Assembly (NCBI GenBank): GCA_026400835.1
Contig: JAPLOA010000076.1
Coordinates: forward strand, 62,001 to 126,000
Source: Planctomycetales bacterium
GTDB taxonomy: Bacteria > Planctomycetota > Planctomycetia > Planctomycetales > Planctomycetaceae
Direction of reading: 5' to 3'
DNA length: 64,000 nt
Shown piece after piece: positions 1-64,000 of this stretch. How positions within the stretch are numbered: position 1 is the first letter of the stretch; every line of letters begins with the position of its first letter. The notes under the pieces are model-generated. The model was not told where the DNA came from and searched no databases. It was given only the letters and a program-made list of their open reading frames with translations. Both the position numbers and the translations under genes were made by a program.

Positions 1-1670
1 TTACTGGCCATCACGTTTTCGTTATACAAGAGTGAGATCGTGGCTTCATTATCACTCACGAACTCAATCTTGTAATCGTAGTATTGGATTGAGTCCTGCA
101 ATTGCGACACGATCAGCGTGTTGCCATCCTGTTGGACAGCTTCCCATGCGTTGTCACCATCAGCAAACTGACCGCCAGACAACGTGAGCTTTCCGTCGGC
201 ATCAAAACGGAAATAAGATGATGAATAGGGATCGTCCGCACTAACAGATTCCCCTTCAGCTCCCAGCAACCCTTGCAACAGTGCCCCCAAAACCGATGGC
301 TCGCTATTCGCCGCGGGCTTATTCCCCGGGCGATTTCCATCAAGCGACCATTCTCCAATCAGCTTCATACCGAGACCTTCGCGTGCTTCTTTCGCCAATG
401 CCTCATCAGGAGTAATCTCAGGAGCTTCCGCATTTGGAACCAGTACGCAAATGTGTGACTTGTCAACGTTCATCATGTAGTAACGATCACGCTTCGCATC
501 GAATGCCACGGCCACATGTTTGCAGCCACCGCCGATTTTTGCCTTGCCAACAACTCCAATCAGTTCACCTTCTTTGTTGAACCGTTTGATCGTTCCAATA
601 CTGGATTCGGCCGTCAGGATATCTCCGTTATCGCAACACCGCACGTTCATGGGATTGCAGCAGCTTCCGAATCCATCAATCGCTTTGCGATCACCTTTAC
701 CGAAATCTGTCAGGCGTTCACCGTCACGATCCAGCAACGCAACTTTGAATTTCGTGTTCTCAGCGAGAACGAGGTGACTTTCTGTGGCCTGAATATCGCA
801 CTGACCGCAGCATCCTCCCAACTCACTGACCACCTTCTTTGGCTCAGAAAACTCATGAGTCATGCGCCAGACTTCATAGCCGTAGCCTTCCAGAGCATTG
901 CAGCACAGGAATACGTCTTTGCTGGTTACCGCAAGCGCGGTAATGCCCATTTTCTGAGTAAGCATCTGCTCGCCCGAAAACATCTGGGAGTACGAGTCTT
1001 CCGTTGATTTCAGTTGGTCTGCATAAAGAGCCTTTTGTTCTTCATATGTCGCCAGACGTTTCTTATCCCGCTCTGTCAATTCGGCTTCCGGCTTTTCCTT
1101 CAGCTTCTTAATGCGCTCTTCAATACTTGCGACCTGGTCGCGGAACATCTCGGTCATTTCATCAACTTGTTTCTTCGCCCCCTCCTGCACTCGCTGCTTG
1201 AATGTCTCCATGTCGCCGATATGTGGCGAATCAGCAGTGCTGCTGATTTTCCAGTCGTCGCCAAGGCGAGCAACCTTTCCATCACCTGCAACGAAAATCG
1301 AACCGTCAGGAGCCTGATTCAGTGCGGTCGGTGTAAAGGGCAGTTCAATGCTGCGAATAAGTTCGCCGTCTGGTGAGTACACTTGAAGCAACTTCGCAGC
1401 GACGTTTGTTTTTGTTTCCTGTGATCCGTCATCATTGAGCACATACTCAACGTTGTCGCCACCAACGCAGGCCAGCAGACTTCCTTCTTTGTCGAGACAA
1501 AACGTATTGAGAACAATCGGCTTCCCCTTATGCGTCGGCTTGATAACACGCGCCTGCTTATGCGTAGATGTGAACTCCTTCTCTGCAGCGACATTGTTCC
1601 CACAGAGCCAGAAAAAAAATGCCGCAACAAAAAGGAATGTTGCGATAGGTTTCAACTGATGTCGGTTCAT
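1..1670 (-). CDS. exported cysteine-rich beta-propeller protein, copy A (3' end beyond window)
   Basis: Open frame read leftward from ATG 1670 and running off the window edge (about 556 residues visible). It begins with a clear signal peptide (MNRHQLKPIATFLFVAAFFF...), then beta-propeller-like blades ('LNTFCLDKEGSLLACVGG', 'VLAENTKFKVALLDRDGER'), a charged coiled-coil insert around residues 145-210, and a cysteine-rich stretch (GGCCGQCD, GSCCNPMNVRCC, GGGCKH). The C-terminal part (LIGEWSLDG... onward) resembles a small lipocalin-like barrel domain; that is inference. It is a close paralogue of the next gene (1857-3635) in the same orientation, 186 bp apart, so a tandem duplication. Function unknown; the conserved Cys/His clusters could bind metal or form disulfides outside the cytoplasm. 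The end lies outside the window. Confidence 0.85.
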   Translation of the reverse strand, partial: MNRHQLKPIATFLFVAAFFFWLCGNNVAAEKEFTSTHKQARVIKPTHKGKPIVLNTFCLDKEGSLLACVGGDNVEYVLNDDGSQETKTNVAAKLLQVYSPDGELIRSIELPFTPTALNQAPDGSIFVAGDGKVARLGDDWKISSTADSPHIGDMETFKQRVQEGAKKQVDEMTEMFRDQVASIEERIKKLKEKPEAELTERDKKRLATYEEQKALYADQLKSTEDSYSQMFSGEQMLTQKMGITALAVTSKDVFLCCNALEGYGYEVWRMTHEFSEPKKVVSELGGCCGQCDIQATESHLVLAENTKFKVALLDRDGERLTDFGKGDRKAIDGFGSCCNPMNVRCCDNGDILTAESSIGTIKRFNKEGELIGVVGKAKIGGGCKHVAVAFDAKRDRYYMMNVDKSHICVLVPNAEAPEITPDEALAKEAREGLGMKLIGEWSLDGNRPGNKPAANSEPSVLGALLQGLLGAEGESVSADDPYSSSYFRFDADGKLTLSGGQFADGDNAWEAVQQDGNTLIVSQLQDSIQYYDYKIEFVSDNEATISLLYNENVMAS

Positions 1671-1856
1671 CCTTAACACTTCCAGCAAAGGATTCAAAAT
1701 TCGTTCCAACGGCAACCAGCCCAGGAACAAGAGTCGGTCTGCAGATTCAGTCCACGCATTTTGAAACGCGACAATTCAAAATTTCTTCAGCAACAGGCCT
1801 GCGGTTAAGATACACGTGTTCGTGCACGCCACGAAAATTCCGCCGTGAACGCTTCT

Positions 1857-3635
1857 TCATTCTGTTTTTTCGGAGTTGACGGCCGCGCCCGCTTCCGGAG
1901 TCGCAGGAACTCGCTGATAGCGATTGCTGCTGAGCACCCGATCTTTATAGAGCAAAGAAATCGTCACTTCGTCGTCAGTCACAAATTCGACTTTATATTC
2001 ATAGTATTGGATACTTCCCTGAATCTTTGAGACATAAAGGGTGTTCCCGTCCTGTCGAATGCATTCCCAGCCCTGATCGACCGCAGTAGATCTGCCACCG
2101 CGTGTAATCAAGTTGCCGTCGAGCTCAAAACTCAGGAACGACGAGGAATAGGGATCACTGCTCAAACGAAGTCGCGAAGCACTGATCAGCTTTGAGGTTG
2201 ATTTTGTCTCAGAGTTCTCCTCAACGGCTTTTGAAGTGGCATTTTCATCATCCGGTGTCTTCCCATCCAGAGACCATGCGCCAACAAGCTTCTGACCAAG
2301 TCCTTCTCGCGCCAGCTTTGCCATCGCTTCATCAGGAGTGATCTCAGGGGCTTCAGAGTTGGGAACCAGCACGCAGATGTGGTCTTTGTCGACATTCATC
2401 ATGTAGTAGCGATCTCGCTTCTCATCGAACGCTACAGCCACGTGTTTGCAGCCACCGCCGATTTTCGCTCTGCCCACAACTCCGATCAGCTCACCAGCCT
2501 TGTTGAATCGCTTGATTGTCCCGATGCTCGATTCCGCCGTCAGGATATCTCCGTTGTCGCAACAACGAACATTCATCGGATTGCAGCAACTTCCGAAACC
2601 ATCTACGGCTTTTCGATCACCTTTGCCAAAGTCCATCAATCTCTCACCATCGCGATCCAGTAATGCCACTTTGAACTTTGTATTCTCGGCCAGAACCAGG
2701 TGAGAATCAGTCGCCTGAATATCGCATTGCCCGCAACAGCCTCCCAGTTTTTCCACCACCTTCGTGGGTTCTGAAAATTCGTGTGTCATCCGCCAGACTT
2801 CAAAGCCAGATCCCTCGACAGCATAAGCACACAGAAAAACATCTTTGCTTGTAACAGCCAATGCCGTAATGCCAAGCTTACGAGACATTGCGAGTGATGT
2901 AGAACTGGAGCCTGAACCGGATCCTTTCAGCGCGGAAATCTGAGTCTCGAAAAGCTCCTTCTGCTTTTCATAGGTTGTCAGCCGACGGGCATCAGTTTCA
3001 GTACGATCAGTCTCCGGCGTCTCCTTCAACACCTTGATCCGTTCTTCGATGCGGGCCACTTGCTCACGATACCGAGTTGAATTCTCCTCCAGTTGCTTCT
3101 TTGCGGCAGTTTCAATCCGCTGCTTGAAGTCCTCGAGGCTGCCGATATGCGGCGAATCAGCCGTCGCCAACACACGACCCTCAGAGTCGATCCGGGCGAT
3201 TTTTCCTTCGCCAGCGACGAAGACCATTCCGTTGGCTGCGACATTGATCGCCGTTGGCTTGAAGGATAAATCAGCGGAGCGGATTAATTTTCCCTCGGGA
3301 GAATAACACTGAAGCTGCCGGGGCTGCTCGACGGTCTTCGCCTGCTGGGAACCATCGTTGTTCACGAGGTACTGAATATTACTGCCGCCGACACAAGCAA
3401 GGATATTGCCGGTGTGATCAAGGCAGAATGTGTTCAACGAAATAGGCTGATCTTCAAACAATGGCCGAATGATTCGGGCCTGCTTGTGAGTCGGTTGAAG
3501 TTCGTGAACATTGCCAGATGCCTTTGGCTTTGCGCTGCTAACCTTCTCGTGTGCCAAACAGATAGCCGACAACGAAACCAATATGAGCCCCCAAAAGGCC
3601 CCAAACAACTTCGTGCGCGGTTCTGCTTTGCTCAT
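1857..3635 (-). CDS. exported cysteine-rich beta-propeller protein, copy B
   Basis: 592 residues from ATG 3635, chosen because a signal peptide follows directly (MSKAEPRTKLFGAFWGLILV...); the longer frame to 3728 adds 31 residues that would bury it. Domain order matches copy A: propeller blades with NHL-like repeats, a coiled coil around residues 155-240, cysteine clusters GGCCGQCD (about 298), GSCCNPMNVRCC (about 347-359) and GGGCKH, then a C-terminal LVGAWSLDG domain. The Cys region is nearly identical in both copies, whereas the coiled coil and C-terminal linker differ. No enzyme motif is recognisable. Likely periplasmic or surface bound. The family is conserved in planctomycetes as far as I can tell, without an assigned role. 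Confidence 0.88.
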   Translation of the reverse strand: MSKAEPRTKLFGAFWGLILVSLSAICLAHEKVSSAKPKASGNVHELQPTHKQARIIRPLFEDQPISLNTFCLDHTGNILACVGGSNIQYLVNNDGSQQAKTVEQPRQLQCYSPEGKLIRSADLSFKPTAINVAANGMVFVAGEGKIARIDSEGRVLATADSPHIGSLEDFKQRIETAAKKQLEENSTRYREQVARIEERIKVLKETPETDRTETDARRLTTYEKQKELFETQISALKGSGSGSSSTSLAMSRKLGITALAVTSKDVFLCAYAVEGSGFEVWRMTHEFSEPTKVVEKLGGCCGQCDIQATDSHLVLAENTKFKVALLDRDGERLMDFGKGDRKAVDGFGSCCNPMNVRCCDNGDILTAESSIGTIKRFNKAGELIGVVGRAKIGGGCKHVAVAFDEKRDRYYMMNVDKDHICVLVPNSEAPEITPDEAMAKLAREGLGQKLVGAWSLDGKTPDDENATSKAVEENSETKSTSKLISASRLRLSSDPYSSSFLSFELDGNLITRGGRSTAVDQGWECIRQDGNTLYVSKIQGSIQYYEYKVEFVTDDEVTISLLYKDRVLSSNRYQRVPATPEAGAAVNSEKTE

Positions 3636-3856
3636 ACAGGGCCCCTGAATCCATACTTCGAGGAGATGACGAACCAGACGTTGGCCTGCTGAATATATCC
3701 CCGGGAGGGTTAGACGTGAACTCTCCATTGAGGAAAAACAAGTATAGCAGCACCCGGATCCCCAAGCTCAATCTTCCGTCGGGCTCTCGAAACAAGAGAC
3801 AGAACACCCAAACCTCCAGAACTGACTTATGACTGACCGGCAAAAAGCTGTCGCCA

Positions 3857-3890
3857 ATAAAAAAGGCCACCTGAATACTCAGGTGGCCTT
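3857..3890 (-). terminator. rho-independent terminator of rpsR
   Basis: Perfect 12-bp stem (3863-3874 with 3879-3890) and a 4-nt loop, followed on the minus strand by a run of T (the A-rich 3857-3864 on the plus strand). It sits 23 bp past the rpsR stop codon. This is the clearest intrinsic terminator in the window. Confidence 0.92.
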
Positions 3891-3912
3891 GAGCTCACAT
3901 ATTGCGAAAACC

Positions 3913-4194
3913 CTATTCTTCTGCCACGAACGGCAGCAAACCGATAAACCGAGCCCTAAGGACAGCGGTTCGAACAGCACGCTGGTAAAGTGCAGTCGTG
4001 CCTGTTCGGCGTCGTGGAAGAATACGACCTTCGCGATCAATCAGATTGCGCAGCGTCTTCAGATCCTTGTAGTCAACATACACTGGGCGTGGCACTTCAC
4101 CATGCCCAGTGAACATGCAGCTCATCTTCTTCTTTTTCAGACGAGCACGGCGTTTACGAAGTTTCTTCAGATCTGCGCGGGAAATTGTTGCCAT
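3913..4194 (-). CDS. rpsR: 30S ribosomal protein bS18
   Basis: 93 residues, slightly longer than the usual 75-90, from ATG 4194 ([11 protein letters not shown]...). The core [20 protein letters not shown] followed by [20 protein letters not shown] is the bS18 signature that binds 16S rRNA and partners bS6 in the small-subunit platform. The N-terminal basic segment [11 protein letters not shown] is extended. A longer frame starting at 4266 adds 24 residues unlike the family and is rejected. The gene stands alone: no rpsF, ssb or rplI neighbour, although many bacteria keep rpsF-(ssb)-rpsR together. The upstream neighbour on the same strand is the PII gene, 225 bp away. A strong terminator follows. 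Confidence 0.95.
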
Positions 4195-4229
4195 GTAACG
4201 ACTTACAGCCTTTAACTGAAACACTGACT

Positions 4230-4255
4230 GCGGGCATGAACCCCGTAAAGCCCGC
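4230..4255 (-). promoter_or_regulatory. leader hairpin upstream of rpsR
   Basis: GCGGGC (4230-4235) pairs with GCCCGC (4250-4255) around a 14-nt loop, 36 nt upstream of the rpsR start. Leaders of bS18 operons in other bacteria can bind the S6:S18 complex, so this could be an autoregulatory element, but I cannot match it to that motif. Confidence 0.3.
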
Positions 4256-4280
4256 ATAAGATCCAACGATCAGCAGGCCG

Positions 4281-4308
4281 CCCGACGGACTGGGATAATC
4301 CCAGCGGG
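4281..4308 (-). terminator. hairpin between PII gene and rpsR, possible terminator
   Basis: CTGGGAT (4290-4296) and ATCCCAG (4298-4304) flanked by CCCG and CGGG form a compact inverted repeat about 110 bp past the PII stop codon. There is no T run, so termination is uncertain. Confidence 0.35.
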
Positions 4309-4419
4309 GAGACGAAGTGACCCAGTGTAATTCGGCAATCGCCTGCCGACAACACAATCCTGAGTCTCATTTTGTAATCGGTGGAACTGAAAATCAGCGT
4401 TCAGCCACATCAGCCACAA

Positions 4420-4758
4420 TCAAATGGCGTCTGTACCAGTTTCGCCTGTTCGAATTCGCACAACCTGCTCCAAATTGTACTGGAAAATCTTTCCGTCCCC
4501 AATTTGACCGGTTCGAGCGGCTTCACAGATTGCGTTGATCGCACCTTCGACTTCATTGTCGTTGACGATGACTTCAAGCTTCACTTTGGGCATGAAATCT
4601 ACAGTGTATTCTGCGCCGCGGTAGGTTTCTTTGTGACCTCGCTGGCGACCAAAACCTCGCACCTCGGAGACCGTCATTCCCTGAACGCCAATCGTGGTGA
4701 GCTTCGTTTTGACGTCTTCGAGCTTATAGTGACGGATAACTGCCTCAAGCTTTTTCAT
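4420..4758 (-). CDS. glnB: PII nitrogen regulatory protein
   Basis: 112 residues, the standard PII length, from ATG 4758 ([20 protein letters not shown]). The T-loop contains YRGAEY with Tyr51 at the canonical uridylylation position, and the C-terminal half has the family signature ([20 protein letters not shown], the B-loop/C-loop region that binds ATP/ADP and 2-oxoglutarate). The upstream in-frame extension to 4902 has no PII character. PII trimers sense nitrogen and energy state and control glutamine synthetase adenylylation, NtrB and AmtB channels. The gene is not next to an amt gene; the amt pair lies at 44.4-48 kb. A sigma-54-like promoter is present upstream. Whether it is functionally GlnB or GlnK cannot be told from sequence alone. 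Confidence 0.95.
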
Positions 4759-4988
4759 GATCTCTGCCTTGACCCCTGTCGACTGAAAATCGAGCACATC
4801 AGGAAATCTGTGCTCGACGTAACCTGGAAACTTGTACTTCACGCCAATAAGAAAGACCAGCCAGTCCACCGCCCCGCCGAAACAATGCCATTTGGGCGGC
4901 ATTGATTAGGTCCATCAGTACGGCCCGACACTCCGTCGAATTCAACTACGGCTTCACAGGAACTTGGTTTCTGATTGAAGAATTGTCA

Positions 4989-5005
4989 TTGCAAGTCCTA
5001 TGCCG
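4989..5005 (-). promoter_or_regulatory. sigma-54-like -24/-12 promoter of the PII gene
   Basis: On the minus strand the sequence reads CGGCATAGGACTTGCAA. GG of the -24 box and GC of the -12 box are separated by exactly 10 nt, and TTGCA matches the -12 consensus. The predicted start of transcription is near 4979, giving a leader of about 220 nt to ATG 4758. The first, sixth and seventh bases of the -24 element depart from consensus. Confidence 0.6.
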
Positions 5006-5016
5006 TCGCGTAAGTC

Positions 5017-5040
5017 CACCTGATCTGTGGTGTTCAGGTG
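5017..5040. promoter_or_regulatory. dyad upstream of the PII promoter
   Basis: CACCTGA (5017-5023) and TCAGGTG (5034-5040) form a perfect 7-bp inverted repeat with a 10-bp spacer, ending 12 bp upstream of the sigma-54-like -24 element. It looks like an operator, but the spacing differs from the classical NtrC site, and it is closer to the promoter than most enhancer sites. The remainder of 4759-5136 holds no gene. Confidence 0.45.
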
Positions 5041-5136
5041 ACACGTTGCACTCAAATTAAACAGCAAGCGTAAAAATTAATCACACCAAAGAAAACAGCC
5101 CTTTAAAACCTTCTATACGCCTTCCCGGCAGAATCT

Positions 5137-6177
5137 ATGAGCATTCAATTTCTGTTTCTTCTGCTGATTATCGGCCTGATGGCCGGACGAGTTTCCTCCG
5201 TCTGGGCTGTCGCACTAATTGAGGATTCGATTCGATGCGGCGTGCGACGCTGCGACTCCTGCGATCAACCGTTTTCCTACGTTCGCCAGTTGTTGCTTTG
5301 GTACCCCGGCATCCGTTGCCCTTCCTGTAAAGCTCCGGACAGACTTTGGCCATTCTGGTCCACTCTCGCGATATCCATGGCGTTTGCAGGCTTTGGATGG
5401 CTGCTCCTCACACAAAGTTGTCAAAGTGTCGTCGAAGTTCAACCATCTCAATCACTATGGCTGAATCGCCTTCCCTTTCATTTGATATTCATCTTCCTCC
5501 TGGCGACAGCGACAACAACTGATTACCTCGACTATTCAATCTTTGATTCGGTTGTCGTTCGAGGAGCCCTGTTCGCCATCATCACGGCAACGCTTAGCGG
5601 CGAACTACAACTTATTCACGTCTGGGTTGACTGGAGCTATGACAACATGCCCATTCCCAGCCCACAGAATCCAGCCGTGACGGTGCCTCATTTTGGCCCC
5701 TATCTTCCCGAATGGATGAAGGGACATCAACATCTCCATGGATTTGTGTGGAGCATCTCCGGGGCTGTCGCTGGAGCAGGGTTGATGTGGATCGCTCGCA
5801 TTGCTTCGCGCCTGATTCTGGGGATTCCAGCGATCGGGTTTGGAGATGTCACGCTCATGGCAATGATCGGCGCGTTCCTCGGTTGGCAACCGACGCTGTG
5901 CGCCTTGGCCATCGCGCCGCTTGTGGGTCTGATTTTGGGGCTCGGTGGCCGCATTTTCACTGGCCGCGCATTTGTCGCATTTGGTCCCTACCTGTGTATC
6001 GCTGCGTTCCTGGTACTCTGCACATGGGGATACCTTTGGGAAGGTTGGCGACTGCGATTGGTTTTCAGTCACTGGCCCACCATTGCTGGCATGGTCGGAG
6101 GCGCTTTTGCCGCATTCTGTCTGCTGCTTGTGGGCTTACGCATTTTTCGAGAAACTCCTGCAGCGAAACTTCGTTAG
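5137..6177 (+). CDS. prepilin peptidase-like A24 membrane aspartyl protease
   Basis: 346 residues, strongly hydrophobic with about eight membrane segments. Two cytoplasmic zinc-type pairs, CDSC (39-42) and CPSC (61-64), match the tetracysteine motif of type IV prepilin peptidases. The first catalytic aspartate lies in TDYLDYSIFD (D129, with D137 at the usual spacing although the expected Pro is Phe), the second in the GFGD motif (D237). A 40-residue polar insert containing GHQHLHG separates the two catalytic parts. The family removes leader peptides of type IV pilins and type II secretion pseudopilins and may N-methylate them. No pilin or secretion gene is adjacent. It is divergent from the PII gene, sharing a 378-bp intergenic region. 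Confidence 0.8.
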   Translation: MSIQFLFLLLIIGLMAGRVSSVWAVALIEDSIRCGVRRCDSCDQPFSYVRQLLLWYPGIRCPSCKAPDRLWPFWSTLAISMAFAGFGWLLLTQSCQSVVEVQPSQSLWLNRLPFHLIFIFLLATATTTDYLDYSIFDSVVVRGALFAIITATLSGELQLIHVWVDWSYDNMPIPSPQNPAVTVPHFGPYLPEWMKGHQHLHGFVWSISGAVAGAGLMWIARIASRLILGIPAIGFGDVTLMAMIGAFLGWQPTLCALAIAPLVGLILGLGGRIFTGRAFVAFGPYLCIAAFLVLCTWGYLWEGWRLRLVFSHWPTIAGMVGGAFAAFCLLLVGLRIFRETPAAKLR

Positions 6178-6282
6178 TCCACAGATTATTCACGCACCCA
6201 AGTTGCGACGAGACTCGCTGATCAGTAAACGCGGGATACTTGTCGTTAAAAGATCCGCACAACTTGAATTCAGGATAATTCG

Positions 6283-8685
6283 ATGCTGGGTCATGCAACG
6301 TTTCTGAATCTGACCGTGATCCTGCTTCTGTCCACAATTGTCCTTCAGGCGGACGAGACAGAAACGGCACCTCGAGACACTTTCAAAGAGGATTTCTCGA
6401 AAAACGCGGAGCCCTTTCTTCGTGAATTCTGCTTGTCATGTCATGGCTCTGACGTCACAAAAGGTAATCTTCGTCTTGATCAATTGGATACCGATGTTTC
6501 GCAACGCTCGAACCATGAGCGATGGCGGAATATCCTGAACCGCGTTCGCTCTGGTGAGATGCCACCACCGGGGAACTCCCAGCCGAGCGAATTACAGATC
6601 ACGGGCTTTCTCAAGGCTCTCGCAACGAATCTGGATTCCGCTGCGATCGCGAACCGCAATGATGGCCGTGTCATTCTACGACGGCTAAATCGTACCGAGT
6701 ACGAGAACACTGTTCGTGATTTGTTCGACATTGATGTCTCTGTCAGAGACATGCTTCCGGAAGACACGATTTCAAACGGCTTCGACAATGTGGGAGTGGC
6801 ACTGAATGTTTCTCCCGTTCTGATCGAACGCTATCTGGAAGCGGCCGATGCTGTCGTGAATGCGGCGATTGTTCCTGTGCATGCAGAGGAAAGCCGGATA
6901 GAACGATTCGACCTTTATGACTCATTGCCGAAGTGGTTTCTGGCCGGAGCATGGAAGCAAGAAGAAGGAGTCATCCTGTTTCGCAGTGGCGGCGACTCCG
7001 CATCAGACCTAAGGAAATTCCGAGCTCCGGCTCCCGGACGATATCGGTTTCGCATCTCAGCTTCGGCTCATAATTCAGACACACCTCTGCCAATGGCCGC
7101 GTTGCTTGGCAACTTTGTTGTCAGCGGCAATCCAACTCGACATCTTGGCTACTTTGATGCACCACCCGGACAAACCGGCGTGATCGAGTTCGAGGAGAAA
7201 TTGCTGGCGAAAAATGACACCATCAAAGTAACCCCCGTTGCTCTTCCGTTTGTGTACCTGAAACAGGAAACGATGCAGGGGTATCCTGGGCCTGGTTTGC
7301 ACATTCATTGGATGGAAGTCGAAGGTCCGCTTCCGGAGAAATGGCCAACAGAAAGTTATCGCCGAGTCTACGGAGATGTGAATCCCGAGACAGCTACGTT
7401 GGCGGATGCAGAAAGCCTCCTGAAAAAGCTCCTCCCCAGAGCATTCCGCCGTCCAATCCAGCCCGGCGAAGACCGTGCCTACACCAATCTTGTTGCAGCC
7501 GCACTGAATTCCGGCCAGACTTTTGAAGAGGCCTTCCGCATCGGGATCAAAGCCGTGCTGACATCTCCGAAGTTCCTTTATCTTCGGGAATCAAAAGGCC
7601 CGCTGGATGACCACGCTCTGGCATCGCGACTGTCCTATTTCCTCTGGAGCACGATGCCTGATGAAACACTGCTGTCGCTGGCCGAAAAGCAGGAATTGAA
7701 TCAGCCACAGACTCTGCGTGCTCAAGTGGAGCGAATGCTCCGACATCCAAAGTCTAAAGCCTTTACCGAAAACTTCACGGGACAATGGTTGAGTCTACGA
7801 GACATCAACGCAACCACACCAGACAAAACTCTCTACCCGGAGTTCGACGAACTGCTGCAATGGTCATCCGTCAGAGAGACTCATCTGTTCTTTGAAGAAC
7901 TCCTGAAGAACGATCTCAGCGTTACAAACTTCGTGGATTCAGATTTTGCGTTACTCAACGGAAGGCTCGCGGAGCATTACGAAATACCGGACGTCTACGG
8001 TGTCGATTTTCGAAGAGTCGAACTGAAACCGGAGTATCACCGCGGCGGCTTGCTGACTCAGGCTTCAATCCTGAAGGTCACTGCGAATGGCACTTCAACA
8101 AGCCCTGTCCTGCGAGGTGTCTGGATTCTGGATCGCATTCTCGGATCTCCCGCGTCACCGCCTCCTCCCAACGTTCCCGCCGTCGAGCCCGATATTCGAG
8201 GGGCGACGACGATTCGCGAACAACTGGCCAAACACCAGGCCTCCGAGAACTGTGCTTCCTGCCACACCAAGATCGATCCTCCAGGATTTGCTCTGGAAAA
8301 CTTTGACGTGATCGGCGGCTGGCGTACCCAATATCGTGTAACCGCCGAGCGAAAGAACTGGGTCAACAACCGCACTGGGCCGCTCGCCAAATATCTGGCC
8401 GCATGGCAATATGGACTGGGCACTGATGTTGAGTCAGGCGACACTCTGGCCGATGGTCGGACATTTTCGGATATCACGGATTTCAAGAAACTGCTGCTCG
8501 ATCGCCCCGAACAGATTGCCCGCAGTGTGACGGAGAAACTGATGATCTACGCAACCGGACACCCGATCAGTTTCAGTGATCACACAGAGATTGACCGAAT
8601 CGTCACAGAAGCCAAATCTTCCGAATACGGACTAAGAACTCTTGTCCATGCAGTCGTAGGCAGTCACCTCTTTCAGACAAAGTGA
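6283..8685 (+). CDS. DUF1592-type planctomycete cytochrome-like protein
   Basis: 800 residues with a signal peptide (ILLLSTIVLQA). Domain order is that of the planctomycete DUF1587-DUF1595-DUF1592-DUF1588-DUF1585 proteins: an N-terminal c-type heme motif CLSCH (C50-H54) followed by MPPPGNSQPS; DUF1587 (RRLNRTEYENTVRDLFDIDV); DUF1592 (ASRLSYFLWSTMPDE); DUF1588 with a second heme motif CASCH (from C657) followed by KIDPPGFALENFDVIG; and the C-terminal DUF1585. A good ribosome site (AGGA, 7 bp from ATG) supports the start. It is followed after 7 bp by a DUF1552 gene, a conserved pairing. Exported and likely heme-binding; the reaction is unknown. A paralogue lies at 14263-17280. Confidence 0.9.
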   Translation: MLGHATFLNLTVILLLSTIVLQADETETAPRDTFKEDFSKNAEPFLREFCLSCHGSDVTKGNLRLDQLDTDVSQRSNHERWRNILNRVRSGEMPPPGNSQPSELQITGFLKALATNLDSAAIANRNDGRVILRRLNRTEYENTVRDLFDIDVSVRDMLPEDTISNGFDNVGVALNVSPVLIERYLEAADAVVNAAIVPVHAEESRIERFDLYDSLPKWFLAGAWKQEEGVILFRSGGDSASDLRKFRAPAPGRYRFRISASAHNSDTPLPMAALLGNFVVSGNPTRHLGYFDAPPGQTGVIEFEEKLLAKNDTIKVTPVALPFVYLKQETMQGYPGPGLHIHWMEVEGPLPEKWPTESYRRVYGDVNPETATLADAESLLKKLLPRAFRRPIQPGEDRAYTNLVAAALNSGQTFEEAFRIGIKAVLTSPKFLYLRESKGPLDDHALASRLSYFLWSTMPDETLLSLAEKQELNQPQTLRAQVERMLRHPKSKAFTENFTGQWLSLRDINATTPDKTLYPEFDELLQWSSVRETHLFFEELLKNDLSVTNFVDSDFALLNGRLAEHYEIPDVYGVDFRRVELKPEYHRGGLLTQASILKVTANGTSTSPVLRGVWILDRILGSPASPPPPNVPAVEPDIRGATTIREQLAKHQASENCASCHTKIDPPGFALENFDVIGGWRTQYRVTAERKNWVNNRTGPLAKYLAAWQYGLGTDVESGDTLADGRTFSDITDFKKLLLDRPEQIARSVTEKLMIYATGHPISFSDHTEIDRIVTEAKSSEYGLRTLVHAVVGSHLFQTK

Positions 8686-8692
8686 GTCAACA

Positions 8693-9970
8693 ATGTCCGT
8701 TTCAAATCGTATCTGTCGTCGGTCATTGCTTCGTGGTGCAGGCGTCACTTTGACTTTGCCATTGCTGGAAGCGATGCAGCGTCGCAGTAGTCGAGCAGCC
8801 GAAGCAGCGGAACCGCCGCGGCGAATGATCTGCATCAACACAACGCTGGGCCTGCATACGCCCTATCTGTTTCCCACTGCGACCGGCAGAGACTACGAAC
8901 TGACTCCGTATCTGGAACCCATTCAGAATCTCCGTGATCAGTTCACAGTTTTCTCCGGGCTTTCACATCCCGAAGTCGATGGCGGTCATCCGGCGGAGTT
9001 ATGTTATCTGACATCGGCTCCCCATCCGCGAGCCGACAATTTCAGGAACACGATTTCTCTTGATCAGTTTGCCATTGAGCAACTCGTCCCTGACACGCGC
9101 TTCGGTTCGCTTGTGCTCGCTTCGTCGTCCAGTCGAGGACTCTCGTTTACTCGAAGCGGCGTTCCCATTCCTGCCGACGAGCGACCATCGAGGATCTTTC
9201 GCAATATGTTTGTGAATGGAACCCCTGCCGAGGTCAATCAACAGGTGCTGCGTCTGAAGCAGGGACAGAGCGTGATGGATGCGGTTCTGTCAGAAGCGAA
9301 CGTGTTTCAGCGAGGACTCAACCAGCAGGATCTGGACAAGCTGGACGAGTACTTCACGTCTGTGCGCGAAGTGGAGCAGAGATTGGTCAAGGCTCAGGAA
9401 TGGTCGCGTCGGCCCAAGCCTGAAGTCAGCTCAAAACCTCCCATCGATATCGCCAATGCCGTTGATGTTCCCGCGCGAGTTCGACTCATGATTGACCTGA
9501 TGCATCTGGCGATTCAAACCGACTCCACAAGATTCATCACATTCGCACTCAATGGGCTCAATGCTGTCCCCACGATTCCCGGAGTCACGCAGGACTGGCA
9601 TAACCTTTCACATCATGGCCAGGATCCCGCAAAGCTTTCCGAGCTAAAGGTTGTCGAGCTTCAGCAGATGCAGCTTTTCGGAGAATTGCTCGCGAAACTG
9701 GGTGACTCTTCTGAAGGCAGCGGATCACTGCTGGATCGCACGATCGTTTTATTCGGCAGCAATCTCGGCAACGCCAGCAGTCACGACAACAAGAACATGC
9801 CGATCATCGTTGCCGGAGGCGGATTTCAGCACGGACAACATCTTGCCTTCGATCCGCTGAAGAATCCTCCTCTATGCAACCTGTACGTCCAACTTCTCAG
9901 ACGACTTGGCGCGAACGTAGACTCATTTGGCTCCAGCAACGGGACGATTCCCGGGTTTGAACTGGCCTGA
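8693..9970 (+). CDS. DUF1552 family exported protein
   Basis: 425 residues beginning with a Tat-like signal (RRSLLRGAGVTLTLPLLEAM). Diagnostic DUF1552 features include MICINTTLGLHTPYLFPTATG, the SGLSHPEVDGGH segment, FFTSV-type helix (DEYFTSVREVEQRLVKAQEW) and the C-terminal GSNLGNASSHDNKNMPI with GGGFQHGQHL. It sits 7 bp after the DUF1592 gene and is presumably cotranscribed with it; the two families regularly occur as a pair. The fold is thought to be alkaline-phosphatase/sulfatase-like, but no reaction has been assigned. Exported through Tat by inference. The gene converges with the DUF1501 gene that ends at 9992. Confidence 0.9.
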   Translation: MSVSNRICRRSLLRGAGVTLTLPLLEAMQRRSSRAAEAAEPPRRMICINTTLGLHTPYLFPTATGRDYELTPYLEPIQNLRDQFTVFSGLSHPEVDGGHPAELCYLTSAPHPRADNFRNTISLDQFAIEQLVPDTRFGSLVLASSSSRGLSFTRSGVPIPADERPSRIFRNMFVNGTPAEVNQQVLRLKQGQSVMDAVLSEANVFQRGLNQQDLDKLDEYFTSVREVEQRLVKAQEWSRRPKPEVSSKPPIDIANAVDVPARVRLMIDLMHLAIQTDSTRFITFALNGLNAVPTIPGVTQDWHNLSHHGQDPAKLSELKVVELQQMQLFGELLAKLGDSSEGSGSLLDRTIVLFGSNLGNASSHDNKNMPIIVAGGGFQHGQHLAFDPLKNPPLCNLYVQLLRRLGANVDSFGSSNGTIPGFELA

Positions 9971-9991
9971 TTTACCCCCTTTCGACGTCGA

Positions 9992-11362
9992 CTAGAATAA
10001 CTCCCGAATGGGAGTCCCGTGAGTCAAAGCAATGGGGCGACCGGAAGGGTCCGGCAGATGCAGATGGGGGTCGATTCCAAGGAAATGATAAATCGTGGCC
10101 AGAATGTCGTGAGGATCGAGCGGTCTGTTGGAAGGACGCGCGCCGATCGCATCTGTTGACCCAATCACCTGTCCCATCGGCATTCCACCTCCAGAAATCA
10201 AGATCGACATCGCACTCGGCCAATGATCGCGACCGACCTTGCCATCTCTGTATTCAAGCCGTGGCGTCCGTCCGAACTCACCCGTGACGATCAACAGCAC
10301 ATCCTGATCCAGCCCTCGTTCATACAAATCATTGATTAACGTTGTCACCACGTGGTCGTATGCTGGAAGCCGCGCATGCATGGCTTTGGTCATGTCCCAG
10401 TTCACAGCGTGATCGTCCCAGTTGTGTGCGCTTGAATCAGGACCATTGCCGCGTGAACAGAACGTGACGAACCTTACTCCCGCCTCAACAAGTCGCCGTG
10501 CGGTCAGGGCTTCCTGTCCTTCGCCGGGGCCGTAGAGCTCTCTCGTCTTTGCGTCTTCCAGTGATAGGTCAAACGCTTTCTGTGCGGCACCGGACATGAC
10601 AACTTCCAGCGCACGTCGACCGAATTCGTCCATCACGGACATCGTGCCCGCTCGATCAATATCGCGTCGGAATCGATCCAATGATGTCCGGAGTCCAACG
10701 CGATCATTCATCCTTGTTGCGTCGACCGACAGATGGGTATCGCGCAGACCGCCATTAACGATCGGAACGCGGTACATTCCGCTCCAGAAACCTTCCGAAA
10801 CACCAGCCGCATAATCCGGTCCGTTTACGACAACGCCGTTAATCGCCACGGCCGCAGGCAGGCCTCGCTGACCGCTTTCCAACAGCCGATTAGCGACAGC
10901 TCCGACTTGAGGATAATAGGATTCGTATCCAAACCCGGGCTTGAGTTTTCCAAAGCCGCTCAGAAATCGCCTGTGGCCGGCAAAATGGTCGGCTTCTTCG
11001 TGTGTGCATGATCGAATCAGTGAAAATCGATCTGCAATCTGCGCGTGTTTAGGAAGATATTCGCACACATCGATTCCGGAGACGTGGGTTGAGACCGGGC
11101 GAAACGGACCACGAATCTCGGTCGACGCTTCCGGCTTCATGTCATACGTTTCGAGGTGACTGGGGCCTCCATGGGCGAAATAGAGAATCACCGATTTCGC
11201 ACGTTTCGCGGGGGCCCCTGTCGACTCATTGGCCCTCGCTTCCAGTTGCAGCAGATCTGCGAGCGACAAGCCTCCAACACCCAGAAAACCAGCGTGAAGA
11301 AAACGGCGTCGAGATTCAGTCAGAAACGTCGCAGAGCTCTTCAGAAAAAACATGAAGTTCAT
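9992..11362 (-). CDS. DUF1501 family exported protein (1)
   Basis: 456 residues with a twin-arginine-like leader (SRRRFLHAGFLGVGGLSLAD). DUF1501 hallmarks are HGGPSHLETYDMKPEA near the N-terminus, GPFRPVSTHVSGIDVCEYLP, and TGEFGRTPRLE towards the C-terminus. The fold belongs to the alkaline phosphatase/sulfatase superfamily by family knowledge, substrate unknown. It is the last of four minus-strand genes (from 17280 leftward: DUF1592, DUF1552, DUF1501, DUF1501); the gap to the preceding DUF1501 gene is 60 bp. Start could alternatively be the ATG three codons further in; no convincing ribosome site decides. Confidence 0.88.
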   Translation of the reverse strand: MNFMFFLKSSATFLTESRRRFLHAGFLGVGGLSLADLLQLEARANESTGAPAKRAKSVILYFAHGGPSHLETYDMKPEASTEIRGPFRPVSTHVSGIDVCEYLPKHAQIADRFSLIRSCTHEEADHFAGHRRFLSGFGKLKPGFGYESYYPQVGAVANRLLESGQRGLPAAVAINGVVVNGPDYAAGVSEGFWSGMYRVPIVNGGLRDTHLSVDATRMNDRVGLRTSLDRFRRDIDRAGTMSVMDEFGRRALEVVMSGAAQKAFDLSLEDAKTRELYGPGEGQEALTARRLVEAGVRFVTFCSRGNGPDSSAHNWDDHAVNWDMTKAMHARLPAYDHVVTTLINDLYERGLDQDVLLIVTGEFGRTPRLEYRDGKVGRDHWPSAMSILISGGGMPMGQVIGSTDAIGARPSNRPLDPHDILATIYHFLGIDPHLHLPDPSGRPIALTHGTPIRELF

Positions 11363-11422
11363 CCAAACAATGTGTTATCGAAAACTCTGCGTGAACAATA
11401 CTCACCGGAATACAACTCGACA

Positions 11423-12778
11423 TCAGGAAAACAGCTCTTTGATCGGTACGCCCTGTTGCAGGAGTGGCACGGGACGATTCTGCCGGTCAGGAATCGTGGA
11501 CTCAGGATTAATCCCAATGACTCGATAAATGCTGGCCAGAAGATCTCCTGGAGTGAGCGGCCGGTCGAGCGGCTCGCCACCGTCTTTCGTCGTTGAGCCA
11601 ATGATCTGGCCCGTCTTGATTCCACCTCCGCTTAGCACTACATGCATCGCTTTGGGCCAGTGAGCTCGCCCTGCCCCCGCATCAATTCTTGGCGCTCGTC
11701 CAAATTCTCCACAGGCGATCACAAGCACTTCGTCCTGGAGTCCACGTTCCTGAAGATCTTCCACAAGCGCAGAAAACGCCTGATCAAAAACTGGCAGCCT
11801 TTTGCGAAGATTCTTTTCAATGTCGTAGTGGTCGTCCCACCAGTCGACATCCTTTTCGTAGAGATTCACGGTCACGAAGCCTACCCCCGCTTCCACCAGT
11901 CGGCGAGCCTGCAATGTATACTGACCCCATGCATGTTGACCGTACCGTTCCTTCAAGGACTCCGGTTCGGCCGAAAGATCGAAAGCATCCCGCGCATTCT
12001 TGCCGGTGACTAGCTCGACGGCCTGCCGACGGATATCGTCTTCATCCTGAAGTTGTGGCATCTCCCCGACTTTCCGCCGCAAAAGATCCAGCGACTGTGA
12101 TAACTCACGTCGATCCTGAAATCTCGAAATGGTTACTTCCGCAGGTAATGCAAACTCCGGTGGCCGATAGTTTCCCAGCTTCGGATTACCGCCACTGTTC
12201 AGCGCATTATGGCGAGCGCTAAGAAATGACGCAGTCTGGTAGAAGCCTGCATGAGTTCGATAGTCCTCCGGGACACAAACATAGGTTGGCATTCCCGTTT
12301 TTTCATCGCTACGAAAGTAGGACATGACCGACGCCTGACAAGGATGCCGCTGCCCTGACTGTCTTGCATTGAATTGCGGATAGCCGGTTTGGACAAGGTG
12401 CTGTGCATCGTCATGGACACTGTAAGAATGTGTCAACGACCGGATCACGGTCAGATGCTTTGCGATTCGAGCATGCCCGGGCATCAGATCACAGACCTGC
12501 AAACCCGGAAGAGAAGTGCCGATCGGCTGAAATGGCCCGCGAATTTCGACCGCAGATTCAGGCTTCATGTCGACCATATCGATATGCGATGGGCCGCCTG
12601 TCATCCACAACAGAATGACGGATTTGGGAGGTAGGGACTGATTCTCGCCACTCGCCCTTCGCATTTGCAAAACTTGACTGAGCGAAATCCCCCCCAAAGC
12701 CAGACTACCGACTCGAAGAAAGCTTCGACGATTTTGAGCGTACCAGGCGTGCCCTGGAACTCCTGACCTGATCGGCAT
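11423..12778 (-). CDS. DUF1501 family exported protein (2)
   Basis: 451 residues. ATG 12778 is preferred over the in-frame GTG at 12790 because AGGGTGAG lies 7 bp upstream. Tat-type leader NRRSFLRVGSLALGGISLSQ; family motifs TGGPSHIDMVDMKPES, GPFQPIGTSLPGLQVCDLMP and CGEFGRAPRID, ending in the usual RPVPLLQQGVPIKELF tail. It differs from its downstream neighbour enough to be an old duplication rather than a recent tandem copy. Exported, predicted alkaline-phosphatase-like fold, substrate unknown. The upstream gap to the DUF1552 gene is 110 bp and holds no other gene. Confidence 0.88.
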   Translation of the reverse strand: MPIRSGVPGHAWYAQNRRSFLRVGSLALGGISLSQVLQMRRASGENQSLPPKSVILLWMTGGPSHIDMVDMKPESAVEIRGPFQPIGTSLPGLQVCDLMPGHARIAKHLTVIRSLTHSYSVHDDAQHLVQTGYPQFNARQSGQRHPCQASVMSYFRSDEKTGMPTYVCVPEDYRTHAGFYQTASFLSARHNALNSGGNPKLGNYRPPEFALPAEVTISRFQDRRELSQSLDLLRRKVGEMPQLQDEDDIRRQAVELVTGKNARDAFDLSAEPESLKERYGQHAWGQYTLQARRLVEAGVGFVTVNLYEKDVDWWDDHYDIEKNLRKRLPVFDQAFSALVEDLQERGLQDEVLVIACGEFGRAPRIDAGAGRAHWPKAMHVVLSGGGIKTGQIIGSTTKDGGEPLDRPLTPGDLLASIYRVIGINPESTIPDRQNRPVPLLQQGVPIKELFS

Positions 12779-12888
12779 AACAGGACTCACCCTGGAAGAA
12801 GGAAACTCTAGCTACATTCAGTCTTTCTGCGAACTCAAGGATGATCTCATCCGGCGTGCGATCTTCCCGAAGACATTATCACGATAGG

Positions 12889-14229
12889 CTATACAAAGGC
12901 GCCGCTCGTCAATTTCCCTGTACTATCACCAAAGGAAGACTCTGGTATTCCCATAGCACTGAGAATGCTGAGATACAGGTTACACATCGGTGTATCGTCC
13001 TGCTTCCAGTGGCCACCATGCTGTATGCCCATTCTCGCACCGCCCGCCAACAACGTCGGCAGATTTCTGGGGTTGTGAGTCGTGCTGCATCCGCTGCCGA
13101 ACAGCACCAGAGAATTATCCAGCACGGTCCCATCAGCGTCTTTATATTGCTGAAGCCTGCTCAGGAAGCCCGCGATCTGCTGGCTCAGGAACAGGTCATA
13201 CTTTGCAAACTCCAACTGCCCATCCTTGTCGCCGGCATGAGACAAGTTGTGATGAGTTCTTGTCAGGCCCAACTTAATCGGGAAAGTATCGCTGATTCCC
13301 ATGCCGTCTTCGCGATTCAGCATAAAGGCAACTGACCGAGTGATGTCCGCATCAAACGCCAGCGCGATCAGATCAAACATGTTGCGATAGTATTCCGCCG
13401 GCTCACCCTCGGTCGTTACATCGAGTTTCAGGTGCGAGTAGTCCTGTGACTTCAGTGGAATATCAATCCATTTCTCCGAAGCCGTCAGTCGCTGTTCAAT
13501 CTCATTAAGTGATGTCAGATACTGATCCATCTTCTCGCGGTCAGACTGCCCCAACTGCTGGTTGAGAGATTTCGAATTCACCAGTACCGCATCAACAAGT
13601 CTGATTCGCTTCTTCAATTGCTTCTGCTGAGCGGCGATCGATTCTTCGTTGCTGCGAAACAGCCGATCGAAAACTCGCTGAGGACTGTTCTCAGCCGGAA
13701 TCGGCTTGCCTTCAAGGTTGTAAGAAATCGTTCCTGTGCGTGACAGGAATCCAACGCCCGCATCGATCGACAATACCAGTGACGGCTGGCGGCAATACTG
13801 TTTTGTGTGCTGAGCAATCACCTGATCCAGAGAGACGGTGTTGTAAGTTCCAGGTTTCGCGTTATGCAGCGGAGCACCGGTCAACCACATATCCGAACAA
13901 ACATGAGGATCCGCCTTGGTCCCGTTCGGATGGTACAACCCTCCCAGAAAACTCACATGCTCACGAAGAGGAGCGAACGGCTCCGTCGATTTGCCGAAGA
14001 CAAAATCGCGGCCGATCTGTTTGGGAAACCAGCTCCATTCATCAATACCATTGGCCGGATCCGGCAGACACATTCCGTTGGCCGTGTACATTGCGCAGAA
14101 TCGCCGTGGATTCTTTGCCGCATCATTCGCTGACGCATCTGCAAACAGTTCAAGCCTCGGCAGAATCACCGCGACCCCGGCCGCCCCACGCAGAAACTGG
14201 CGACGATCAATTGTTGTAATTGGCAGCAC
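12889..14229 (-). CDS. DUF1552 family exported protein (second copy)
   Basis: 446 residues from GTG 14229, which is supported by GAGGAG 7 bp upstream. Tat-like leader [20 protein letters not shown]. Family features: [70 protein letters not shown] and [13 protein letters not shown]. It follows the DUF1592 gene by 33 bp, repeating the DUF1592-DUF1552 pair found at 6283-9970 in the opposite orientation; the sequences are clearly diverged, so this is not a recent inverted duplication. Confidence 0.9.
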
Positions 14230-14262
14230 GGTGTGGCTCCTCGTTCTTGCTATGGCGATGAA

Positions 14263-17200
14263 CTACTTCTTCAAAAACAAATCGCTGGTCACAACAAACC
14301 TGATCATATCCTGCATTCGGTATCCATCCGCCTTCAACTGTTTTCCTGCTTCCTTCAGCCATTCGAGTTCATTATAGGTCAGACTACGGCCTGCCCCATA
14401 ACTGCTCAGATGCTTAAGAACACTGAAGGCTACCTGATCGATTCGATCGTTCTCAAGATAGTTCCGCAGTCCGGCGAGGTCGGCCACCTCAGTACCATCC
14501 GGCAGCGTCGAACGAGCATCCGCAGGCTGCGTCTTAAATCGGCCAGCCGCATCGTATTGCTCGAAGGCAACTCCCCACGGATCGATCCCGGAATGACATT
14601 TCGCGCATCCTTCCTGATTGCGATGGCGTTCCAGTTTCTCACGCAAAGTGCGTTCAGTTCCATCTTCTTTAAGCTGGGGAACATTTGGCGGTGGATCATC
14701 AGGCGGCTCAGCAATCATGCGACGGGCCAGCCAGGCTCCACGTTTGATCGGATTGGATTCGCGACCGTCGGACAATCCCGCCAGAATAGCAGCCTGAGAT
14801 AAAACCCCACCGAGCTGTCCGTTCTTATGCGAGATCGCCGCAAACTGAAGGCCGTGCTCAGTTTGTTCTCCCAGTTCGTAGTAGCTGGCCACCGCGTCGT
14901 TGGCGATGATGAAGTCCGAATGAATCAGGTGACTGACAGGCAGATTATTGTCTAACAGATAGCGAACAAACTGTATGGGCTCCTCACGCAGTTGAGTTTT
15001 CGTGTCGCGGGTCAGTCTGGGGAAACGAGAACGATCGACTTCAAGGACATCAAATTTCTCCAGGCTGAGCCATTGCGATGTAAACCCATGCACGAATTGC
15101 TCAGAACGAGGATCCTTCAGTAGTCGATCTGCCTGAGCCGTTAAGTCTTCCTTCAAAGTGTTTGCAGCCGCCGCATCGAGCAACTCCTGATCAGGTGGCG
15201 AATTCCACAGGAAGTAAGACAGCTTCGAGGCCAGCTCCCAATTGTCGATATTTTCCGCCTCCGGACCACTGCTGTTTTCAATCAAAAACAAAAACTGAGG
15301 CGATGTCAGTACGACCAACAGAGCATCCTTGATGCCTTGCTGAAAATCATGATTCTCCCTGAAAGAGCTCTCCCAAACCGAAACCACAGAATCCACTTCT
15401 GCATCCGTCACCGGCCGGCGCCACGCTCGTGTCATGAATGATGAAATAATCTCGCGAGCATAAAGCGAATGGTCTTCACGATTCGGTGAGTCAACGAAAA
15501 TGTTGCGATGCGTAGCGGGTGGCCAGGCATCGTAAATCGGACCTTCGAATTCTACCGAATGGATCTTCAGGCGAGGCATTTCTCGCCCATCGGTATACTC
15601 ACTGCGAACACCAATCTCACGAATACCAGCAAGATAGTTGACGTTATTCTCCTCGACCGCCGGATAAGGAAAATCATTGATCGCGCCAGTAAACGTGAAT
15701 TCGGCTGGTTCCAAATTCGCTACCGCTTGAGGCTTGCCGACAGCATTGAGCGTACTGCCACAATCTCGCCGAAGTCCAAGATGAACCCACAGAGCGGGCG
15801 CACGTTTCTCGAAGCGAGTGAACTTCACTGCCAGGTCACTTTCATCGCTCAATCTGGTCAACACAACTCGATTGATGCGAGTCTTCTCGCTCTTCGAACT
15901 GCCAAGACTCAAAGGACCGCCTGAAAGACGGACGACAAAGACAGCATGAAACTGTTCCGCATTGGCCACTTCAGGACTTGCATCCACCGGATTGATATTC
16001 TTGATCTGACGAGAAAAGTCCCGGTCTCCTATTTTGAGTCGCAACAAATGGCTCGGCTCATTCATCACGCAGGAAACGTCGACTTGATAGATCCCAGGCT
16101 GTTCAATGACGACAGATCCTTTGGACTCGTCGTCAATAGAAACGAGCTCCACAGACGCCGATTCCACCGGACTCGGAATCGCCGGTATGCCCTCCAGCAT
16201 CAGGCCATCGTCGTAGCGAGAGGCCCGCACGGTCACTCGAAAGTTGCCATGATCTGGAAGTTCTCTTAAAGAAATCTTGAAGTTGGCCATCGGGCCATAG
16301 GTGTTCGATTCACCAAAGATCTCCGGGCTTGGAATGGCAGACCGAAGCAACAATCCGCCCGGCACAGCCTGATAGGGCTCTCCCAGAGGATAACCTTCCG
16401 TGCCTCGCATGCACGCAAACACCGCATGGTAGATACCGTCAAAGTGCTTCCACTGCCGGATCGTGTCGTTACCAACATAGCCCTCAATAAAATCGAACGA
16501 TGACTGCATTGCATACGGCGTGTAGGCAAACGGCTTCTGTGGCTGAAGTTCAGTCACGACAAAATCCTGATTGTTCAGCAGCAGACTGTTCGCACCGAGG
16601 ATTAACGAGTCTTTGCAGGGATCAGGATTGATTCCCAGGCCGAGATCCATTCGAAAATTCTGAATCGTGGGTTTTGAGTTTTCATCGACGATGCATAGGT
16701 TGAGTGATTTCTCGGCAATGTCGAAGTAGTATTCCATCTGCAACGGTGACAGCCCGAGTACCTGGCCGTTGTTGGCAAAGCCGTCCTTCGAAACTCCGTC
16801 GGGAGGAAGAATGTCCGACAGGTTTTCCTCCAGCTTCAGCAATTCGCGCATCGTATTGCGATATTGCGAAACCGTCAGACGCCGAACGGAGCCATTCTTC
16901 TGAGTGTCTCTGGATCGAGCCACATTCAACGCCTGCTCAATCCACTTCGACAAAAACTCATGCTCCTCTTTGGTCGGCTGAGGTTCATCGGCCGGAGGCA
17001 TCGCGGCTTCATCCAACTGCTTGCCAATATCACGCCACAGGAACAGATGGCGATCCTGCAGAGAACCATCTAACTGGTCGACTCGAATCCCCGACTTCAT
17101 GTTGTCGGCGTTGTGGCATCGAAGACAATACTTCTGCAACAACGGCTGCACCTGGGCCGTAAATGATTTCTCGACGTCACTATCCTGACCATATGCGTCT

Positions 17201-17280
17201 GACGACGAAAGAAATGCAACAATTGCGATCAGAAGTCCCAGAGCGCAGGGACCAAAATGTCTGGCGAATAGTGATATCAC
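14263..17280 (-). CDS. DUF1592-type planctomycete cytochrome-like protein (second copy)
   Basis: 1005 residues from GTG 17280, with a signal peptide ending near SDAYGQ. N-terminal heme motif CLRCH (C52-H56), then [15 protein letters not shown]1587 ([20 protein letters not shown]), a long inserted region with beta-sandwich character (about residues 190-560) that the 800-residue paralogue has only in short form, DUF1595/DUF1592 ([15 protein letters not shown]), DUF1588 with CAKCH (from C892) and [14 protein letters not shown], and C-terminal DUF1585 ([20 protein letters not shown]). Exported, likely two c-type hemes. First gene of a probable DUF1592-DUF1552-DUF1501-DUF1501 transcription unit. 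Electron donor and acceptor are unknown. Confidence 0.9.
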
Positions 17281-17374
17281 GGCTGGATCTCATGGAGAGA
17301 AAGAAGGCGGGCTGAATAGCCTACCGGTATTCGCTCCACATCACAAGAGCCGTGATCAACCATCCCATCCCCAA

Positions 17375-17400
17375 CCGCCAACGGGCCTGCCCCGTGGCGG
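17375..17400. repeat. GC-rich hairpin between DUF1501 and DUF1592 genes
   Basis: CCGCC-A-ACGGG pairs with CCCGT-GGCGG around a 5-nt loop directly downstream of the stop of the DUF1501 gene on the minus strand. No T tract follows; it may be a terminator or another palindromic intergenic element. Confidence 0.4.
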
Positions 17401-17401
17401 G

Positions 17402-18913
17402 TTAAACCAATACATCCTTCACAACCACGCCCTCAACATCAGTCAGTCGACGTTCAAGGCCGTTGTAGTAAAACGTCAGGCGCTCATGATCCAGTCCGAG
17501 CAGGTGCAGGATCGTGGCGTGAAAATCGTGAACGTTGCAGACATTCTCAACAGCCTTGTAACCGAAATCGTCTGTCGCGCCATATGTGAATGGAGCTTTG
17601 ACACCGGCGCCGGCCATCCAGCAGGTGAAGCCTTCGGGATTATGATCTCGTCCGCTGGCACCTTTTTGGAACGTTGGCATGCGACCGAATTCGGTACACC
17701 ACACGACCAGCGTATCCTTCAGGAGTCCCCGCTGTTTCAAATCGGTAATCAACGCGGCTGTGGGCTGATCGAGAACCGGGCCATGCACGCTGTATTGATC
17801 GGCCAACACCTTATGACCGTCCCAGTTGCTGACTCCTTCACCACCCGTTTGATACGCACCATTAAAGAGTTGCACGAACCGCACGCCCTGCTCCAGCAAT
17901 CGCCGCGCGAGAATACAGTTCTTTGCGTAAGCCGCCTTCAACGTGTTCTGAGTATCATCGGCTCCGTACAACGCCAGAGTTGATGCCGACTCGGTGGAGA
18001 GATCTCGCACTTCCGGAATACTGAGCTGCATCTTTGCCGCGAGTTCGTAGCTGCTGATGCGAGCCGCTAATTCCGTATCACCGGGGAATCGCTCGAGATG
18101 CCGATCATTAAGCCGCTTCAGGAAGTCGCGAGTCTTCTTGTCTGAGGCTTCTGCAATGGACTCCGGCCGAGCCAGATTGCGGATGGGCAGCGACGTATTG
18201 AAGTCCGTGCCCTGATACGCAGCCGGAAGAAATCCGGGCCCCCAGTTGTTCACCGAATTCTGGGGAGTTCCTCGCGGATCCGGAATCGCTACGTAAGAAG
18301 GCAGATTTTCGTTTTCTGTGCCCAATGCGAATGTCGTCCAGGCTCCAATACTGGGATAACCATCCAGCGTGAAGCCAGTCGACATGTAATTCTCGCCGGG
18401 ACCGTGGGTGTTCGTCTTTCCCTTAAGCGAGTGAATGAAGCACATGTCGTCCGCCAACGCGCCGAGATGCGGGACAAGGTCTGAAATCATCTTGCCGCAT
18501 TCACCTCGCGGCTGAAACTTCCACGGGCTTTGTGTCACATTGCCCTGCTCTCCCTGAAACGTAATCAGCTTGTCCGCACCAGGCAACGGCTGGCCGTGGC
18601 GAGCGATTAGTTCCGGTTTATAGTCAAACGTATCCACATGACTGCAGGCGCCCGAGCAGAAGATCACGACGACTCGCTTCGCCGCCGCCGGAAAGTGCGA
18701 CTGCCTCGATGCAAACGGCCGCGACGCATCGATATCCGGCCGGATCGGCGACTTCCCGCTGACATTACTCTTCGGCTTCTCATCCGCCCTCAACAACCCC
18801 TGCTCCGCCAGCATCATCGACAACGCAATGCTGCTAAGCCCCGTGGCGGTGTTGTCGAGAAAGCCTCGCCGGTTGAGAAGATGACGGCTATTCAAGAGGT
18901 TTGCAGCAAACAT
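17402..18913 (-). CDS. DUF1501 family exported protein (3)
   Basis: 503 residues with a leader of the kind [20 protein letters not shown]. Motifs: [53 protein letters not shown] and the closing [12 protein letters not shown] tail typical of the larger DUF1501 subgroup that partners DUF1549/DUF1553 proteins. The fifth DUF1501 gene, at 54801, is of the same subgroup. The ATG lies 9 bp after the stop of the zeta-toxin gene, and its ribosome site (AGGA) overlaps that stop codon. The natural operon partner would be the DUF1549/DUF1553 gene at 19987-22752, now separated by the toxin-antitoxin pair. Confidence 0.9.
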
Positions 18914-18922
18914 TGGTCGTTC

Positions 18923-19675
18923 CTAGGTTTTCACTTCCGACAAGACAGTTCTATGAAACCAATCAGGGATTCGCGATGTCTTGATTTCGATCAGTTTGCC
19001 GTCAGTGATCTCAGCAATCCACGTGCTATCGCTGCCATCAGCCGAGTTGTCAAATATGAAAGCTCGGTTCGAAAGTCGAATAGCAGGCACGAGTAAGTTC
19101 ATACAACGATGATATCGACTATGGATTTTCTCTTCTGGAACCGAGTGACCGCCCATACGAACTCGGTTCTGAACGCGTGACACATTGATCGCGGGGTCCT
19201 CCGTCGCAACAAAGTACAGGTAGGTTCTATAACCTTGGGACTGTGCAGCCCTCAAGAGCTCCACCTTGTCGACGGAAGACATTACAGTCTCCATTGTGAA
19301 GGAGACCTGCTGATGAAGAAGACAGCGACGGAGAAAGTCGGCGAGGACCGATGCAACATAAGAGTTGACGGACACTTTCGAAAAGTCGATCACGCCGGAA
19401 TTGACAGAAAGCAAGTCTGCCGTGGATGTCAGCCCTGCGGACTTCAACAGCGACGATTGCCGAAAAAAGTCTTTGACGTGACTGGGCAGGATCTGTTCTG
19501 GCTGAACGTCGAAACTGGCGACTGCAATTTGGCCATGCTTGCGAATAGACTGTTCGAGTTCATCCGCATTCAGATAGACTCCGAGAAGCTCTGATGGCAG
19601 GACATTCTTGAGCGTGCTCTTTCCCGATCCGTTTGGCCCCGCAAACATTCTCAATCTCGGAGTGCCAGTCGTCAT
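18923..19675 (-). CDS. zeta-toxin-like P-loop kinase
   Basis: 250 residues. Walker A GPNGSGKS at residues 13-20 close to the N-terminus, followed by YLNADELEQ, as in zeta toxin/AAA-type kinases; TMETVMSS around the middle matches the substrate-binding segment of this family, and the arginine-bearing RVQNRVRMGGHSVPEEKI is typical of its C-terminal half. Zeta toxins phosphorylate UDP-N-acetylglucosamine and poison cell-wall synthesis; for chromosomal relatives like this one the substrate is not established. It overlaps the upstream 79-residue gene by 4 bp (ATGA), and the DUF1501 gene follows after 9 bp. Toxin activity is inference from family and layout. Confidence 0.8.
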   Translation of the reverse strand: MTTGTPRLRMFAGPNGSGKSTLKNVLPSELLGVYLNADELEQSIRKHGQIAVASFDVQPEQILPSHVKDFFRQSSLLKSAGLTSTADLLSVNSGVIDFSKVSVNSYVASVLADFLRRCLLHQQVSFTMETVMSSVDKVELLRAAQSQGYRTYLYFVATEDPAINVSRVQNRVRMGGHSVPEEKIHSRYHRCMNLLVPAIRLSNRAFIFDNSADGSDSTWIAEITDGKLIEIKTSRIPDWFHRTVLSEVKT

Positions 19676-19911
19676 GGCAGAGACCAGGTTTGGCCCGGGA
19701 CAGCGTGAATGGCCGGCTTGATCGTTTTGATGTGCCGTTTGCTGCCATCGGGGAAGACCTCAATCACCTGAGCATCAACAGCGACAACAACGCTGAGTCC
19801 CATTCGAACCGCTTGCTCATAGGCATCAGAAAAAACCGAGTGTGCAGCAGCGGGAAGCTGAGACTCGAGTTCTTCAAGATTGGTCTCATTCACTGTTGTC
19901 GATGGTTTCAT
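19672..19911 (-). CDS. small protein, probable antitoxin partner of zeta-like kinase
   Basis: 79 residues from ATG 19911, supported by AAGGAG 6 bp upstream. An acidic N-terminal half (NETNLEELESQLPAA) leads into an alanine-rich helix and a small beta segment (SVVVAVDAQVIEVFPDGSKR). The pattern 'V.V...G.I..V.PDG.....I' is that of short proteins commonly encoded just before zeta-like kinases. The overlap ATGA with the kinase gene implies coupled translation. It does not resemble the epsilon antitoxin of plasmid pSM19035 visibly. Role as antitoxin is inferred from position and size only. Confidence 0.6.
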   Translation of the reverse strand: MKPSTTVNETNLEELESQLPAAAHSVFSDAYEQAVRMGLSVVVAVDAQVIEVFPDGSKRHIKTIKPAIHAVPGQTWSLP

Positions 19912-19986
19912 TCATGACTCCTTCGCGCACAAGGTACTCATATTACATCCCTGCATCAATCTTTATTGCCTCGCCGTTCGTCGTCG

Positions 19987-22752
19987 TTATTGCAAAAACA
20001 CAAACTCATTGCTGTTCAACACGGCTCTGCAAAAAGCTGGAAGCCCCTGTTCGCCGAGGAATTCAGCGGAATCAATGAGCTCTTTGGCGTCGGGTTCGCG
20101 GCCAAAGCAGAGCCAGAAGGCGCGCACGATTTGTTTTGAAGCATCGTCACCACACTCGCGCTTCAGGCGGTCAGCAAAGAGTTCAGATTGCTGCAACATG
20201 AACGGACTGTTGAATAAATTCAGGGCCTGAAGAGGCGTTGTCGAGCGGCCTCGTTTGGGGACGGAAGTAGCGGCATCGGGGCAGTCGAAGATGCCGAAGA
20301 CGGATTCTTTCTCCAGTCGCACTTTCGTCATGTAAATCATGCGGCGCCAGTCTGCGGGGCCGTAGTTCTTCTTTGGAAAGTAGTGACGGACATTTTCCAG
20401 TTCGACTTCAAAGCCGCTGAAACCGGGGCCATACATGCGATTATCCAGGATGCCGGTGACGGCAAGAATGCTGTCGCGAATTGGTTCGGCTTCCAGTCGA
20501 CGAGGAGGAAATCGCCACCACCACTCGGTCGCCGCATCGGCCTGCAGAGCATCCTCGCGAGGCTGACTGCTTTGCTGATAGGTCGAAGATGTCAGAATCA
20601 ATCGATGCACATGTTTCAGGGACCAACCGTTGTCCATCAGCTCGCGGGCCATCCAGTCCAGCAGTTCCGGATGAGTCGGTGCGACGCCGGCTTTCCCGAA
20701 GTCGCTTGGCGTTGAGACCAGCCCCTTACCAAAGTGAAATTGCCACAAACGATTCACGATGACTCTGGCTGTCAGCGGATTCTCCTTCGATGCGATCCAG
20801 TCCGCTAATGCCAGTCGGCGTTGCTGTTCCGGTGTGGCTTCGCTGATTGCCAGTTTTCCGAACGCGGCAACGGTGCCGGGTTCAACCTGTTCACGTTTCG
20901 CCAGAGGTTCGCCGCGGAACAAACGATGAGTCGGCCCGGGCTGTTGAAACGTTCCGGCATAGATTGTGGCCGAAGCCTGCAATTGTGACTTGCGTTGTTC
21001 GCCATCCTGCAGTTGCTTGAGGAGGTTACGGCCCCGCTGGGCCTCCGCTGCGGGGAACTTTGCAAAGTCGTATTCGGGCTGAGTCGCTTTACTGTTGAAT
21101 GGAAGCCGATCGGCCGAGGACGCCACTTCCTTCCACTGGCCTGCTTCGACGGCAACTTCAATGCGATACTTTGTGGCGACTCGGTCACCGAACTGGCCGT
21201 CTCGATCTCGAGCCCACGCAATGCGACTTATCGGCTTCACTTCGGGAAGTTCGATCTGCACCCAACCTTTGCCGCCTTCGTTAGAAATCCAGCTCCGCGA
21301 ATTGCCACCGCGACCATCGTTGAGATGTTCCAGCTTGTGAACCTCGTACCCAGGCAGTGTGCTGGAGGCCGTCGCCTTTGCCCCCGATGATGCGAGAGCC
21401 ACGTTGATCGTATCGCTGAAGATCTCCAGTTCATCAATGCACGGTTCGCCGCCACTGCTTTCATCGATCGTGAAGCGCACGTACCTGGCTGGCGTGATTT
21501 CGAACAACTCTTCATTGCCTCGAGCTGTCACGGCTGGGCGACTCGGTCCGGCTTCCTTCAGATACGGCTTGAGCTGTTCGCGAAGCTGCAATAGTTGCCG
21601 ATCAATCTGAGCGATCTCCTGCTGCTTGTCTGGTAACAGCGGCATCGAACGATCGCCGTGCTGAATGCCTGCGAAGACAGCCTGCATTGAATAATAGTCT
21701 GACTGACGAATCGGATCGAACTTGTGGTTGTGGCAACGTGCACATCCAATCGTCAGGCCGATGAACGCGGTCCCGGTGGTTCCGATGATGTCATCAAGTT
21801 AATTCTGACGCTGCATCAGAGTGAGATTGATGTCCGGGCTCTTGACGAGATCGTAAGGTCCCGAAACAAGGTATGCTGTCGCTTCAGGTACTCCGACCGC
21901 ATCGCCCGCAATCTGTTCCCGCAGAAACTGATCATACGGCTTGTCCTCGTTCAGCGAACGAATCACGTAGTCGCGATAAGGCCAGGCATTAGGACGTTCG
22001 CGATTGGTTTCGAAGCCGTTTGTTTCGGCGAAGCGGACCAGATCCAGCCAATAACGAGCCCACCGCTCACCATAATGAGGACTCGCAAGAATTCTTTCAA
22101 CGAGCTGCTGGTAGGCCTCCGGTTGGTCATCAGCAACGAACGCCTGAACTTCCTCCGGAGTCGGCGGCAACCCGAGCATATCGAGGTAGATCCGTCGAAT
22201 CAGATCTGCTTTCGTCGCCTTTGGATTTGGTACGATGGAACGTTCGGTCAGCTTCTGAAAGATGAACGAGTCAATCGGGTTAGAAACAAACTTGCTGCTC
22301 ACCGAAGGCGGAACAACAGCGGCGACGGGCTTGAACGACCAATGATCCAGTTCGCTCGTTTCGGTATCAGTTTCATTCTCCGAACCCGGCCATGCGGCTC
22401 CCGAGTCAATCCATGTTCGCAGAATTTGAATCTCGGATTCCGTCAACCGATTCGCTTCATCCGGCGGCATCAGCTTGCCCGCCTCATGTCCCGAAACCAG
22501 AGCAATTAAGTGACTCTTTTCGCTGTCCCCGACGATAATGGCTGGTTCACCGGAATCACCTCCACGCAGCATGGATGAGCGACGGTCCAGTCGCAAATGG
22601 CTTTCCTGAGTCTCCGGGCCGTGGCATTCCAGACATTTGGCCGTGAGAAGTGGTCGGACCTGCGATTCAAAACTGACATCGTCGGCCGCATCGCACAGCC
22701 GAGGCGCAGCGAACAGGAGCAGCGTGACTAACACAGAATAAAGCGTTTTCAT
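19987..22752 (-). pseudogene. DUF1549/DUF1553 cytochrome-like protein interrupted by in-frame TAA
   Basis: One continuous reading frame of 922 codons from ATG 22752, broken only by TAA at 21799-21801 (codon 318). Upstream part: signal peptide, heme motif CLECH (C40-H44), KLMPPDEANRLT, then DUF1549 (RRIYLDMLGLPPTPEEVQAF, HYGERWARYWLDLVRFAETN). The stop falls in LTLMQRQN-stop-LDDIIGTTGTAF; after it the frame resumes with the second heme motif CARCH (337-341), a discoidin-like insert and DUF1553 (WMARELMDNGWSLKHVHRLI ... ALNLFNSPFMLQQ). The paralogue at 56365-59397 has Glu at the equivalent site (AQDELEDLVG). A single G-to-T change in a GAA codon explains it. Either a recent pseudogene, a readthrough, or an assembly error; everything else in the gene looks intact. 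Confidence 0.85.
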
Positions 22753-22991
22753 GAATCACAGCGGGTGGGAATAGAGGGGGCGAGTTTCTCGTATTGTGGC
22801 TTTTATACTCTGTCCGAGTCCAGTCGTTCGGGCGGTTTCAGGTCTGTGATGCCCAAGATGTTGCCGCCAAATTGATGCGAAAGACTTTGCTTATTCGCTT
22901 TCGGTTTGACTATCATCCTCATCCCCGCCCCAATTGCGACGCTTCAAAGACGCTTCAAAGTTGTGTCGCCCGCCGTTTCAGGAGAACCTTG

Positions 22992-24431
22992 ATGCTGACA
23001 ATGCTCGGTAGTCCACGACGATGTTGTGACGGTTTCACTCGCCGAGAAACTTTGCGGGCGGGAGCATTATCTGCGATGGGAGGCTTTGGCCTTCCTCAGA
23101 TGCTGCAGGCGGAACAAACGGGGCTCAGCAAAGATGCCAAAGCAAAGAATGTGATCTTTATCTTTTTGCTGGGCGGTGCGGCGACTCAGGATATGTATGA
23201 CCTCAAACCCAATGCACCGTCTGAGGTCAGAGGTGAATTCAAGCCGATACCAACCACAGTACCGGGAATTGAAGTTTGTGAACACCTGCCGAAGTTTGCT
23301 CAAATGGCGCATCAGTTTGCGTTCATCCGATCAGTGAACCACAAGGCGGGTTGTCACAATTGCTTGCCCTGCTATACCGGCTTCGATGTCATTCCGCCCG
23401 ACCAGCATCCACGCCCCACGGATGCACCAAGTATCGGGTCGGTGCTTCAGTACATGAGCGGTGAGCGTACCGAGACGCCTCAGTATGTCTACATGCCCAA
23501 CTGGCTTGGCTGGGGACAGTCATTTCGCCGAGCCGGACCGTATGGTGGTTTCCTCGGCAAGCAGTACGACGCGTTGACAACAGAGTGCATGCCGTTCTAC
23601 GACAAAGGCTCATTTGCTCCGTCCCCCGGGACTCCTCAAATCGTGCGCGGTGCTCCTGCATTGCCGAGCACTTCCCTGGAAGACGGGATGACGATCGACC
23701 GATTGAACACGCGACGGTCGTTGCTGTCTCAGATTGACACAGAGCGTCGACATATGGACGAGGTCGCTTCCGTCAGTTCTTCCTCCTATCAGCGCAATCA
23801 GCGGCAGGCGTTCGATATTCTGACATCATCAGCCATGAGGCAGGCTTTCGATCTGTCGCTGGAAGATCCGAGAATGGTGGATCGATATGGCCAAACACTG
23901 TTTGGAAATTCCACGTTAATCGCGCGGCGTTTGATTGAGGCTGGCGTTCGCTTCGTCAACGTTACCTGGGATCTGTTCTGGGGGCCAGTGAATGTGGACT
24001 ACGATGCATGGGATACCCACAACAACAACTTCAACATCCTGAAGAAAAATAAGTTACCAGGATTCGACCAGACCATGCACGCTCTGATGACCGATCTTCA
24101 GGAACGTGGGTTGCTGGATGAAACGCTGATTGTGGTGACGAGTGAAATGGGCCGCACCCCACGGATCAATGCAAATTCAGGCCGTGATCACTGGACGAAC
24201 TGCTACGGGTCCTTGTTGGCTGGAGCCGGAATCCGAGGCGGCACGGTTTATGGTGCCTCTGACACACAAGCCGCATACGTTGCCGACAATCCGGTGCGCC
24301 CGGCAGATCTGCTGGCGACGATTTATCGAACGTTAGGCATTGATCCAGCGACGCGAGTTCCCGATCAAACCGGTCGTCCCATCGAGATCGCTCAGGGCGG
24401 TCATGAGATCTTCGACGTGATGACCGCTTAA
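22992..24431 (+). CDS. DUF1501 family exported protein (4)
   Basis: 479 residues from ATG 22992, chosen because AGGAG stands 7 bp upstream; the open frame reaches back to 22794 without coding character. Leader TRRETLRAGALSAMGGFGLP. Family motifs: LLGGAATQDMYDLKPNAPSE, FKPIPTTVPGIEVCEHLP, TSEMGRTPRIN, DQTGRPIEIAQGG. Unlike the other four DUF1501 proteins of the window, the GG-x-SH-x-D segment is GGAATQD, so the conserved Ser-His pair is replaced by Thr-Gln; the metal or substrate site may differ. The gene is transcribed away from the interrupted DUF1549/1553 gene, with 239 bp between them. Confidence 0.88.
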   Translation: MLTMLGSPRRCCDGFTRRETLRAGALSAMGGFGLPQMLQAEQTGLSKDAKAKNVIFIFLLGGAATQDMYDLKPNAPSEVRGEFKPIPTTVPGIEVCEHLPKFAQMAHQFAFIRSVNHKAGCHNCLPCYTGFDVIPPDQHPRPTDAPSIGSVLQYMSGERTETPQYVYMPNWLGWGQSFRRAGPYGGFLGKQYDALTTECMPFYDKGSFAPSPGTPQIVRGAPALPSTSLEDGMTIDRLNTRRSLLSQIDTERRHMDEVASVSSSSYQRNQRQAFDILTSSAMRQAFDLSLEDPRMVDRYGQTLFGNSTLIARRLIEAGVRFVNVTWDLFWGPVNVDYDAWDTHNNNFNILKKNKLPGFDQTMHALMTDLQERGLLDETLIVVTSEMGRTPRINANSGRDHWTNCYGSLLAGAGIRGGTVYGASDTQAAYVADNPVRPADLLATIYRTLGIDPATRVPDQTGRPIEIAQGGHEIFDVMTA

Positions 24432-24455
24432 TCCGTTTTCCGCCCTGGCGCACGG

Positions 24456-24513
24456 GCCGGCTCTATTTGAAAGCCGGTGCCATGAAAAGCCGCCGTCTGC
24501 GGCTGGGCGGTAA
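24456..24513. repeat. palindromic intergenic repeat, degenerate
   Basis: Between two converging genes. AGCCGC (24488-24493) pairs with GCGGCT (24499-24504), preceded by TTTGAAAGCCGGTGCC, which resembles the core of the perfect palindrome at 29475-29532 (TTCAAAGCCGTTGCC). May act as a two-way terminator. Confidence 0.45.
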
Positions 24514-24536
24514 ACAATGCGAGTTCTAAACGAATG

Positions 24537-27500
24537 CTACTCGTCTTGTTTCGGCGCAAAGCCACGACGCATCGTGTTCTCCGACACATTGATCGGAATC
24601 AAAAACTGCAGCAGATAGTCAGGGCCGCCTGCCTTGCTGCCAATGCCGGACATTTTGTAGCCGCCAAACGGATGACGTTGCACAAACGCACCGGTGATCT
24701 CGCGATTCAGGTACAGGTTGCCCACTTCAAATTCATTGCGAGCACGTCGCAGCGTCTGCGGGCTGCGGCTGTAGACGCCTCCCGTCAGAGCGTATCGAGT
24801 ATTGTTGGCAATGCTGAATGCCTCATCCAGATTCTTGGCCCGGATCACCGAAAGAACCGGCCCAAAGATCTCGTTCTGAGCCAGTGGAGACGTCGGATCA
24901 ACGTCGATGAAAATATGAGGACCGACGAAACTCCCCTGCTTTGCCAGCGGTCCCGGATCCATGGCAAGCGTCAGAATGCCACCATGCTCCGGATCAACTT
25001 TACGAATCGTCTCGAGAATTCTGTCGCGAGCTTCATCGTCAATCACCGGACCAATTTTTGTGCCTGGATCGTCGGCGGCTCCCATCTTCAAACTCTTCGT
25101 TGCTTCGATTAAACGATCAACGAACGGCTTATACGCAGCCTCCAGAATAATCACGCGCGAACAGGCAGAACACTTCTGCCCGGCATAGCCGAAGGCACTG
25201 CGAATCACTCCCAGAACGGCTTCATCAAGATCCGCGTCATCGTCGACGATGATGGCGTTCTTACCACCCATCTCTGCAATCACGCGTCGCACATTTTTCT
25301 GACGCTTGTCGGTATCGGCCGCCGCGCGGTTGATCTCAAGGCCGACGTTCTGAGAACCCGTAAACGCGACAATGTCCACATCCGGATGTCCAGCCAATGC
25401 AGGGCCGATTTCTTCTCCGACGCCTGGCACGAAATTGACGACTCCGTCCGGAACGCTGGAGTTTCGAATAATCTCCATCAGCTTGGCGGCGACGACAGAG
25501 GATTGTTCAGCGGGCTTCATCACAACTGTGTTCCCAGTCACGATCGCGGCCATCGTCATGCCCGTCAGAATGGCGAACGGAAAATTCCACGGAGCAATCG
25601 CGACGCAGACCCCACGCGGACGGTACGAATAGCTGTTTTCCTCACCCAGAAAATCGCATTTCTGAGCCGCACCCAGTCGCTTCATTTCGTGAGCGTAGTA
25701 CATGCAGAAGTCGATACCTTCAGCAACATCAGCGTCAGCTTCGGCCCACGGCTTTCCGGTTTCGAAGATGATCCACGCGATCAGTTCGAAGCGGCGCTCG
25801 CGAATCTCTGCGGCGATCAATTCCAAATACTCAGCACGAGTCTCAACCGGTGTCGCAGCCCACATTCCGAAAGCTCGTCGAGCCGCTTCGATCGCGTCGG
25901 TTGCCTGATCAACGGTGGCCGATGCAACACGTCCGATGATCTCCGATGCCTTCGAAGGATTTCTGGAAACAAGCGTCGCACGGCTGTCACACGATTTGCC
26001 GTCGATGATCAGCGAGTAGACACCGCCGAACTGATCTCGGACCTCAGACAAAGCGTGGACCATGGCGTCGCGATTCTCCACGTTCGTGAAATCGGTTAAC
26101 GGTTCGTTGTTGAATCCCGGACGAGGAGTACTTTGAATCGGCGGTTCTGTGACGGAATGACTGGACGGCTTCATAAGAAGTTTCTCGACAGCAATATGCT
26201 CGGTGAAGCTTTGGCGGAGGAAAGAATCGTTCGACGTGTTCTCAAGCAGTCGACGTACAAGGTACGCCATGCCAGGAAGTAAATCGCCAAACGGCGTATA
26301 GATGCGGACACGATGACCACGCTCCAGAAACAACTGGGCCTGTTCATCGCCCATTCCGTAGAGCATCTGAATTTCCATCGCTCGATCCGGAACCTGCAGC
26401 TCTTCTTTCAGAGCCAGACCATGAGCCAGACTGCGGAGGTTATGACTGGCCAGCGCCGGACGGAGCCATTGATAGTTTTCCATCAACACGCGTGTCAGTC
26501 GTTCATAATTGTCATCCGACTGCCACTTGCGGCGAAAGACAGGAACCGGCCAGCCGCGATACTCGGCAACGATATTTTCGTAATCCCAATACGCGCCTTT
26601 GACAAGACGGATCCAGATCGGTGTGCCGCGATTCTTCGCCCAGTCCAGCATCTTCCGGAGATCGGTTTCGGCCGATTCCAGATAAGCCTGAACAACGATC
26701 CCACAGTCCGCATAGTCGCGGAACTCATCTTCCATCATAACTCTGCGGAAGATTTCGAACGTCAGCTCGCGATAATCGTTCTGCTCCATGTCAATGTGGA
26801 CATACGCATTATTCCCACGAGCCGTCCGCAGTATCGGTCGCAGACGAGCAGAGACGCGACGCATCGTGCCTTCCGCATCAATCGGAGAAAACTGACTGTC
26901 CAGAGCGGACAGTTTCAGACTGACGTTGACGCGAGGAATTCGACCTTCGTGGTCAGAATCCAACAGCATATCCTCAGGCCATTCATTGACCTGCTGAGCC
27001 ATGCCATTGATCAGATCGATGTAAGATTGCTGATATCTTTCAGCTTCGCCATCGCTGATGACGGCTTCACCCAGTAGATCGAGAGTGAATGCATAGCGGT
27101 TTCGGCGAATGCGACGAACTGAGGCCAGAACTTCATCAATATTGGAGCCCGCAATAAACCGCCGAGCCATCCGCGCCGCATTGCTGCGTGCATTAAAGGC
27201 AAGGGCGCGGCTGAGAATACTATTGCTGGTTGAAAGATCAAGACCCAGCCGCGCGGCCCACGGCAGACGATCTCGCACTTCTTCGAAGTACTCATCAAGA
27301 TGGCGAGCGATTGCCGTATGGTCTCGAAGCATCGGAAGTACATCGACGAATCGAAACATCTGCACTTTGACGGCTTCGTCATTCATCGCCCACGACATCA
27401 GGCGATCTTCCCACCAGCGACCATGGAAGATCGACGGCGAACGATGCTGGACGCGACCAAACAGTTCATGCCCAATTTCCAGGGTCCGCTGTTCCGTTCG

Positions 27501-27662
27501 GTCGTCGTCAGGTGAACCACTTCTTACAGCGGGAGAAGCAGCCTTCTTCGAAGCTTTTTCCGCTGCGGAGCGGGAAGCGGGCTTTGCAATCTGCTTCTCC
27601 GCTGGCTTCGCTTCACTGGCTTCTTTAGCCTTTGCTGCTGATTTTGCTGCCTTTTTGGCCAT
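24537..27662 (-). CDS. putA: bifunctional proline dehydrogenase / P5C dehydrogenase
   Basis: 1041 residues from ATG 27662. Proline dehydrogenase barrel at about 60-500 (VNVSLKLSALDSQFSPIDAE, GTPIWIRLVKGAYWDYE, ASHNLRSLAHGL), using FAD to oxidise proline; aldehyde dehydrogenase domain at about 540-1030 with WNFPFAILTGMTMAAIVTGN, FTGSQNVG, EMGGKNAIIVDDDADLDEAV, catalytic Cys831 in GYAGQKCSACS and EIFGPVLSV. It converts proline to glutamate through channelled pyrroline-5-carboxylate. The DNA-binding ribbon-helix-helix of enterobacterial PutA is absent. Instead the first ~50 residues are a lysine/alanine-rich tail (MAKKAAKSAAKAKEASEAKP...) like histone H1 tails. Single-gene unit; a palindromic repeat separates it from the converging DUF1501 gene. 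Confidence 0.95.
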   Translation of the reverse strand: MAKKAAKSAAKAKEASEAKPAEKQIAKPASRSAAEKASKKAASPAVRSGSPDDDRTEQRTLEIGHELFGRVQHRSPSIFHGRWWEDRLMSWAMNDEAVKVQMFRFVDVLPMLRDHTAIARHLDEYFEEVRDRLPWAARLGLDLSTSNSILSRALAFNARSNAARMARRFIAGSNIDEVLASVRRIRRNRYAFTLDLLGEAVISDGEAERYQQSYIDLINGMAQQVNEWPEDMLLDSDHEGRIPRVNVSLKLSALDSQFSPIDAEGTMRRVSARLRPILRTARGNNAYVHIDMEQNDYRELTFEIFRRVMMEDEFRDYADCGIVVQAYLESAETDLRKMLDWAKNRGTPIWIRLVKGAYWDYENIVAEYRGWPVPVFRRKWQSDDNYERLTRVLMENYQWLRPALASHNLRSLAHGLALKEELQVPDRAMEIQMLYGMGDEQAQLFLERGHRVRIYTPFGDLLPGMAYLVRRLLENTSNDSFLRQSFTEHIAVEKLLMKPSSHSVTEPPIQSTPRPGFNNEPLTDFTNVENRDAMVHALSEVRDQFGGVYSLIIDGKSCDSRATLVSRNPSKASEIIGRVASATVDQATDAIEAARRAFGMWAATPVETRAEYLELIAAEIRERRFELIAWIIFETGKPWAEADADVAEGIDFCMYYAHEMKRLGAAQKCDFLGEENSYSYRPRGVCVAIAPWNFPFAILTGMTMAAIVTGNTVVMKPAEQSSVVAAKLMEIIRNSSVPDGVVNFVPGVGEEIGPALAGHPDVDIVAFTGSQNVGLEINRAAADTDKRQKNVRRVIAEMGGKNAIIVDDDADLDEAVLGVIRSAFGYAGQKCSACSRVIILEAAYKPFVDRLIEATKSLKMGAADDPGTKIGPVIDDEARDRILETIRKVDPEHGGILTLAMDPGPLAKQGSFVGPHIFIDVDPTSPLAQNEIFGPVLSVIRAKNLDEAFSIANNTRYALTGGVYSRSPQTLRRARNEFEVGNLYLNREITGAFVQRHPFGGYKMSGIGSKAGGPDYLLQFLIPINVSENTMRRGFAPKQDE

Positions 27663-28028
27663 AACGTCTCAAACTCAATGCCGAATACCAAACAGAACAA
27701 TCGTCGGGTGCGCGCGGATTCTAGGAGCATTCGCGTTTTCGGAAAGAACGTCTGCTGTATTTTCGCGCAGCGAGCCGCGGATTCCCGAAACAAACGCGAA
27801 CCAAGTAACAATGCCTCAATTAATTTCTACGGGGACGTTGCCTGAAAGTCGACGAATTTATCTCGGTTTCGGTTGAAAGCTGGCGAGACGCGACAGGTTA
27901 GCAATCGAAGACAAGCACCCGATTTCGGGATCCACAAAATCGGGGTTGAAATGTGTTACGCCCATTAATAGCAGCAAAAACCATCAACGAGCTCCCGCTG
28001 ATGCCATAAGGCTAAGCCATACCGATAA
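27663..28028. other. 366-bp intergenic region, one hairpin
   Basis: No gene found. The only structure is an inverted repeat CCCGATTT (27918-27925) / AAATCGGG (27937-27944) with an 11-nt loop, about 85 bp past the stop of the minus-strand PQQ-propeller gene. It could end that transcript but lacks a T run. The putA promoter must lie in the 5' part near 27663-27800; I do not recognise boxes. Confidence 0.4.
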
Positions 28029-29330
28029 CTATTCAATGGCATAAAGGAACTTGTCGGATCGCACCAGCAACCGAGAACCATCGACGGCAAAGCTGCCATT
28101 GAAGAGCGATCGATCATTCAGATCATTTGAAGCCAGTTGTTCGAATTCTGGTTTCGCAGCAACAACAAATGTACGACCTTCACGAGTCAGATAATAAACT
28201 CGACCATTCGCCAACAAAGCAGAAGCATAGACCTGCCCCGAACGATTCATTCGCTGTTCATAGACAACTTCTCCCGTCTCCGCTTTTGCGCAATAGGCGA
28301 TTCCGAGATTGTCGTTCATCCAGTAGAGATGGCCGTCGTAAAATACAGGTGAGGTAACGTTGGAGCCTTTGAAACTGGTCCACAGGCGATGCGTCTTCGT
28401 GACATCTCCTCGACCGCCAGTCTTCACCGCCAGCGAAGCCACACCTGACCGACCTCCAAGGCAGTAGACGATTCCGTCGTGAGAAATAACACTCGGAACC
28501 ATGTACCAGGTGATGTCCGTTGCACAGGTCCACAGTTGATCTCCGGAATCGGGATCAAACGCCTGAATGCTTCCCTGAGTTGCGATGATCAACTCAGGCT
28601 TGCCATCCACATTGGCGACCACCTGAGGAGTATTCCAGGCCTCTTTGATCTTTCCTGCTCGCCAGACTTCTTTGCCCGTGTTCTTGTTCAGAGCCACCAA
28701 AGATTCGCTTTCAACACTGGCATTGATGAACAACAGATCCTTGTACAAGGTCGGCGAAGCGGATGTTCCCCAGCCATGCGTCTTCGAACCAACATCCGCT
28801 GTCCAAAATTCTTTGCCATCGTGGCTGAAGGCCATGACACCAGTTTTTCCAAAGAAGCAATAGACTCTATCTTTGTCTGCCGTCGGAGTATTCGCCGCAA
28901 AGCCATGATCTCTGATACGCTCTTCCTCCGGCAGCTTTGCGGGAATACTCTTCTGCCAGACTTTGTTTCCCGACTTGCGATCCAGACATAGCAAATGCCT
29001 CTTTAGATCTTCCTGAGTCCCTCCCGGATTGTCAGGCTCGAAGAATCCTGAATAGGCGGTGATGTAAATGTGATCGCCAAACACAACCGGACTGGAAGCC
29101 CCGGGGCCAGGCATCGCAATCTTCCACGCGATATTGTCGGAATCGCTCCATGTCAGTGGAGTTGTCTTCGCAGACGAATCCCCCTGCCCTGTCGGTCCTC
29201 GAAACGTTGGCCAGTTGTCATCCGGTGGAGACTGACTTCGCCGTGTCGACTGAGCTGAGACTGTTGCTGAACTGACCAGAGTCGTGAAGGCGATGCAAAC
29301 AATCAAACGCCAGACGTATCGCGAATCCAT
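28029..29330 (-). CDS. exported PQQ-type beta-propeller protein
   Basis: 433 residues from ATG 29330, where AAGGAG lies 9 bp upstream and a signal peptide follows (MDSRYVWRLIVCIAFTTLVS). The open frame to 29549 runs through a perfect palindrome and is not coding. Tryptophan-docking repeats characteristic of PQQ-like/BamB-like propellers recur: DNIAWKIAMPGPG, GNKVWQKSIPAK, GKEFWTADVG, GKEVWRAGKIKEAW, GDQLWTCATDITW. The start NWPTFRGPTGQGDSS is the usual planctomycete signature of these outer proteins. No PQQ-dehydrogenase catalytic residues are evident, so a scaffold or binding role is more likely. It is followed at a distance by putA; no operon partner. Confidence 0.88.
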   Translation of the reverse strand: MDSRYVWRLIVCIAFTTLVSSATVSAQSTRRSQSPPDDNWPTFRGPTGQGDSSAKTTPLTWSDSDNIAWKIAMPGPGASSPVVFGDHIYITAYSGFFEPDNPGGTQEDLKRHLLCLDRKSGNKVWQKSIPAKLPEEERIRDHGFAANTPTADKDRVYCFFGKTGVMAFSHDGKEFWTADVGSKTHGWGTSASPTLYKDLLFINASVESESLVALNKNTGKEVWRAGKIKEAWNTPQVVANVDGKPELIIATQGSIQAFDPDSGDQLWTCATDITWYMVPSVISHDGIVYCLGGRSGVASLAVKTGGRGDVTKTHRLWTSFKGSNVTSPVFYDGHLYWMNDNLGIAYCAKAETGEVVYEQRMNRSGQVYASALLANGRVYYLTREGRTFVVAAKPEFEQLASNDLNDRSLFNGSFAVDGSRLLVRSDKFLYAIE

Positions 29331-29474
29331 CAGAACAGACTCCTTGCAGAAACGAGTGAGAGAGGATAACGAACGATTGTTTGAACGACGAAACATCGGC
29401 TCGAAGAAAAGCACGATCAGCAGAATTATGCGTGGGAGCTGTTGCTGACTTTCTGCCGAACCAGCATTTCTGTT

Positions 29475-29532
29475 TACCGCCGAGCCGGAGGCTACGCCCC
29501 ACTTCAAAGCCGTTGCCTCCGGCTCGGCGGTA
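29475..29532. repeat. perfect 18-bp palindromic repeat (REP/MITE-like)
   Basis: TACCGCCGAGCCGGAGGC (29475-29492) and its exact reverse complement (29515-29532) flank a 22-nt centre. It lies in the intergenic space between two minus-strand genes, 50 bp before the stop of the long PVC-dehydrogenase gene. The centre and right arm recur in degraded form at 41055-41085 and 24456-24513, pointing to a dispersed family. It may also terminate transcription. Confidence 0.8.
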
Positions 29533-29581
29533 GACGACCAGATCAACAAACTAACACAAAGCCTTGTCGTTCAGGAAAATA

Positions 29582-32500
29582 CTACTTCATCAGTGTTTTG
29601 ACGTATTCGATCACGTCGGCCAGATCCTGATGTGAGAGGTCTTTCTCAAGGCCTTCCGGCATCAGCGACTTTCCCGTGCTTCGAAGTTCTTCAATATCGC
29701 TTCGGAGAATCGACTCCGTTTTAGCCTCCGCCGCAACCAGAGTCAGGCTGCTTCCTGTTTCAGTCGACAGAAGACCGATGACGCTTCTCCCAGAGGTAGT
29801 GACCGCGACGAAGTTGAGATACCTCGCCTCGACGGCAGAACTAGGATCCAAAATCGCCGTAAACAGTGACTCTGGCATACGATTCGTCAGCGAAGCCAGA
29901 TTAGGTCCTACTTCAAAACCAACACTGTTCTGCTTATGACAAGTTGAACATCGCTTATTGAAAACTGCCGCGCCTCGCACGGCATCTCCCGTAAGCTTCA
30001 GTGCTGGCTGGAAGGATTCCATCACAGCCTTTCGATCGGCCGACGTACCGGCGACAAAGATCTTCTCCAGGCGTTCACGAATGGCAGGTTCGCGAGTCGT
30101 CAGAAGTCGTTGCCTCATGGAAGCATCAATCTCCGCTGCGGCAACCTGTCCTGATTCCATCTGCGTCAGGAGCTGAACGACCCACTCCGGACGGCTCGAG
30201 AGAATGGAAAGAATCTGTGTCCGTATCGCTGGAGAATGTGACGGCCATCCGGCGAGCAACACCTCTGCGGCAGCACTACTTGACTGCCTTCCAAGATGCT
30301 GTATGGCAGCCACCTGCACTGCGGCTGGAGTTTGCGGTGTCAGCATATTCTGCAACGTCAAAACATCTTCCGTATGCTCGGGATCTCGCAATAGCAGCGG
30401 GATTGCGGCTACTCGAAGGATTTCATGTTCAGCAGAATCAGACGCAAGTCTTCGCGCAATCACAAAGGCCTGAGTGACCAAATCTCGGCCCCGCCCCTGC
30501 TGAACGTGTTCGTCGATTGACCAGTTGCGAGCCTTCAGTCGATCCAGCATCTTTGCCAGACTCTTCATCTGCCATGCCTGCAGGCGATCGTTCGAATCAT
30601 CGACTGTCAGCAACAGCAACCGCTCCAGATCGTCACCACCAGCCATTGAAGCGGCCTGTTCAAACAGTGTGCTTGTCAGTTCGTCGCGATCTGCCGCAGA
30701 GAATCCGGGGATGCGCGAAACATCTGGTTCCAGTTCAAGGGACTCTGCCTGCACAATTGCACCAAAGCCATCAATGGTGTTACTGATGTTGCCCGCATTG
30801 AGTGAACTCATGATAGCCGCTCGCATAAAGGGATCAGTATCGCGCAGCAGGAGCTCTCCTAAAATGGCTCCCGCCACAGTATCGTCCGGTCGACCAGCAA
30901 CGCAGGCCAACTCCAGCCGTACCTTTGCATCAGGATCGTTGGTCAATGAAGCCAACGCCATCAACTCAAGGCCAGACGCCGGTGCCAGACGTACGGCCCA
31001 GCGTCGAACTGCGGGATGAATGTCCTTCACTGCGGTCGCAACGATTTCCGGTGTTAACTTACCAAGTCCATCCAGCGTACATAGCGCATGAAGTCTGGCC
31101 GTGGGACGCTGGCCTTCCGTAACCATCCGAACCAGAAGCTCGACAGCCGCATCATCAGCCTTCGCGATAAGAAGTCGCTGAGACGTATCGCGTCGCCAGC
31201 CATTGGAACTCTCCAGTTCCGCAACAAGTTCCGATGTCATCATGCGATCAAATCGCTGAGCAACGCCCTTCGCGATCGAATCTGATTTCGCAAGATCCTT
31301 CCGCACGATGCGATAAACTCGACCTCGGTCATCTCCGGATCGAAAGAACGGCCTGAGTTCATCCTGACCTTCTTTTGGCAGCCAATGAGGATGCTCAATC
31401 ATGTAGCGATACATGTCGACAATCCAAAGTGCCCCGTCCGGACCAGTGCGCACCATCACCGGTCGACACCAGCGATCTTCGGATGCAAAGAAGTCGTGCT
31501 TCGCATCCACTTCTGCTGGATCACGTTCCAGTCGAAAGCTAACCCCATCATCAATCAACAGGTTATGTTGAACGAGATTGCTGAACGGTTCACACGTAAA
31601 GACATGCTGCGTACTAAGGTTTAATCTGCCGTCCTCATGCGACGCCCCGAACAGTACTTCATCAAGATACACCATCCCCGAACAAGCTGACGTGTATCGC
31701 CCTGATTGCTCAAAGCTATGAAATCGTTTCTCCGGAGGCGCAGCCGCGTAGACCGGCGGATTGGAGGGTGTCATCAGCCTCCGAGGATCTGGCGGAGCAA
31801 AAAAAGGATTGCGTCGTATGTAGGGATCTTCAAGCACGTAATGCCATAGAGGATAGCTGTTCTGTTCGCCAAACCAGTTGCCCCATGCATCTCGATTGCG
31901 TCCAAACTGCGAGGGACCACTTTGGGGATCAATCAAACCTTCATCGGGACGAATTCGAAAATCGCGACTTCCCACCGTTGTTTTCTGATTGGTCACATGC
32001 GACAGAATCTGACTGTCCGCACCATAGCCGGGATGATGACTGCCACTGGCACAATGCACCCAGTTATCCAGACCCCAGCGAAGGCCATTCACTCGCAGTT
32101 GCTGATTGCCCTCGAGAAATCCCGAGAACAATGTTTTGCGAATATCGGCTGTTCCATCGTTGTCGGTGTCTTCGGCGTAAATGATCTCCGGGGCCGCGGT
32201 TATCAACACTCCCTTACCCCACGCCATGACGCCAGTTGGAAACGAGATATCCTTAAGCAGCACGGTCGATGTGTCGTATTGGCCATCACCATCTTTATCT
32301 TCCAGATATCGAATTCGCCCGCCAGGCTTGCCGTTGTTGTCCATGCCAGAGGGATAATCGGCCATCTCCGCAACCCACAACTTCCCATCCGGCCCCCAGT
32401 CGATTGCAACTGGGTCAATGACGAGTGGTTCTGCAACAACCAATTGAAGTTCAAAGCCCTCACGAACGTGAGCAACTTTCATAGACTCCGCTGGCGACAT

Positions 32501-33352
32501 CGGCGGTGTATCGGGGCGAGCAATCACCTCATTGATTTGCGGATCCTGCGTGGCTTTTGCGACCGCAAAGTGGGCTGCAACTTCCTCGACACTCAAAACT
32601 CTGTCATACAAAGCCACCTCATCCAGTCGGCCTTCCAACCCAAACATGCGATCATTGCGACCACCAAGGAAGACATCGTCTGTGTCCGCAAACGTCGGTT
32701 CAAGGTCGCCATCAATTTCCGGCGAAGGATTTCCGTTGAGGTAGACGCTGACGTGTTTGCCACTTCTGACCAGCACAACATGATTCCAGGTACGAGGTTC
32801 CAGGACAGTTTTCCCGACCAGCGCTTCATCACGCTCGTTCCCGTTAAACATCATCAATTTGCCATCCCATCCGTGGTTGAGGTAGTTTCCTCCAATACCA
32901 AGATGATCGCCGGCAACTTTTGAATCTCCGTCAGGTCCTCGAGAAAAGAAGTAACCGGTGACGGCACGGTCGCTATTCGGAAAACCGTTCCAGACCCAAC
33001 ACTCAACAGAATATGTGTCCCCGAGCTGTGGCACATTGGCGACGACGCGACCACCGGCAAAATGGATTGCCCTGTTTCCTCGAGGCTGCTGTTCAAACCC
33101 CTCGCCTCTTGGTCCGGGCAAGTAAAACGCGAGACCCGCTTCACCTAATGCGGAATGTTTTCCTGTAGCGTCTGCGATTGTGCTCACCATAGCACTCATC
33201 TCGCCCTGCGAGATCCCCTGGCCCTCTTGTGGAGCAGGAGGAGTACATTCGATTTCGCCAAGCCTCCAGAAAGCCACCGGCTTTGAATCGAGAACAGCCT
33301 TCGCATACGAATGCAGTTCATCGGCGATTGGACGTCGCGATTTGTTCGCCAC
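29582..33352 (-). CDS. LamG / PVC-type dehydrogenase / HEAT / cytochrome c protein, probably the 3' part of a larger gene
   Basis: 1256 residues if begun at GTG 33352. Order: LamG jelly roll (about 15-260; VLDSKPVAFWRLGE ... GRLDEVALYDRVLSVEEVAA), PVC-type membrane-bound dehydrogenase propeller (about 285-690; FELQLVVAEPLVIDPVAIDW, GPDGKLWVAEMADYP), HEAT-like repeats (about 720-1080), and a C-terminal cytochrome c with CSTCH at 1135-1139 and the conserved ILDPSSAVEARY region. The ORF has no signal peptide, although a c-type heme needs export. An in-frame TAG (33377-33379) separates it by eight codons from the ceramidase-like ORF, which has a signal peptide, and the ribosome site before GTG is too close (GGAG, 3 bp). 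Reading as one fused protein is therefore likely. Confidence 0.85.
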   Translation of the reverse strand: MANKSRRPIADELHSYAKAVLDSKPVAFWRLGEIECTPPAPQEGQGISQGEMSAMVSTIADATGKHSALGEAGLAFYLPGPRGEGFEQQPRGNRAIHFAGGRVVANVPQLGDTYSVECWVWNGFPNSDRAVTGYFFSRGPDGDSKVAGDHLGIGGNYLNHGWDGKLMMFNGNERDEALVGKTVLEPRTWNHVVLVRSGKHVSVYLNGNPSPEIDGDLEPTFADTDDVFLGGRNDRMFGLEGRLDEVALYDRVLSVEEVAAHFAVAKATQDPQINEVIARPDTPPMSPAESMKVAHVREGFELQLVVAEPLVIDPVAIDWGPDGKLWVAEMADYPSGMDNNGKPGGRIRYLEDKDGDGQYDTSTVLLKDISFPTGVMAWGKGVLITAAPEIIYAEDTDNDGTADIRKTLFSGFLEGNQQLRVNGLRWGLDNWVHCASGSHHPGYGADSQILSHVTNQKTTVGSRDFRIRPDEGLIDPQSGPSQFGRNRDAWGNWFGEQNSYPLWHYVLEDPYIRRNPFFAPPDPRRLMTPSNPPVYAAAPPEKRFHSFEQSGRYTSACSGMVYLDEVLFGASHEDGRLNLSTQHVFTCEPFSNLVQHNLLIDDGVSFRLERDPAEVDAKHDFFASEDRWCRPVMVRTGPDGALWIVDMYRYMIEHPHWLPKEGQDELRPFFRSGDDRGRVYRIVRKDLAKSDSIAKGVAQRFDRMMTSELVAELESSNGWRRDTSQRLLIAKADDAAVELLVRMVTEGQRPTARLHALCTLDGLGKLTPEIVATAVKDIHPAVRRWAVRLAPASGLELMALASLTNDPDAKVRLELACVAGRPDDTVAGAILGELLLRDTDPFMRAAIMSSLNAGNISNTIDGFGAIVQAESLELEPDVSRIPGFSAADRDELTSTLFEQAASMAGGDDLERLLLLTVDDSNDRLQAWQMKSLAKMLDRLKARNWSIDEHVQQGRGRDLVTQAFVIARRLASDSAEHEILRVAAIPLLLRDPEHTEDVLTLQNMLTPQTPAAVQVAAIQHLGRQSSSAAAEVLLAGWPSHSPAIRTQILSILSSRPEWVVQLLTQMESGQVAAAEIDASMRQRLLTTREPAIRERLEKIFVAGTSADRKAVMESFQPALKLTGDAVRGAAVFNKRCSTCHKQNSVGFEVGPNLASLTNRMPESLFTAILDPSSAVEARYLNFVAVTTSGRSVIGLLSTETGSSLTLVAAEAKTESILRSDIEELRSTGKSLMPEGLEKDLSHQDLADVIEYVKTLMK

Positions 33353-33376
33353 TTTCTCCAGCAGCTTCGTCAGAGT

Positions 33377-34762
33377 CTACACGATCTGAGGCTCTGCCGT
33401 CTCCTCGAGACCAGCCGTTCGAGCTGCCCAGGTTGTATACCCACCGAGTTTGAGCTGTTCCGGTGGCGGAATATATCCCTCGGCGCCGTTGGCGAGTTCG
33501 ATATTCATCGTCACTTTCAGTGGACTGCGATTCTTCAACTTGATTCCGGTGATGCTAAAGACTTCGTCAGGAATCGCAGTGATTCCCAGATCACCGATGC
33601 GAATGGCCTGCAGCTTTAACTCCGCCGTGGGGTCTTCATGCAGTCGAAGTTGCTCAAACGCGTAGACCTCTGACCATCCTCGCGGTAATCGATCGCCAAC
33701 TTGTGCCGCAAGATCCTGAGCCCACTTTAATCTCGCTTCATCCGGAGCGCGTCGATCGAGCTTCAACGTGGCTTCTTCCATCGCCAGAGAGATATCTTTG
33801 CGATAGATGATTTTGCGGTAAGCCTCTGCCGCAATCTGAGCAACGCCAGCTGTGTAAGCCTCAGGATTATTCTGTCCTGCAGGTTTGCTATAGTCTGGCC
33901 ACATGCTGTCACCGCTGGTGCCTTGTGACATGATGCCGACAAATCCTGTTTGCTGATTGTTCGCTCCGATGAGTTCAGCCAGCTTCAGCCCGAAGCGTCC
34001 GCAGAAATCTCCTGAAACCAGCGGTGATCCGTAGTAGTGCATCGCGTAGTTCGCGAGCACTGCCATTGGCTGACCATTCGTCGTTTGCATAGAGAGCAGC
34101 GTCAGATCGGTATCCGCTGGACCGGATGGACCGATGTGATTGGGGCTTTGATATCCGGGATGCATATGGGCTCGCACATTGAGTTGCCCAAATGGATCCG
34201 CCATCGTCATGCGATCTGATCGAAAGATCCAGCGTCGACAATGATTGTGTTGATCGTCGGTGGTGACAGCCCAGCCAGCCTGAGCCGGAACCAGCTTCTC
34301 ATTGGCCTGCACGATACTTCGGACAATTTGCCCCGGCAGAAAATCGGCGTACTCCGGATCAACTCGACTTCCCAGACACGGCATCGCCGATGGCGCGGAA
34401 TGCGTATGGGTCGCAGAGATCAACATGTGATGCGATGGAATTCCGGTGAGCTGAGAGGCCTGCTTTTTTGCATCATCCAGCATCGCGCGAGTCAGCATCA
34501 AACTGTCAACAACGACGATCGCGATTTTCTCTACCCCATCGTCAAGTACGAGGGCTCGACTCATGAGTGCGTCGTGGGCTTTCTCAGCCGTTCGCTCTTC
34601 CACCATTCCGTTGACGATCACAGGGAAGACTGTCGGAGTAATGTCCACCATGGCCGCGCCTGCTCGGAACACAGCGGGGTTCGACTCCTGCGATTGAGCT
34701 TCAGGATACGCTGTCATTGACAACAGAAGTACGAATGCCAAGATCTTTGTGCATCGCCGCAT
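33377..34762 (-). CDS. neutral/alkaline ceramidase-like exported hydrolase, ends at in-frame TAG
   Basis: 461 residues from ATG 34762 (GAGGA 9 bp upstream; an in-frame TTG at 34768 is less likely). Signal peptide RRCTKILAFVLLLSMTAYPE. Ceramidase N-terminal domain features: FRAGAAMVDITP, a zinc-site motif LISATHTHSAPSA, VLANYAMHYYGSPLV and MSQGTSGDSMWPDY. The family hydrolyses ceramide amides in eukaryotes and pathogens; in planctomycetes substrates are unknown. The reading frame does not end naturally: after AEPQIV-stop comes TLTKLLEKVANKSRRP, which continues the expected C-terminal helix of the family, and then LamG. The TAG probably replaces GAG (Glu). Confidence 0.85.
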   Translation of the reverse strand: MRRCTKILAFVLLLSMTAYPEAQSQESNPAVFRAGAAMVDITPTVFPVIVNGMVEERTAEKAHDALMSRALVLDDGVEKIAIVVVDSLMLTRAMLDDAKKQASQLTGIPSHHMLISATHTHSAPSAMPCLGSRVDPEYADFLPGQIVRSIVQANEKLVPAQAGWAVTTDDQHNHCRRWIFRSDRMTMADPFGQLNVRAHMHPGYQSPNHIGPSGPADTDLTLLSMQTTNGQPMAVLANYAMHYYGSPLVSGDFCGRFGLKLAELIGANNQQTGFVGIMSQGTSGDSMWPDYSKPAGQNNPEAYTAGVAQIAAEAYRKIIYRKDISLAMEEATLKLDRRAPDEARLKWAQDLAAQVGDRLPRGWSEVYAFEQLRLHEDPTAELKLQAIRIGDLGITAIPDEVFSITGIKLKNRSPLKVTMNIELANGAEGYIPPPEQLKLGGYTTWAARTAGLEETAEPQIV

Positions 34763-34984
34763 GATCAAGAGTCCTCAAAATCTTCCGCGATCATCATCCT
34801 TCGCTGCATGATAGTACCATCGCCTCGACAATGCATAACGATCCGCGTCAGGTCAGACCGTAGACCTGCTTTCCTGACCACTCAAAAGGCTCATTCTGCA
34901 GTCGAGATTGCACTTTTAGACCTTACACGTGTACGCTGATCGCGTGACAGAGCCTGCGGTTCTGATTTTTGTGAGGAGTTTTCA

Positions 34985-36541
34985 ATGTCTCGTGGTCACT
35001 CGCGTCGAGGTTTTCTGGCCGATGTTGGACGAGGAACGCTGCTGGCGACACTCGGCCCGGCGATGCTGACAGATCTTGGGCTCGCTCCCAAATCTTTTGC
35101 TGAGGAGTTGGACTCTCCGCTCCAGTTCGGCGACCTGGAGCCACTCGTTTGTGCTCTGCAGGAAACACCCGTTGAACAGTTGCAGTCTTCACTGGTGAAG
35201 AAACTGCAAGCAGGCTTGCCCCTGAAAACTTTGGTGGCCGCTGCGGCACTTGCAAACGCCAGAACCTTTGGCGGCGAAGATTACATCGGCTTCCACACCT
35301 TCATGGCACTCGGCCCGGCACTGAAGATGTCAGCCCTGATGCCGAAGGGTGCTGAAGCACTGCCGGTTCTGAAAGTTCTGTATCGCAACAGCAGTCGAAT
35401 TCAGGAATTCGGAGGACGCGAGTCCGAAGTGCTGCACGGTCTTTCAGCATCATCTCCAGTCAATGAACTCGATCCCGCTGCTCTTCATGAAGCCATCAGA
35501 TCCAAGGATGCTAACCACGCAGAGCAGATTCTTTCTGCGTTCGTGTCGGCCGATCCTCGAAGTGCCCTCGACGCGTTGATCCCGGCTGTCCAGGATAATC
35601 CGGAAGTTCACCGAACAGTGTTGCCCTATCGCGCATGGGACATGCAGGAGATCGTCGGTACTCAGCACGCCCTCACATTGCTTCGCCAGTCACTGCGATA
35701 CTGCGTTCGCGCCGAACCATCGCGCCGCGCGGAATGGGATGAGCATGGCAGGATGCTGGTCAGTCTGCTTGATGAATGTCATCTGAACGGCAAAGAGCCT
35801 GGCTCGAAGAAGGCCGAAGACGCTTTCGTGCAGCATCTGAGCCAGACATTTGCCACGGGCTCTCCGAGTGACGCAGCGAAAGCCGCCGCAACCGCGCTCG
35901 CCGAAGGATATGAACCGGCTGCAATCGGTGAAGCGATTTCTCTTGCAGCCAGTCTATTGGTTCTACGAGACGGCGGCCGCCTTCCTCAGTGGGAAGATCG
36001 TCTCAAACCTGCGGGAACCGTCCACGGCGATTCCGTCGGCGTTCATGCCAGCGACGCGGCCAATGCCTGGCGAAATCTTGCTCGCGTCAGCAGCGGCCGC
36101 AATGTCTTTGCCTGCCTGATTATCGGAGCATGGCAAGTCGCACGAGATCGCTCCTACCCTGGGAATCTGCTGGCAGAAGCACTGCCTTCAAAGCACCATC
36201 TCGATCGACTCACTGCGGCCGATGCCGATGGCCTGTTGCTCAAGCTGGAGGAAGCTGTTCAGAACAATCTTCAGGGACATGCCACTGCGGTGGCTCAGCG
36301 TTATTGCCAGTTGGGACTGCCAGCCGATCGACTGTTCAGCAGTCTGCTCAAGTACGCTGTCAGTGAAGACGGTGCGTTGCACGCAGAGAAATATTTTCAC
36401 ACAGTGTGGGACGATTTTCACTCAACCCGTGAATCCATCCGCTGGCAGCATTTGGTTTCGTTGTCCCGAGTCACCGCCAGTGAATATGGCAAGCCAGCCG
36501 CAGGCCAGGAAGAAGCTCGATCGTTGCTGGGGTTGTCCTGA
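34985..36541 (+). CDS. Tat-exported helical protein of unknown function
   Basis: 518 residues from ATG 34985, with GAGGAG 8 bp upstream. Tat signal SRRGFLADVGRGTLLATLGP. The mature part is almost wholly alpha-helical and rich in Ala, Leu and His, with a conserved-looking segment FGGEDYIGFHTFMALGPALK near residue 100 and RAWDMQEIVGTQHALTLLRQ near 220; several histidines (GFHTFMAL, GTQHALTL, QGHATAVAQRY) could bind a metal or heme, which is speculation. I do not recognise a named domain. It is divergent from the ceramidase-like gene, sharing a 222-bp intergenic region, and converges with the first sulfatase. Confidence 0.8.
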   Translation: MSRGHSRRGFLADVGRGTLLATLGPAMLTDLGLAPKSFAEELDSPLQFGDLEPLVCALQETPVEQLQSSLVKKLQAGLPLKTLVAAAALANARTFGGEDYIGFHTFMALGPALKMSALMPKGAEALPVLKVLYRNSSRIQEFGGRESEVLHGLSASSPVNELDPAALHEAIRSKDANHAEQILSAFVSADPRSALDALIPAVQDNPEVHRTVLPYRAWDMQEIVGTQHALTLLRQSLRYCVRAEPSRRAEWDEHGRMLVSLLDECHLNGKEPGSKKAEDAFVQHLSQTFATGSPSDAAKAAATALAEGYEPAAIGEAISLAASLLVLRDGGRLPQWEDRLKPAGTVHGDSVGVHASDAANAWRNLARVSSGRNVFACLIIGAWQVARDRSYPGNLLAEALPSKHHLDRLTAADADGLLLKLEEAVQNNLQGHATAVAQRYCQLGLPADRLFSSLLKYAVSEDGALHAEKYFHTVWDDFHSTRESIRWQHLVSLSRVTASEYGKPAAGQEEARSLLGLS

Positions 36542-36621
36542 CAGAGTATTCGTTGACGGCGTAGTTAAACACGGGGACGGGTTTGAGGATTCGTTCCCTT
36601 TCTGTTCATGAGTCAACTCGC

Positions 36622-38037
36622 TTACTGTCTGTCCATCCTCGGCTGTCGCCCTTTGCCACCGCCTTTTTTCCCTCGTTGTGCCTGTTGGGAACTGGGGTCG
36701 TAGGCTGGATTCTTCTCGACAGGACGAGGTGCGCCGGTGGTTGTTTGCCAATCCAAAAGAACCTGCTTCAACTCTTTGGCTTTTTGTGACTGCGACTCCA
36801 CAAGGTTCTTTTTCTCACCGGGATCATTCTTCAGATTGTAAAGCTCGAAAGATTCATCCTGAAACTTCTCGATCAACTTCCAATCTCCCATCCGCACCGC
36901 GCTGCTGGGTTCTCCACGGCCAATGTAACAGGGGAAGTGCCAGAAGACGGAGTCTCGATTGAGTGACTTCGCGTCATCACGCAGAACCGACATCAGGCTG
37001 GTTCCGTCGATCGGTTGGTTCTTCGGAAGGTCGACGTCAGCAAGTTCGGCGATGGTTGGATAGAAGTCCATGCTCACGACAGGTTCGTCAAAATCACGAC
37101 CTGGATTCTTCAGTCCGTTCCACCAGATCGCTGCGGGGACTCGAATGCCGCCTTCATAAAGTGCACCTTTACTGCCGTTCAATGGCGCGACGAATTGAGG
37201 TGTGCCGCCGTTATCGCTGGTGAAGATGACCATGGTATTGTCATCGAGTTTAAACTCCTTCAGCTTATCCATGATTCGTCCAACGTTGATGTCGATGGCT
37301 TCAACGGAGGCAGCCTGCTGAATCTCGGCATCGGACACGTTCGCATACTGAGCTTTCTTTTGGTACTTCGAAACAAGCTCCGGTTTGGGCTCCAGCGGAG
37401 CGTGCACGTCGTGCGTAGCGAGGTAGACGAAGAACGGCTTTGACCTATGAGTTTCCATGAACGAAAGCGTTTCATCCGTCAAAACGTCTGAGCAATATCG
37501 ACCTTCACCGTCGAAGTAAGCATCCTTCTCGAATCCGATGAACTTGGGTTCCACGAAGAGATCAAAGCCCTGCCCTGTCGGAGTTGATGGCCCCGAGCGA
37601 CCTCGACCAAGATTCCACATCCCAAAGCAAGCGGTCGCATAGCCTTTAGATTTCAGCAGTTCCGCAATGGTGACGACATCTCCGCTCAGAGCTTCATTGC
37701 TCTTTGCAGAAATGACTTTGTGATGCGGTTGACCGGGATCATGCCGCGGATCAATCACCGTGAATACGCCATGCCTCGGTGTGTATTGCCCTGACATCAG
37801 AGACGCTCGCGTCGGCGCACAATTCGGCGCGCTGGCGTAGGCTTGAGTAAACCGAATACCCTCACTGGCCAAACGATCGAGGTTCGGTGTTTCGACAAAG
37901 TCGTTCCCTGCAAACCCCACATCTCGCCAGCCCATATCGTCCATCAGGATCAGGACAACGTTCGGAGGTGCGGCATGGAGAGTGTTCTCTGTACCGCTCA
38001 GGCTGAAGAATACTAAGAGGCAGATCATGAGCCGCAT
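36622..38037 (-). CDS. exported sulfatase (1)
   Basis: 471 residues with signal peptide ending near ENTLHAA. Sulfatase signature NCAPTRASLMSGQYTPRHG: Cys73 in C-x-P-x-R is the residue converted to formylglycine by an activating enzyme. Metal ligands appear in ILMDDMGWRDVG (paired Asp) and VIFTSDNGGTPQF. Likely cleaves a sulfate ester from an algal or host polysaccharide; substrate unknown. The C-terminal tail (QQAQRGKKGGGKGRQPRMDR) is basic and glycine-rich, unlike the globular domain, and similar tails occur in neighbours at 38222, 40240 and 41140. No anaerobic or aerobic maturase gene is visible in the window. Confidence 0.93.
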   Translation of the reverse strand: MRLMICLLVFFSLSGTENTLHAAPPNVVLILMDDMGWRDVGFAGNDFVETPNLDRLASEGIRFTQAYASAPNCAPTRASLMSGQYTPRHGVFTVIDPRHDPGQPHHKVISAKSNEALSGDVVTIAELLKSKGYATACFGMWNLGRGRSGPSTPTGQGFDLFVEPKFIGFEKDAYFDGEGRYCSDVLTDETLSFMETHRSKPFFVYLATHDVHAPLEPKPELVSKYQKKAQYANVSDAEIQQAASVEAIDINVGRIMDKLKEFKLDDNTMVIFTSDNGGTPQFVAPLNGSKGALYEGGIRVPAAIWWNGLKNPGRDFDEPVVSMDFYPTIAELADVDLPKNQPIDGTSLMSVLRDDAKSLNRDSVFWHFPCYIGRGEPSSAVRMGDWKLIEKFQDESFELYNLKNDPGEKKNLVESQSQKAKELKQVLLDWQTTTGAPRPVEKNPAYDPSSQQAQRGKKGGGKGRQPRMDRQ

Positions 38038-38110
38038 TTGTCAACAGCCTTTTCGACGCGAAGGTCAGGCAGTGCGCATCAAGTTGTGAGCATGTCATGG
38101 TTCAATGAAA

Positions 38111-38176
38111 GGCGACCGGTTGGCGTCAGCCGACCAGTATGTGTTTTTACCGGCCGGTTCACACCGGCCGCTCGCC
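38111..38176. repeat. GC-rich palindromic intergenic element
   Basis: Between the sulfatase start (38037) and the stop of the YHYH protein (38222). Contains CGGTTGGCGTCAGCCG and ACCGGCCGGTTCACACCGGC, each able to fold, with GGCGACCGG at one end and CCGGCCGCTCGCC at the other as imperfect terminal inverted repeats. Appears to be a REP-like element and shares the GGCGAGCGGC end with the repeat inside the gene at 42690. Confidence 0.5.
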
Positions 38177-38221
38177 TCTCATTCACATTGGTCATTGAGG
38201 CTTGGGCATTCATTCGGTCAT

Positions 38222-40006
38222 TCATTTTCGCTCGTAATCAAAGTCCAGCGTCGTTTCCGCGAGGGTGATTCCCTTGACCGCTTCGAGAAGTCCCTTGTGA
38301 GTCGCCTGTTGCGGGGACAGTTTTAAGTCTTCAGAAAGAGCGAGGACCGTGATGTGATAGGTCTTCACGCCCGGGCCGCGGGAGCACATGGGATCAAAGG
38401 CCGCTTTCCTGCGGTCGTTGAAGCCGACCTTTCCGACATCTTTCTGATTCTGCTTCAGGCCATTCACTGATACCGGAATGTTGTAAACAACCCAATATGA
38501 CTTTTCCTGGTCCGGCGCGGTGTGCCAGAGACTGAATGCGATGGACTTCGTCCCTTTCGGGAGATTGCTCCAGGCGATTGCCGGCGATTCACTTTTGCCA
38601 TCGCAGGTGCAATCAACGTTGAGCATTCCATCCTTGTCGATTGAAGAACTTGTCAGCTTCATGTCGCCGACGGACTGCCTTGATACAGACTTCGGTTCAT
38701 CCTTCGGCATACCATCTCGCGGAGGTCCCTTGCCCTTGCGACCGCCTTCCGGCCGATCATCTCGAGGCGGTCCACCCTGACCACCCTGCCGACCTCCTCG
38801 CGCTGGCCTGGCGGTGTACTCTTCCGTGGTCGTTTCGCCGTCGGATGTTTTGAACATGAACTTGGCGGAGCCATTTTCTGCAACTGTATAACTGACAGTT
38901 CCCTTGCCGCCACGGACTTCGTACGTCAGCACATGGCTGCCAGGCCTGGTCGTTTCAAAGTCGACGATCTTCGCTCCCTGAAGTGGTGGAAGAGCTGGCC
39001 GAGGCGATTCGGCTCGCGGCTGAGGATCGACCTGGCCATCACGTTCGACGACTTCTCCATAAAAGCCACCGTTGAGATACGGATACTTCTTCGTGGCGTG
39101 GTAGTGATAGTTTCCGTCGGCATCTTTGTGCCCGTTCCACTGATCCAGCGGAGCAAAGTCTGGAGCCTTCTCATCCTGATAGCCATAAATCGGATAACCA
39201 TCCAAAGCCCAGGCGACAGGAGCGTCATCACCAATCTGCATCTGCAAATGAATCGGCGCGATGTGATAGTGATAATCGTCAGCTCGACCACAGTGCCCTC
39301 CCCAGTTGTCGAGTTCTCCGGCAAGCAACGTGTCAGTTCGACCATCGTTCTTGATGGGATTGAAAATCGGAATGCCATTGACAGCGATAGCAATGGCTCC
39401 TCGAAAGAAGTTGTCCTTCGCAGACATGGGTTCCTTTGCCGGAACTGGATGCAACGGAATCTGCCATGCGTTGCTGCCGGTATACTTCTGAGGCATCGGC
39501 ACCTGCTGCTGCCATGCCGTGATACCAACCATCATCTGGTGATCAGGAAGACCGTTAGATTCGACGAAAAAGTAGTCCGCATCAGATCGAGTCTTCACGG
39601 TCGACTTGAAGGGCTCGAAACTCTTCTGAAGCAGCGGAAGACCGGGATCCGACGACGTTACGTTTCGACCTTTCGCGGTTCGCTTCGCCTGTTGCGAGGT
39701 CAGGACGTAGGTCGTATGGATCTGCTCAATCATGTTCATTCGGTTTTCGATCCATGCCTGATCATCGGCGGACAATCGCCGAAGGGCTACTGGCCGTACC
39801 CAACCGTCGTTGCGGCGAATCTGAACGCGACCATCTTTCGCAGAAACAAATTGTCCGACAATCGTGTCGCCAGTTTCAGAGATCGTCCATGTTCTATCTG
39901 CCGCGATGTCGTGAACATGAGATTCATCGCCTTCGTGGGACAAAGACGCTGGGGCGAGAATCAGAACCAGACAAGTCATCATCAAGAAGCGACTGAAGTA
40001 TCTCAT
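38222..40006 (-). CDS. exported SHD1-YHYH-PEBP multidomain protein
   Basis: 594 residues from ATG 40006 (GAGGA 7 bp upstream), signal peptide FLMMTCLVLILAPASLSHEG. An SHD1-like segment (about 30-95; TWISETGDTIVGQFVSAKDG, WVRPVALRRLSADDQAWIEN, a domain abundant in planctomycetes), then a YHYH domain (about 130-340) with two YHYH motifs (DDYHYHIAPIH and GNYHYHATKKYPYLNG), a low-complexity linker rich in Gly, Lys, Arg and Pro (about 400-440) and a C-terminal YbhB/PEBP-like domain (about 445-590; SPAIAWSNLPKGTKSIAFSL, FDPMCSRGPGVKTYHITVLA). The YHYH histidines suggest metal binding. The role is unknown. Confidence 0.85.
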   Translation of the reverse strand: MRYFSRFLMMTCLVLILAPASLSHEGDESHVHDIAADRTWTISETGDTIVGQFVSAKDGRVQIRRNDGWVRPVALRRLSADDQAWIENRMNMIEQIHTTYVLTSQQAKRTAKGRNVTSSDPGLPLLQKSFEPFKSTVKTRSDADYFFVESNGLPDHQMMVGITAWQQQVPMPQKYTGSNAWQIPLHPVPAKEPMSAKDNFFRGAIAIAVNGIPIFNPIKNDGRTDTLLAGELDNWGGHCGRADDYHYHIAPIHLQMQIGDDAPVAWALDGYPIYGYQDEKAPDFAPLDQWNGHKDADGNYHYHATKKYPYLNGGFYGEVVERDGQVDPQPRAESPRPALPPLQGAKIVDFETTRPGSHVLTYEVRGGKGTVSYTVAENGSAKFMFKTSDGETTTEEYTARPARGGRQGGQGGPPRDDRPEGGRKGKGPPRDGMPKDEPKSVSRQSVGDMKLTSSSIDKDGMLNVDCTCDGKSESPAIAWSNLPKGTKSIAFSLWHTAPDQEKSYWVVYNIPVSVNGLKQNQKDVGKVGFNDRRKAAFDPMCSRGPGVKTYHITVLALSEDLKLSPQQATHKGLLEAVKGITLAETTLDFDYERK

Positions 40007-40042
40007 TAGTTAATCCTCGGGCAATGCGTGCGTATTTGTGTA

Positions 40043-40183
40043 ACCGCTTATGAACACTGATGTACGCTAATAACAAAGTCGGTGACGCGAACGAAATTCA
40101 TTTGCACTGTGGCACATCTATTCACTGTCGAATCAAACCGATTCGAGCATTGCCATCAGCGTTTATGAGCGTTCATCAGCGGT
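40043..40183. repeat. imperfect 29-bp inverted repeat in intergenic region
   Basis: Arms 40043-40071 and 40155-40183 match in 23 of 29 positions after reverse complementing (ACCGCT.ATGAAC.CT.AT..ACGCT.AT). Phrases of this sort, built on GCTGATGAACGCTGATAAACGC, are scattered through intergenic DNA of many environmental bacteria. No gene in 40007-40239. Confidence 0.5.
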
Positions 40184-40239
40184 ACACTTTTCAAAGTAAC
40201 AATGCGACAATGCGATAATGATTTGGCTATTCAACCTCA

Positions 40240-40974
40240 TCATTTCTTCTTTCCCTTCTTCCCACCACCCGGAGGATTTTCCGGGACGACGTTGTTCAGA
40301 TTGCGAAAGTCCACACGAGATTTGCCGTCCGGAGGTGAATCGACTCGATGGCGAAAGATCACTGTGTTATCGAGCGCGATGTCGTCGGACCAGATGAACT
40401 TCGCGCCGTCGAAATCGTTTTCGAAGTAAGGCTGCTTTGGATCAACCTCCTGTTCGGAAAATTCCGTGGCGTTCTTCCATGAACTGTCATCGAAGTCGAC
40501 GGCAAACCAGTTCTCTGGAATTGGTTCGGATCGCACCTGGGGATTCTTTGTGTCTCGATCAATCGGACCATGGAAGAACGACCTAGCCTTCCACGACGCA
40601 TTCGTCACCGTGCCGTCGGCAAACTTCAGTATGAAACCCGCATCGCCAATGTTCGTGTTGGCGTATTCCATTCCGGTCTTCGAGTCGGCATTGTCTTTTG
40701 CCATGACTGCGATGTTCATCGGATATGCCGGAAGGATGTCAACGGAGATCACGTTGTGCGGAATGAAGCGGATGGAGTCTACCGCAACGAGTTCTCCGTT
40801 GATGTACAGCTCGAACGTGTTGTCTGCGTAGACGTTGGCTTTGATCGTATCGGCCATCGACGGCTTGCGAAGCTTTTGCTGTCCATTCTTTGCAGTTTCG
40901 TCCTGAGACAACGCCACTGTGAATGCCGCGCCAATTAGGAGCAAGGCTGCAATAGAGAAGCGAAGAGTGTTCAT
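40240..40974 (-). CDS. exported protein of unknown function with lysine-rich tail
   Basis: 244 residues with a signal peptide (RFSIAALLLIGAAFTVALSQ). The mature part looks all-beta and repeats a jelly-roll-like pattern (ANVYADNTFELYINGELVAV, ENWFAVDFDDSSWKNATEFS), similar to carbohydrate-binding sandwich modules found in planctomycete sulfatase clusters; the second phrase is typical of the galactose-binding-like fold. It ends in PGGGKKGKKK. It lies between a YHYH-PEBP protein and a sulfatase, all on the minus strand and probably exported, suggesting a shared process on polysaccharides. Function is inference only. Confidence 0.75.
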   Translation of the reverse strand: MNTLRFSIAALLLIGAAFTVALSQDETAKNGQQKLRKPSMADTIKANVYADNTFELYINGELVAVDSIRFIPHNVISVDILPAYPMNIAVMAKDNADSKTGMEYANTNIGDAGFILKFADGTVTNASWKARSFFHGPIDRDTKNPQVRSEPIPENWFAVDFDDSSWKNATEFSEQEVDPKQPYFENDFDGAKFIWSDDIALDNTVIFRHRVDSPPDGKSRVDFRNLNNVVPENPPGGGKKGKKK

Positions 40975-41054
40975 GACGAAAGGCCCTGATGATCATTGGT
41001 AGAGTTAGAGAATCTTGCTTAAAAGTGTTTAACAGGAAGGCAAACGCGCCGGGA

Positions 41055-41085
41055 ACTTGAAAGCGGTCGCCTTTGGCTCACCGTT
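41055..41085. repeat. degenerate copy of the 29475 palindrome core
   Basis: ACTTGAAAGCGGTCGCCTTT followed by GGCTCACCGTT aligns with the centre/right arm of the element at 29475-29532 at roughly 23 of 31 positions. The left arm is not recognisable. Confidence 0.4.
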
Positions 41086-41139
41086 CAATAACTGGTTGTC
41101 GTTCGAAGGCAGTGTCGCCAAACTTCCTGAGCCCAGACC

Positions 41140-42564
41140 TTAATCTTTTGGCCTGCGACCACCATTGGCCCCTTTGGGTTTGGTGGGCTTCATACCACCT
41201 TTTCCACCCTTGCGAGAGACTGGTTCGGCGTTGGGGTCGTAGTCGGGATTTGACGTGGCGAACTGAGCATTTACGTCCTGAAGATAAGTCATCAAAAACT
41301 TCTTAAGCATTTCAGCGTCACGTGGTCGTTCTGCAGCAAGATCGTTCTGTTCTGAGATATCTTTTGACAGATCGAACAGCACGTCACGATCTGATTCGTA
41401 GAAGTGGATCAGCTTGAGATCACCCAGTCGAATCGCCGAGTGTGGTCCGTCATCGTCGCTTTGATAATGAGGGAAGTGAAAGACGAGTTCCTCCCGAGCA
41501 CGTTTGACTTCACCCTGGCCATTGTTGGCCAGCAGCGATGCGATACTGCCGCCTTCGATGGTCTTCGGAAGCTGGCCTACTGGAACATTGGCCCATTCAC
41601 AGAACGTCGGATAGAGGTCATAGCCAACAACCGGAACATCACACCACGAGTTTGCATTAACGCCCGGCCCGCGAACAATGAAGGGAACTCGAATGCCGCC
41701 TTCCCACATCGTGCCTTTGCCGCCATTCAGTCCTGTGCGTTTATCGCCGCCCGCGCCATTGTCGGACATGTAGATGACGTAGGTGGTGTCCGTGAGTCCC
41801 AACTTGTCGATGGATTCCATCACTCGACCAACGCCGGTATCCAGATCTTCCGTGATCGCCGCCACCGACGATCGCTTCGCGTTACTCCCTGCCGCAACGT
41901 TGGCGTATTTCGCCTTGGTCGCTTCAAGAGCATTCTCGGCTGCGTGCAGAGCATTCCACGAAAGCTGAATAAAGAACGGCTTGCCTGTTTTCTGGCATTT
42001 GGCCATGAAGGCTTCGGTTCGTTCCGCCATCCCAAAGATGTCCACGGGATTCGGATCCTTGAACTGGAACGCGTTTTCGTTGCCGGTGTCGCCGTCGCTC
42101 TCATCGTAACCATGCTTTTCCGGGCCTCCACCGGCGATATGCCATTTGCCGTAATGAGCCGTCGCATAACCAGCGTCACGCAGAATTTCGCCGATCGTCG
42201 TTTCATTCGTAGCGATATTCTTGATCAGCCTCGGTTCCGTCAGCTTGTGGCCCGCTTCGGCCGGAGCCGCCTTGGTCCAATGTAGAGATGCCGGACTCCG
42301 TCCGGTCTGCAGACTAATCCGAGTCGGTGAACAAACCGATGCTGGCGCGTAGCCAGAGGAGAATCTCATGCCCTGAGACGCCAACCGTTCAATGTTCGGC
42401 GTGTGAAAGATCGTGCTTTTCGCACCCGGATGATCGGGATGCATTGCGACAGAAAGCCCGCCCCAGCCCTGATCGTCCGACAGCATAAAGATGATATTTG
42501 GCTGATCTGCCGAGAGTGCGATCGCAGGAGCGAGAACGGAGATGAAGAAAGCCAGTAATCTCAT
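41140..42564 (-). CDS. exported sulfatase (2)
   Basis: 474 residues from ATG 42564, chosen because a signal peptide follows at once (MRLLAFFISVLAPAIALSAD); the frame runs on to 42657 without coding features. Formylglycine signature SVCSPTRISLQTGRSP with Cys78 in C-x-P-x-R; metal-site segments IIFMLSDDQGWGG and YVIYMSDNGAGGD. Resembles the A-type sulfatases of marine planctomycetes. C-terminal tail SRKGGKGGMKPTKPKGANGG is basic and low in complexity, like sulfatase 1. It shares the minus strand with the preceding cluster members; the gap to 40974 (166 bp) contains a degenerate palindromic repeat, so it may not be in one transcript. Confidence 0.93.
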   Translation of the reverse strand: MRLLAFFISVLAPAIALSADQPNIIFMLSDDQGWGGLSVAMHPDHPGAKSTIFHTPNIERLASQGMRFSSGYAPASVCSPTRISLQTGRSPASLHWTKAAPAEAGHKLTEPRLIKNIATNETTIGEILRDAGYATAHYGKWHIAGGGPEKHGYDESDGDTGNENAFQFKDPNPVDIFGMAERTEAFMAKCQKTGKPFFIQLSWNALHAAENALEATKAKYANVAAGSNAKRSSVAAITEDLDTGVGRVMESIDKLGLTDTTYVIYMSDNGAGGDKRTGLNGGKGTMWEGGIRVPFIVRGPGVNANSWCDVPVVGYDLYPTFCEWANVPVGQLPKTIEGGSIASLLANNGQGEVKRAREELVFHFPHYQSDDDGPHSAIRLGDLKLIHFYESDRDVLFDLSKDISEQNDLAAERPRDAEMLKKFLMTYLQDVNAQFATSNPDYDPNAEPVSRKGGKGGMKPTKPKGANGGRRPKD

Positions 42565-42689
42565 ATTGAAGTCTCGGATGTTCTTGCAGGGGCCAAGGCT
42601 ACAAAGTCGTGCCGCCCCACCATGACAAACTTGCACACTCGGTTGGGCTGCACTCAAATTTGCTCAAGTGTCCCAAAATACGTTGAAGA

Positions 42690-43724
42690 TCATTCCACCT
42701 CAATGCGGCGATTTGCGTCATGATGCGACTCATGATCGAAGAACCGTTCATCCAGTAAATCCTCCGACAATAGTGTTAGTCGGAGAGTCAATGATTCGGG
42801 ACCATAGGGCATTTCGATGAATCGCATTTGGCCAATGAGACCGCTTTCGACTTCGTAACTGATTTCGACTCGCCTTGGCCCGCGTTCTTTGGGATGGCGG
42901 ACAGCAACCAGCAAACGCGTCGCCGGTTCGGAACTCTCACCGTCTTCGACCGGAAGCAATTGAACGTCATAGGCCCGACGAAGACGTTCCAGACCGTCGT
43001 GAATATTGACCAGCGGCATCTCATGCTCATGGCCTGGAAGATCGCGGTTAAAGCGATTCAGATCTTTGCTGTATCGCACCGGACCGTCGGGTCGAACCGC
43101 CCAACTCACCTTGCCGTTGCTGCCAGTCACAAACGGGCCAGCATCTGTAACGCGACTGAGTACGAACTGCTGGCCATCACGCACATACAACGTCGCTCCA
43201 TCCATTGGAGCTTTCGGAGGCCGTCCATCTTCCGACGATGGCCCACGACGAGGCAACACGGCTTCTTCGACAGTGATTTTGTACGTTCGGTCCATGGTAA
43301 GAGCATTCAATTCTATGAGCCGTTGTATTTCACCAGCGGCTGCGACTGCGGGATTGTCCCCGAAGCTTTTGAGGAACACCACGATCGCAACACAAATCAG
43401 TGATGCAGTTGAAACCAGCGCGATCACTGACCGGCGACGAGCCACCACCCCGGCGAGCGGCAGGGCGTCAGCCCTCCGAGTGACTGCAACTTCGCTCAGC
43501 CCCGTAGCGTCATCGCCAGCAGAGCGACACGGAGGACTGACGCCCTGCCGCTCGCCGGAGATGACCAGTTCATTTCGAAGGCGATCATGCAACATCACCG
43601 CCGCTGCAAATGCGCTAGCGTTCTCAGGCGACGACCTAATCCACGCGGATAGTTCTTCGTGCTGCTCAATCGTGAGCATATCATCCAGATATCCATCAAT
43701 CAGAAACTGTGCAGCCTCATTCAT
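42690..43724 (-). CDS. anti-sigma-factor-like membrane protein
   Basis: 344 residues. The cytoplasmic N-terminus (about 1-55; FLIDGYLDDMLTIEQHEELS, a pattern of FecR/anti-sigma proteins of planctomycetes) leads to a linker (56-95), one transmembrane helix (about 99-120; SVIALVSTASLICVAIVVFL) and an extracytoplasmic beta-rich domain. Its start overlaps the ECF sigma-factor stop by 4 bp (ATGA), the usual arrangement of a sigma/anti-sigma pair. No zinc-binding HxxxCxxC motif is visible, so it is not of the ZAS type. The linker is encoded by a large palindromic insert (see repeat 43450-43558). Likely holds the sigma factor at the membrane until an envelope signal arrives. Confidence 0.75.
   Translation of the reverse strand: MNEAAQFLIDGYLDDMLTIEQHEELSAWIRSSPENASAFAAAVMLHDRLRNELVISGERQGVSPPCRSAGDDATGLSEVAVTRRADALPLAGVVARRRSVIALVSTASLICVAIVVFLKSFGDNPAVAAAGEIQRLIELNALTMDRTYKITVEEAVLPRRGPSSEDGRPPKAPMDGATLYVRDGQQFVLSRVTDAGPFVTGSNGKVSWAVRPDGPVRYSKDLNRFNRDLPGHEHEMPLVNIHDGLERLRRAYDVQLLPVEDGESSEPATRLLVAVRHPKERGPRRVEISYEVESGLIGQMRFIEMPYGPESLTLRLTLLSEDLLDERFFDHESHHDANRRIEVE
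43450..43558. repeat. palindromic element inserted in frame in the anti-sigma gene
   Basis: Arms 43450-43478 and 43530-43558 are 29 bp each and match at 28 of 29 positions as an inverted repeat (CCGGCGAGCGGCAGGGCGTC...), with 51 bp between them. The element encodes residues 56-92 of the anti-sigma-like protein (between the N-terminal domain and the membrane helix) without a stop codon. Its GC-rich ends resemble those of the intergenic element at 38111-38176. Confidence 0.85.
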
Positions 43725-44251
43725 TGGATAACTCCCTGAACAGCGGCTTTATGATCGATGCACTCCCGCAATTGTTCACGAATGCGCTGCAATGATTTTG
43801 CCACCGCATTGGCCGTCATGCCGATTATCTCGGCGATCGCGGCCGGCTTGAGGTCCTGCTGATATCTCAGTTCACACATCGTCCGAGCCCGACCTTCGAG
43901 CGACTTCAGGCACTCGCGGAGAAAATCCAGCCGCGGCTCGCCCACTTCGGCGGCAGATGAAAATGCAACCTGCAGCGCATCAATGGTTTCAGGATCGAAC
44001 TCTAATACCTGAGGCTCACGTCGGCGTCGACGCAGATAGAGCCCGACCTGATTGCGAGCCACTCCGATCGCCCAGGCGACAAACGGTCGTTGAGCATCCC
44101 ACCGATCGAAGGACTCTATTACCGCAACCGCAACATCCTGCAGGACATCGTCTCGGTCACGAAAATCGCGGACGACAGAAGTAACGAATGCAGAAACAGC
44201 CGGCTGAGCCAGCGTCCACATTCGAGTTGCTTGTCGAGTCTGATCGTCCAC
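43721..44251 (-). CDS. ECF RNA polymerase sigma factor (planctomycete type)
   Basis: 176 residues from GTG 44251, with AGGGG 6 bp upstream. Region 2 is seen in DRDDVLQDVAVAVIESFDRW followed by RPFVAWAIGVARNQVGLYLR, and region 4 in LEGRARTMCELRYQQDLKPA with EIIGMTANAVAKSLQRIREQ as the helix-turn-helix. Length and the planctomycete-style region 2 fit a Rhodopirellula/Verrucomicrobium group ECF factor. It is translationally coupled to the anti-sigma-like gene. Target genes are unknown; the sulfatase and YHYH cluster just downstream on the same strand is a possible, unproven target. Confidence 0.92.
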   Translation of the reverse strand: MDDQTRQATRMWTLAQPAVSAFVTSVVRDFRDRDDVLQDVAVAVIESFDRWDAQRPFVAWAIGVARNQVGLYLRRRRREPQVLEFDPETIDALQVAFSSAAEVGEPRLDFLRECLKSLEGRARTMCELRYQQDLKPAAIAEIIGMTANAVAKSLQRIREQLRECIDHKAAVQGVIQ

Positions 44252-44402
44252 AAATTTCCCCTGTTAATCGGTCCTTTCAATACTTATCCGCGGGACGCAG
44301 ATTATGACCAGAAATTCTGAGATTATCCGTCGTGGCAAGAAAGGACACTGTTTACGGCGCGATTTGCCAACCGCTGACAGGCGAATTGCAATCGGTACCA
44401 AC

Positions 44403-44433
44403 AAAAAAGCCCGACTCACTGGGAGCCGGGCTT
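44403..44433 (-). terminator. rho-independent terminator after the second ammonium transporter gene
   Basis: AAGCCCG (44407-44413) pairs with CGGGCTT (44427-44433), with inner CTC/GAG pairs; the minus strand then has a T run (44403-44408 as A). It lies about 30 bp past the stop codon at 44466. Confidence 0.88.
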
Positions 44434-44465
44434 CGGAAGAATCAGGGCTGGATCCAGCCAATCGT

Positions 44466-46025
44466 CTAGTTCATACGATAGGCTGTTTCACCGTGTTCCG
44501 TCACGTCGAGGCCTTCTTCTTCTTCATGTTCTGTCACCGTGAATCCAATTGTTTTGTGGATAATCAGACCGAGCACTGCCGTCAGCACGAAGCCATAGAC
44601 GGCCGCCGCACCGATTCCGGTCAACTGCAGCATGACTTGATCCATCCCACCGACGACAGGTCGAATCGTGAAGTAACCGACAAGAACAGCTCCCAGAGCT
44701 CCACCGACTCCGTGAACGCCAACGACGTCCAGTGAGTCGTCATACTTCAGAACTTGCTTAAGCTGAACTCCAAGGAAGCAAACAACTCCACCAATCAAAC
44801 CAATCACGAGCGCACTGCCCGGACTGACGTGACCCGCACATGGAGTGATCACAACCAGACCAGCTACCATTCCGGACGCAACACCGATAGCCGTTGGCTT
44901 ACCAGCATGAAGCCACTCAGCGATCATCCACGACCCGGTGGCTGCTCCACCTGCAATCGCTGTTGTCGCAAAAGCCATCACCGCCACTGCACCAGAAACC
45001 GGAAGAAAATCTTTACCGACGGCGATAGCAGATCCGGCGTTAAAGCCGAACCAGCCAACCATCAGGAATCCTGCTCCCATAAGAGTCCAACCGATGCTGT
45101 GAGGCAGGAATGGTCCCTTTGGAAACCCATGACGTTTCGGAAGAATCAGGATCAGGGCGAGAGCAGAAGCTCCGGCCAGTACATGCACAACGGTACCGCC
45201 CGCGAAGTCCAGCACACCCTTCTGGAACAACCAACCGTTGACGTTCCACACCCAGTGAGCAACCGGGTCGTAGACGAGAGTGGCCCACAGAACAACAAAA
45301 ATACACCAAGCACTAAACTTCACTCGCTCAGCAATCGCACCGACGATCAGAGCGGGAGTAATGATCGCAAACATCATCTGGAACATGGCAAAAAGTAGTT
45401 CCGGAACACCAGTCGGCGACGCACCAGTCGTGTCACCACTGGTAACGATCTTGCCAAAATAATTTGGGCTGGCAGGATCAACGTCGGAGAAGCCTTTCAG
45501 AAATACAAGGCTTGAATCCCAGCCGAGGTAGCTGAGCGGTGGCTTGTCGGAGCCGTCATCATTCTTTCCAGCATCCACAGTGATAGCTGATGGAACAGCA
45601 AAAGTCAGACTATAGCCACAAGCTACCCACTGAATCGTGACGATCGGAACGCAAACCATCACACACATGAACATGTTCAGCACGTTTTTGGCACGCACCA
45701 TACCGCCGTAAAACAATGCCAGTCCCGGCATCATAAAGCACACCAGAGCCGCGCTGACCAGAAGCCAGGTCGTAGAACCGGTATCAATAGTTCCTGCAAG
45801 GTGAGGAACAGGAGCGGCCTCTGCCGCGGGAGTTGCCTCCTCAGTTGAAGGTGCTGGTGCCGTGACTTCCGCCGACGGAGCAACTTCTGCTGTCACTGCT
45901 GCAGCTCCAGCATTCTCCGATGCTGCCTCCTGAGCGTCCGCATTCAGATTCGTTACCAAACCAACCAACGTGGCCAAAACCATTATCCAAATGGTTTTCA
46001 GATACGGCCTGCACAAACTACTCAT
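44466..46025 (-). CDS. amt: ammonium transporter (Amt family), second of a pair
   Basis: 519 residues from ATG 46025, where a signal peptide begins (MSSLCRPYLKTIWIMVLATL). A 60-residue Ala/Glu/Pro-rich stretch (about 30-85) precedes 11 membrane helices. Twin-histidine pore motifs are GGTVVHVLAG and VVGVHGVGGALG; signature segments FYGGMVRAKNVLNMFM and GWFGFNAGSAIA agree with Amt/MEP proteins that conduct ammonium. The C-terminus HKTIGFTVTEHEEEEGLDV is the cytoplasmic tail normally contacted by PII/GlnK. It follows another amt gene by 162 bp and is separated from it by an intrinsic terminator, so expression is probably partly independent. Confidence 0.95.
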   Translation of the reverse strand: MSSLCRPYLKTIWIMVLATLVGLVTNLNADAQEAASENAGAAAVTAEVAPSAEVTAPAPSTEEATPAAEAAPVPHLAGTIDTGSTTWLLVSAALVCFMMPGLALFYGGMVRAKNVLNMFMCVMVCVPIVTIQWVACGYSLTFAVPSAITVDAGKNDDGSDKPPLSYLGWDSSLVFLKGFSDVDPASPNYFGKIVTSGDTTGASPTGVPELLFAMFQMMFAIITPALIVGAIAERVKFSAWCIFVVLWATLVYDPVAHWVWNVNGWLFQKGVLDFAGGTVVHVLAGASALALILILPKRHGFPKGPFLPHSIGWTLMGAGFLMVGWFGFNAGSAIAVGKDFLPVSGAVAVMAFATTAIAGGAATGSWMIAEWLHAGKPTAIGVASGMVAGLVVITPCAGHVSPGSALVIGLIGGVVCFLGVQLKQVLKYDDSLDVVGVHGVGGALGAVLVGYFTIRPVVGGMDQVMLQLTGIGAAAVYGFVLTAVLGLIIHKTIGFTVTEHEEEEGLDVTEHGETAYRMN

Positions 46026-46132
46026 TGCCTGTTTTCTCTTTCTCAATTGCGTGGATTTAGAAACAATCTGGGCTTCATGCCGGCAGTGTAATTGGGAACC
46101 GGCAAGGCCCGTTACGACAACACCTCTAAACG

Positions 46133-46170
46133 AAAAGAGAACTCCCTCTGACAAATCAGCGGGAGTTCTC
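46133..46170 (-). terminator. terminator between the two ammonium transporter genes
   Basis: GAGAACTCCC (46137-46146) pairs perfectly with GGGAGTTCTC (46161-46170), inner bases also pair, and the minus strand continues with TTTT (46133-46136 as A). Located 18 bp past the first transporter's stop codon. Confidence 0.88.
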
Positions 46171-46187
46171 CAATCATATACTAAAAA

Positions 46188-47951
46188 CTAGCCGTTCTTG
46201 ATTGTGAAGTCTGGATAGGCATGTGCACCCATTTCCGGACCGTCCAAACCGACAAGTTCATCCTGCTTGCTCACTCTCAGCGGAGCAATCAGGTTACTGA
46301 TCTTGAACCAGACAAAGGCCATTGAGAAACCAAAGACCCAAACCACACCGACGCACAGCAGCTGAGCCCAGAGCTGTGAAACGTCACCGTACAGTGCTCC
46401 GCGAACACCGTCAGTCAACACGCCGTCGGAATCGCCTGTAGCGTCAAACGCTGTTCGCACGACACCATTCCAACCCATGCCGTACTTGCCGTTTGCAAAA
46501 ATCCCGAGTGAAATCACTCCCCACGTTCCATTCACTCCGTGAACAGAAATCGCGCCACACGGATCGTCGATTCCTCTTTTCTCCCAGAAGAAGACGCTGA
46601 TAACCACGAGCACTCCGGCGATTCCACCGATTACGACAGCAGCCCAGGTATCGACGAACGCACAAGGAGCAGTAATCGCGACCAAGCCAGCCAGCATACC
46701 GTTACACATCATTGTCGGGTCGGGCTTCATCCCGATGACCATCATGTACAGCATTGTTGTGATACATCCGGCAACTCCGGCAAGCATCGTGTTCACAACA
46801 ACGGCACTGATTCGCAGGTCCGTGCCTGACAGGGTTGACCCAGGATTAAACCCAAACCAACCGAAGCAAAGGATAAAGGTTCCAGCAACCACCATCGGAA
46901 TATGGTGGGCAGTCATCGGAACAGGTTTGCCATCGACATACTTTCCGATTCGTGGACCAATAATCCACGCACCGGCCAAGGCGATTGCACCGCCCATTGC
47001 ATGTACGACACCGGAGCCGGCAAAGTCCACTACTCCGTGACCAAGTCCCCAGTTCTTTCCAGCTTGAGCCAGCCAGCCACCACCCCAAACCCAGTTTGCA
47101 AACAAGCAGTAGGGGAGCGCGACCCACAAACCGTATAAGCAGAAATTCTTCCAGCTCCAACGTTCTGCCATGGCACCGGTCGGAATCGTGGCTGTGGTGT
47201 CCATGAACACCATCATGAAGAAGAACAGTGCAAGAACGCTGACATCATCCATGCCCTGAAGGAAAAAGCCCTTTGTGCCCATCAGTCCATAAGTAAAGAT
47301 GCCTGGAGCAGCAGGATCCCCGCCAATACCGATTCCTTCATTCAAAATTGAAGTGCCTGGGCCGAGCGCTGAATACCAGCCTGGGGCCACTGGACCGTTG
47401 AACCAGTTACCCCAACCAATCGCGAATCCGTATGCCCAAAAGGCAATACAGCCAAGCGGATAAATCATGAGGTTCATTGCAGCTGTGTGAGCACCATTCT
47501 TCGCTCTGCACAAACCGACTTCAACCAGCATGAAACCTGCCTGCATGAACATTACAAGAAATCCGGCAATCAACACCCAGACCATGTTGATTGAGAACAT
47601 GTTGTGCACGGATCGGTCATACAACTTTTCCGGAGTCATCTCCTTCGGATCACCATCACCGACAGGGCCCGCGGATGGCGTGATCCAATATCCAGCAGCA
47701 CCACCGCCAGCATCCGGCCAAACCGGCGCTGCCGGATCAGGATTAGTGCCGGTAAAATAAGCTGGAAGAGTTGGAGCAGGTGCAGCTTCAGGTTCAGCAG
47801 CCGGAGCAGGAGCCTCGGCTGCGGGGGTCGCCTCAGCAGCCACAGGAGGATCCTGAGCTTGCAAACCAGAACCCACACCTACCAAAATGGCAGTCCCTGC
47901 TGCAAATGCGAAAATACGTCGCCGCAACCGAGACCAATGTATGGCCATCAT
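46188..47951 (-). CDS. amt: ammonium transporter (Amt family), first of a pair
   Basis: 587 residues from ATG 47951 (a second ATG follows directly; either may be used). Signal-peptide-like N-terminus, then an Ala/Pro/Glu-rich linker (about 35-65; PVAAEATPAAEAPAPAAEPE) and an acidic preface before the first channel helix. Motifs: FMLVEVGLCRAKNGAHTAAM, twin histidines in SGVVHAMGG and ISVHGVNGTWGVI, FGWFGFNPGSTLSG, and CNGMLAGLVAITAPCAFV. It belongs to the larger Amt type with extended loops (MDTTATIPTGAMAERWSW). The near-consensus sigma-54 promoter upstream suggests nitrogen-limitation control. Sequence differs strongly from the second Amt, so the two are not recent copies. Confidence 0.95.
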   Translation of the reverse strand: MMAIHWSRLRRRIFAFAAGTAILVGVGSGLQAQDPPVAAEATPAAEAPAPAAEPEAAPAPTLPAYFTGTNPDPAAPVWPDAGGGAAGYWITPSAGPVGDGDPKEMTPEKLYDRSVHNMFSINMVWVLIAGFLVMFMQAGFMLVEVGLCRAKNGAHTAAMNLMIYPLGCIAFWAYGFAIGWGNWFNGPVAPGWYSALGPGTSILNEGIGIGGDPAAPGIFTYGLMGTKGFFLQGMDDVSVLALFFFMMVFMDTTATIPTGAMAERWSWKNFCLYGLWVALPYCLFANWVWGGGWLAQAGKNWGLGHGVVDFAGSGVVHAMGGAIALAGAWIIGPRIGKYVDGKPVPMTAHHIPMVVAGTFILCFGWFGFNPGSTLSGTDLRISAVVVNTMLAGVAGCITTMLYMMVIGMKPDPTMMCNGMLAGLVAITAPCAFVDTWAAVVIGGIAGVLVVISVFFWEKRGIDDPCGAISVHGVNGTWGVISLGIFANGKYGMGWNGVVRTAFDATGDSDGVLTDGVRGALYGDVSQLWAQLLCVGVVWVFGFSMAFVWFKISNLIAPLRVSKQDELVGLDGPEMGAHAYPDFTIKNG

Positions 47952-47998
47952 CGCCTTATCCCCTTAGTTTGTATTTGTGCCGTGTGTTTTCGTGCTTC

Positions 47999-48016
47999 GT
48001 TCCTTGGATAAGGAAC
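47999..48016 (-). promoter_or_regulatory. small hairpin in the leader of the first amt gene
   Basis: GTTCCTT and AAGGAAC form a 7-bp stem with a GGAT loop about 48 nt upstream of the ATG on the minus strand. It sits between the sigma-54-like promoter and the gene, so it would be part of the mRNA leader. Function unknown. Confidence 0.3.
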
Positions 48017-48188
48017 TTCATTCGCTGCGATGGGTGGCCAAAGAATTGGCATTACAGCCTCATCGGTGACGAAGACTGATCTTGAAGATGTTCCAAATCC
48101 CGGCCGAAATCAGAACAACCCCCAGAGGCACTCCTGCCAGCCTTCTTCAGCAACCATCCATGCCAACGAAATGAACTTGTGCCTAGAA

Positions 48189-48205
48189 ATGCAAACAACG
48201 TGCCC
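48189..48205 (-). promoter_or_regulatory. near-consensus sigma-54 promoter of the ammonium transporter
   Basis: The minus strand reads GGGCACGTTGTTTGCAT, matching the -24/-12 consensus TGGCACG-N4-TTGCA at every defined base except the first (G for T). GG and GC are 10 nt apart. Transcription would begin near 48179, giving a leader of about 228 nt to ATG 47951. RpoN-dependent amt promoters are well known in other bacteria. Confidence 0.8.
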
Positions 48206-48633
48206 GAGCGTTCAACAATGCACTTAAGTTCTAACCTAAAATTAATCGCAGCAATGACTTGTGTGTTTTGAATCAGTGTGAGAATTGAACAAAAAATAGT
48301 GTCCAAACGGCTTTATGCTTTCATTTCACGCATACGTGTTCAGTTCGAAGGCACAGGTAATGAACAGCGATTATCCGGGCTTGGATGCTCCCCTCATTCC
48401 GCCGGTTTTTGTCGATCACATTCCATTATTCTGGTCCCGGATATGAATCCGCTGCCTATCTGCGTGGCATTCTGCCTGCATTCCAATTTCGGGCTCTGGA
48501 CCGTGCATTTTGCGGTTTACAGAGGTAACAGCGCAGATTGTTCAGGCTTTCAATCTTCAGTTCTCACCGCAGATGAACTTTGCTGAACGAGCCGGCCGAT
48601 TTAGCGGAGAGACCGCAGGAAGGAGGGGATTTG
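48206..48633. other. intergenic region without a recognised gene
   Basis: No ORF here has coding character, a ribosome site or a signal peptide. It should contain activator sites for the sigma-54 promoter of the amt gene (minus strand). I see only the 8-bp palindrome ACTTAAGT near 48222 and nothing matching a classical NtrC site. Confidence 0.5.
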
Positions 48634-48702
48634 GTGACTTCAGCCCCTGAAAATACGATTTCCGTTCTGGATTCAAATAGCCGTCAAAGCCACCATGGAT
48701 GA
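48634..48702 (+). CDS. possible 22-residue leader peptide
   Basis: GTG at 48634 is preceded by a very strong ribosome site (AGGAGG, 7 bp spacing) and opens a 22-residue frame (MTSAPENTISVLDSNSRQSH...) ending in TGA at 48700-48702, 75 bp before the exported-protein gene. It could be a translated leader controlling that gene, or the stump of a broken gene. No regulatory codon runs are evident. Confidence 0.4.
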   Translation: MTSAPENTISVLDSNSRQSHHG

Positions 48703-48777
48703 AGGCAGTCTGCCTCCGTTAGCCGGACAGTTAGTTGCCTGCAGCCCTGGGTGAGTTGGAAAGATTGGAATTCTTAG

Positions 48778-50790
48778 ATGCTTGTTTCTGAACGATTCGT
48801 TGTATCGCTCAAAAAGAGCCGACTTACCGGACTCGCGCTGATCCTTTCCTGTAGTTCCGGAATCCTCGCTCAGGAGGCTGACACGCCGACGGACGCGAAC
48901 TCTGAGTCAGCCGCTACCCCGGCGGTTTCGATAGCAATTGCTCCGGACCTCTACCAGTTTCCACCCTCAACCCCGGCAGAGCTTCTTCGAGCAGCACGGA
49001 CAACTCTGCGTTTCGATCGAGTTGGTGACTCACGTGCATTTCTGAGACGCATTCTGGAACTACAGTTGGGAGACACCGAGCTTACTGAACTCCGACGCAA
49101 GGCAGGAATCGACGTGTTCCTCGAACTGCGTCAGGATAGCCGCCTGCAACCGGAAGCCGAGCAACTCCTGAAATCGATCAATGCGGCCAGCAAGGCAAAG
49201 ACACGATCGGCGGAGGAACTTACTGAGTTCGTCAAGAATCTTTCGGTGCCAGGCTCAGTCGGGGAGAATGCGGCCACCGAACTGCTCACGGCTGGCGATG
49301 CTGCTGTTCCCGTACTGCTGAATGCCGACGAAAGCACCAAAGCCGGACAGCTTGCGAACGAGCTTTTGAGCACACAGGCTGCTTCGCTCAAATACGCATA
49401 CTTGAAGGAACTACCTGCCGCCGATTCCACAACGAAAGCAAAACTCCTGGGATTGATCGGTCAGAGTGGTGACTCGAATTTGGCAATCCACCTGTTGCGA
49501 TGGCAGTTCGATTCAGGACTGGATTCAAATGTCTCTGAGGCCGCTCGGGATGCTATCAGGGATCTGCGTGCCCCTGAAAGCTCAATCGAATCGTCAACGC
49601 AGGCTGTCGAGCATTTGCTGAGGACCGCGGAATCACTGATCAGCACAGGTCACAAACGATTTGCGTCGCTGGACTCTTCTTCACTCGCAACCACGGCTGC
49701 CGAATCGTCGCCATCTGTGCTGCCGTTGTTGGAGCAGGACATCAGGATCATCGCGTTCCAGAAAGAATCGAATGCGGCTCAATCCTATTTGAGATCTCTT
49801 GAGATCGGTGAAATCGAAGCAGACAACTCGACAAATTACGCCACTGCACTGACAGACGCAAAGGCCCGAGTTACGGCGGCCACCGAACAATTGGAAACTG
49901 GTATTGCAGAAAGGCAGGCTCTTCTGAAAAGCCTCCAGTCATCAGCAATCAAGAGAACCGATGAACTCGCCGGGAATCATCTCACCGATGCATTAACGCT
50001 CGACCCCAATAACGCCAAAGCCCGTCTTCTGATGATGGTTGTGACGGCCTCTTCAGCAGAACCGACTCCGGAGTCCGGTGGCGAGGCTCCTCCGGAAGTG
50101 ACGAACGATGATCTTCTGAACGCTCTGGAAGTTGCCCTGAATCTCCAGTGTTTTGACGCCGCGGCCAGCTTCCTGAGAGCCTTCCCCAGGAACTCAGCAG
50201 ACTCTGCCTTCAACTCCCAGGCTCCACGAGTCCTGAGCGAGGCATTAAAGAGTCCCGATGCCAGGGTTCGAACTCTGGCGGCCAGAATTGCTCGCACACG
50301 TTTCTCCGGACAGTGCAGCAGTTCAACCGTTTCCCGTACATTTTTGGCGGCGAAAAACGGAAGCTTGAAGTCTGAGATCGTGATCGTGAGTCCCGATGAC
50401 AGTCAATTGCGTACGTTGCAGGCCGTCTTTCAGGATGCAGGATTCACAGCCGATACTGCAGAAACTGGTCCTGATGGATTTCAACTGGCAGCATCACAGT
50501 TGAACTGCGAACTATTTGTGTTGCAGGCTGAGTCGCCAATCTGGCCGATGGCCACAACTGTGGCCAATCTTCGGGCCGATGTGAGAACTCGCAACACACC
50601 TGTCGTGATTATCGGACACCTAAGGTTCCAGGATCGTGTCGCAACTCTCGCTGAGATTTATGACGGTGTCTGGTTTATCTCGGAACCAGCCGGAACCGAA
50701 TCACTGCTCAGCAAAATGGCTCAGACGAACATTCCTCCGGCCGCGCTGACTGCCGAGGATCGTGCAGCGATAAAGGCACTCGCTGAATAA
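48778..50790 (+). CDS. exported helical-repeat protein with a C-terminal receiver-like domain
   Basis: 670 residues with a signal peptide (LTGLALILSCSSGILAQEA). The long central part (about 60-530) is alpha-helical with HEAT/TPR-like periodicity and ends in VRTLAARIARTRF. Residues about 545-650 have the beta-alpha pattern of a response-regulator receiver: EIVIVSPDDSQLRTLQAVFQ, then CELFVLQAES where the phospho-acceptor Asp would be expected, then TPVVIIGHLRFQDRVATLAE and GVWFISEPAG. The acceptor Asp appears to be missing and the protein is exported, so it cannot be an ordinary response regulator. No neighbouring histidine kinase. Function unknown; the gene lies between the amt pair and a small membrane-protein gene. 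Confidence 0.78.
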   Translation: MLVSERFVVSLKKSRLTGLALILSCSSGILAQEADTPTDANSESAATPAVSIAIAPDLYQFPPSTPAELLRAARTTLRFDRVGDSRAFLRRILELQLGDTELTELRRKAGIDVFLELRQDSRLQPEAEQLLKSINAASKAKTRSAEELTEFVKNLSVPGSVGENAATELLTAGDAAVPVLLNADESTKAGQLANELLSTQAASLKYAYLKELPAADSTTKAKLLGLIGQSGDSNLAIHLLRWQFDSGLDSNVSEAARDAIRDLRAPESSIESSTQAVEHLLRTAESLISTGHKRFASLDSSSLATTAAESSPSVLPLLEQDIRIIAFQKESNAAQSYLRSLEIGEIEADNSTNYATALTDAKARVTAATEQLETGIAERQALLKSLQSSAIKRTDELAGNHLTDALTLDPNNAKARLLMMVVTASSAEPTPESGGEAPPEVTNDDLLNALEVALNLQCFDAAASFLRAFPRNSADSAFNSQAPRVLSEALKSPDARVRTLAARIARTRFSGQCSSSTVSRTFLAAKNGSLKSEIVIVSPDDSQLRTLQAVFQDAGFTADTAETGPDGFQLAASQLNCELFVLQAESPIWPMATTVANLRADVRTRNTPVVIIGHLRFQDRVATLAEIYDGVWFISEPAGTESLLSKMAQTNIPPAALTAEDRAAIKALAE

Positions 50791-50837
50791 GCTAAGCTAC
50801 TGCAACGTCGGGGAAGTCAGACAGTCCGAAAACATGT

Positions 50838-50996
50838 TCAGACGTCCTGCCCCTTCAGCAGGCAGTAACCAATAGCGATCGCAAAGACCAGCATGATGCA
50901 GTAGTCCTGCGGAGACAGATGATCCATCTTGTGAGTCAGGATCTTCTGAATCTGCATCGCCCACCGCTGCAAACCAGAAACTATGCTGAGGAACAT
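50838..50996 (-). CDS. small single-pass membrane protein
   Basis: 52 residues, too short for routine calling. The frame from ATG 50996 to TGA 50838-50840 encodes an amphipathic basic N-terminus (MFLSIVSGLQRWAMQIQKIL), then DHLSPQDY and one membrane helix CIMLVFAIAIGYCLLKG. The layout (amphipathic helix, charged turn, C-terminal membrane helix, short tail) is that of ~50-residue hypothetical proteins I have seen in planctomycete genomes. It stands alone, converging with the exported-protein gene that ends at 50790. The ribosome site is weak (AGG, 10 bp). The remaining interval 50997-51192 shows no gene. Confidence 0.5.
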   Translation of the reverse strand: MFLSIVSGLQRWAMQIQKILTHKMDHLSPQDYCIMLVFAIAIGYCLLKGQDV

Positions 50997-51192
50997 GAAA
51001 AGACGCCTGTCAGAAAAGTCCGGAGAAGGACGAACCTGGAAAGCGGATCTTCCCGGATACAGATCCAGTCTTGGTCATGGGATCGGCCCTGCGGAGAGAG
51101 CCAGAAGATTTACCGACAGCGTCACCGACAACGGTGTCTGGTTGTACGGGAGATGACGATCCACCGGATCGTGACGGACTGATCAAAAGGCT

Positions 51193-53205
51193 TCAGTCAC
51201 CAAAGACGATGGAATTACCTTTCCAGTCTTTGCTGGATGTGGATTCTGCTGCGAACTGTGCATCAGCTTTTACCGTTGCAGTGAATAACCGCGATCTGGA
51301 CGCCACCAGCACCGGCAGCATCTCAATCGGCATTGAACGAGTGAGGTTCAGGATGGAGGGCTGCTGATCGACTCCGCCATTGATCATCGGGGCAATAACG
51401 ATTTCGACCGGCGGTTCGTACAGCGATGCCAGAAGCACGATCGACTCAGCCCCGGACCGAGCACGCAGCCTCAGTTCCTGTAACTGAGGGCATTCCTGAC
51501 GCACAACCTGGATAGCTCGTCGAATATCCCAGACTCGCATCCCATCAACGGTCATCCCCAACAACTGAAACCGGCGACGGATCTGGATCTGTTTGGCTTC
51601 GTTACCGACCCATGCCCCGCGGCCTGCACCTCGCGGAGCAGTCACAGCCTGCGCCTGAACAGGAGGCAGATCCACATTCACACTGCCCTTCTCCGGATCA
51701 GAGTTCAGTTCGACCATAAGTTCCAGCGACGTAATCTCCGTCAGCGATTGGCCATGAGGGACGCTGACGTCGACGGACAGAGAAACGTGCGGTTCACTAT
51801 CGAAGCGGAGTCGGTGCACATCCTGCTTATCTCCTTCAGAGATTTGCTCAACGTGAACCGTATTCGAGATCGCGGAGCTATCCATCTGCGGCCACGCTCG
51901 AAAGCTGCGATCCAGTAGCCGAGTTCCAAATTCATTTAAAAGCGTATCCTGATTCTTCAGCACTTCTCCGACCGACAGCGGTGTGGCAGCGGGAACAAAC
52001 AACTCATCAACTCGAGTATTGATTTCATCGGCAGGAGTCTGTCCCAGCACTTTCAACTGTTCGGGCTGAAAATATCTGACCGCCGTTTTATCAATCATGG
52101 ACATGTCGTCTTTGAGGAAGCGATTAAACCAGCGAAACGCATGAATATGCAGCTCCTGAGTGTCGGAGTGCGGACCTTCGGTGATTTGCAGGCCCAGATT
52201 CTTATCAGCATCCAGCAACCGATAGATGTGCCGTACCTGACGATGAATGTCGACAACTCCTTCCAGCGGAAAAATCGTGTCTTTGTCGGTGTTGGAAATC
52301 AACAGCGGTCGAGGAGCAACGAGGGCGGCGACTTTGGCATAATCCCACCGGTATGTGTTAACCATGAACATGCAGTCGCAATGACCTTCGACGCAGCCGT
52401 TCACCACATGATCGCGCAGCGACGTAGTTCCAGCGACAGGAACAGCACAGCGAATGCGTTCATCAAGTGCGGAGATCCACCAGCTGTAGGCACCGCCACC
52501 GGACCGACCTGTGACGCCAATTCTGGTCGCATCCACCTCCGGACGAGTCTCAAGATAATCCAGCGATCGAATACAGTTCCACGCTTCGACTCCCGCGGGC
52601 GTGTAGCCGCGGGAGTTCCACCACCAGCGATTCATCTTGTAGGTGCCATGATGAATCCCCTCAATCTCGCCCAATTGCAGAGTATCAATGATCAGGCAGT
52701 TGTACCCGTTGCGGGCAAACCAGCTTCCGTGATAGTGATAATGAGTCTTATTGCCGTAGCTGACGCCATCCTTTTTGACCTGCCCGTGCCCACAGACATA
52801 CAGAATGGTGGGCAGCGGTTTATCAGCGTTCTTTGGCCGGTAGAAATTACCTGTGACGTAGAGCCCTGGCATGGACTGAAAGTGAACTCGTTCGACAACG
52901 AATTCCGCTTCTTCGGTCATTCCCTCCACCACAGGCTGCAGCGGTGTTTTTGCCGGCAGCGGATTCAGCCCAAGCATATCGAACAGTTGCTCTCGCAACT
53001 TCGGCTTGGCTTCATTCCATTCTGCCGCCGACTGAAACTGTGACAGCTCGTTCTGCTGTTCGAGTTTACTCACTTCAGATTCGAAGTAAGCCGCAAGTTC
53101 AGGATTCTCGCGAAGTGACCAATCCTGAGCCTCGACGGATGTGATCATCGCATCGGCCATGGATAGAGTCAGCAGGGCCACGACAGGAAATGAGCAACAT
53201 CGCAT
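51193..53205 (-). CDS. exported alpha/beta hydrolase (acetyl xylan esterase-like)
   Basis: 670 residues from ATG 53205, with GGAG 6 bp upstream and a signal peptide (MRCCSFPVVALLTLSMADAM); the longer frame to 53259 would cross a terminator hairpin. Hydrolase core at about 100-400: PTILYVCGHGQVKKDG as the first strand/oxyanion region, nucleophile in GVTGRSGGGAYSWW, acid in NTDKDTIFP, and histidine in GPHSDTQELHIHAFRW. The C-terminal 270 residues form an extra beta-rich domain without a known name. Such enzymes deacetylate plant or algal polysaccharides or cleave other esters; the substrate is unknown. Single-gene unit. Confidence 0.85.
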   Translation of the reverse strand: MRCCSFPVVALLTLSMADAMITSVEAQDWSLRENPELAAYFESEVSKLEQQNELSQFQSAAEWNEAKPKLREQLFDMLGLNPLPAKTPLQPVVEGMTEEAEFVVERVHFQSMPGLYVTGNFYRPKNADKPLPTILYVCGHGQVKKDGVSYGNKTHYHYHGSWFARNGYNCLIIDTLQLGEIEGIHHGTYKMNRWWWNSRGYTPAGVEAWNCIRSLDYLETRPEVDATRIGVTGRSGGGAYSWWISALDERIRCAVPVAGTTSLRDHVVNGCVEGHCDCMFMVNTYRWDYAKVAALVAPRPLLISNTDKDTIFPLEGVVDIHRQVRHIYRLLDADKNLGLQITEGPHSDTQELHIHAFRWFNRFLKDDMSMIDKTAVRYFQPEQLKVLGQTPADEINTRVDELFVPAATPLSVGEVLKNQDTLLNEFGTRLLDRSFRAWPQMDSSAISNTVHVEQISEGDKQDVHRLRFDSEPHVSLSVDVSVPHGQSLTEITSLELMVELNSDPEKGSVNVDLPPVQAQAVTAPRGAGRGAWVGNEAKQIQIRRRFQLLGMTVDGMRVWDIRRAIQVVRQECPQLQELRLRARSGAESIVLLASLYEPPVEIVIAPMINGGVDQQPSILNLTRSMPIEMLPVLVASRSRLFTATVKADAQFAAESTSSKDWKGNSIVFGD

Positions 53206-53237
53206 CGGCGTCTCCACGATCGTCCGGTTCAACGAAA

Positions 53238-53266
53238 CAGGGCTGTGACAAAATGCCACAGCCCTG
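53238..53266 (-). terminator. strong hairpin terminator after the small exported-protein gene
   Basis: CAGGGCTGTG (53238-53247) pairs perfectly with CACAGCCCTG (53257-53266) around a 9-nt loop; the minus strand continues TTTCGTT. It lies 43 bp past the stop of the gene at 53309 and just before the hydrolase start at 53205. Confidence 0.8.
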
Positions 53267-53308
53267 AAAGTTTCAACAGGATTTCACTCAGACGCAAGCG
53301 ACTGGAGA

Positions 53309-53521
53309 TTATCGACGGAAGATCCCTCGCGACACACCAGTCGATCGCTGACTTGAAGCACGCTGGTAAAAATTCGACGTTCGTGTTCTCAGATGATAGC
53401 GAGCAGCCACCGTGTTCGTCGGATTGGAAAGCACCGACAGATCCAAAGTCATCGCGGATCCGGCACACATTGTGACCATCAATGCAACGCCCAGAATTCG
53501 TCGTGCGTTTCGAGCAGTCAT
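53309..53521 (-). CDS. small exported protein of unknown function
   Basis: 70 residues from ATG 53521, with AAAGGTG 5 bp upstream. Signal peptide ARRILGVALMVTMCAGSAMT, then a short arginine- and serine-rich mature part (RYHLRTRTSNFYQRASSQRS...). Followed at 43 bp by a strong terminator. The combination of ribosome site, leader and terminator makes it a real gene rather than a chance ORF. No family recognised. Confidence 0.55.
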   Translation of the reverse strand: MTARNARRILGVALMVTMCAGSAMTLDLSVLSNPTNTVAARYHLRTRTSNFYQRASSQRSTGVSRGIFRR

Positions 53522-53872
53522 CGCAGCACCTTTGTTCGCTCAGTTCTGTAGAACATTAGTCTCAGATTGGGATGAATACTACACGGTCTGTTCGACAAGT
53601 CTCACGATCTTTGTTGAGCCGGAACTGTGATCTCTCAAACCTTGTGCGAACGTGTCGCAGGTCTGAGAAAGTATGGTTTGTTGCTGAACGGCATCTACCG
53701 GGAGTTACCCAGCAGAAAGTCCGTGTTTTCTGAGGAGTTGCCGGTTGTCAACCTGTGGAGAAGCCACGGAATCTGCAACACTGTATTCCCAGCAGGGCTC
53801 CAGGGACTTCAGGGGTCGGCAAGAGCTGGCTTCGGCCCATCGTTTTCGGTTTCATTTCAAACTGTCCACATC
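53522..53872. other. intergenic region between divergent genes
   Basis: Contains an open frame leading into the MBL-fold gene but with no domain similarity; no RNA gene or clear promoter boxes recognised. Confidence 0.5.
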
Positions 53873-54613
53873 ATGCGTCTGATTTTTCTGGGAACCGGTG
53901 GCTACCACCCCAACGAGCGAAGACATACCGCCAGCATACTGCTGCCGGAGCTGGGTATTGCATTGGATGCGGGAACTGGTTTTTTTCGTCTGCCTGCACG
54001 CCTGAAAACCTCCAATCTTGATGTATACCTGACTCATGCTCACCTCGATCACGTCTGCGGACTGACATTCATTCTTGTGCCCATGCTGCGAGGTGAAATC
54101 TCCCAAGTTCGTGTGTTTGGACTTCGTACCACACTTGAGGCAGTGAAGACTCACTTGCTGGCGAGTGAGATGTTTCCTGTGCTGCCGGATTTCGAGTGGG
54201 TTGAACTGGATACAGTTTTGGAGATCCCCGTTCCGGAAGGCGGACATTTACTTTGGACACCGCTCACTCATCCGGGAGGCTCTGTGGGATTTCGCATCGA
54301 CTGGCATGATCGGTCGCTGGCCTATATCACCGACACAACGGCTCCCGGAGATTACTGCGAATTCATCACAGGCGTCGACCTGCTGATTCACGAGTGCTAT
54401 TTCCCGGATGAGCTGCACGACTGGGCTCAAAAAACCGGCCACAGCTGCGCAACGCCAGTCGCTTTACTGGCCAAACAGGCCAACGTCCGTGAACTATTCT
54501 TGATTCACGTCGATCCACAACGACCAGACGATGATCCCGTCGGCCTATCCGCCATCCGCGAGATCTTTCCAAACACGCATCTCGCCGAAGACCTGCTGGA
54601 GATTGAATTCTGA
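53873..54613 (+). CDS. MBL-fold metal-dependent hydrolase (RNase Z/phosphodiesterase-like)
   Basis: 246 residues from ATG 53873 (MRLIFLGTGGYHPNERRHTA); the frame extends to 53627 without family similarity, and the LGTGG strand must lie at the N-terminus. Zinc-binding motif YLTHAHLDHVCGL (H55, H57, D59, H60), further ligands in LTHPGGSVGFR, AYITDTTAPG and IHECYF, FLIHVDPQ. This is the tRNase Z/PhnP-like branch of metallo-beta-lactamases; the long exosite arm of true tRNase Z is not seen. A phosphodiesterase of unknown substrate is the safest call. It is not in an operon. Confidence 0.85.
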   Translation: MRLIFLGTGGYHPNERRHTASILLPELGIALDAGTGFFRLPARLKTSNLDVYLTHAHLDHVCGLTFILVPMLRGEISQVRVFGLRTTLEAVKTHLLASEMFPVLPDFEWVELDTVLEIPVPEGGHLLWTPLTHPGGSVGFRIDWHDRSLAYITDTTAPGDYCEFITGVDLLIHECYFPDELHDWAQKTGHSCATPVALLAKQANVRELFLIHVDPQRPDDDPVGLSAIREIFPNTHLAEDLLEIEF

Positions 54614-54623
54614 AAGCAAGCAC

Positions 54624-54646
54624 TGAGAATTCTGTCAGCGTTCTCA
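54624..54646 (+). terminator. weak hairpin after the MBL-fold gene
   Basis: TGAGAA (54624-54629) and TTCTCA (54641-54646) form a 6-bp stem, extended by GCA/TGC, 11 bp past the stop codon. No T run; termination uncertain. Confidence 0.3.
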
Positions 54647-54688
54647 ATGCATCAACCAAACGCCGTCGATATGCGCCCAGACGTCACC

Positions 54689-54727
54689 AAACTCTGCGAT
54701 TTAACTCCGTGTTCTCTGTGGTCAATG
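54689..54727. repeat. CTCTGCG...CTCCGTGTTCTCTGTGG-type dispersed phrase
   Basis: AAACTCTGCGATTTAACTCC followed by GTGTTCTCTGTGGTCAATG is a version of a phrase widely scattered in non-coding DNA of environmental bacteria. Only one copy is seen here, so it cannot be tested within the window. Confidence 0.35.
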
Positions 54728-54800
54728 TTCGCAAGCGGCCATATCGGCAACAGCAACAGATTCTGACTCGGAGAGCTAACGCCATGCCGCTCGTCAGTGA

Positions 54801-56237
54801 CTAGACCATAATGTCGTGCAGAACTTCGCCGTGGACATTCGTCAGACGTCGCTGGATACCGTTGTGGTAATAGGTCAGCCGCTCGTGGTCGATTCCAAGC
54901 AGATGCAGCACTGTCGCGTGGTAGTCGTACCAATGCACCGGCTTTTCAACGGCCTTCCAGCCGATCTCGTCGGTTGCGCCATAGGCTACTCCATGCTTCA
55001 GACCGGCTCCTGCCATCCAGATGGAAAACCCATACATGTTATGATCACGGCCCGTACCGACCTGATCAGCACCGGATTGCGTAAACGGTGTTCTCCCAAA
55101 CTCGGAGGTACACAGGATCAAAGTATCCTCCAGCATCCCGCGCTGGCGCAGATCCTTCAGCAGTGCCGCGACCGGTTGATCGAGCCGGCCGGCTTCACGC
55201 GTATGATTCTCCTTCACGTCTTCGTGGCCATCCCAGTTGATACGGGGAGAACCAAACGAGCCACCGGAAAACAACTGCACGAAACGAACGCCCTTCTCCA
55301 GAAGCCGGCGAGCCAGCAAACAGCGACTACCAAAATCAGATGTCTCCTCCTTGTCCAGACCATACATCAGACGAGTCGCTGCCGTCTCCTGTTTGAGGTC
55401 AGTCACATCTGGTACCGCGAGCTGCATTTTCGCAGCCAGCTCGTAGCTTTTCATTCTTGCCAACAACGCGTCTTCCGTTCCGGTAACAGCCAGATGTCGG
55501 CGATTGATCTCTTCAAGAAGTTTACGGCTGGCCAAATCCGAGCCAGCAGGAAGCTCACGCGACGGAAACAGATCGTAAATCGGTGGCCCCTGGCTTTGAA
55601 ACGTGACGCCCTGATGCTGAGCCGGCAAAAATCCGTTTGACCAGTTGATCGTGCCTCCAGCAGGAAGACCTCGCCCGTCAGGCAAAACAACGTACGAAGG
55701 AAGCTCATCTGTTTCACAGCCAAGCCCATAAGACACCCAGGCTCCCATCACCGGAAAGCCGTTGAGACGGAATCCTGTATTTTCCTCAAACGTCGCAGGC
55801 GTATGATTGGCTGATTCCGCAACCATAGAACGCACAACAGTCAGTTCATCGGCAACCTCGGCGATATGAGGAAACAGATCGGAAACCCACAGTCCACTTT
55901 GGCCTCGCTGTTTGAAGTCCCAGTCATTCTTTCGAATCAATCCAACCTGATTGAAAAACGTCGCAGGTCGTTCTTCGGACTGCAAAGACTTCCCGTGAAA
56001 CTTCTCCAGTTCCGGCTTGTAGTCGAACGAGTCGATATGACTCACTCCGCCACACAGACACAGGTGGATGACTCGCTTCGCCTTCACGGGAAGATGAGGT
56101 GTCCCTTTCGCTTCGGCCGGAACAGCATCAGCTCTCACAATGCGATCCCTCATCAGCAATGAAGTGAAAGCAGCACCGGTGAGTGAAGCGGTGGAAAAAT
56201 CGAGCACTCCACGTCGGGAGATTCGGTCAATCGTCAT
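54801..56237 (-). CDS. DUF1501 family exported protein (5)
   Basis: 478 residues from ATG 56237, chosen over the TTG at 56249 because GAGGTG lies 4 bp before the ATG. Leader SRRGVLDFSTASLTGAAFTS. Motifs: CLCGGVSHIDSFDYKPELEK, FKQRGQSGLWVSDLFPHIAE, CTSEFGRTPFTQSGADQ and the C-terminal NGIQRRLTNVHGEV, the same subgroup as the gene at 17402. Its operon partner upstream is the DUF1549/DUF1553 gene (56365), separated by 127 bp that include a palindromic repeat. Exported, alkaline-phosphatase-like fold, substrate unknown. Confidence 0.9.
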   Translation of the reverse strand: MTIDRISRRGVLDFSTASLTGAAFTSLLMRDRIVRADAVPAEAKGTPHLPVKAKRVIHLCLCGGVSHIDSFDYKPELEKFHGKSLQSEERPATFFNQVGLIRKNDWDFKQRGQSGLWVSDLFPHIAEVADELTVVRSMVAESANHTPATFEENTGFRLNGFPVMGAWVSYGLGCETDELPSYVVLPDGRGLPAGGTINWSNGFLPAQHQGVTFQSQGPPIYDLFPSRELPAGSDLASRKLLEEINRRHLAVTGTEDALLARMKSYELAAKMQLAVPDVTDLKQETAATRLMYGLDKEETSDFGSRCLLARRLLEKGVRFVQLFSGGSFGSPRINWDGHEDVKENHTREAGRLDQPVAALLKDLRQRGMLEDTLILCTSEFGRTPFTQSGADQVGTGRDHNMYGFSIWMAGAGLKHGVAYGATDEIGWKAVEKPVHWYDYHATVLHLLGIDHERLTYYHNGIQRRLTNVHGEVLHDIMV

Positions 56238-56291
56238 AACACACCTCAAACAAGGGCATTGCCCTTAACCCAAGCCATCTGCTGGTTGTTT

Positions 56292-56342
56292 CCCGTCGAC
56301 GAAGCGACGGGCGTACCGTAAACCCGTCGCTCCGTCGACGGG
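56292..56342. repeat. double palindrome between DUF1549/1553 and DUF1501 genes
   Basis: Arms 56292-56311 and 56323-56342 (CCCGTCGACGAAGCGACGGG type) match in 19 of 20 positions as an inverted repeat with an 11-nt spacer; each arm can also fold alone (CCGTCG/CGACGG), allowing a cruciform. Looks like a REP-like element and may tune the distal gene's expression. Confidence 0.75.
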
Positions 56343-56364
56343 CACTTCTTGTTCACGCAATTCG

Positions 56365-59300
56365 TCACCGCAAATACAAAAACTCATTACTGTTCAGAAT
56401 CACTCTGCAAAACGCTGCAAGTCCCCGGCTCGCAACAAAATCGTCCGCCAAATCGATCTCCTCCGGAGTCGCCTCGCGTCCAAAGGCTCGAAGATAGACT
56501 CGAGACACCTGCGTTTTGACCTCTTCACCCGCCTCCTGCTTCACCTGCTTTGCGAAGTAATCGGCCATCGTAAAGACCAGCGAGTTATTCATCAGCGACA
56601 AGGCCTGCAACGGAGTGATCGTATTCGCTCGCTTCGGCGCTGTGGTTGAGGGATCCGGACAATCAAATGTATCAAGAAACGGATTCCGTCCACCACGCGG
56701 CATAAAGCGATAGATCGTGCGACGATGAGTTTCAAAGTTCGCTTCCTCAAGCAGCTTGTAGAAATTGCTGCCTTTAAATTTGAAATGCTCGACATCGCGA
56801 TAACCGCGGCCCCCGATTTCCGGATTCAATCGCCCTGTGACCACCAACACCGCATCGCGAAGCTCTTCTGCGTCCAGACGCTGAGGGGACTTTCTCCACA
56901 GGAGTCGATTGTCCGCATCAATACTGCTGTTAGCTTCAACAGGTGCCGAGCCTTGCCGATAAGTCGCTGAAGTCACGATCAACCGATGCAATGGCTTGAG
57001 CCGATATCTCATTGACTGAAACTGCACAGCAAGCCATTCCAGCAGTTCCGGATGGCTTGGCTGCCCACCGTTAAAACCGAAATCGCTGGGCGTGGCGATC
57101 AGCCCCTGACCAAAGTGGTAGTGCCAAACTCGATTCACCATGACTCTGACAAACAACGGGTTGTCATGATGAGTAATCCAGTCGGCCAGCCGAATTCGAC
57201 GCTCTGCATCGGGAGCATCTGGAGCCAGTCCAAAGCCAGCCTCGCCTCCGGGCACAGCCAACAATCCGGTTGGCGTTACAACATCGCCGGGACTTCCCAC
57301 ATCGCCTCGACGCAGAACTCGCGAAGCACCTGGATCGCTCGAGACACAGGTATAGAGTACTCGTGATTCGGAGTTCACAAGGCTATGGCGTTCATTGCTC
57401 AACAGGTTCTTTTCATCCACTAATGCCTGATGGTTTTTACGTTGTGTTTCCGTCAGTCTCGCCAGCATATCTTTGTCAGACACATGGTTCATGTCTGATG
57501 CACCTGCAGAGGCGGCGACTTCCTCGGCCGTCAGTGCGCGATCGTAGAGCAAGGCTCGATCAATACGACCAGCCAGCATTCGATTACCGCCCGGTGGCCC
57601 ATGACGCAGACCGAAGAGGAGCTGAAACTTTCCTGCAGCATACTTTTGGAGTTCACCCGGTCGATACGCAGCACCATACGGCTTTCCATCGCGATAACCC
57701 ATAATTGTCCCGTCAGCCTGGTAGACGATGGCGAAGTGAACCGGCCGTTGAGTCGCCTCGGTTTCTTCCGCTCCATTAAACGACATTGTTCGAACAAAAC
57801 CGTTGCTTCCGGCCATCCATTTGTGAGCCTCTCGTTCGCCAAACACAATTGCGTCAAACGTAGCGCCATCTAAAGTCTGCAGGCTGATCGCTCCTCCCCC
57901 GCCCTGCTCCAGGTTATCCAACTGAACCCATGCCTCCAGAGTCTTCTCGGCAATGTCAGTCGCAATCGGGGTCGAGGCGACGAAGCCATCTTTACCGTCG
58001 ACGACCAGCATTCCTTTCTCCAGCCGCGTTCCGCCGCTGAGCGTCGCCTTGATCGTGCCCGCGCTTTCATTCACGTCTTCGTTGAATTCCCATCGTGCCA
58101 ATGCTTTGGGAGGCTCCGGCCCCTTGTAGCCTGCTACTTTGCGTTCTGCGATGATGGTATCCCGAACCGGTTTCTCAATCGCATCGAGTTCGTCTTGCAG
58201 TACTTTCGTTCGTTGATCAATCCACTGAATTCGTTGCTGCTGTTCGGCCGACAGTGGGACTCGAATGTTCCGTTCCCCGTGAGTCACTCCGTTGAGTGTT
58301 GCAGCAAACTGGTAGTAGTTCTGCTGTGAGATCGGATCAAACTTGTGATCATGACACCTTGCACAGTTAGCCGTGAGTCCAAGAAATGTCTGACCTACAG
58401 AGCCAACCAGATCTTCCAACTCATCCTGAGCCATCGACATCCGCATCTTGTCGTTCGATGGCAGAGTTGTATTGTGCGGTCCAGCCACCAGAAATCCGCT
58501 GGCCGAAACTGCATTGAAATCATCCGGATACAGTACGTCGCCGGCTAACTGCAATCTGACAAATTGATCATATGGCATGTCCTGATTCAACGCATTGATG
58601 ACCCAGTTTCGATAGTGCCAAAAGTTATCCCTGGGCTCGTCGTACTCGAACCCGTTGCTTTCTCCAAACCTTGCAACATCCAGCCAATGCCTTGCCCAGC
58701 GTTCGCCATAATGAGGCGAGGCCAGCATGCGGTCGACAAGTTTCTCCCAGGCATCATCAGAGTTGTCGACGAGAAATGCATTAACTTCATCAGGAGTCGG
58801 TGGCAGCCCCAAAAGATCAAAACTGAGTCGCCGAATCAGCGATCGTTTATCAGCGATCGGTGACGGCGACAGACCTGCTTTTTGAAGTCTCTCCAAAACG
58901 AACGCATCGACAGGATTTTTTGACCAGCCAGCCAGCTCAACCTGAGGTGGTGTAGGGCTCTGCAAAGGTTTCAGGGACCACCAATCAACACCAGCTCGCG
59001 AATCCGTCGTGAATCGAAACGGATCGATTTTCTCAGTCCCCCACTTCGCACCGCCAGTGATCCAGGCTTTCAGCGTCGATTTTTCTTCATTCGTCAACGG
59101 TTTCTTCGGCGGCATCGTGTCCGATGCGACATGCTGCCAAAGAAGACTATTCTCCAAATCACCGGGTTCGACAACAGGTCCCGACTCTCCTCCGGCCATG
59201 GCGGAATCGCGACTGGAGAGATCCAGCTTTCCCTTGGCGTCCGGCCCCTCGTGACAGCTAAGGCATCGCTGTACGAACAAAGGTGCAATCGTTCGATCAA

Positions 59301-59397
59301 AATCTGTAGCTTCGTCAGCGGCGACGATCCGCATCGACGTCACAAAAGTCAAAAGCACCAGAATACTTCTCGATGCAATCATTCGAAAACAAAACAT
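56365..59397 (-). CDS. DUF1549/DUF1553 planctomycete cytochrome-like protein with LamG insert
   Basis: 1010 residues with a signal peptide. Heme motif CLSCH (C45-H49) and TMPPKKPLTNEE in the PSCyt1 domain; DUF1549 (RRLSFDLLGLPPTPDEVNAF, HYGERWARHWLDVARFGESN) ending in a second heme motif CARCH (from C345); a LamG-like insert (about 430-630; KTLEAWVQLDNLEQGGGGAI ... GRIDRALLYDRALTAEEVAA); and DUF1553 (VRVMVNRVWHYHFGQGLIAT, DSFDC-like DTFDCPDPSTTAPKR, LQALSLMNNSLVF). It retains Glu in AQDELEDLVG, where the paralogue at 19987-22752 has a stop. Exported and likely diheme; partner of the DUF1501 gene at 54801. Reaction unknown. Confidence 0.92.
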   Translation of the reverse strand: MFCFRMIASRSILVLLTFVTSMRIVAADEATDFDRTIAPLFVQRCLSCHEGPDAKGKLDLSSRDSAMAGGESGPVVEPGDLENSLLWQHVASDTMPPKKPLTNEEKSTLKAWITGGAKWGTEKIDPFRFTTDSRAGVDWWSLKPLQSPTPPQVELAGWSKNPVDAFVLERLQKAGLSPSPIADKRSLIRRLSFDLLGLPPTPDEVNAFLVDNSDDAWEKLVDRMLASPHYGERWARHWLDVARFGESNGFEYDEPRDNFWHYRNWVINALNQDMPYDQFVRLQLAGDVLYPDDFNAVSASGFLVAGPHNTTLPSNDKMRMSMAQDELEDLVGSVGQTFLGLTANCARCHDHKFDPISQQNYYQFAATLNGVTHGERNIRVPLSAEQQQRIQWIDQRTKVLQDELDAIEKPVRDTIIAERKVAGYKGPEPPKALARWEFNEDVNESAGTIKATLSGGTRLEKGMLVVDGKDGFVASTPIATDIAEKTLEAWVQLDNLEQGGGGAISLQTLDGATFDAIVFGEREAHKWMAGSNGFVRTMSFNGAEETEATQRPVHFAIVYQADGTIMGYRDGKPYGAAYRPGELQKYAAGKFQLLFGLRHGPPGGNRMLAGRIDRALLYDRALTAEEVAASAGASDMNHVSDKDMLARLTETQRKNHQALVDEKNLLSNERHSLVNSESRVLYTCVSSDPGASRVLRRGDVGSPGDVVTPTGLLAVPGGEAGFGLAPDAPDAERRIRLADWITHHDNPLFVRVMVNRVWHYHFGQGLIATPSDFGFNGGQPSHPELLEWLAVQFQSMRYRLKPLHRLIVTSATYRQGSAPVEANSSIDADNRLLWRKSPQRLDAEELRDAVLVVTGRLNPEIGGRGYRDVEHFKFKGSNFYKLLEEANFETHRRTIYRFMPRGGRNPFLDTFDCPDPSTTAPKRANTITPLQALSLMNNSLVFTMADYFAKQVKQEAGEEVKTQVSRVYLRAFGREATPEEIDLADDFVASRGLAAFCRVILNSNEFLYLR

Positions 59398-59645
59398 CCC
59401 AATGGCCTCGCGCGTGGGCTCCCGTTTCAGTCAGGGACTACTGCGTCATCAGGATAACCAGCGACTCGGGGCGTGTCACTGAACAAGGTATCAGCGACGC
59501 GATGTCAGGATCTTTCTCTGGCGGAAACTTTGGTGTGGTTTCGCGCGGCAGGCGATTTAACACTCCGGAGACACTGGAAAGAAATCTGGCACCCACAAGA
59601 ATCTGTTGCGACGCCCCTCGCACACTGTCTCTCTCAGGTTTTGAA

Positions 59646-60095
59646 ATGACTTTTGCGGATCATCGAACAGAAACTTACGGGCCGTTCAGACCTATCGTTT
59701 CCTTACTGACGGTTCTGTCTGTCATTGCATTGCCGTTAAATGGGCTTGAGCCAGCGTGTGCACAGGCGGCTAATGTTATTGTCGCAGGGACAACTTCAAA
59801 TCCGCTGCTCGGGAACTATCGCGGCACTTTGACAGCGATTTCAGGACTCGGTATTTCTGCACAAGACATTGTGGCATCAGTCGACCAAAACGGGAAAATG
59901 ACGATTTTGATCCCGGGGTTGGGTACCGGCACTGTAACTCCAAATGGCGAGTCACCACTCCGGGAATTGTGGGCGTCGGCAGTTGGATTATTCTGCAGGC
60001 GTCATCGGGTCGTTGGAAATCGGACGTCCATGTCGGCAGAAGACTGTGTCATGGGACCCGAAGTTCAACCGTTTTCAGTTCTTCATCACGGTTGA
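59646..60095 (+). CDS. doubtful exported-protein ORF, possibly a degraded gene
   Basis: From ATG 59646 a signal peptide (VSLLTVLSVIALPLNGLEPA) and a short glycine-rich beta segment (TLTAISGLGISAQDIVASVD, QNGKMTILIPGLGTGTVTPN) look genuine. Beyond about 59946 the frame loses protein character, while another frame reads RVTTPGIVGVGSWIILQASS, as if a frameshift had occurred. The 3' end overlaps the protease-like gene on the other strand by 47 bp. Either a decayed gene or a small secreted protein ending differently from the frame shown. Confidence 0.35.
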   Translation: MTFADHRTETYGPFRPIVSLLTVLSVIALPLNGLEPACAQAANVIVAGTTSNPLLGNYRGTLTAISGLGISAQDIVASVDQNGKMTILIPGLGTGTVTPNGESPLRELWASAVGLFCRRHRVVGNRTSMSAEDCVMGPEVQPFSVLHHG

Positions 60096-61107
60096 TCGTC
60101 AGAGACAATCGCTGACCAGTGCGGAAGTTGGCGAGTTGTTGCTGAAAATCGGTGATGCTGGTGATTACAGCATCCTCAACAAGCACAATCAGGTCCCCTC
60201 TCTGCAGGCCCGACTTTTCGGATAAAGAATCCTTTGCCACATCGTCAACAAATGCGGGGGTTCGTTCAACAACGTTGGGGACCATTGTCAGACCGTACTT
60301 CGACGTCAGATCTTTATCTGAAATCATGGCCACATCAGCAGTCGCATCTTTAGGCTTCTGATCGACTTTCTTACCAGCCATAATCGCATCGACCACCGGC
60401 TTCAACATCGTCAGAGGAACTGCATAGTTGACCCAGGTGCGACTCGACGCATGACGAATTTCTCGACCAATCAAACCAACCGGCATTCCTGCGGCGTCAG
60501 TCAATAGCCCGCCAGCAGCTCCGGAGTTATTCGTGATGGCATCGATCAGCCAGATTGGAGATTTAACAGGAAACTTCCAGCGTCCCTGCGTTGCTTCAAG
60601 GGGAACTCTAGCCGCGATAACTCCATGAACAACCGAAACGGGTTCATTGCCCGCAGCCACTCGAAACATGTTCGAAAAGGCATACACCGACGCACCAACT
60701 TCAGGATCTGTGGCCTGTGCCAGATCCACAAAAGGAAATGTCTCACCCGGCTCTGTTTTCAGCTTGAGTAACGCTGCGTCATGTTCCGCACTGGTGCCGA
60801 TGGTGTCGACCGGGAACCTTTTACCGTCAGCCGTCACCGCGGTCAAAAAGCCTGTGCTGACGAGATGGTTCCAGACCGTCAAAACGTGGCCTTCTTTCGA
60901 AACCAGAATGCCTGTTCCATACGAATCCAGACTTCCGGCACTGGCCCCGAACAGCTTGACGATCACAGGCTGCCGCAAGGCGACAACTTCCAGATGCGTC
61001 GGTGAGAGCATCTGAGCCATCAATGTTGCTGTGGGACTTGTCAGAACCAGAACGACTCCGACAAGCACCTGAAGAATCGCTACGTTTCTACGAAGTACAG
61101 ATGTCAT
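60049..61107 (-). CDS. HtrA-like pseudoprotease with PDZ domain
   Basis: 352 residues with a signal peptide (ILQVLVGVVLVLTSPTATLM). A trypsin-like fold at about 40-230: His81 in VLTVWNHLVST and Asp110 in SAEHDAALLKL are present, but the serine site expected as GNSGGP reads GAAGGL (Ala198), so the nucleophile is lost. A PDZ domain (about 260-345; DSLSEKSGLQRGDLIVLVED, ITDFQQQLANFRTGQRLSLT) closes the protein. Its start overlaps the stop of the intact paralogue upstream by 4 bp. Probable role: substrate-binding or regulatory partner of the active protease. Last gene of the NPCBM-protease-pseudoprotease operon. Confidence 0.85.
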   Translation of the reverse strand: MTSVLRRNVAILQVLVGVVLVLTSPTATLMAQMLSPTHLEVVALRQPVIVKLFGASAGSLDSYGTGILVSKEGHVLTVWNHLVSTGFLTAVTADGKRFPVDTIGTSAEHDAALLKLKTEPGETFPFVDLAQATDPEVGASVYAFSNMFRVAAGNEPVSVVHGVIAARVPLEATQGRWKFPVKSPIWLIDAITNNSGAAGGLLTDAAGMPVGLIGREIRHASSRTWVNYAVPLTMLKPVVDAIMAGKKVDQKPKDATADVAMISDKDLTSKYGLTMVPNVVERTPAFVDDVAKDSLSEKSGLQRGDLIVLVEDAVITSITDFQQQLANFRTGQRLSLTINRDEELKTVELRVP

Positions 61108-62852
61108 TGTTTCACCTTCACTTCGCCCATTGTCAGCCAGGTCAGCTGCTCCTGAACACCTGCAACGATGCCAATACGCCCCGGGAAGACAGCGTTTTCG
61201 GATTCCTGCCAGTTCTCAAAGACCAACCGCGCTTCGTCAATACCCTGCCCATACTCCACGTCAACGCCAACGGGAAACGGTGACTCTGATGTGAAGTACC
61301 ACCGGGAGGTGCGAGCCCCTTCGCGAGTCACAAGAATATGAACGGACTTCTGCAAAGGCAGATGCAGAGTTTGTCCCATGGCGAGTTGCTCGTTGAAGGC
61401 AGCCTTCTCACCACTCAACAACTTGCGAAGCTGAAGTACCGCCGTTAACAAACCAGGCAGCTGAGCTGGTTCTTCGGCAGCAACGGGATTTTCTGCGTTC
61501 TGAAGATACGGCACACCGTCGAGCTTTAGCCCCGCCGCAGTTGGGCCAATGGTTAACTCGCCGGTGAGAGATATCGGGGGCGTCTTCGCTTCTTTTGTTT
61601 CTGATCCGGACGAAGCTAATGAAATCTGCCAGACATTCTTCGGATCACCTTTTGTTCCGATTCGTGCCCGCATCGGGTCCAGCAGTTTACTCTGCTGGAC
61701 TTCGTTGAAGTGGTAGTTACAGAAACCATCCCGCTCCACAAAAAGCCTGTTCAGCTCTTTCGGCAATTCCTCTGGAGCTTCGAATTTTTGTTTCTGGTCG
61801 TCTGGCGTTTCGGGATGTTTTTCGTCTTTCGGCTTTCGTTCCTCCGGAAGCTCCGGTGCCTTCTGAAAATCATGTAACGGACGCAGTCGAATTGTGGCGG
61901 AATGCACACCTTCTTTGTCACGCCACGTCAAAGGCAAACGGGTTCCTTCCGGATAGATCCCCAGCACATTCTGGAAATCATTAGCCGAGCTTACCAGGCG
62001 ACCAGCGAATGAAACAATCTGCGCCCGCGCACGAAGCCCGCGTCGCCATGCTTCAGACAGCTCAGAAACCTGGCTGACGACGACTTCGCCCTCTACCGTT
62101 TCGACAGTAAATTCGGGAACTCCGTGGTCAACGATCAACCCGCACTTCAAATGCTCAATGAATAACTGAACCTGATTCACACTGATCGCGTAAGCAGCCC
62201 CTGAATTCACGCGTCCGCGCTTCTCGAAGGACGCTCGGCCATTGATCCCAATCCAGCGTCCCTGAATATCAAACAAGGGACCACCGGAGTTGCCGGGATT
62301 GATTGAGGCATCGATCTGAATGCAGTCGGTATATTCCAGAAACGTGTTGGCGGGATACTGGTATCTGCGAACTCCGCTGACGATGCCGTATGTCACAGTC
62401 GGAGTAAAGTCAGAGGCCAGCAGGAAGGGGTTGCCTAATGCCATGACTTCGTCACCAACTCGCACCTGGTCGCTGTCTCCGCGCTGAGCAGCCACAAAAT
62501 CTGTTCTGCCCTGAAGTTGAATCAGAGCGACGTCGCCCGTGGGGTCGATGCCTACGATCACCGCGTCATAAAGCTTGCTGTTATCAAGCCCGCACTTCAT
62601 GAACGAGCCGGAACCAGAAGTCACGTGGAAGTTACTGATCGCGAATCCGTCCGCCGAAATCAGGACGCCTGATCCGCCGCCTTCTCCATTCGGAGCCATG
62701 ACGCAAACAACGCTGGGGGAGATTCGGCCAATCGTTTCCACCCGAGCAGACTCGCGCTGCACCAGCGTTTGCTGCGAATGAACATCAGATGCGGCAGTGA
62801 ACCAAAAAGAAAGAAACAGCAGCAACGAAGAAAGCTGACTCAGACGCGTCAT
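61104..62852 (-). CDS. HtrA-like trypsin-type serine protease
   Basis: 582 residues with a signal peptide (SSLLLFLSFWFTAASDVHSQ). Catalytic triad complete: His76 in FAISNFHVTS, Asp107 in DPTGDVALIQL, Ser189 in NPGNSGGPLFD. A PDZ-like domain follows (about 225-320; SELSEAWRRGLRARAQIVSF), then a charged Pro/Lys/Glu linker (about 325-365) and a C-terminal beta-rich region of about 200 residues not found in DegP/DegS. Exported to the cell envelope. Start overlaps the NPCBM gene stop by 4 bp, and its own stop overlaps the pseudoprotease start, so the three proteins are made together. Confidence 0.9.
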   Translation of the reverse strand: MTRLSQLSSLLLFLSFWFTAASDVHSQQTLVQRESARVETIGRISPSVVCVMAPNGEGGGSGVLISADGFAISNFHVTSGSGSFMKCGLDNSKLYDAVIVGIDPTGDVALIQLQGRTDFVAAQRGDSDQVRVGDEVMALGNPFLLASDFTPTVTYGIVSGVRRYQYPANTFLEYTDCIQIDASINPGNSGGPLFDIQGRWIGINGRASFEKRGRVNSGAAYAISVNQVQLFIEHLKCGLIVDHGVPEFTVETVEGEVVVSQVSELSEAWRRGLRARAQIVSFAGRLVSSANDFQNVLGIYPEGTRLPLTWRDKEGVHSATIRLRPLHDFQKAPELPEERKPKDEKHPETPDDQKQKFEAPEELPKELNRLFVERDGFCNYHFNEVQQSKLLDPMRARIGTKGDPKNVWQISLASSGSETKEAKTPPISLTGELTIGPTAAGLKLDGVPYLQNAENPVAAEEPAQLPGLLTAVLQLRKLLSGEKAAFNEQLAMGQTLHLPLQKSVHILVTREGARTSRWYFTSESPFPVGVDVEYGQGIDEARLVFENWQESENAVFPGRIGIVAGVQEQLTWLTMGEVKVKQ

Positions 62853-64000
62853 TTTTGTTTTTCCTTAGCGATCAGCAGCTTTGCATCGGCAAGATTCAGC
62901 CAATCGCAGGTACTCTCGTTATCCCCAAAATCGACGAGGATCGTGAGTGTTGATACGCCACTCAGCGGTAGCTGCAATGGCAATGGATCATCTGTCGTCG
63001 CAATATTCTTCTCGAACAGAACGTTTCCATCACCAGTGATCTTCAACGCCACGATATGCTTACCACTGTAGGCAACTTCATCATCGATTCCGACAAGGCA
63101 ATCCAGTGATGTGTATTTTTCGTCCAGTGCCCACGAGATTTCTGTCCGTGAATGGATGCAAAGTCCCTTTGAGAATTCGCGACCTCTTAAACGGAGCCGT
63201 GACGTTCGTTCCATGGTTGTGTCGCGACGCGGACCAAAAAGAAGTGCTTCTTCTTCCTTGCTGATAAGTCCAGCCAGCAGACTTCCATCCGGGTCAATCC
63301 CATCAAGTCGTTCTTCCAGAGGCTCAAGGTCCGACAAATATTGCACTCGACCACTACTGAGATCAATACTACGAATCAAAGTACTGGCAACCTGCAGAGA
63401 CTGGCCCCAGGCCGTTTCAATCTCAAAAGCTCCATTCGAAAATCTTATGGTACTGGCCGCAAACTGATCGCCGCTGTGGCTGGTTACTCTCGCAGCAGAC
63501 GTCACATTAACGGGCTGAGCGGATTCCGTTGAAATCATCGACGCGAATACAACTCCGTAAACCCGGGCGGCTGGAACAGGAACTGTTTCTCCATCCAGCA
63601 GGAACTCTGTCTTTTCCGATCCGATAGCACTGACGACTCCCGCCAGAAAATCCAGGCCGGAACCATCGCGTTTGGCAACGATCAATAGATCCCTGTCCGT
63701 TTCTCGCTTAAGGAATGTATTCCACTGACTTCTATAGGCAGGGTTATCTGCCTGAAGTCGAATGGAGTGAACATTTTTGTTGGCAATTCTGAGTTCGCCA
63801 AAGGTGGCAGAGGAAACCGTTAGCTCCATTGCTGTTCGATTAGCCCCGGCACAATTCAGTTGGCTGCCGTCGACAAAACTGACGATCTGCGGCTGATCGG
63901 AAACAACAGACTTCGTTTCAGGAAAATCGATCAGCATGATGTCGGACATGGGCAGCTTGACGCTTGCAGAATCGACCTGCAATTCCACTTCTTCCGGCGA
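62849..64000 (-). CDS. NPCBM domain protein (5' end beyond window)
   Basis: At least 383 codons, open to the window edge (SPEEVELQVDSASV... before the first possible GTG at 63988), so the true start is outside. The C-terminal 140 residues are an NPCBM-type carbohydrate-binding module (REFSKGLCIHSRTEISWALD, LDCLVGIDDEVAYSG, VLFEKNIATTDDPLPLQLPL, CDWLNLADAKLLI). The upstream part is beta-rich with IVSFVDGSQLNC and DLLIVAKRDGSGLDFLAGVV, a pattern common in planctomycete envelope proteins. It overlaps the protease gene by 4 bp (ATGA). May recruit the protease pair to a polysaccharide or glycoprotein surface. Confidence 0.85.
   Translation of the reverse strand, partial: SPEEVELQVDSASVKLPMSDIMLIDFPETKSVVSDQPQIVSFVDGSQLNCAGANRTAMELTVSSATFGELRIANKNVHSIRLQADNPAYRSQWNTFLKRETDRDLLIVAKRDGSGLDFLAGVVSAIGSEKTEFLLDGETVPVPAARVYGVVFASMISTESAQPVNVTSAARVTSHSGDQFAASTIRFSNGAFEIETAWGQSLQVASTLIRSIDLSSGRVQYLSDLEPLEERLDGIDPDGSLLAGLISKEEEALLFGPRRDTTMERTSRLRLRGREFSKGLCIHSRTEISWALDEKYTSLDCLVGIDDEVAYSGKHIVALKITGDGNVLFEKNIATTDDPLPLQLPLSGVSTLTILVDFGDNESTCDWLNLADAKLLIAKEKQK

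Follow-up and report, generated by a model that had tools for sequence, protein, structure and literature searches.

Introduction

The neutral/alkaline non-lysosomal ceramidases (PF04734; PDB: 2zws, 2zxc, and 4wgk) and the PVC-type haem-binding CxxCH proteins (TIGR02604 plus TIGR02603, with DUF7133) are the described families closest to the two halves of the gene analyzed here. Recent pseudogenes with a single stop codon exist in bacteria; they combine one in-frame stop with whole orthologues. In the available part of PMC5615132, the cytochrome domains of planctomycete-specific cytochrome c proteins with carbohydrate-binding modules (PSCyt1–3) occur in many fusions, including fusions with LamG (pfam13385); that part of the article covers PSCyt and PSD fusions of Verrucomicrobia and names no ceramidase. 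In the available part of PMC13288992, high-quality lake-sediment bins hold 125 to 527 pseudogenes each, most of them in the largest bins, such as Planctomycetes, so single broken genes are to be expected.

The window, a 64,000-nucleotide stretch from a Planctomycetales genome, contains a gene whose ceramidase-like first half and cytochrome-bearing second half are separated by an in-frame TAG. As in a recent single-stop pseudogene, there is one in-frame stop and the orthologues are whole, but the window gene has no measurable decay yet, and a pseudogene state is therefore unproven. Its second half passes the cut-offs of both TIGR02604 and TIGR02603, as expected of a PVC-type CxxCH protein, whereas its N-terminal partner is a ceramidase-like domain with LamG. 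The window and the PSCyt1–3 proteins, as the available part of PMC5615132 describes them, have in common varied cytochrome fusions that include LamG, with sulfatase genes close by; the fusion in the window differs from those named there in its ceramidase-like head.

Results

One frame with a single TAG

The TAG is present in the window sequence at 33377–33379 on the minus strand and is the sole break between two ORFs of the same frame, as the first-pass annotation had observed when it proposed that this codon divides one gene. Depending on the start codon, the upstream ORF has 463 codons (TTG at 34768) or 461 (ATG at 34762; 33380–34762, minus strand); the ATG is the more plausible start of the ceramidase-like half. 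The N-terminal start of this half, MRRCTKILAFVLLLSMTAYPEAQSQE, was judged by eye to be signal-peptide-like. Beyond the TAG, the frame is open for 1,264 codons (29582–33376, minus strand) to a stop at 29582–29584 and, again by eye, has no signal-peptide-like start of its own; counted from its first GTG, at 33352, it would encode 1,256 amino acids. The full fusion frame is 1,726 codons from ATG 34762, with the TAG counted.

Domains of the two halves

In the downstream half, Pfam detected Laminin_G_3, DUF7133, HEAT_2, and cytochrome c, and NCBIfam detected TIGR02604 (232.5 bits; cut-off 122.2) and TIGR02603 (108.6 bits; cut-off 68.15) with the haem motif CSTCH. Numbered from the GTG, and all on the minus strand, these are Laminin_G_3 at residues 109–259 (32576–33028), the DUF7133/TIGR02604 PVC domain at residues 286–686 for the DUF7133 match (31295–32497), HEAT repeats at residues 770–851 (30800–31045), and the TIGR02603 CxxCH haem domain at residues 1122–1253 (29594–29989). 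The earlier list of ceramidase, LamG, HEAT, and CxxCH cytochrome agrees with these matches, and the by-eye start and the CSTCH motif agree with its description of a second ORF that has a c-type haem motif yet lacks a signal peptide. The label "dehydrogenase" held only in part: the DUF7133/TIGR02604 domain is present, but most hits in a fold search of the second half were generic helical repeats; the top hit was a Kuenenia dihaem cytochrome, and a PQQ pyranose dehydrogenase chain came at rank 30 (E = 1.4e-3), which gives a dehydrogenase identity little backing.

The upstream half matched the Pfam family Ceramidase_alk (PF04734) at 48.2 bits against a gathering cut-off of 32.1, over 254 of 509 model positions. 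It is far below the cut-off of the NCBIfam neutral-ceramidase equivalog NF041649 (27.5 bits versus 1200), and a phmmer search of the PDB with the single ceramidase-like protein gave no match; 4wgk and 2zws were retrieved with a profile built from 17 relatives. Foldseek matched the structure predicted for these 461 residues (mean pLDDT 65.7) to the neutral ceramidases 2zws, 2zxc, and 4wgk, with 2zws the best match (probability 1.00, E = 6.3e-18, TM 0.55 by query length); the model thus supports a ceramidase fold for the first half. His119/His121, His242, Glu400, and Tyr430 fit what we take to be the zinc-ligand positions of neutral ceramidases and are conserved in the aligned relatives. His437, seven residues past Tyr430, is Leu in the window copy alone among 17 aligned rows.

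The window protein thus has the fold and the zinc-site-fitting His, Glu, and Tyr residues of the neutral/alkaline ceramidases, but its part is only about 460 residues long, falls below the equivalog cut-off, and appears to lack at the aligned place the serine that we take to be the usual ceramidase nucleophile. The profile alignment with ceramidases ends at the GTSGD/TNAGN motif, and the serine beyond it was placed by eye; a serine following GD lies one place off and is missing in three relatives (L015, L018, and L019). Because the presumed nucleophile does not appear to be at its aligned place, an amidase activity would be a guess. The idea that the protein joins lipid-amide hydrolysis to redox chemistry accordingly keeps its ceramidase fold but is weakened at both ends, by the score far below the equivalog cut-off and the apparently displaced serine on one side and the thinly backed dehydrogenase on the other.

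Relatives carry the fusion as one frame

The protein, with X at the stop, was searched against 59 genomes including its own and had matches in all 59. Among the matches listed, no fewer than 15 of the other 58 genomes had a frame spanning both halves, either whole or truncated at a contig end, and the two nearest relatives (94% and 91% identical) have whole 1,730-codon frames. We examined 37 loci. Four had no match across the TAG place (L013, L017, L020, and L067) and one, L019, was kept separate as a 720-codon ceramidase–LamG frame that is open at the TAG place too; the 32 others were reduced to 22 distinct fusion frames by merging ten with identical match figures, contig, or frame length. 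A sense codon stands at the TAG place in 22/22 of these frames, which are open on both sides, some being cut further on by contig or locus ends. Continuity of the frame across the TAG is therefore not due to chance. Four residue types occur at this place among the 22 frames, so it is not strictly conserved and the position appears tolerant. All 18 named records were metagenome bins labeled as planctomycetes.

In the nearest orthologue, L002, a single chain carries ceramidase (32–286), LamG (579–729), DUF7133 (756–1156), HEAT (1241–1321), and cytochrome (1595–1632) domains. By sequence comparison, the window gene has as its orthologue a secreted planctomycete fusion protein encoded in one frame (ceramidase-like, LamG, DUF7133, HEAT, and CxxCH cytochrome), and the split of the gene was found in the window's genome only. 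Single-ORF homologues spanning both parts, for which the first-pass annotation had suggested a search, thus exist, and the pattern that it named as contrary to its proposal, two genes with a signal peptide on the second protein, was seen at none of the 37 loci.

These frames also bear on the reading in which the locus holds two genuine genes, a ceramidase-like gene ending at the TAG and a separate gene starting at GTG 33352. That GTG follows the TAG by 24 bases and has GGAG three bases ahead of it, and a stand-alone ceramidase-like protein of 480 amino acids (L131) is encoded in the window's genome; however, all of the distinct spanning homologues are one frame, and the second ORF has a CxxCH haem motif with no signal-peptide-like start. 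We regard two genuine genes as highly improbable.

Selection on both sides of the stop

Against L002, dN/dS was 0.071 before the stop and 0.087 after it, in an alignment without a gap. When changes were polarized with a further orthologue, L003, the synonymous and non-synonymous counts on the window branch were 65 and 18 before the stop and 120 and 36 after it, and those on the L002 branch were 33 and 7 before and 96.5 and 19.5 after. On the window branch, non-synonymous changes thus stood in a similar ratio to synonymous ones before and after the TAG, with no sign of relaxed selection beyond it, and the unconstrained share of that branch was roughly estimated at about 3% (95% interval −2 to 8%). 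Sites invariant in the ten other sequences had changed at six places in the window gene, one in L002, and four in L003; the six are not taken as decay because the window branch is longer. No clear decay was found by dN/dS, polarized changes, or substitution spectra.

The absence of an indel and a dN/dS of about 0.09 beyond the stop leave three possibilities for it: a very recent origin, read-through, or a sequence error. If translation does end at the TAG, the onset of termination would be very recent. A fully constrained frame with no indel is also what would be seen if the TAG were an error of the consensus or assembly, or a variant of a minority strain, and the organism's gene were whole. 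C>A changes (coding strand) were commoner on the window branch of the fusion gene (19/269 versus 2/180 on the L002 branch; Fisher p = 0.003, with twelve change classes looked at), as an error might produce; however, G:C to T:A changes taken together were not in significant excess in the fusion gene (30/269 versus 13/180) or in the second interrupted gene described below (13/123 versus 16/128). The 270-kb contig contains zero N, which also speaks against an error.

A second interrupted gene and the collinear neighborhood

A gene of the PSCyt2 kind at 19987–22752 (minus strand) has an in-frame TAA at 21799–21801, within a conserved stretch, and lies 11.6 kb from the fusion gene on the same contig. 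Among the matches listed in 30 genomes searched, its own included, no other internal stop was present in this gene. Its nearest orthologues, in genomes G015 and G004, have whole 922-codon frames, and its length equals that of the nearest one. Over the whole gene, 30 of 123 changes on its own branch were non-synonymous, versus 38 of 128 on the other. A second gene of full length and under such constraint, so close to the first, is again what errors in the consensus would leave.

Window positions 23.7–46 kb are collinear with contig C17 of G004, which holds the second-nearest fusion orthologue (91% identical); 18.5–23.9 kb is collinear with G004:C52 and 15.6–25.6 kb with G015:C125. The fusion gene of G015 sits on a 5.7-kb contig, and the neighborhood of the window's fusion gene was accordingly compared with one relative, at G004:C17. 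Fourteen distinct window genes were compared across the three collinear stretches: 12 had no internal stop, and the fusion gene and gene 19987–22752 had one each. The best matches were nearly as long as the relative's frame, and no frameshift was seen among the 14, which argues against a consensus or assembly error. The sulfatase gene at 36622–38037 has no counterpart in the collinear G004 stretch.

Internal stops in family controls from the window's genome numbered 0 in 43 TIGR02604 rows and 1 in 52 sulfatase rows, the latter being a relic at L082:1419–1742 (G000:C105) with a TAG and a frameshift by eye. Two interrupted genes among 14 exceeds what these controls and the PSCyt2 matches described next would lead one to expect, and the local consensus may be poor. 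In the part of the PSCyt2 family represented by the matches listed, out of 95, 70, and 89 matches in G000 (the window's own genome), G015, and G004, stops numbered 1, 0, and 1, respectively; the one in G000 is gene 19987–22752. Because the PSCyt2 genes of G000 and G004 each include one, single stops appear to be sporadic in otherwise open members of this genus. In the G004 gene (L138, on C59), a 1,085-codon frame is interrupted by one TAG.

A coding-statistics survey for interrupted genes covered 794 kb on contigs C65, C68, and C112 and flagged 46 places; we inspected 38 of them by eye, leaving out the fusion gene's own stop and seven low-scoring places. Besides gene 19987–22752, only a transposase at C68:4846, with several stops, looked interrupted. 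A second survey model listed 11 places and missed the TAA at 21799–21801; the survey is therefore insensitive and gives no firm rate. We also considered whether the stops fall at one residue type. Both window stops fall at one and the same residue type, as carried by most relatives for the fusion and by the nearest orthologue for the second gene, but the fusion column varies and the G004:C59 stop stands at another type (by eye, without an alignment), and the idea was set aside.

Stop codon use and tRNA genes

Over 794 kb, we counted 271 gene-like frames of at least 150 codons, which end in TGA (114), TAG (81), or TAA (76). The anticodon CTA was present at none of the genome's 64 tRNA places (Rfam model), of which 63 were called by ARAGORN and the last, on C6, has the anticodon TCG as read by eye from its fold. 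ARAGORN reported one tRNA with anticodon tta (L070:632–703), which is not among the 64 places, carries A instead of U at position 33, and is mismatched in its acceptor stem. It lies in the C6 array, one of two divergent tRNA arrays, with 21 genes in L070 (G000:C6) and 11 in L071 (G000:C83). General recoding of TAG and a suppressor tRNA are both judged unlikely: TAG serves as a normal stop and ends 81/271 gene-like frames, no CTA tRNA was found, and the single aberrant tRNA is ill-formed.

Leaky or programmed read-through, which would give both a short ceramidase-like protein and a long fusion, would explain the preserved frame downstream of the TAG and the open frame behind the TAA of gene 19987–22752, and the tta tRNA might be invoked for it. 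Against it, none of the 22 spanning homologues has a stop at the TAG place, all three stop codons are in use as terminators, and the tRNA complement is as described above; we consider it very unlikely. In a version extended to both interrupted genes, low-rate read-through of UAG and UAA would yield short and long products, and selection on the long product would keep the frames; there is only a slight chance that this is so.

Discussion

We think that the fusion gene was probably broken by a nonsense mutation, sporadic and recent, with an exported ceramidase-like protein still made and the cytochrome part silenced. In this lineage or strain, a single recent base change would have turned a sense codon into TAG where the ceramidase-like domain ends. 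Translation stopping there would release an exported, nearly complete 461-residue ceramidase-like protein; L131 ends, by eye, about 13 residues past the matching point, and a protein terminated at the TAG would therefore comprise nearly a full domain of that kind. The LamG–DUF7133–cytochrome part would not be made in usable form, because c-type haem is attached outside the cytoplasm and a product from GTG 33352 would have no signal sequence. The cell may tolerate the loss because it has many related genes, with 43 TIGR02604 and 95 PSCyt2 match rows in the same genome. The long exported protein envisaged by the first-pass annotation, of 1,728 residues, has single-frame counterparts elsewhere, but in this organism a truncated product is likelier than the long one. 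On the assembled sequence alone, a consensus error fits nearly as well as the nonsense mutation; we judge an error or minority variant to be possible, if on the unlikely side.

The domain combination, earlier called remarkable, is less so when seen beside its relatives. The window's genome encodes, besides the stand-alone L131, a ceramidase-like protein with LamG (L132, 783 amino acids) and one with DUF7133 and cytochrome (L134, 1,827 amino acids); the fusion is modular and belongs to PVC cytochrome families that are already known. As the relatives compared keep the gene whole, the window copy is an ordinary break in a modular family and not a new kind of gene. Two palindromic repeat families have several copies in the L134 locus (L134:915–6398, G000:C77), where the 1,827-codon frame is unbroken. 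In the window, a REP-like palindromic repeat pair (43452–43477 and 43531–43556) lies inside a probable coding ORF (42690–43724); its 26-base core has 87 copies in the genome at one mismatch or fewer, and the reversed control has 0.

What look like neighboring ceramidase and cytochrome genes are thus parts of a single gene for a modular secreted protein, broken in this copy, a reading that guards against annotating the locus as two genes or as evidence for a new genetic code. In the literature searched, we found no paper on a planctomycete ceramidase–cytochrome fusion and no tested function for the intact family, with its hydrolase-like head on a PVC cytochrome. With several combinations in one genome, the family is a fair system for asking what PVC cytochromes do.
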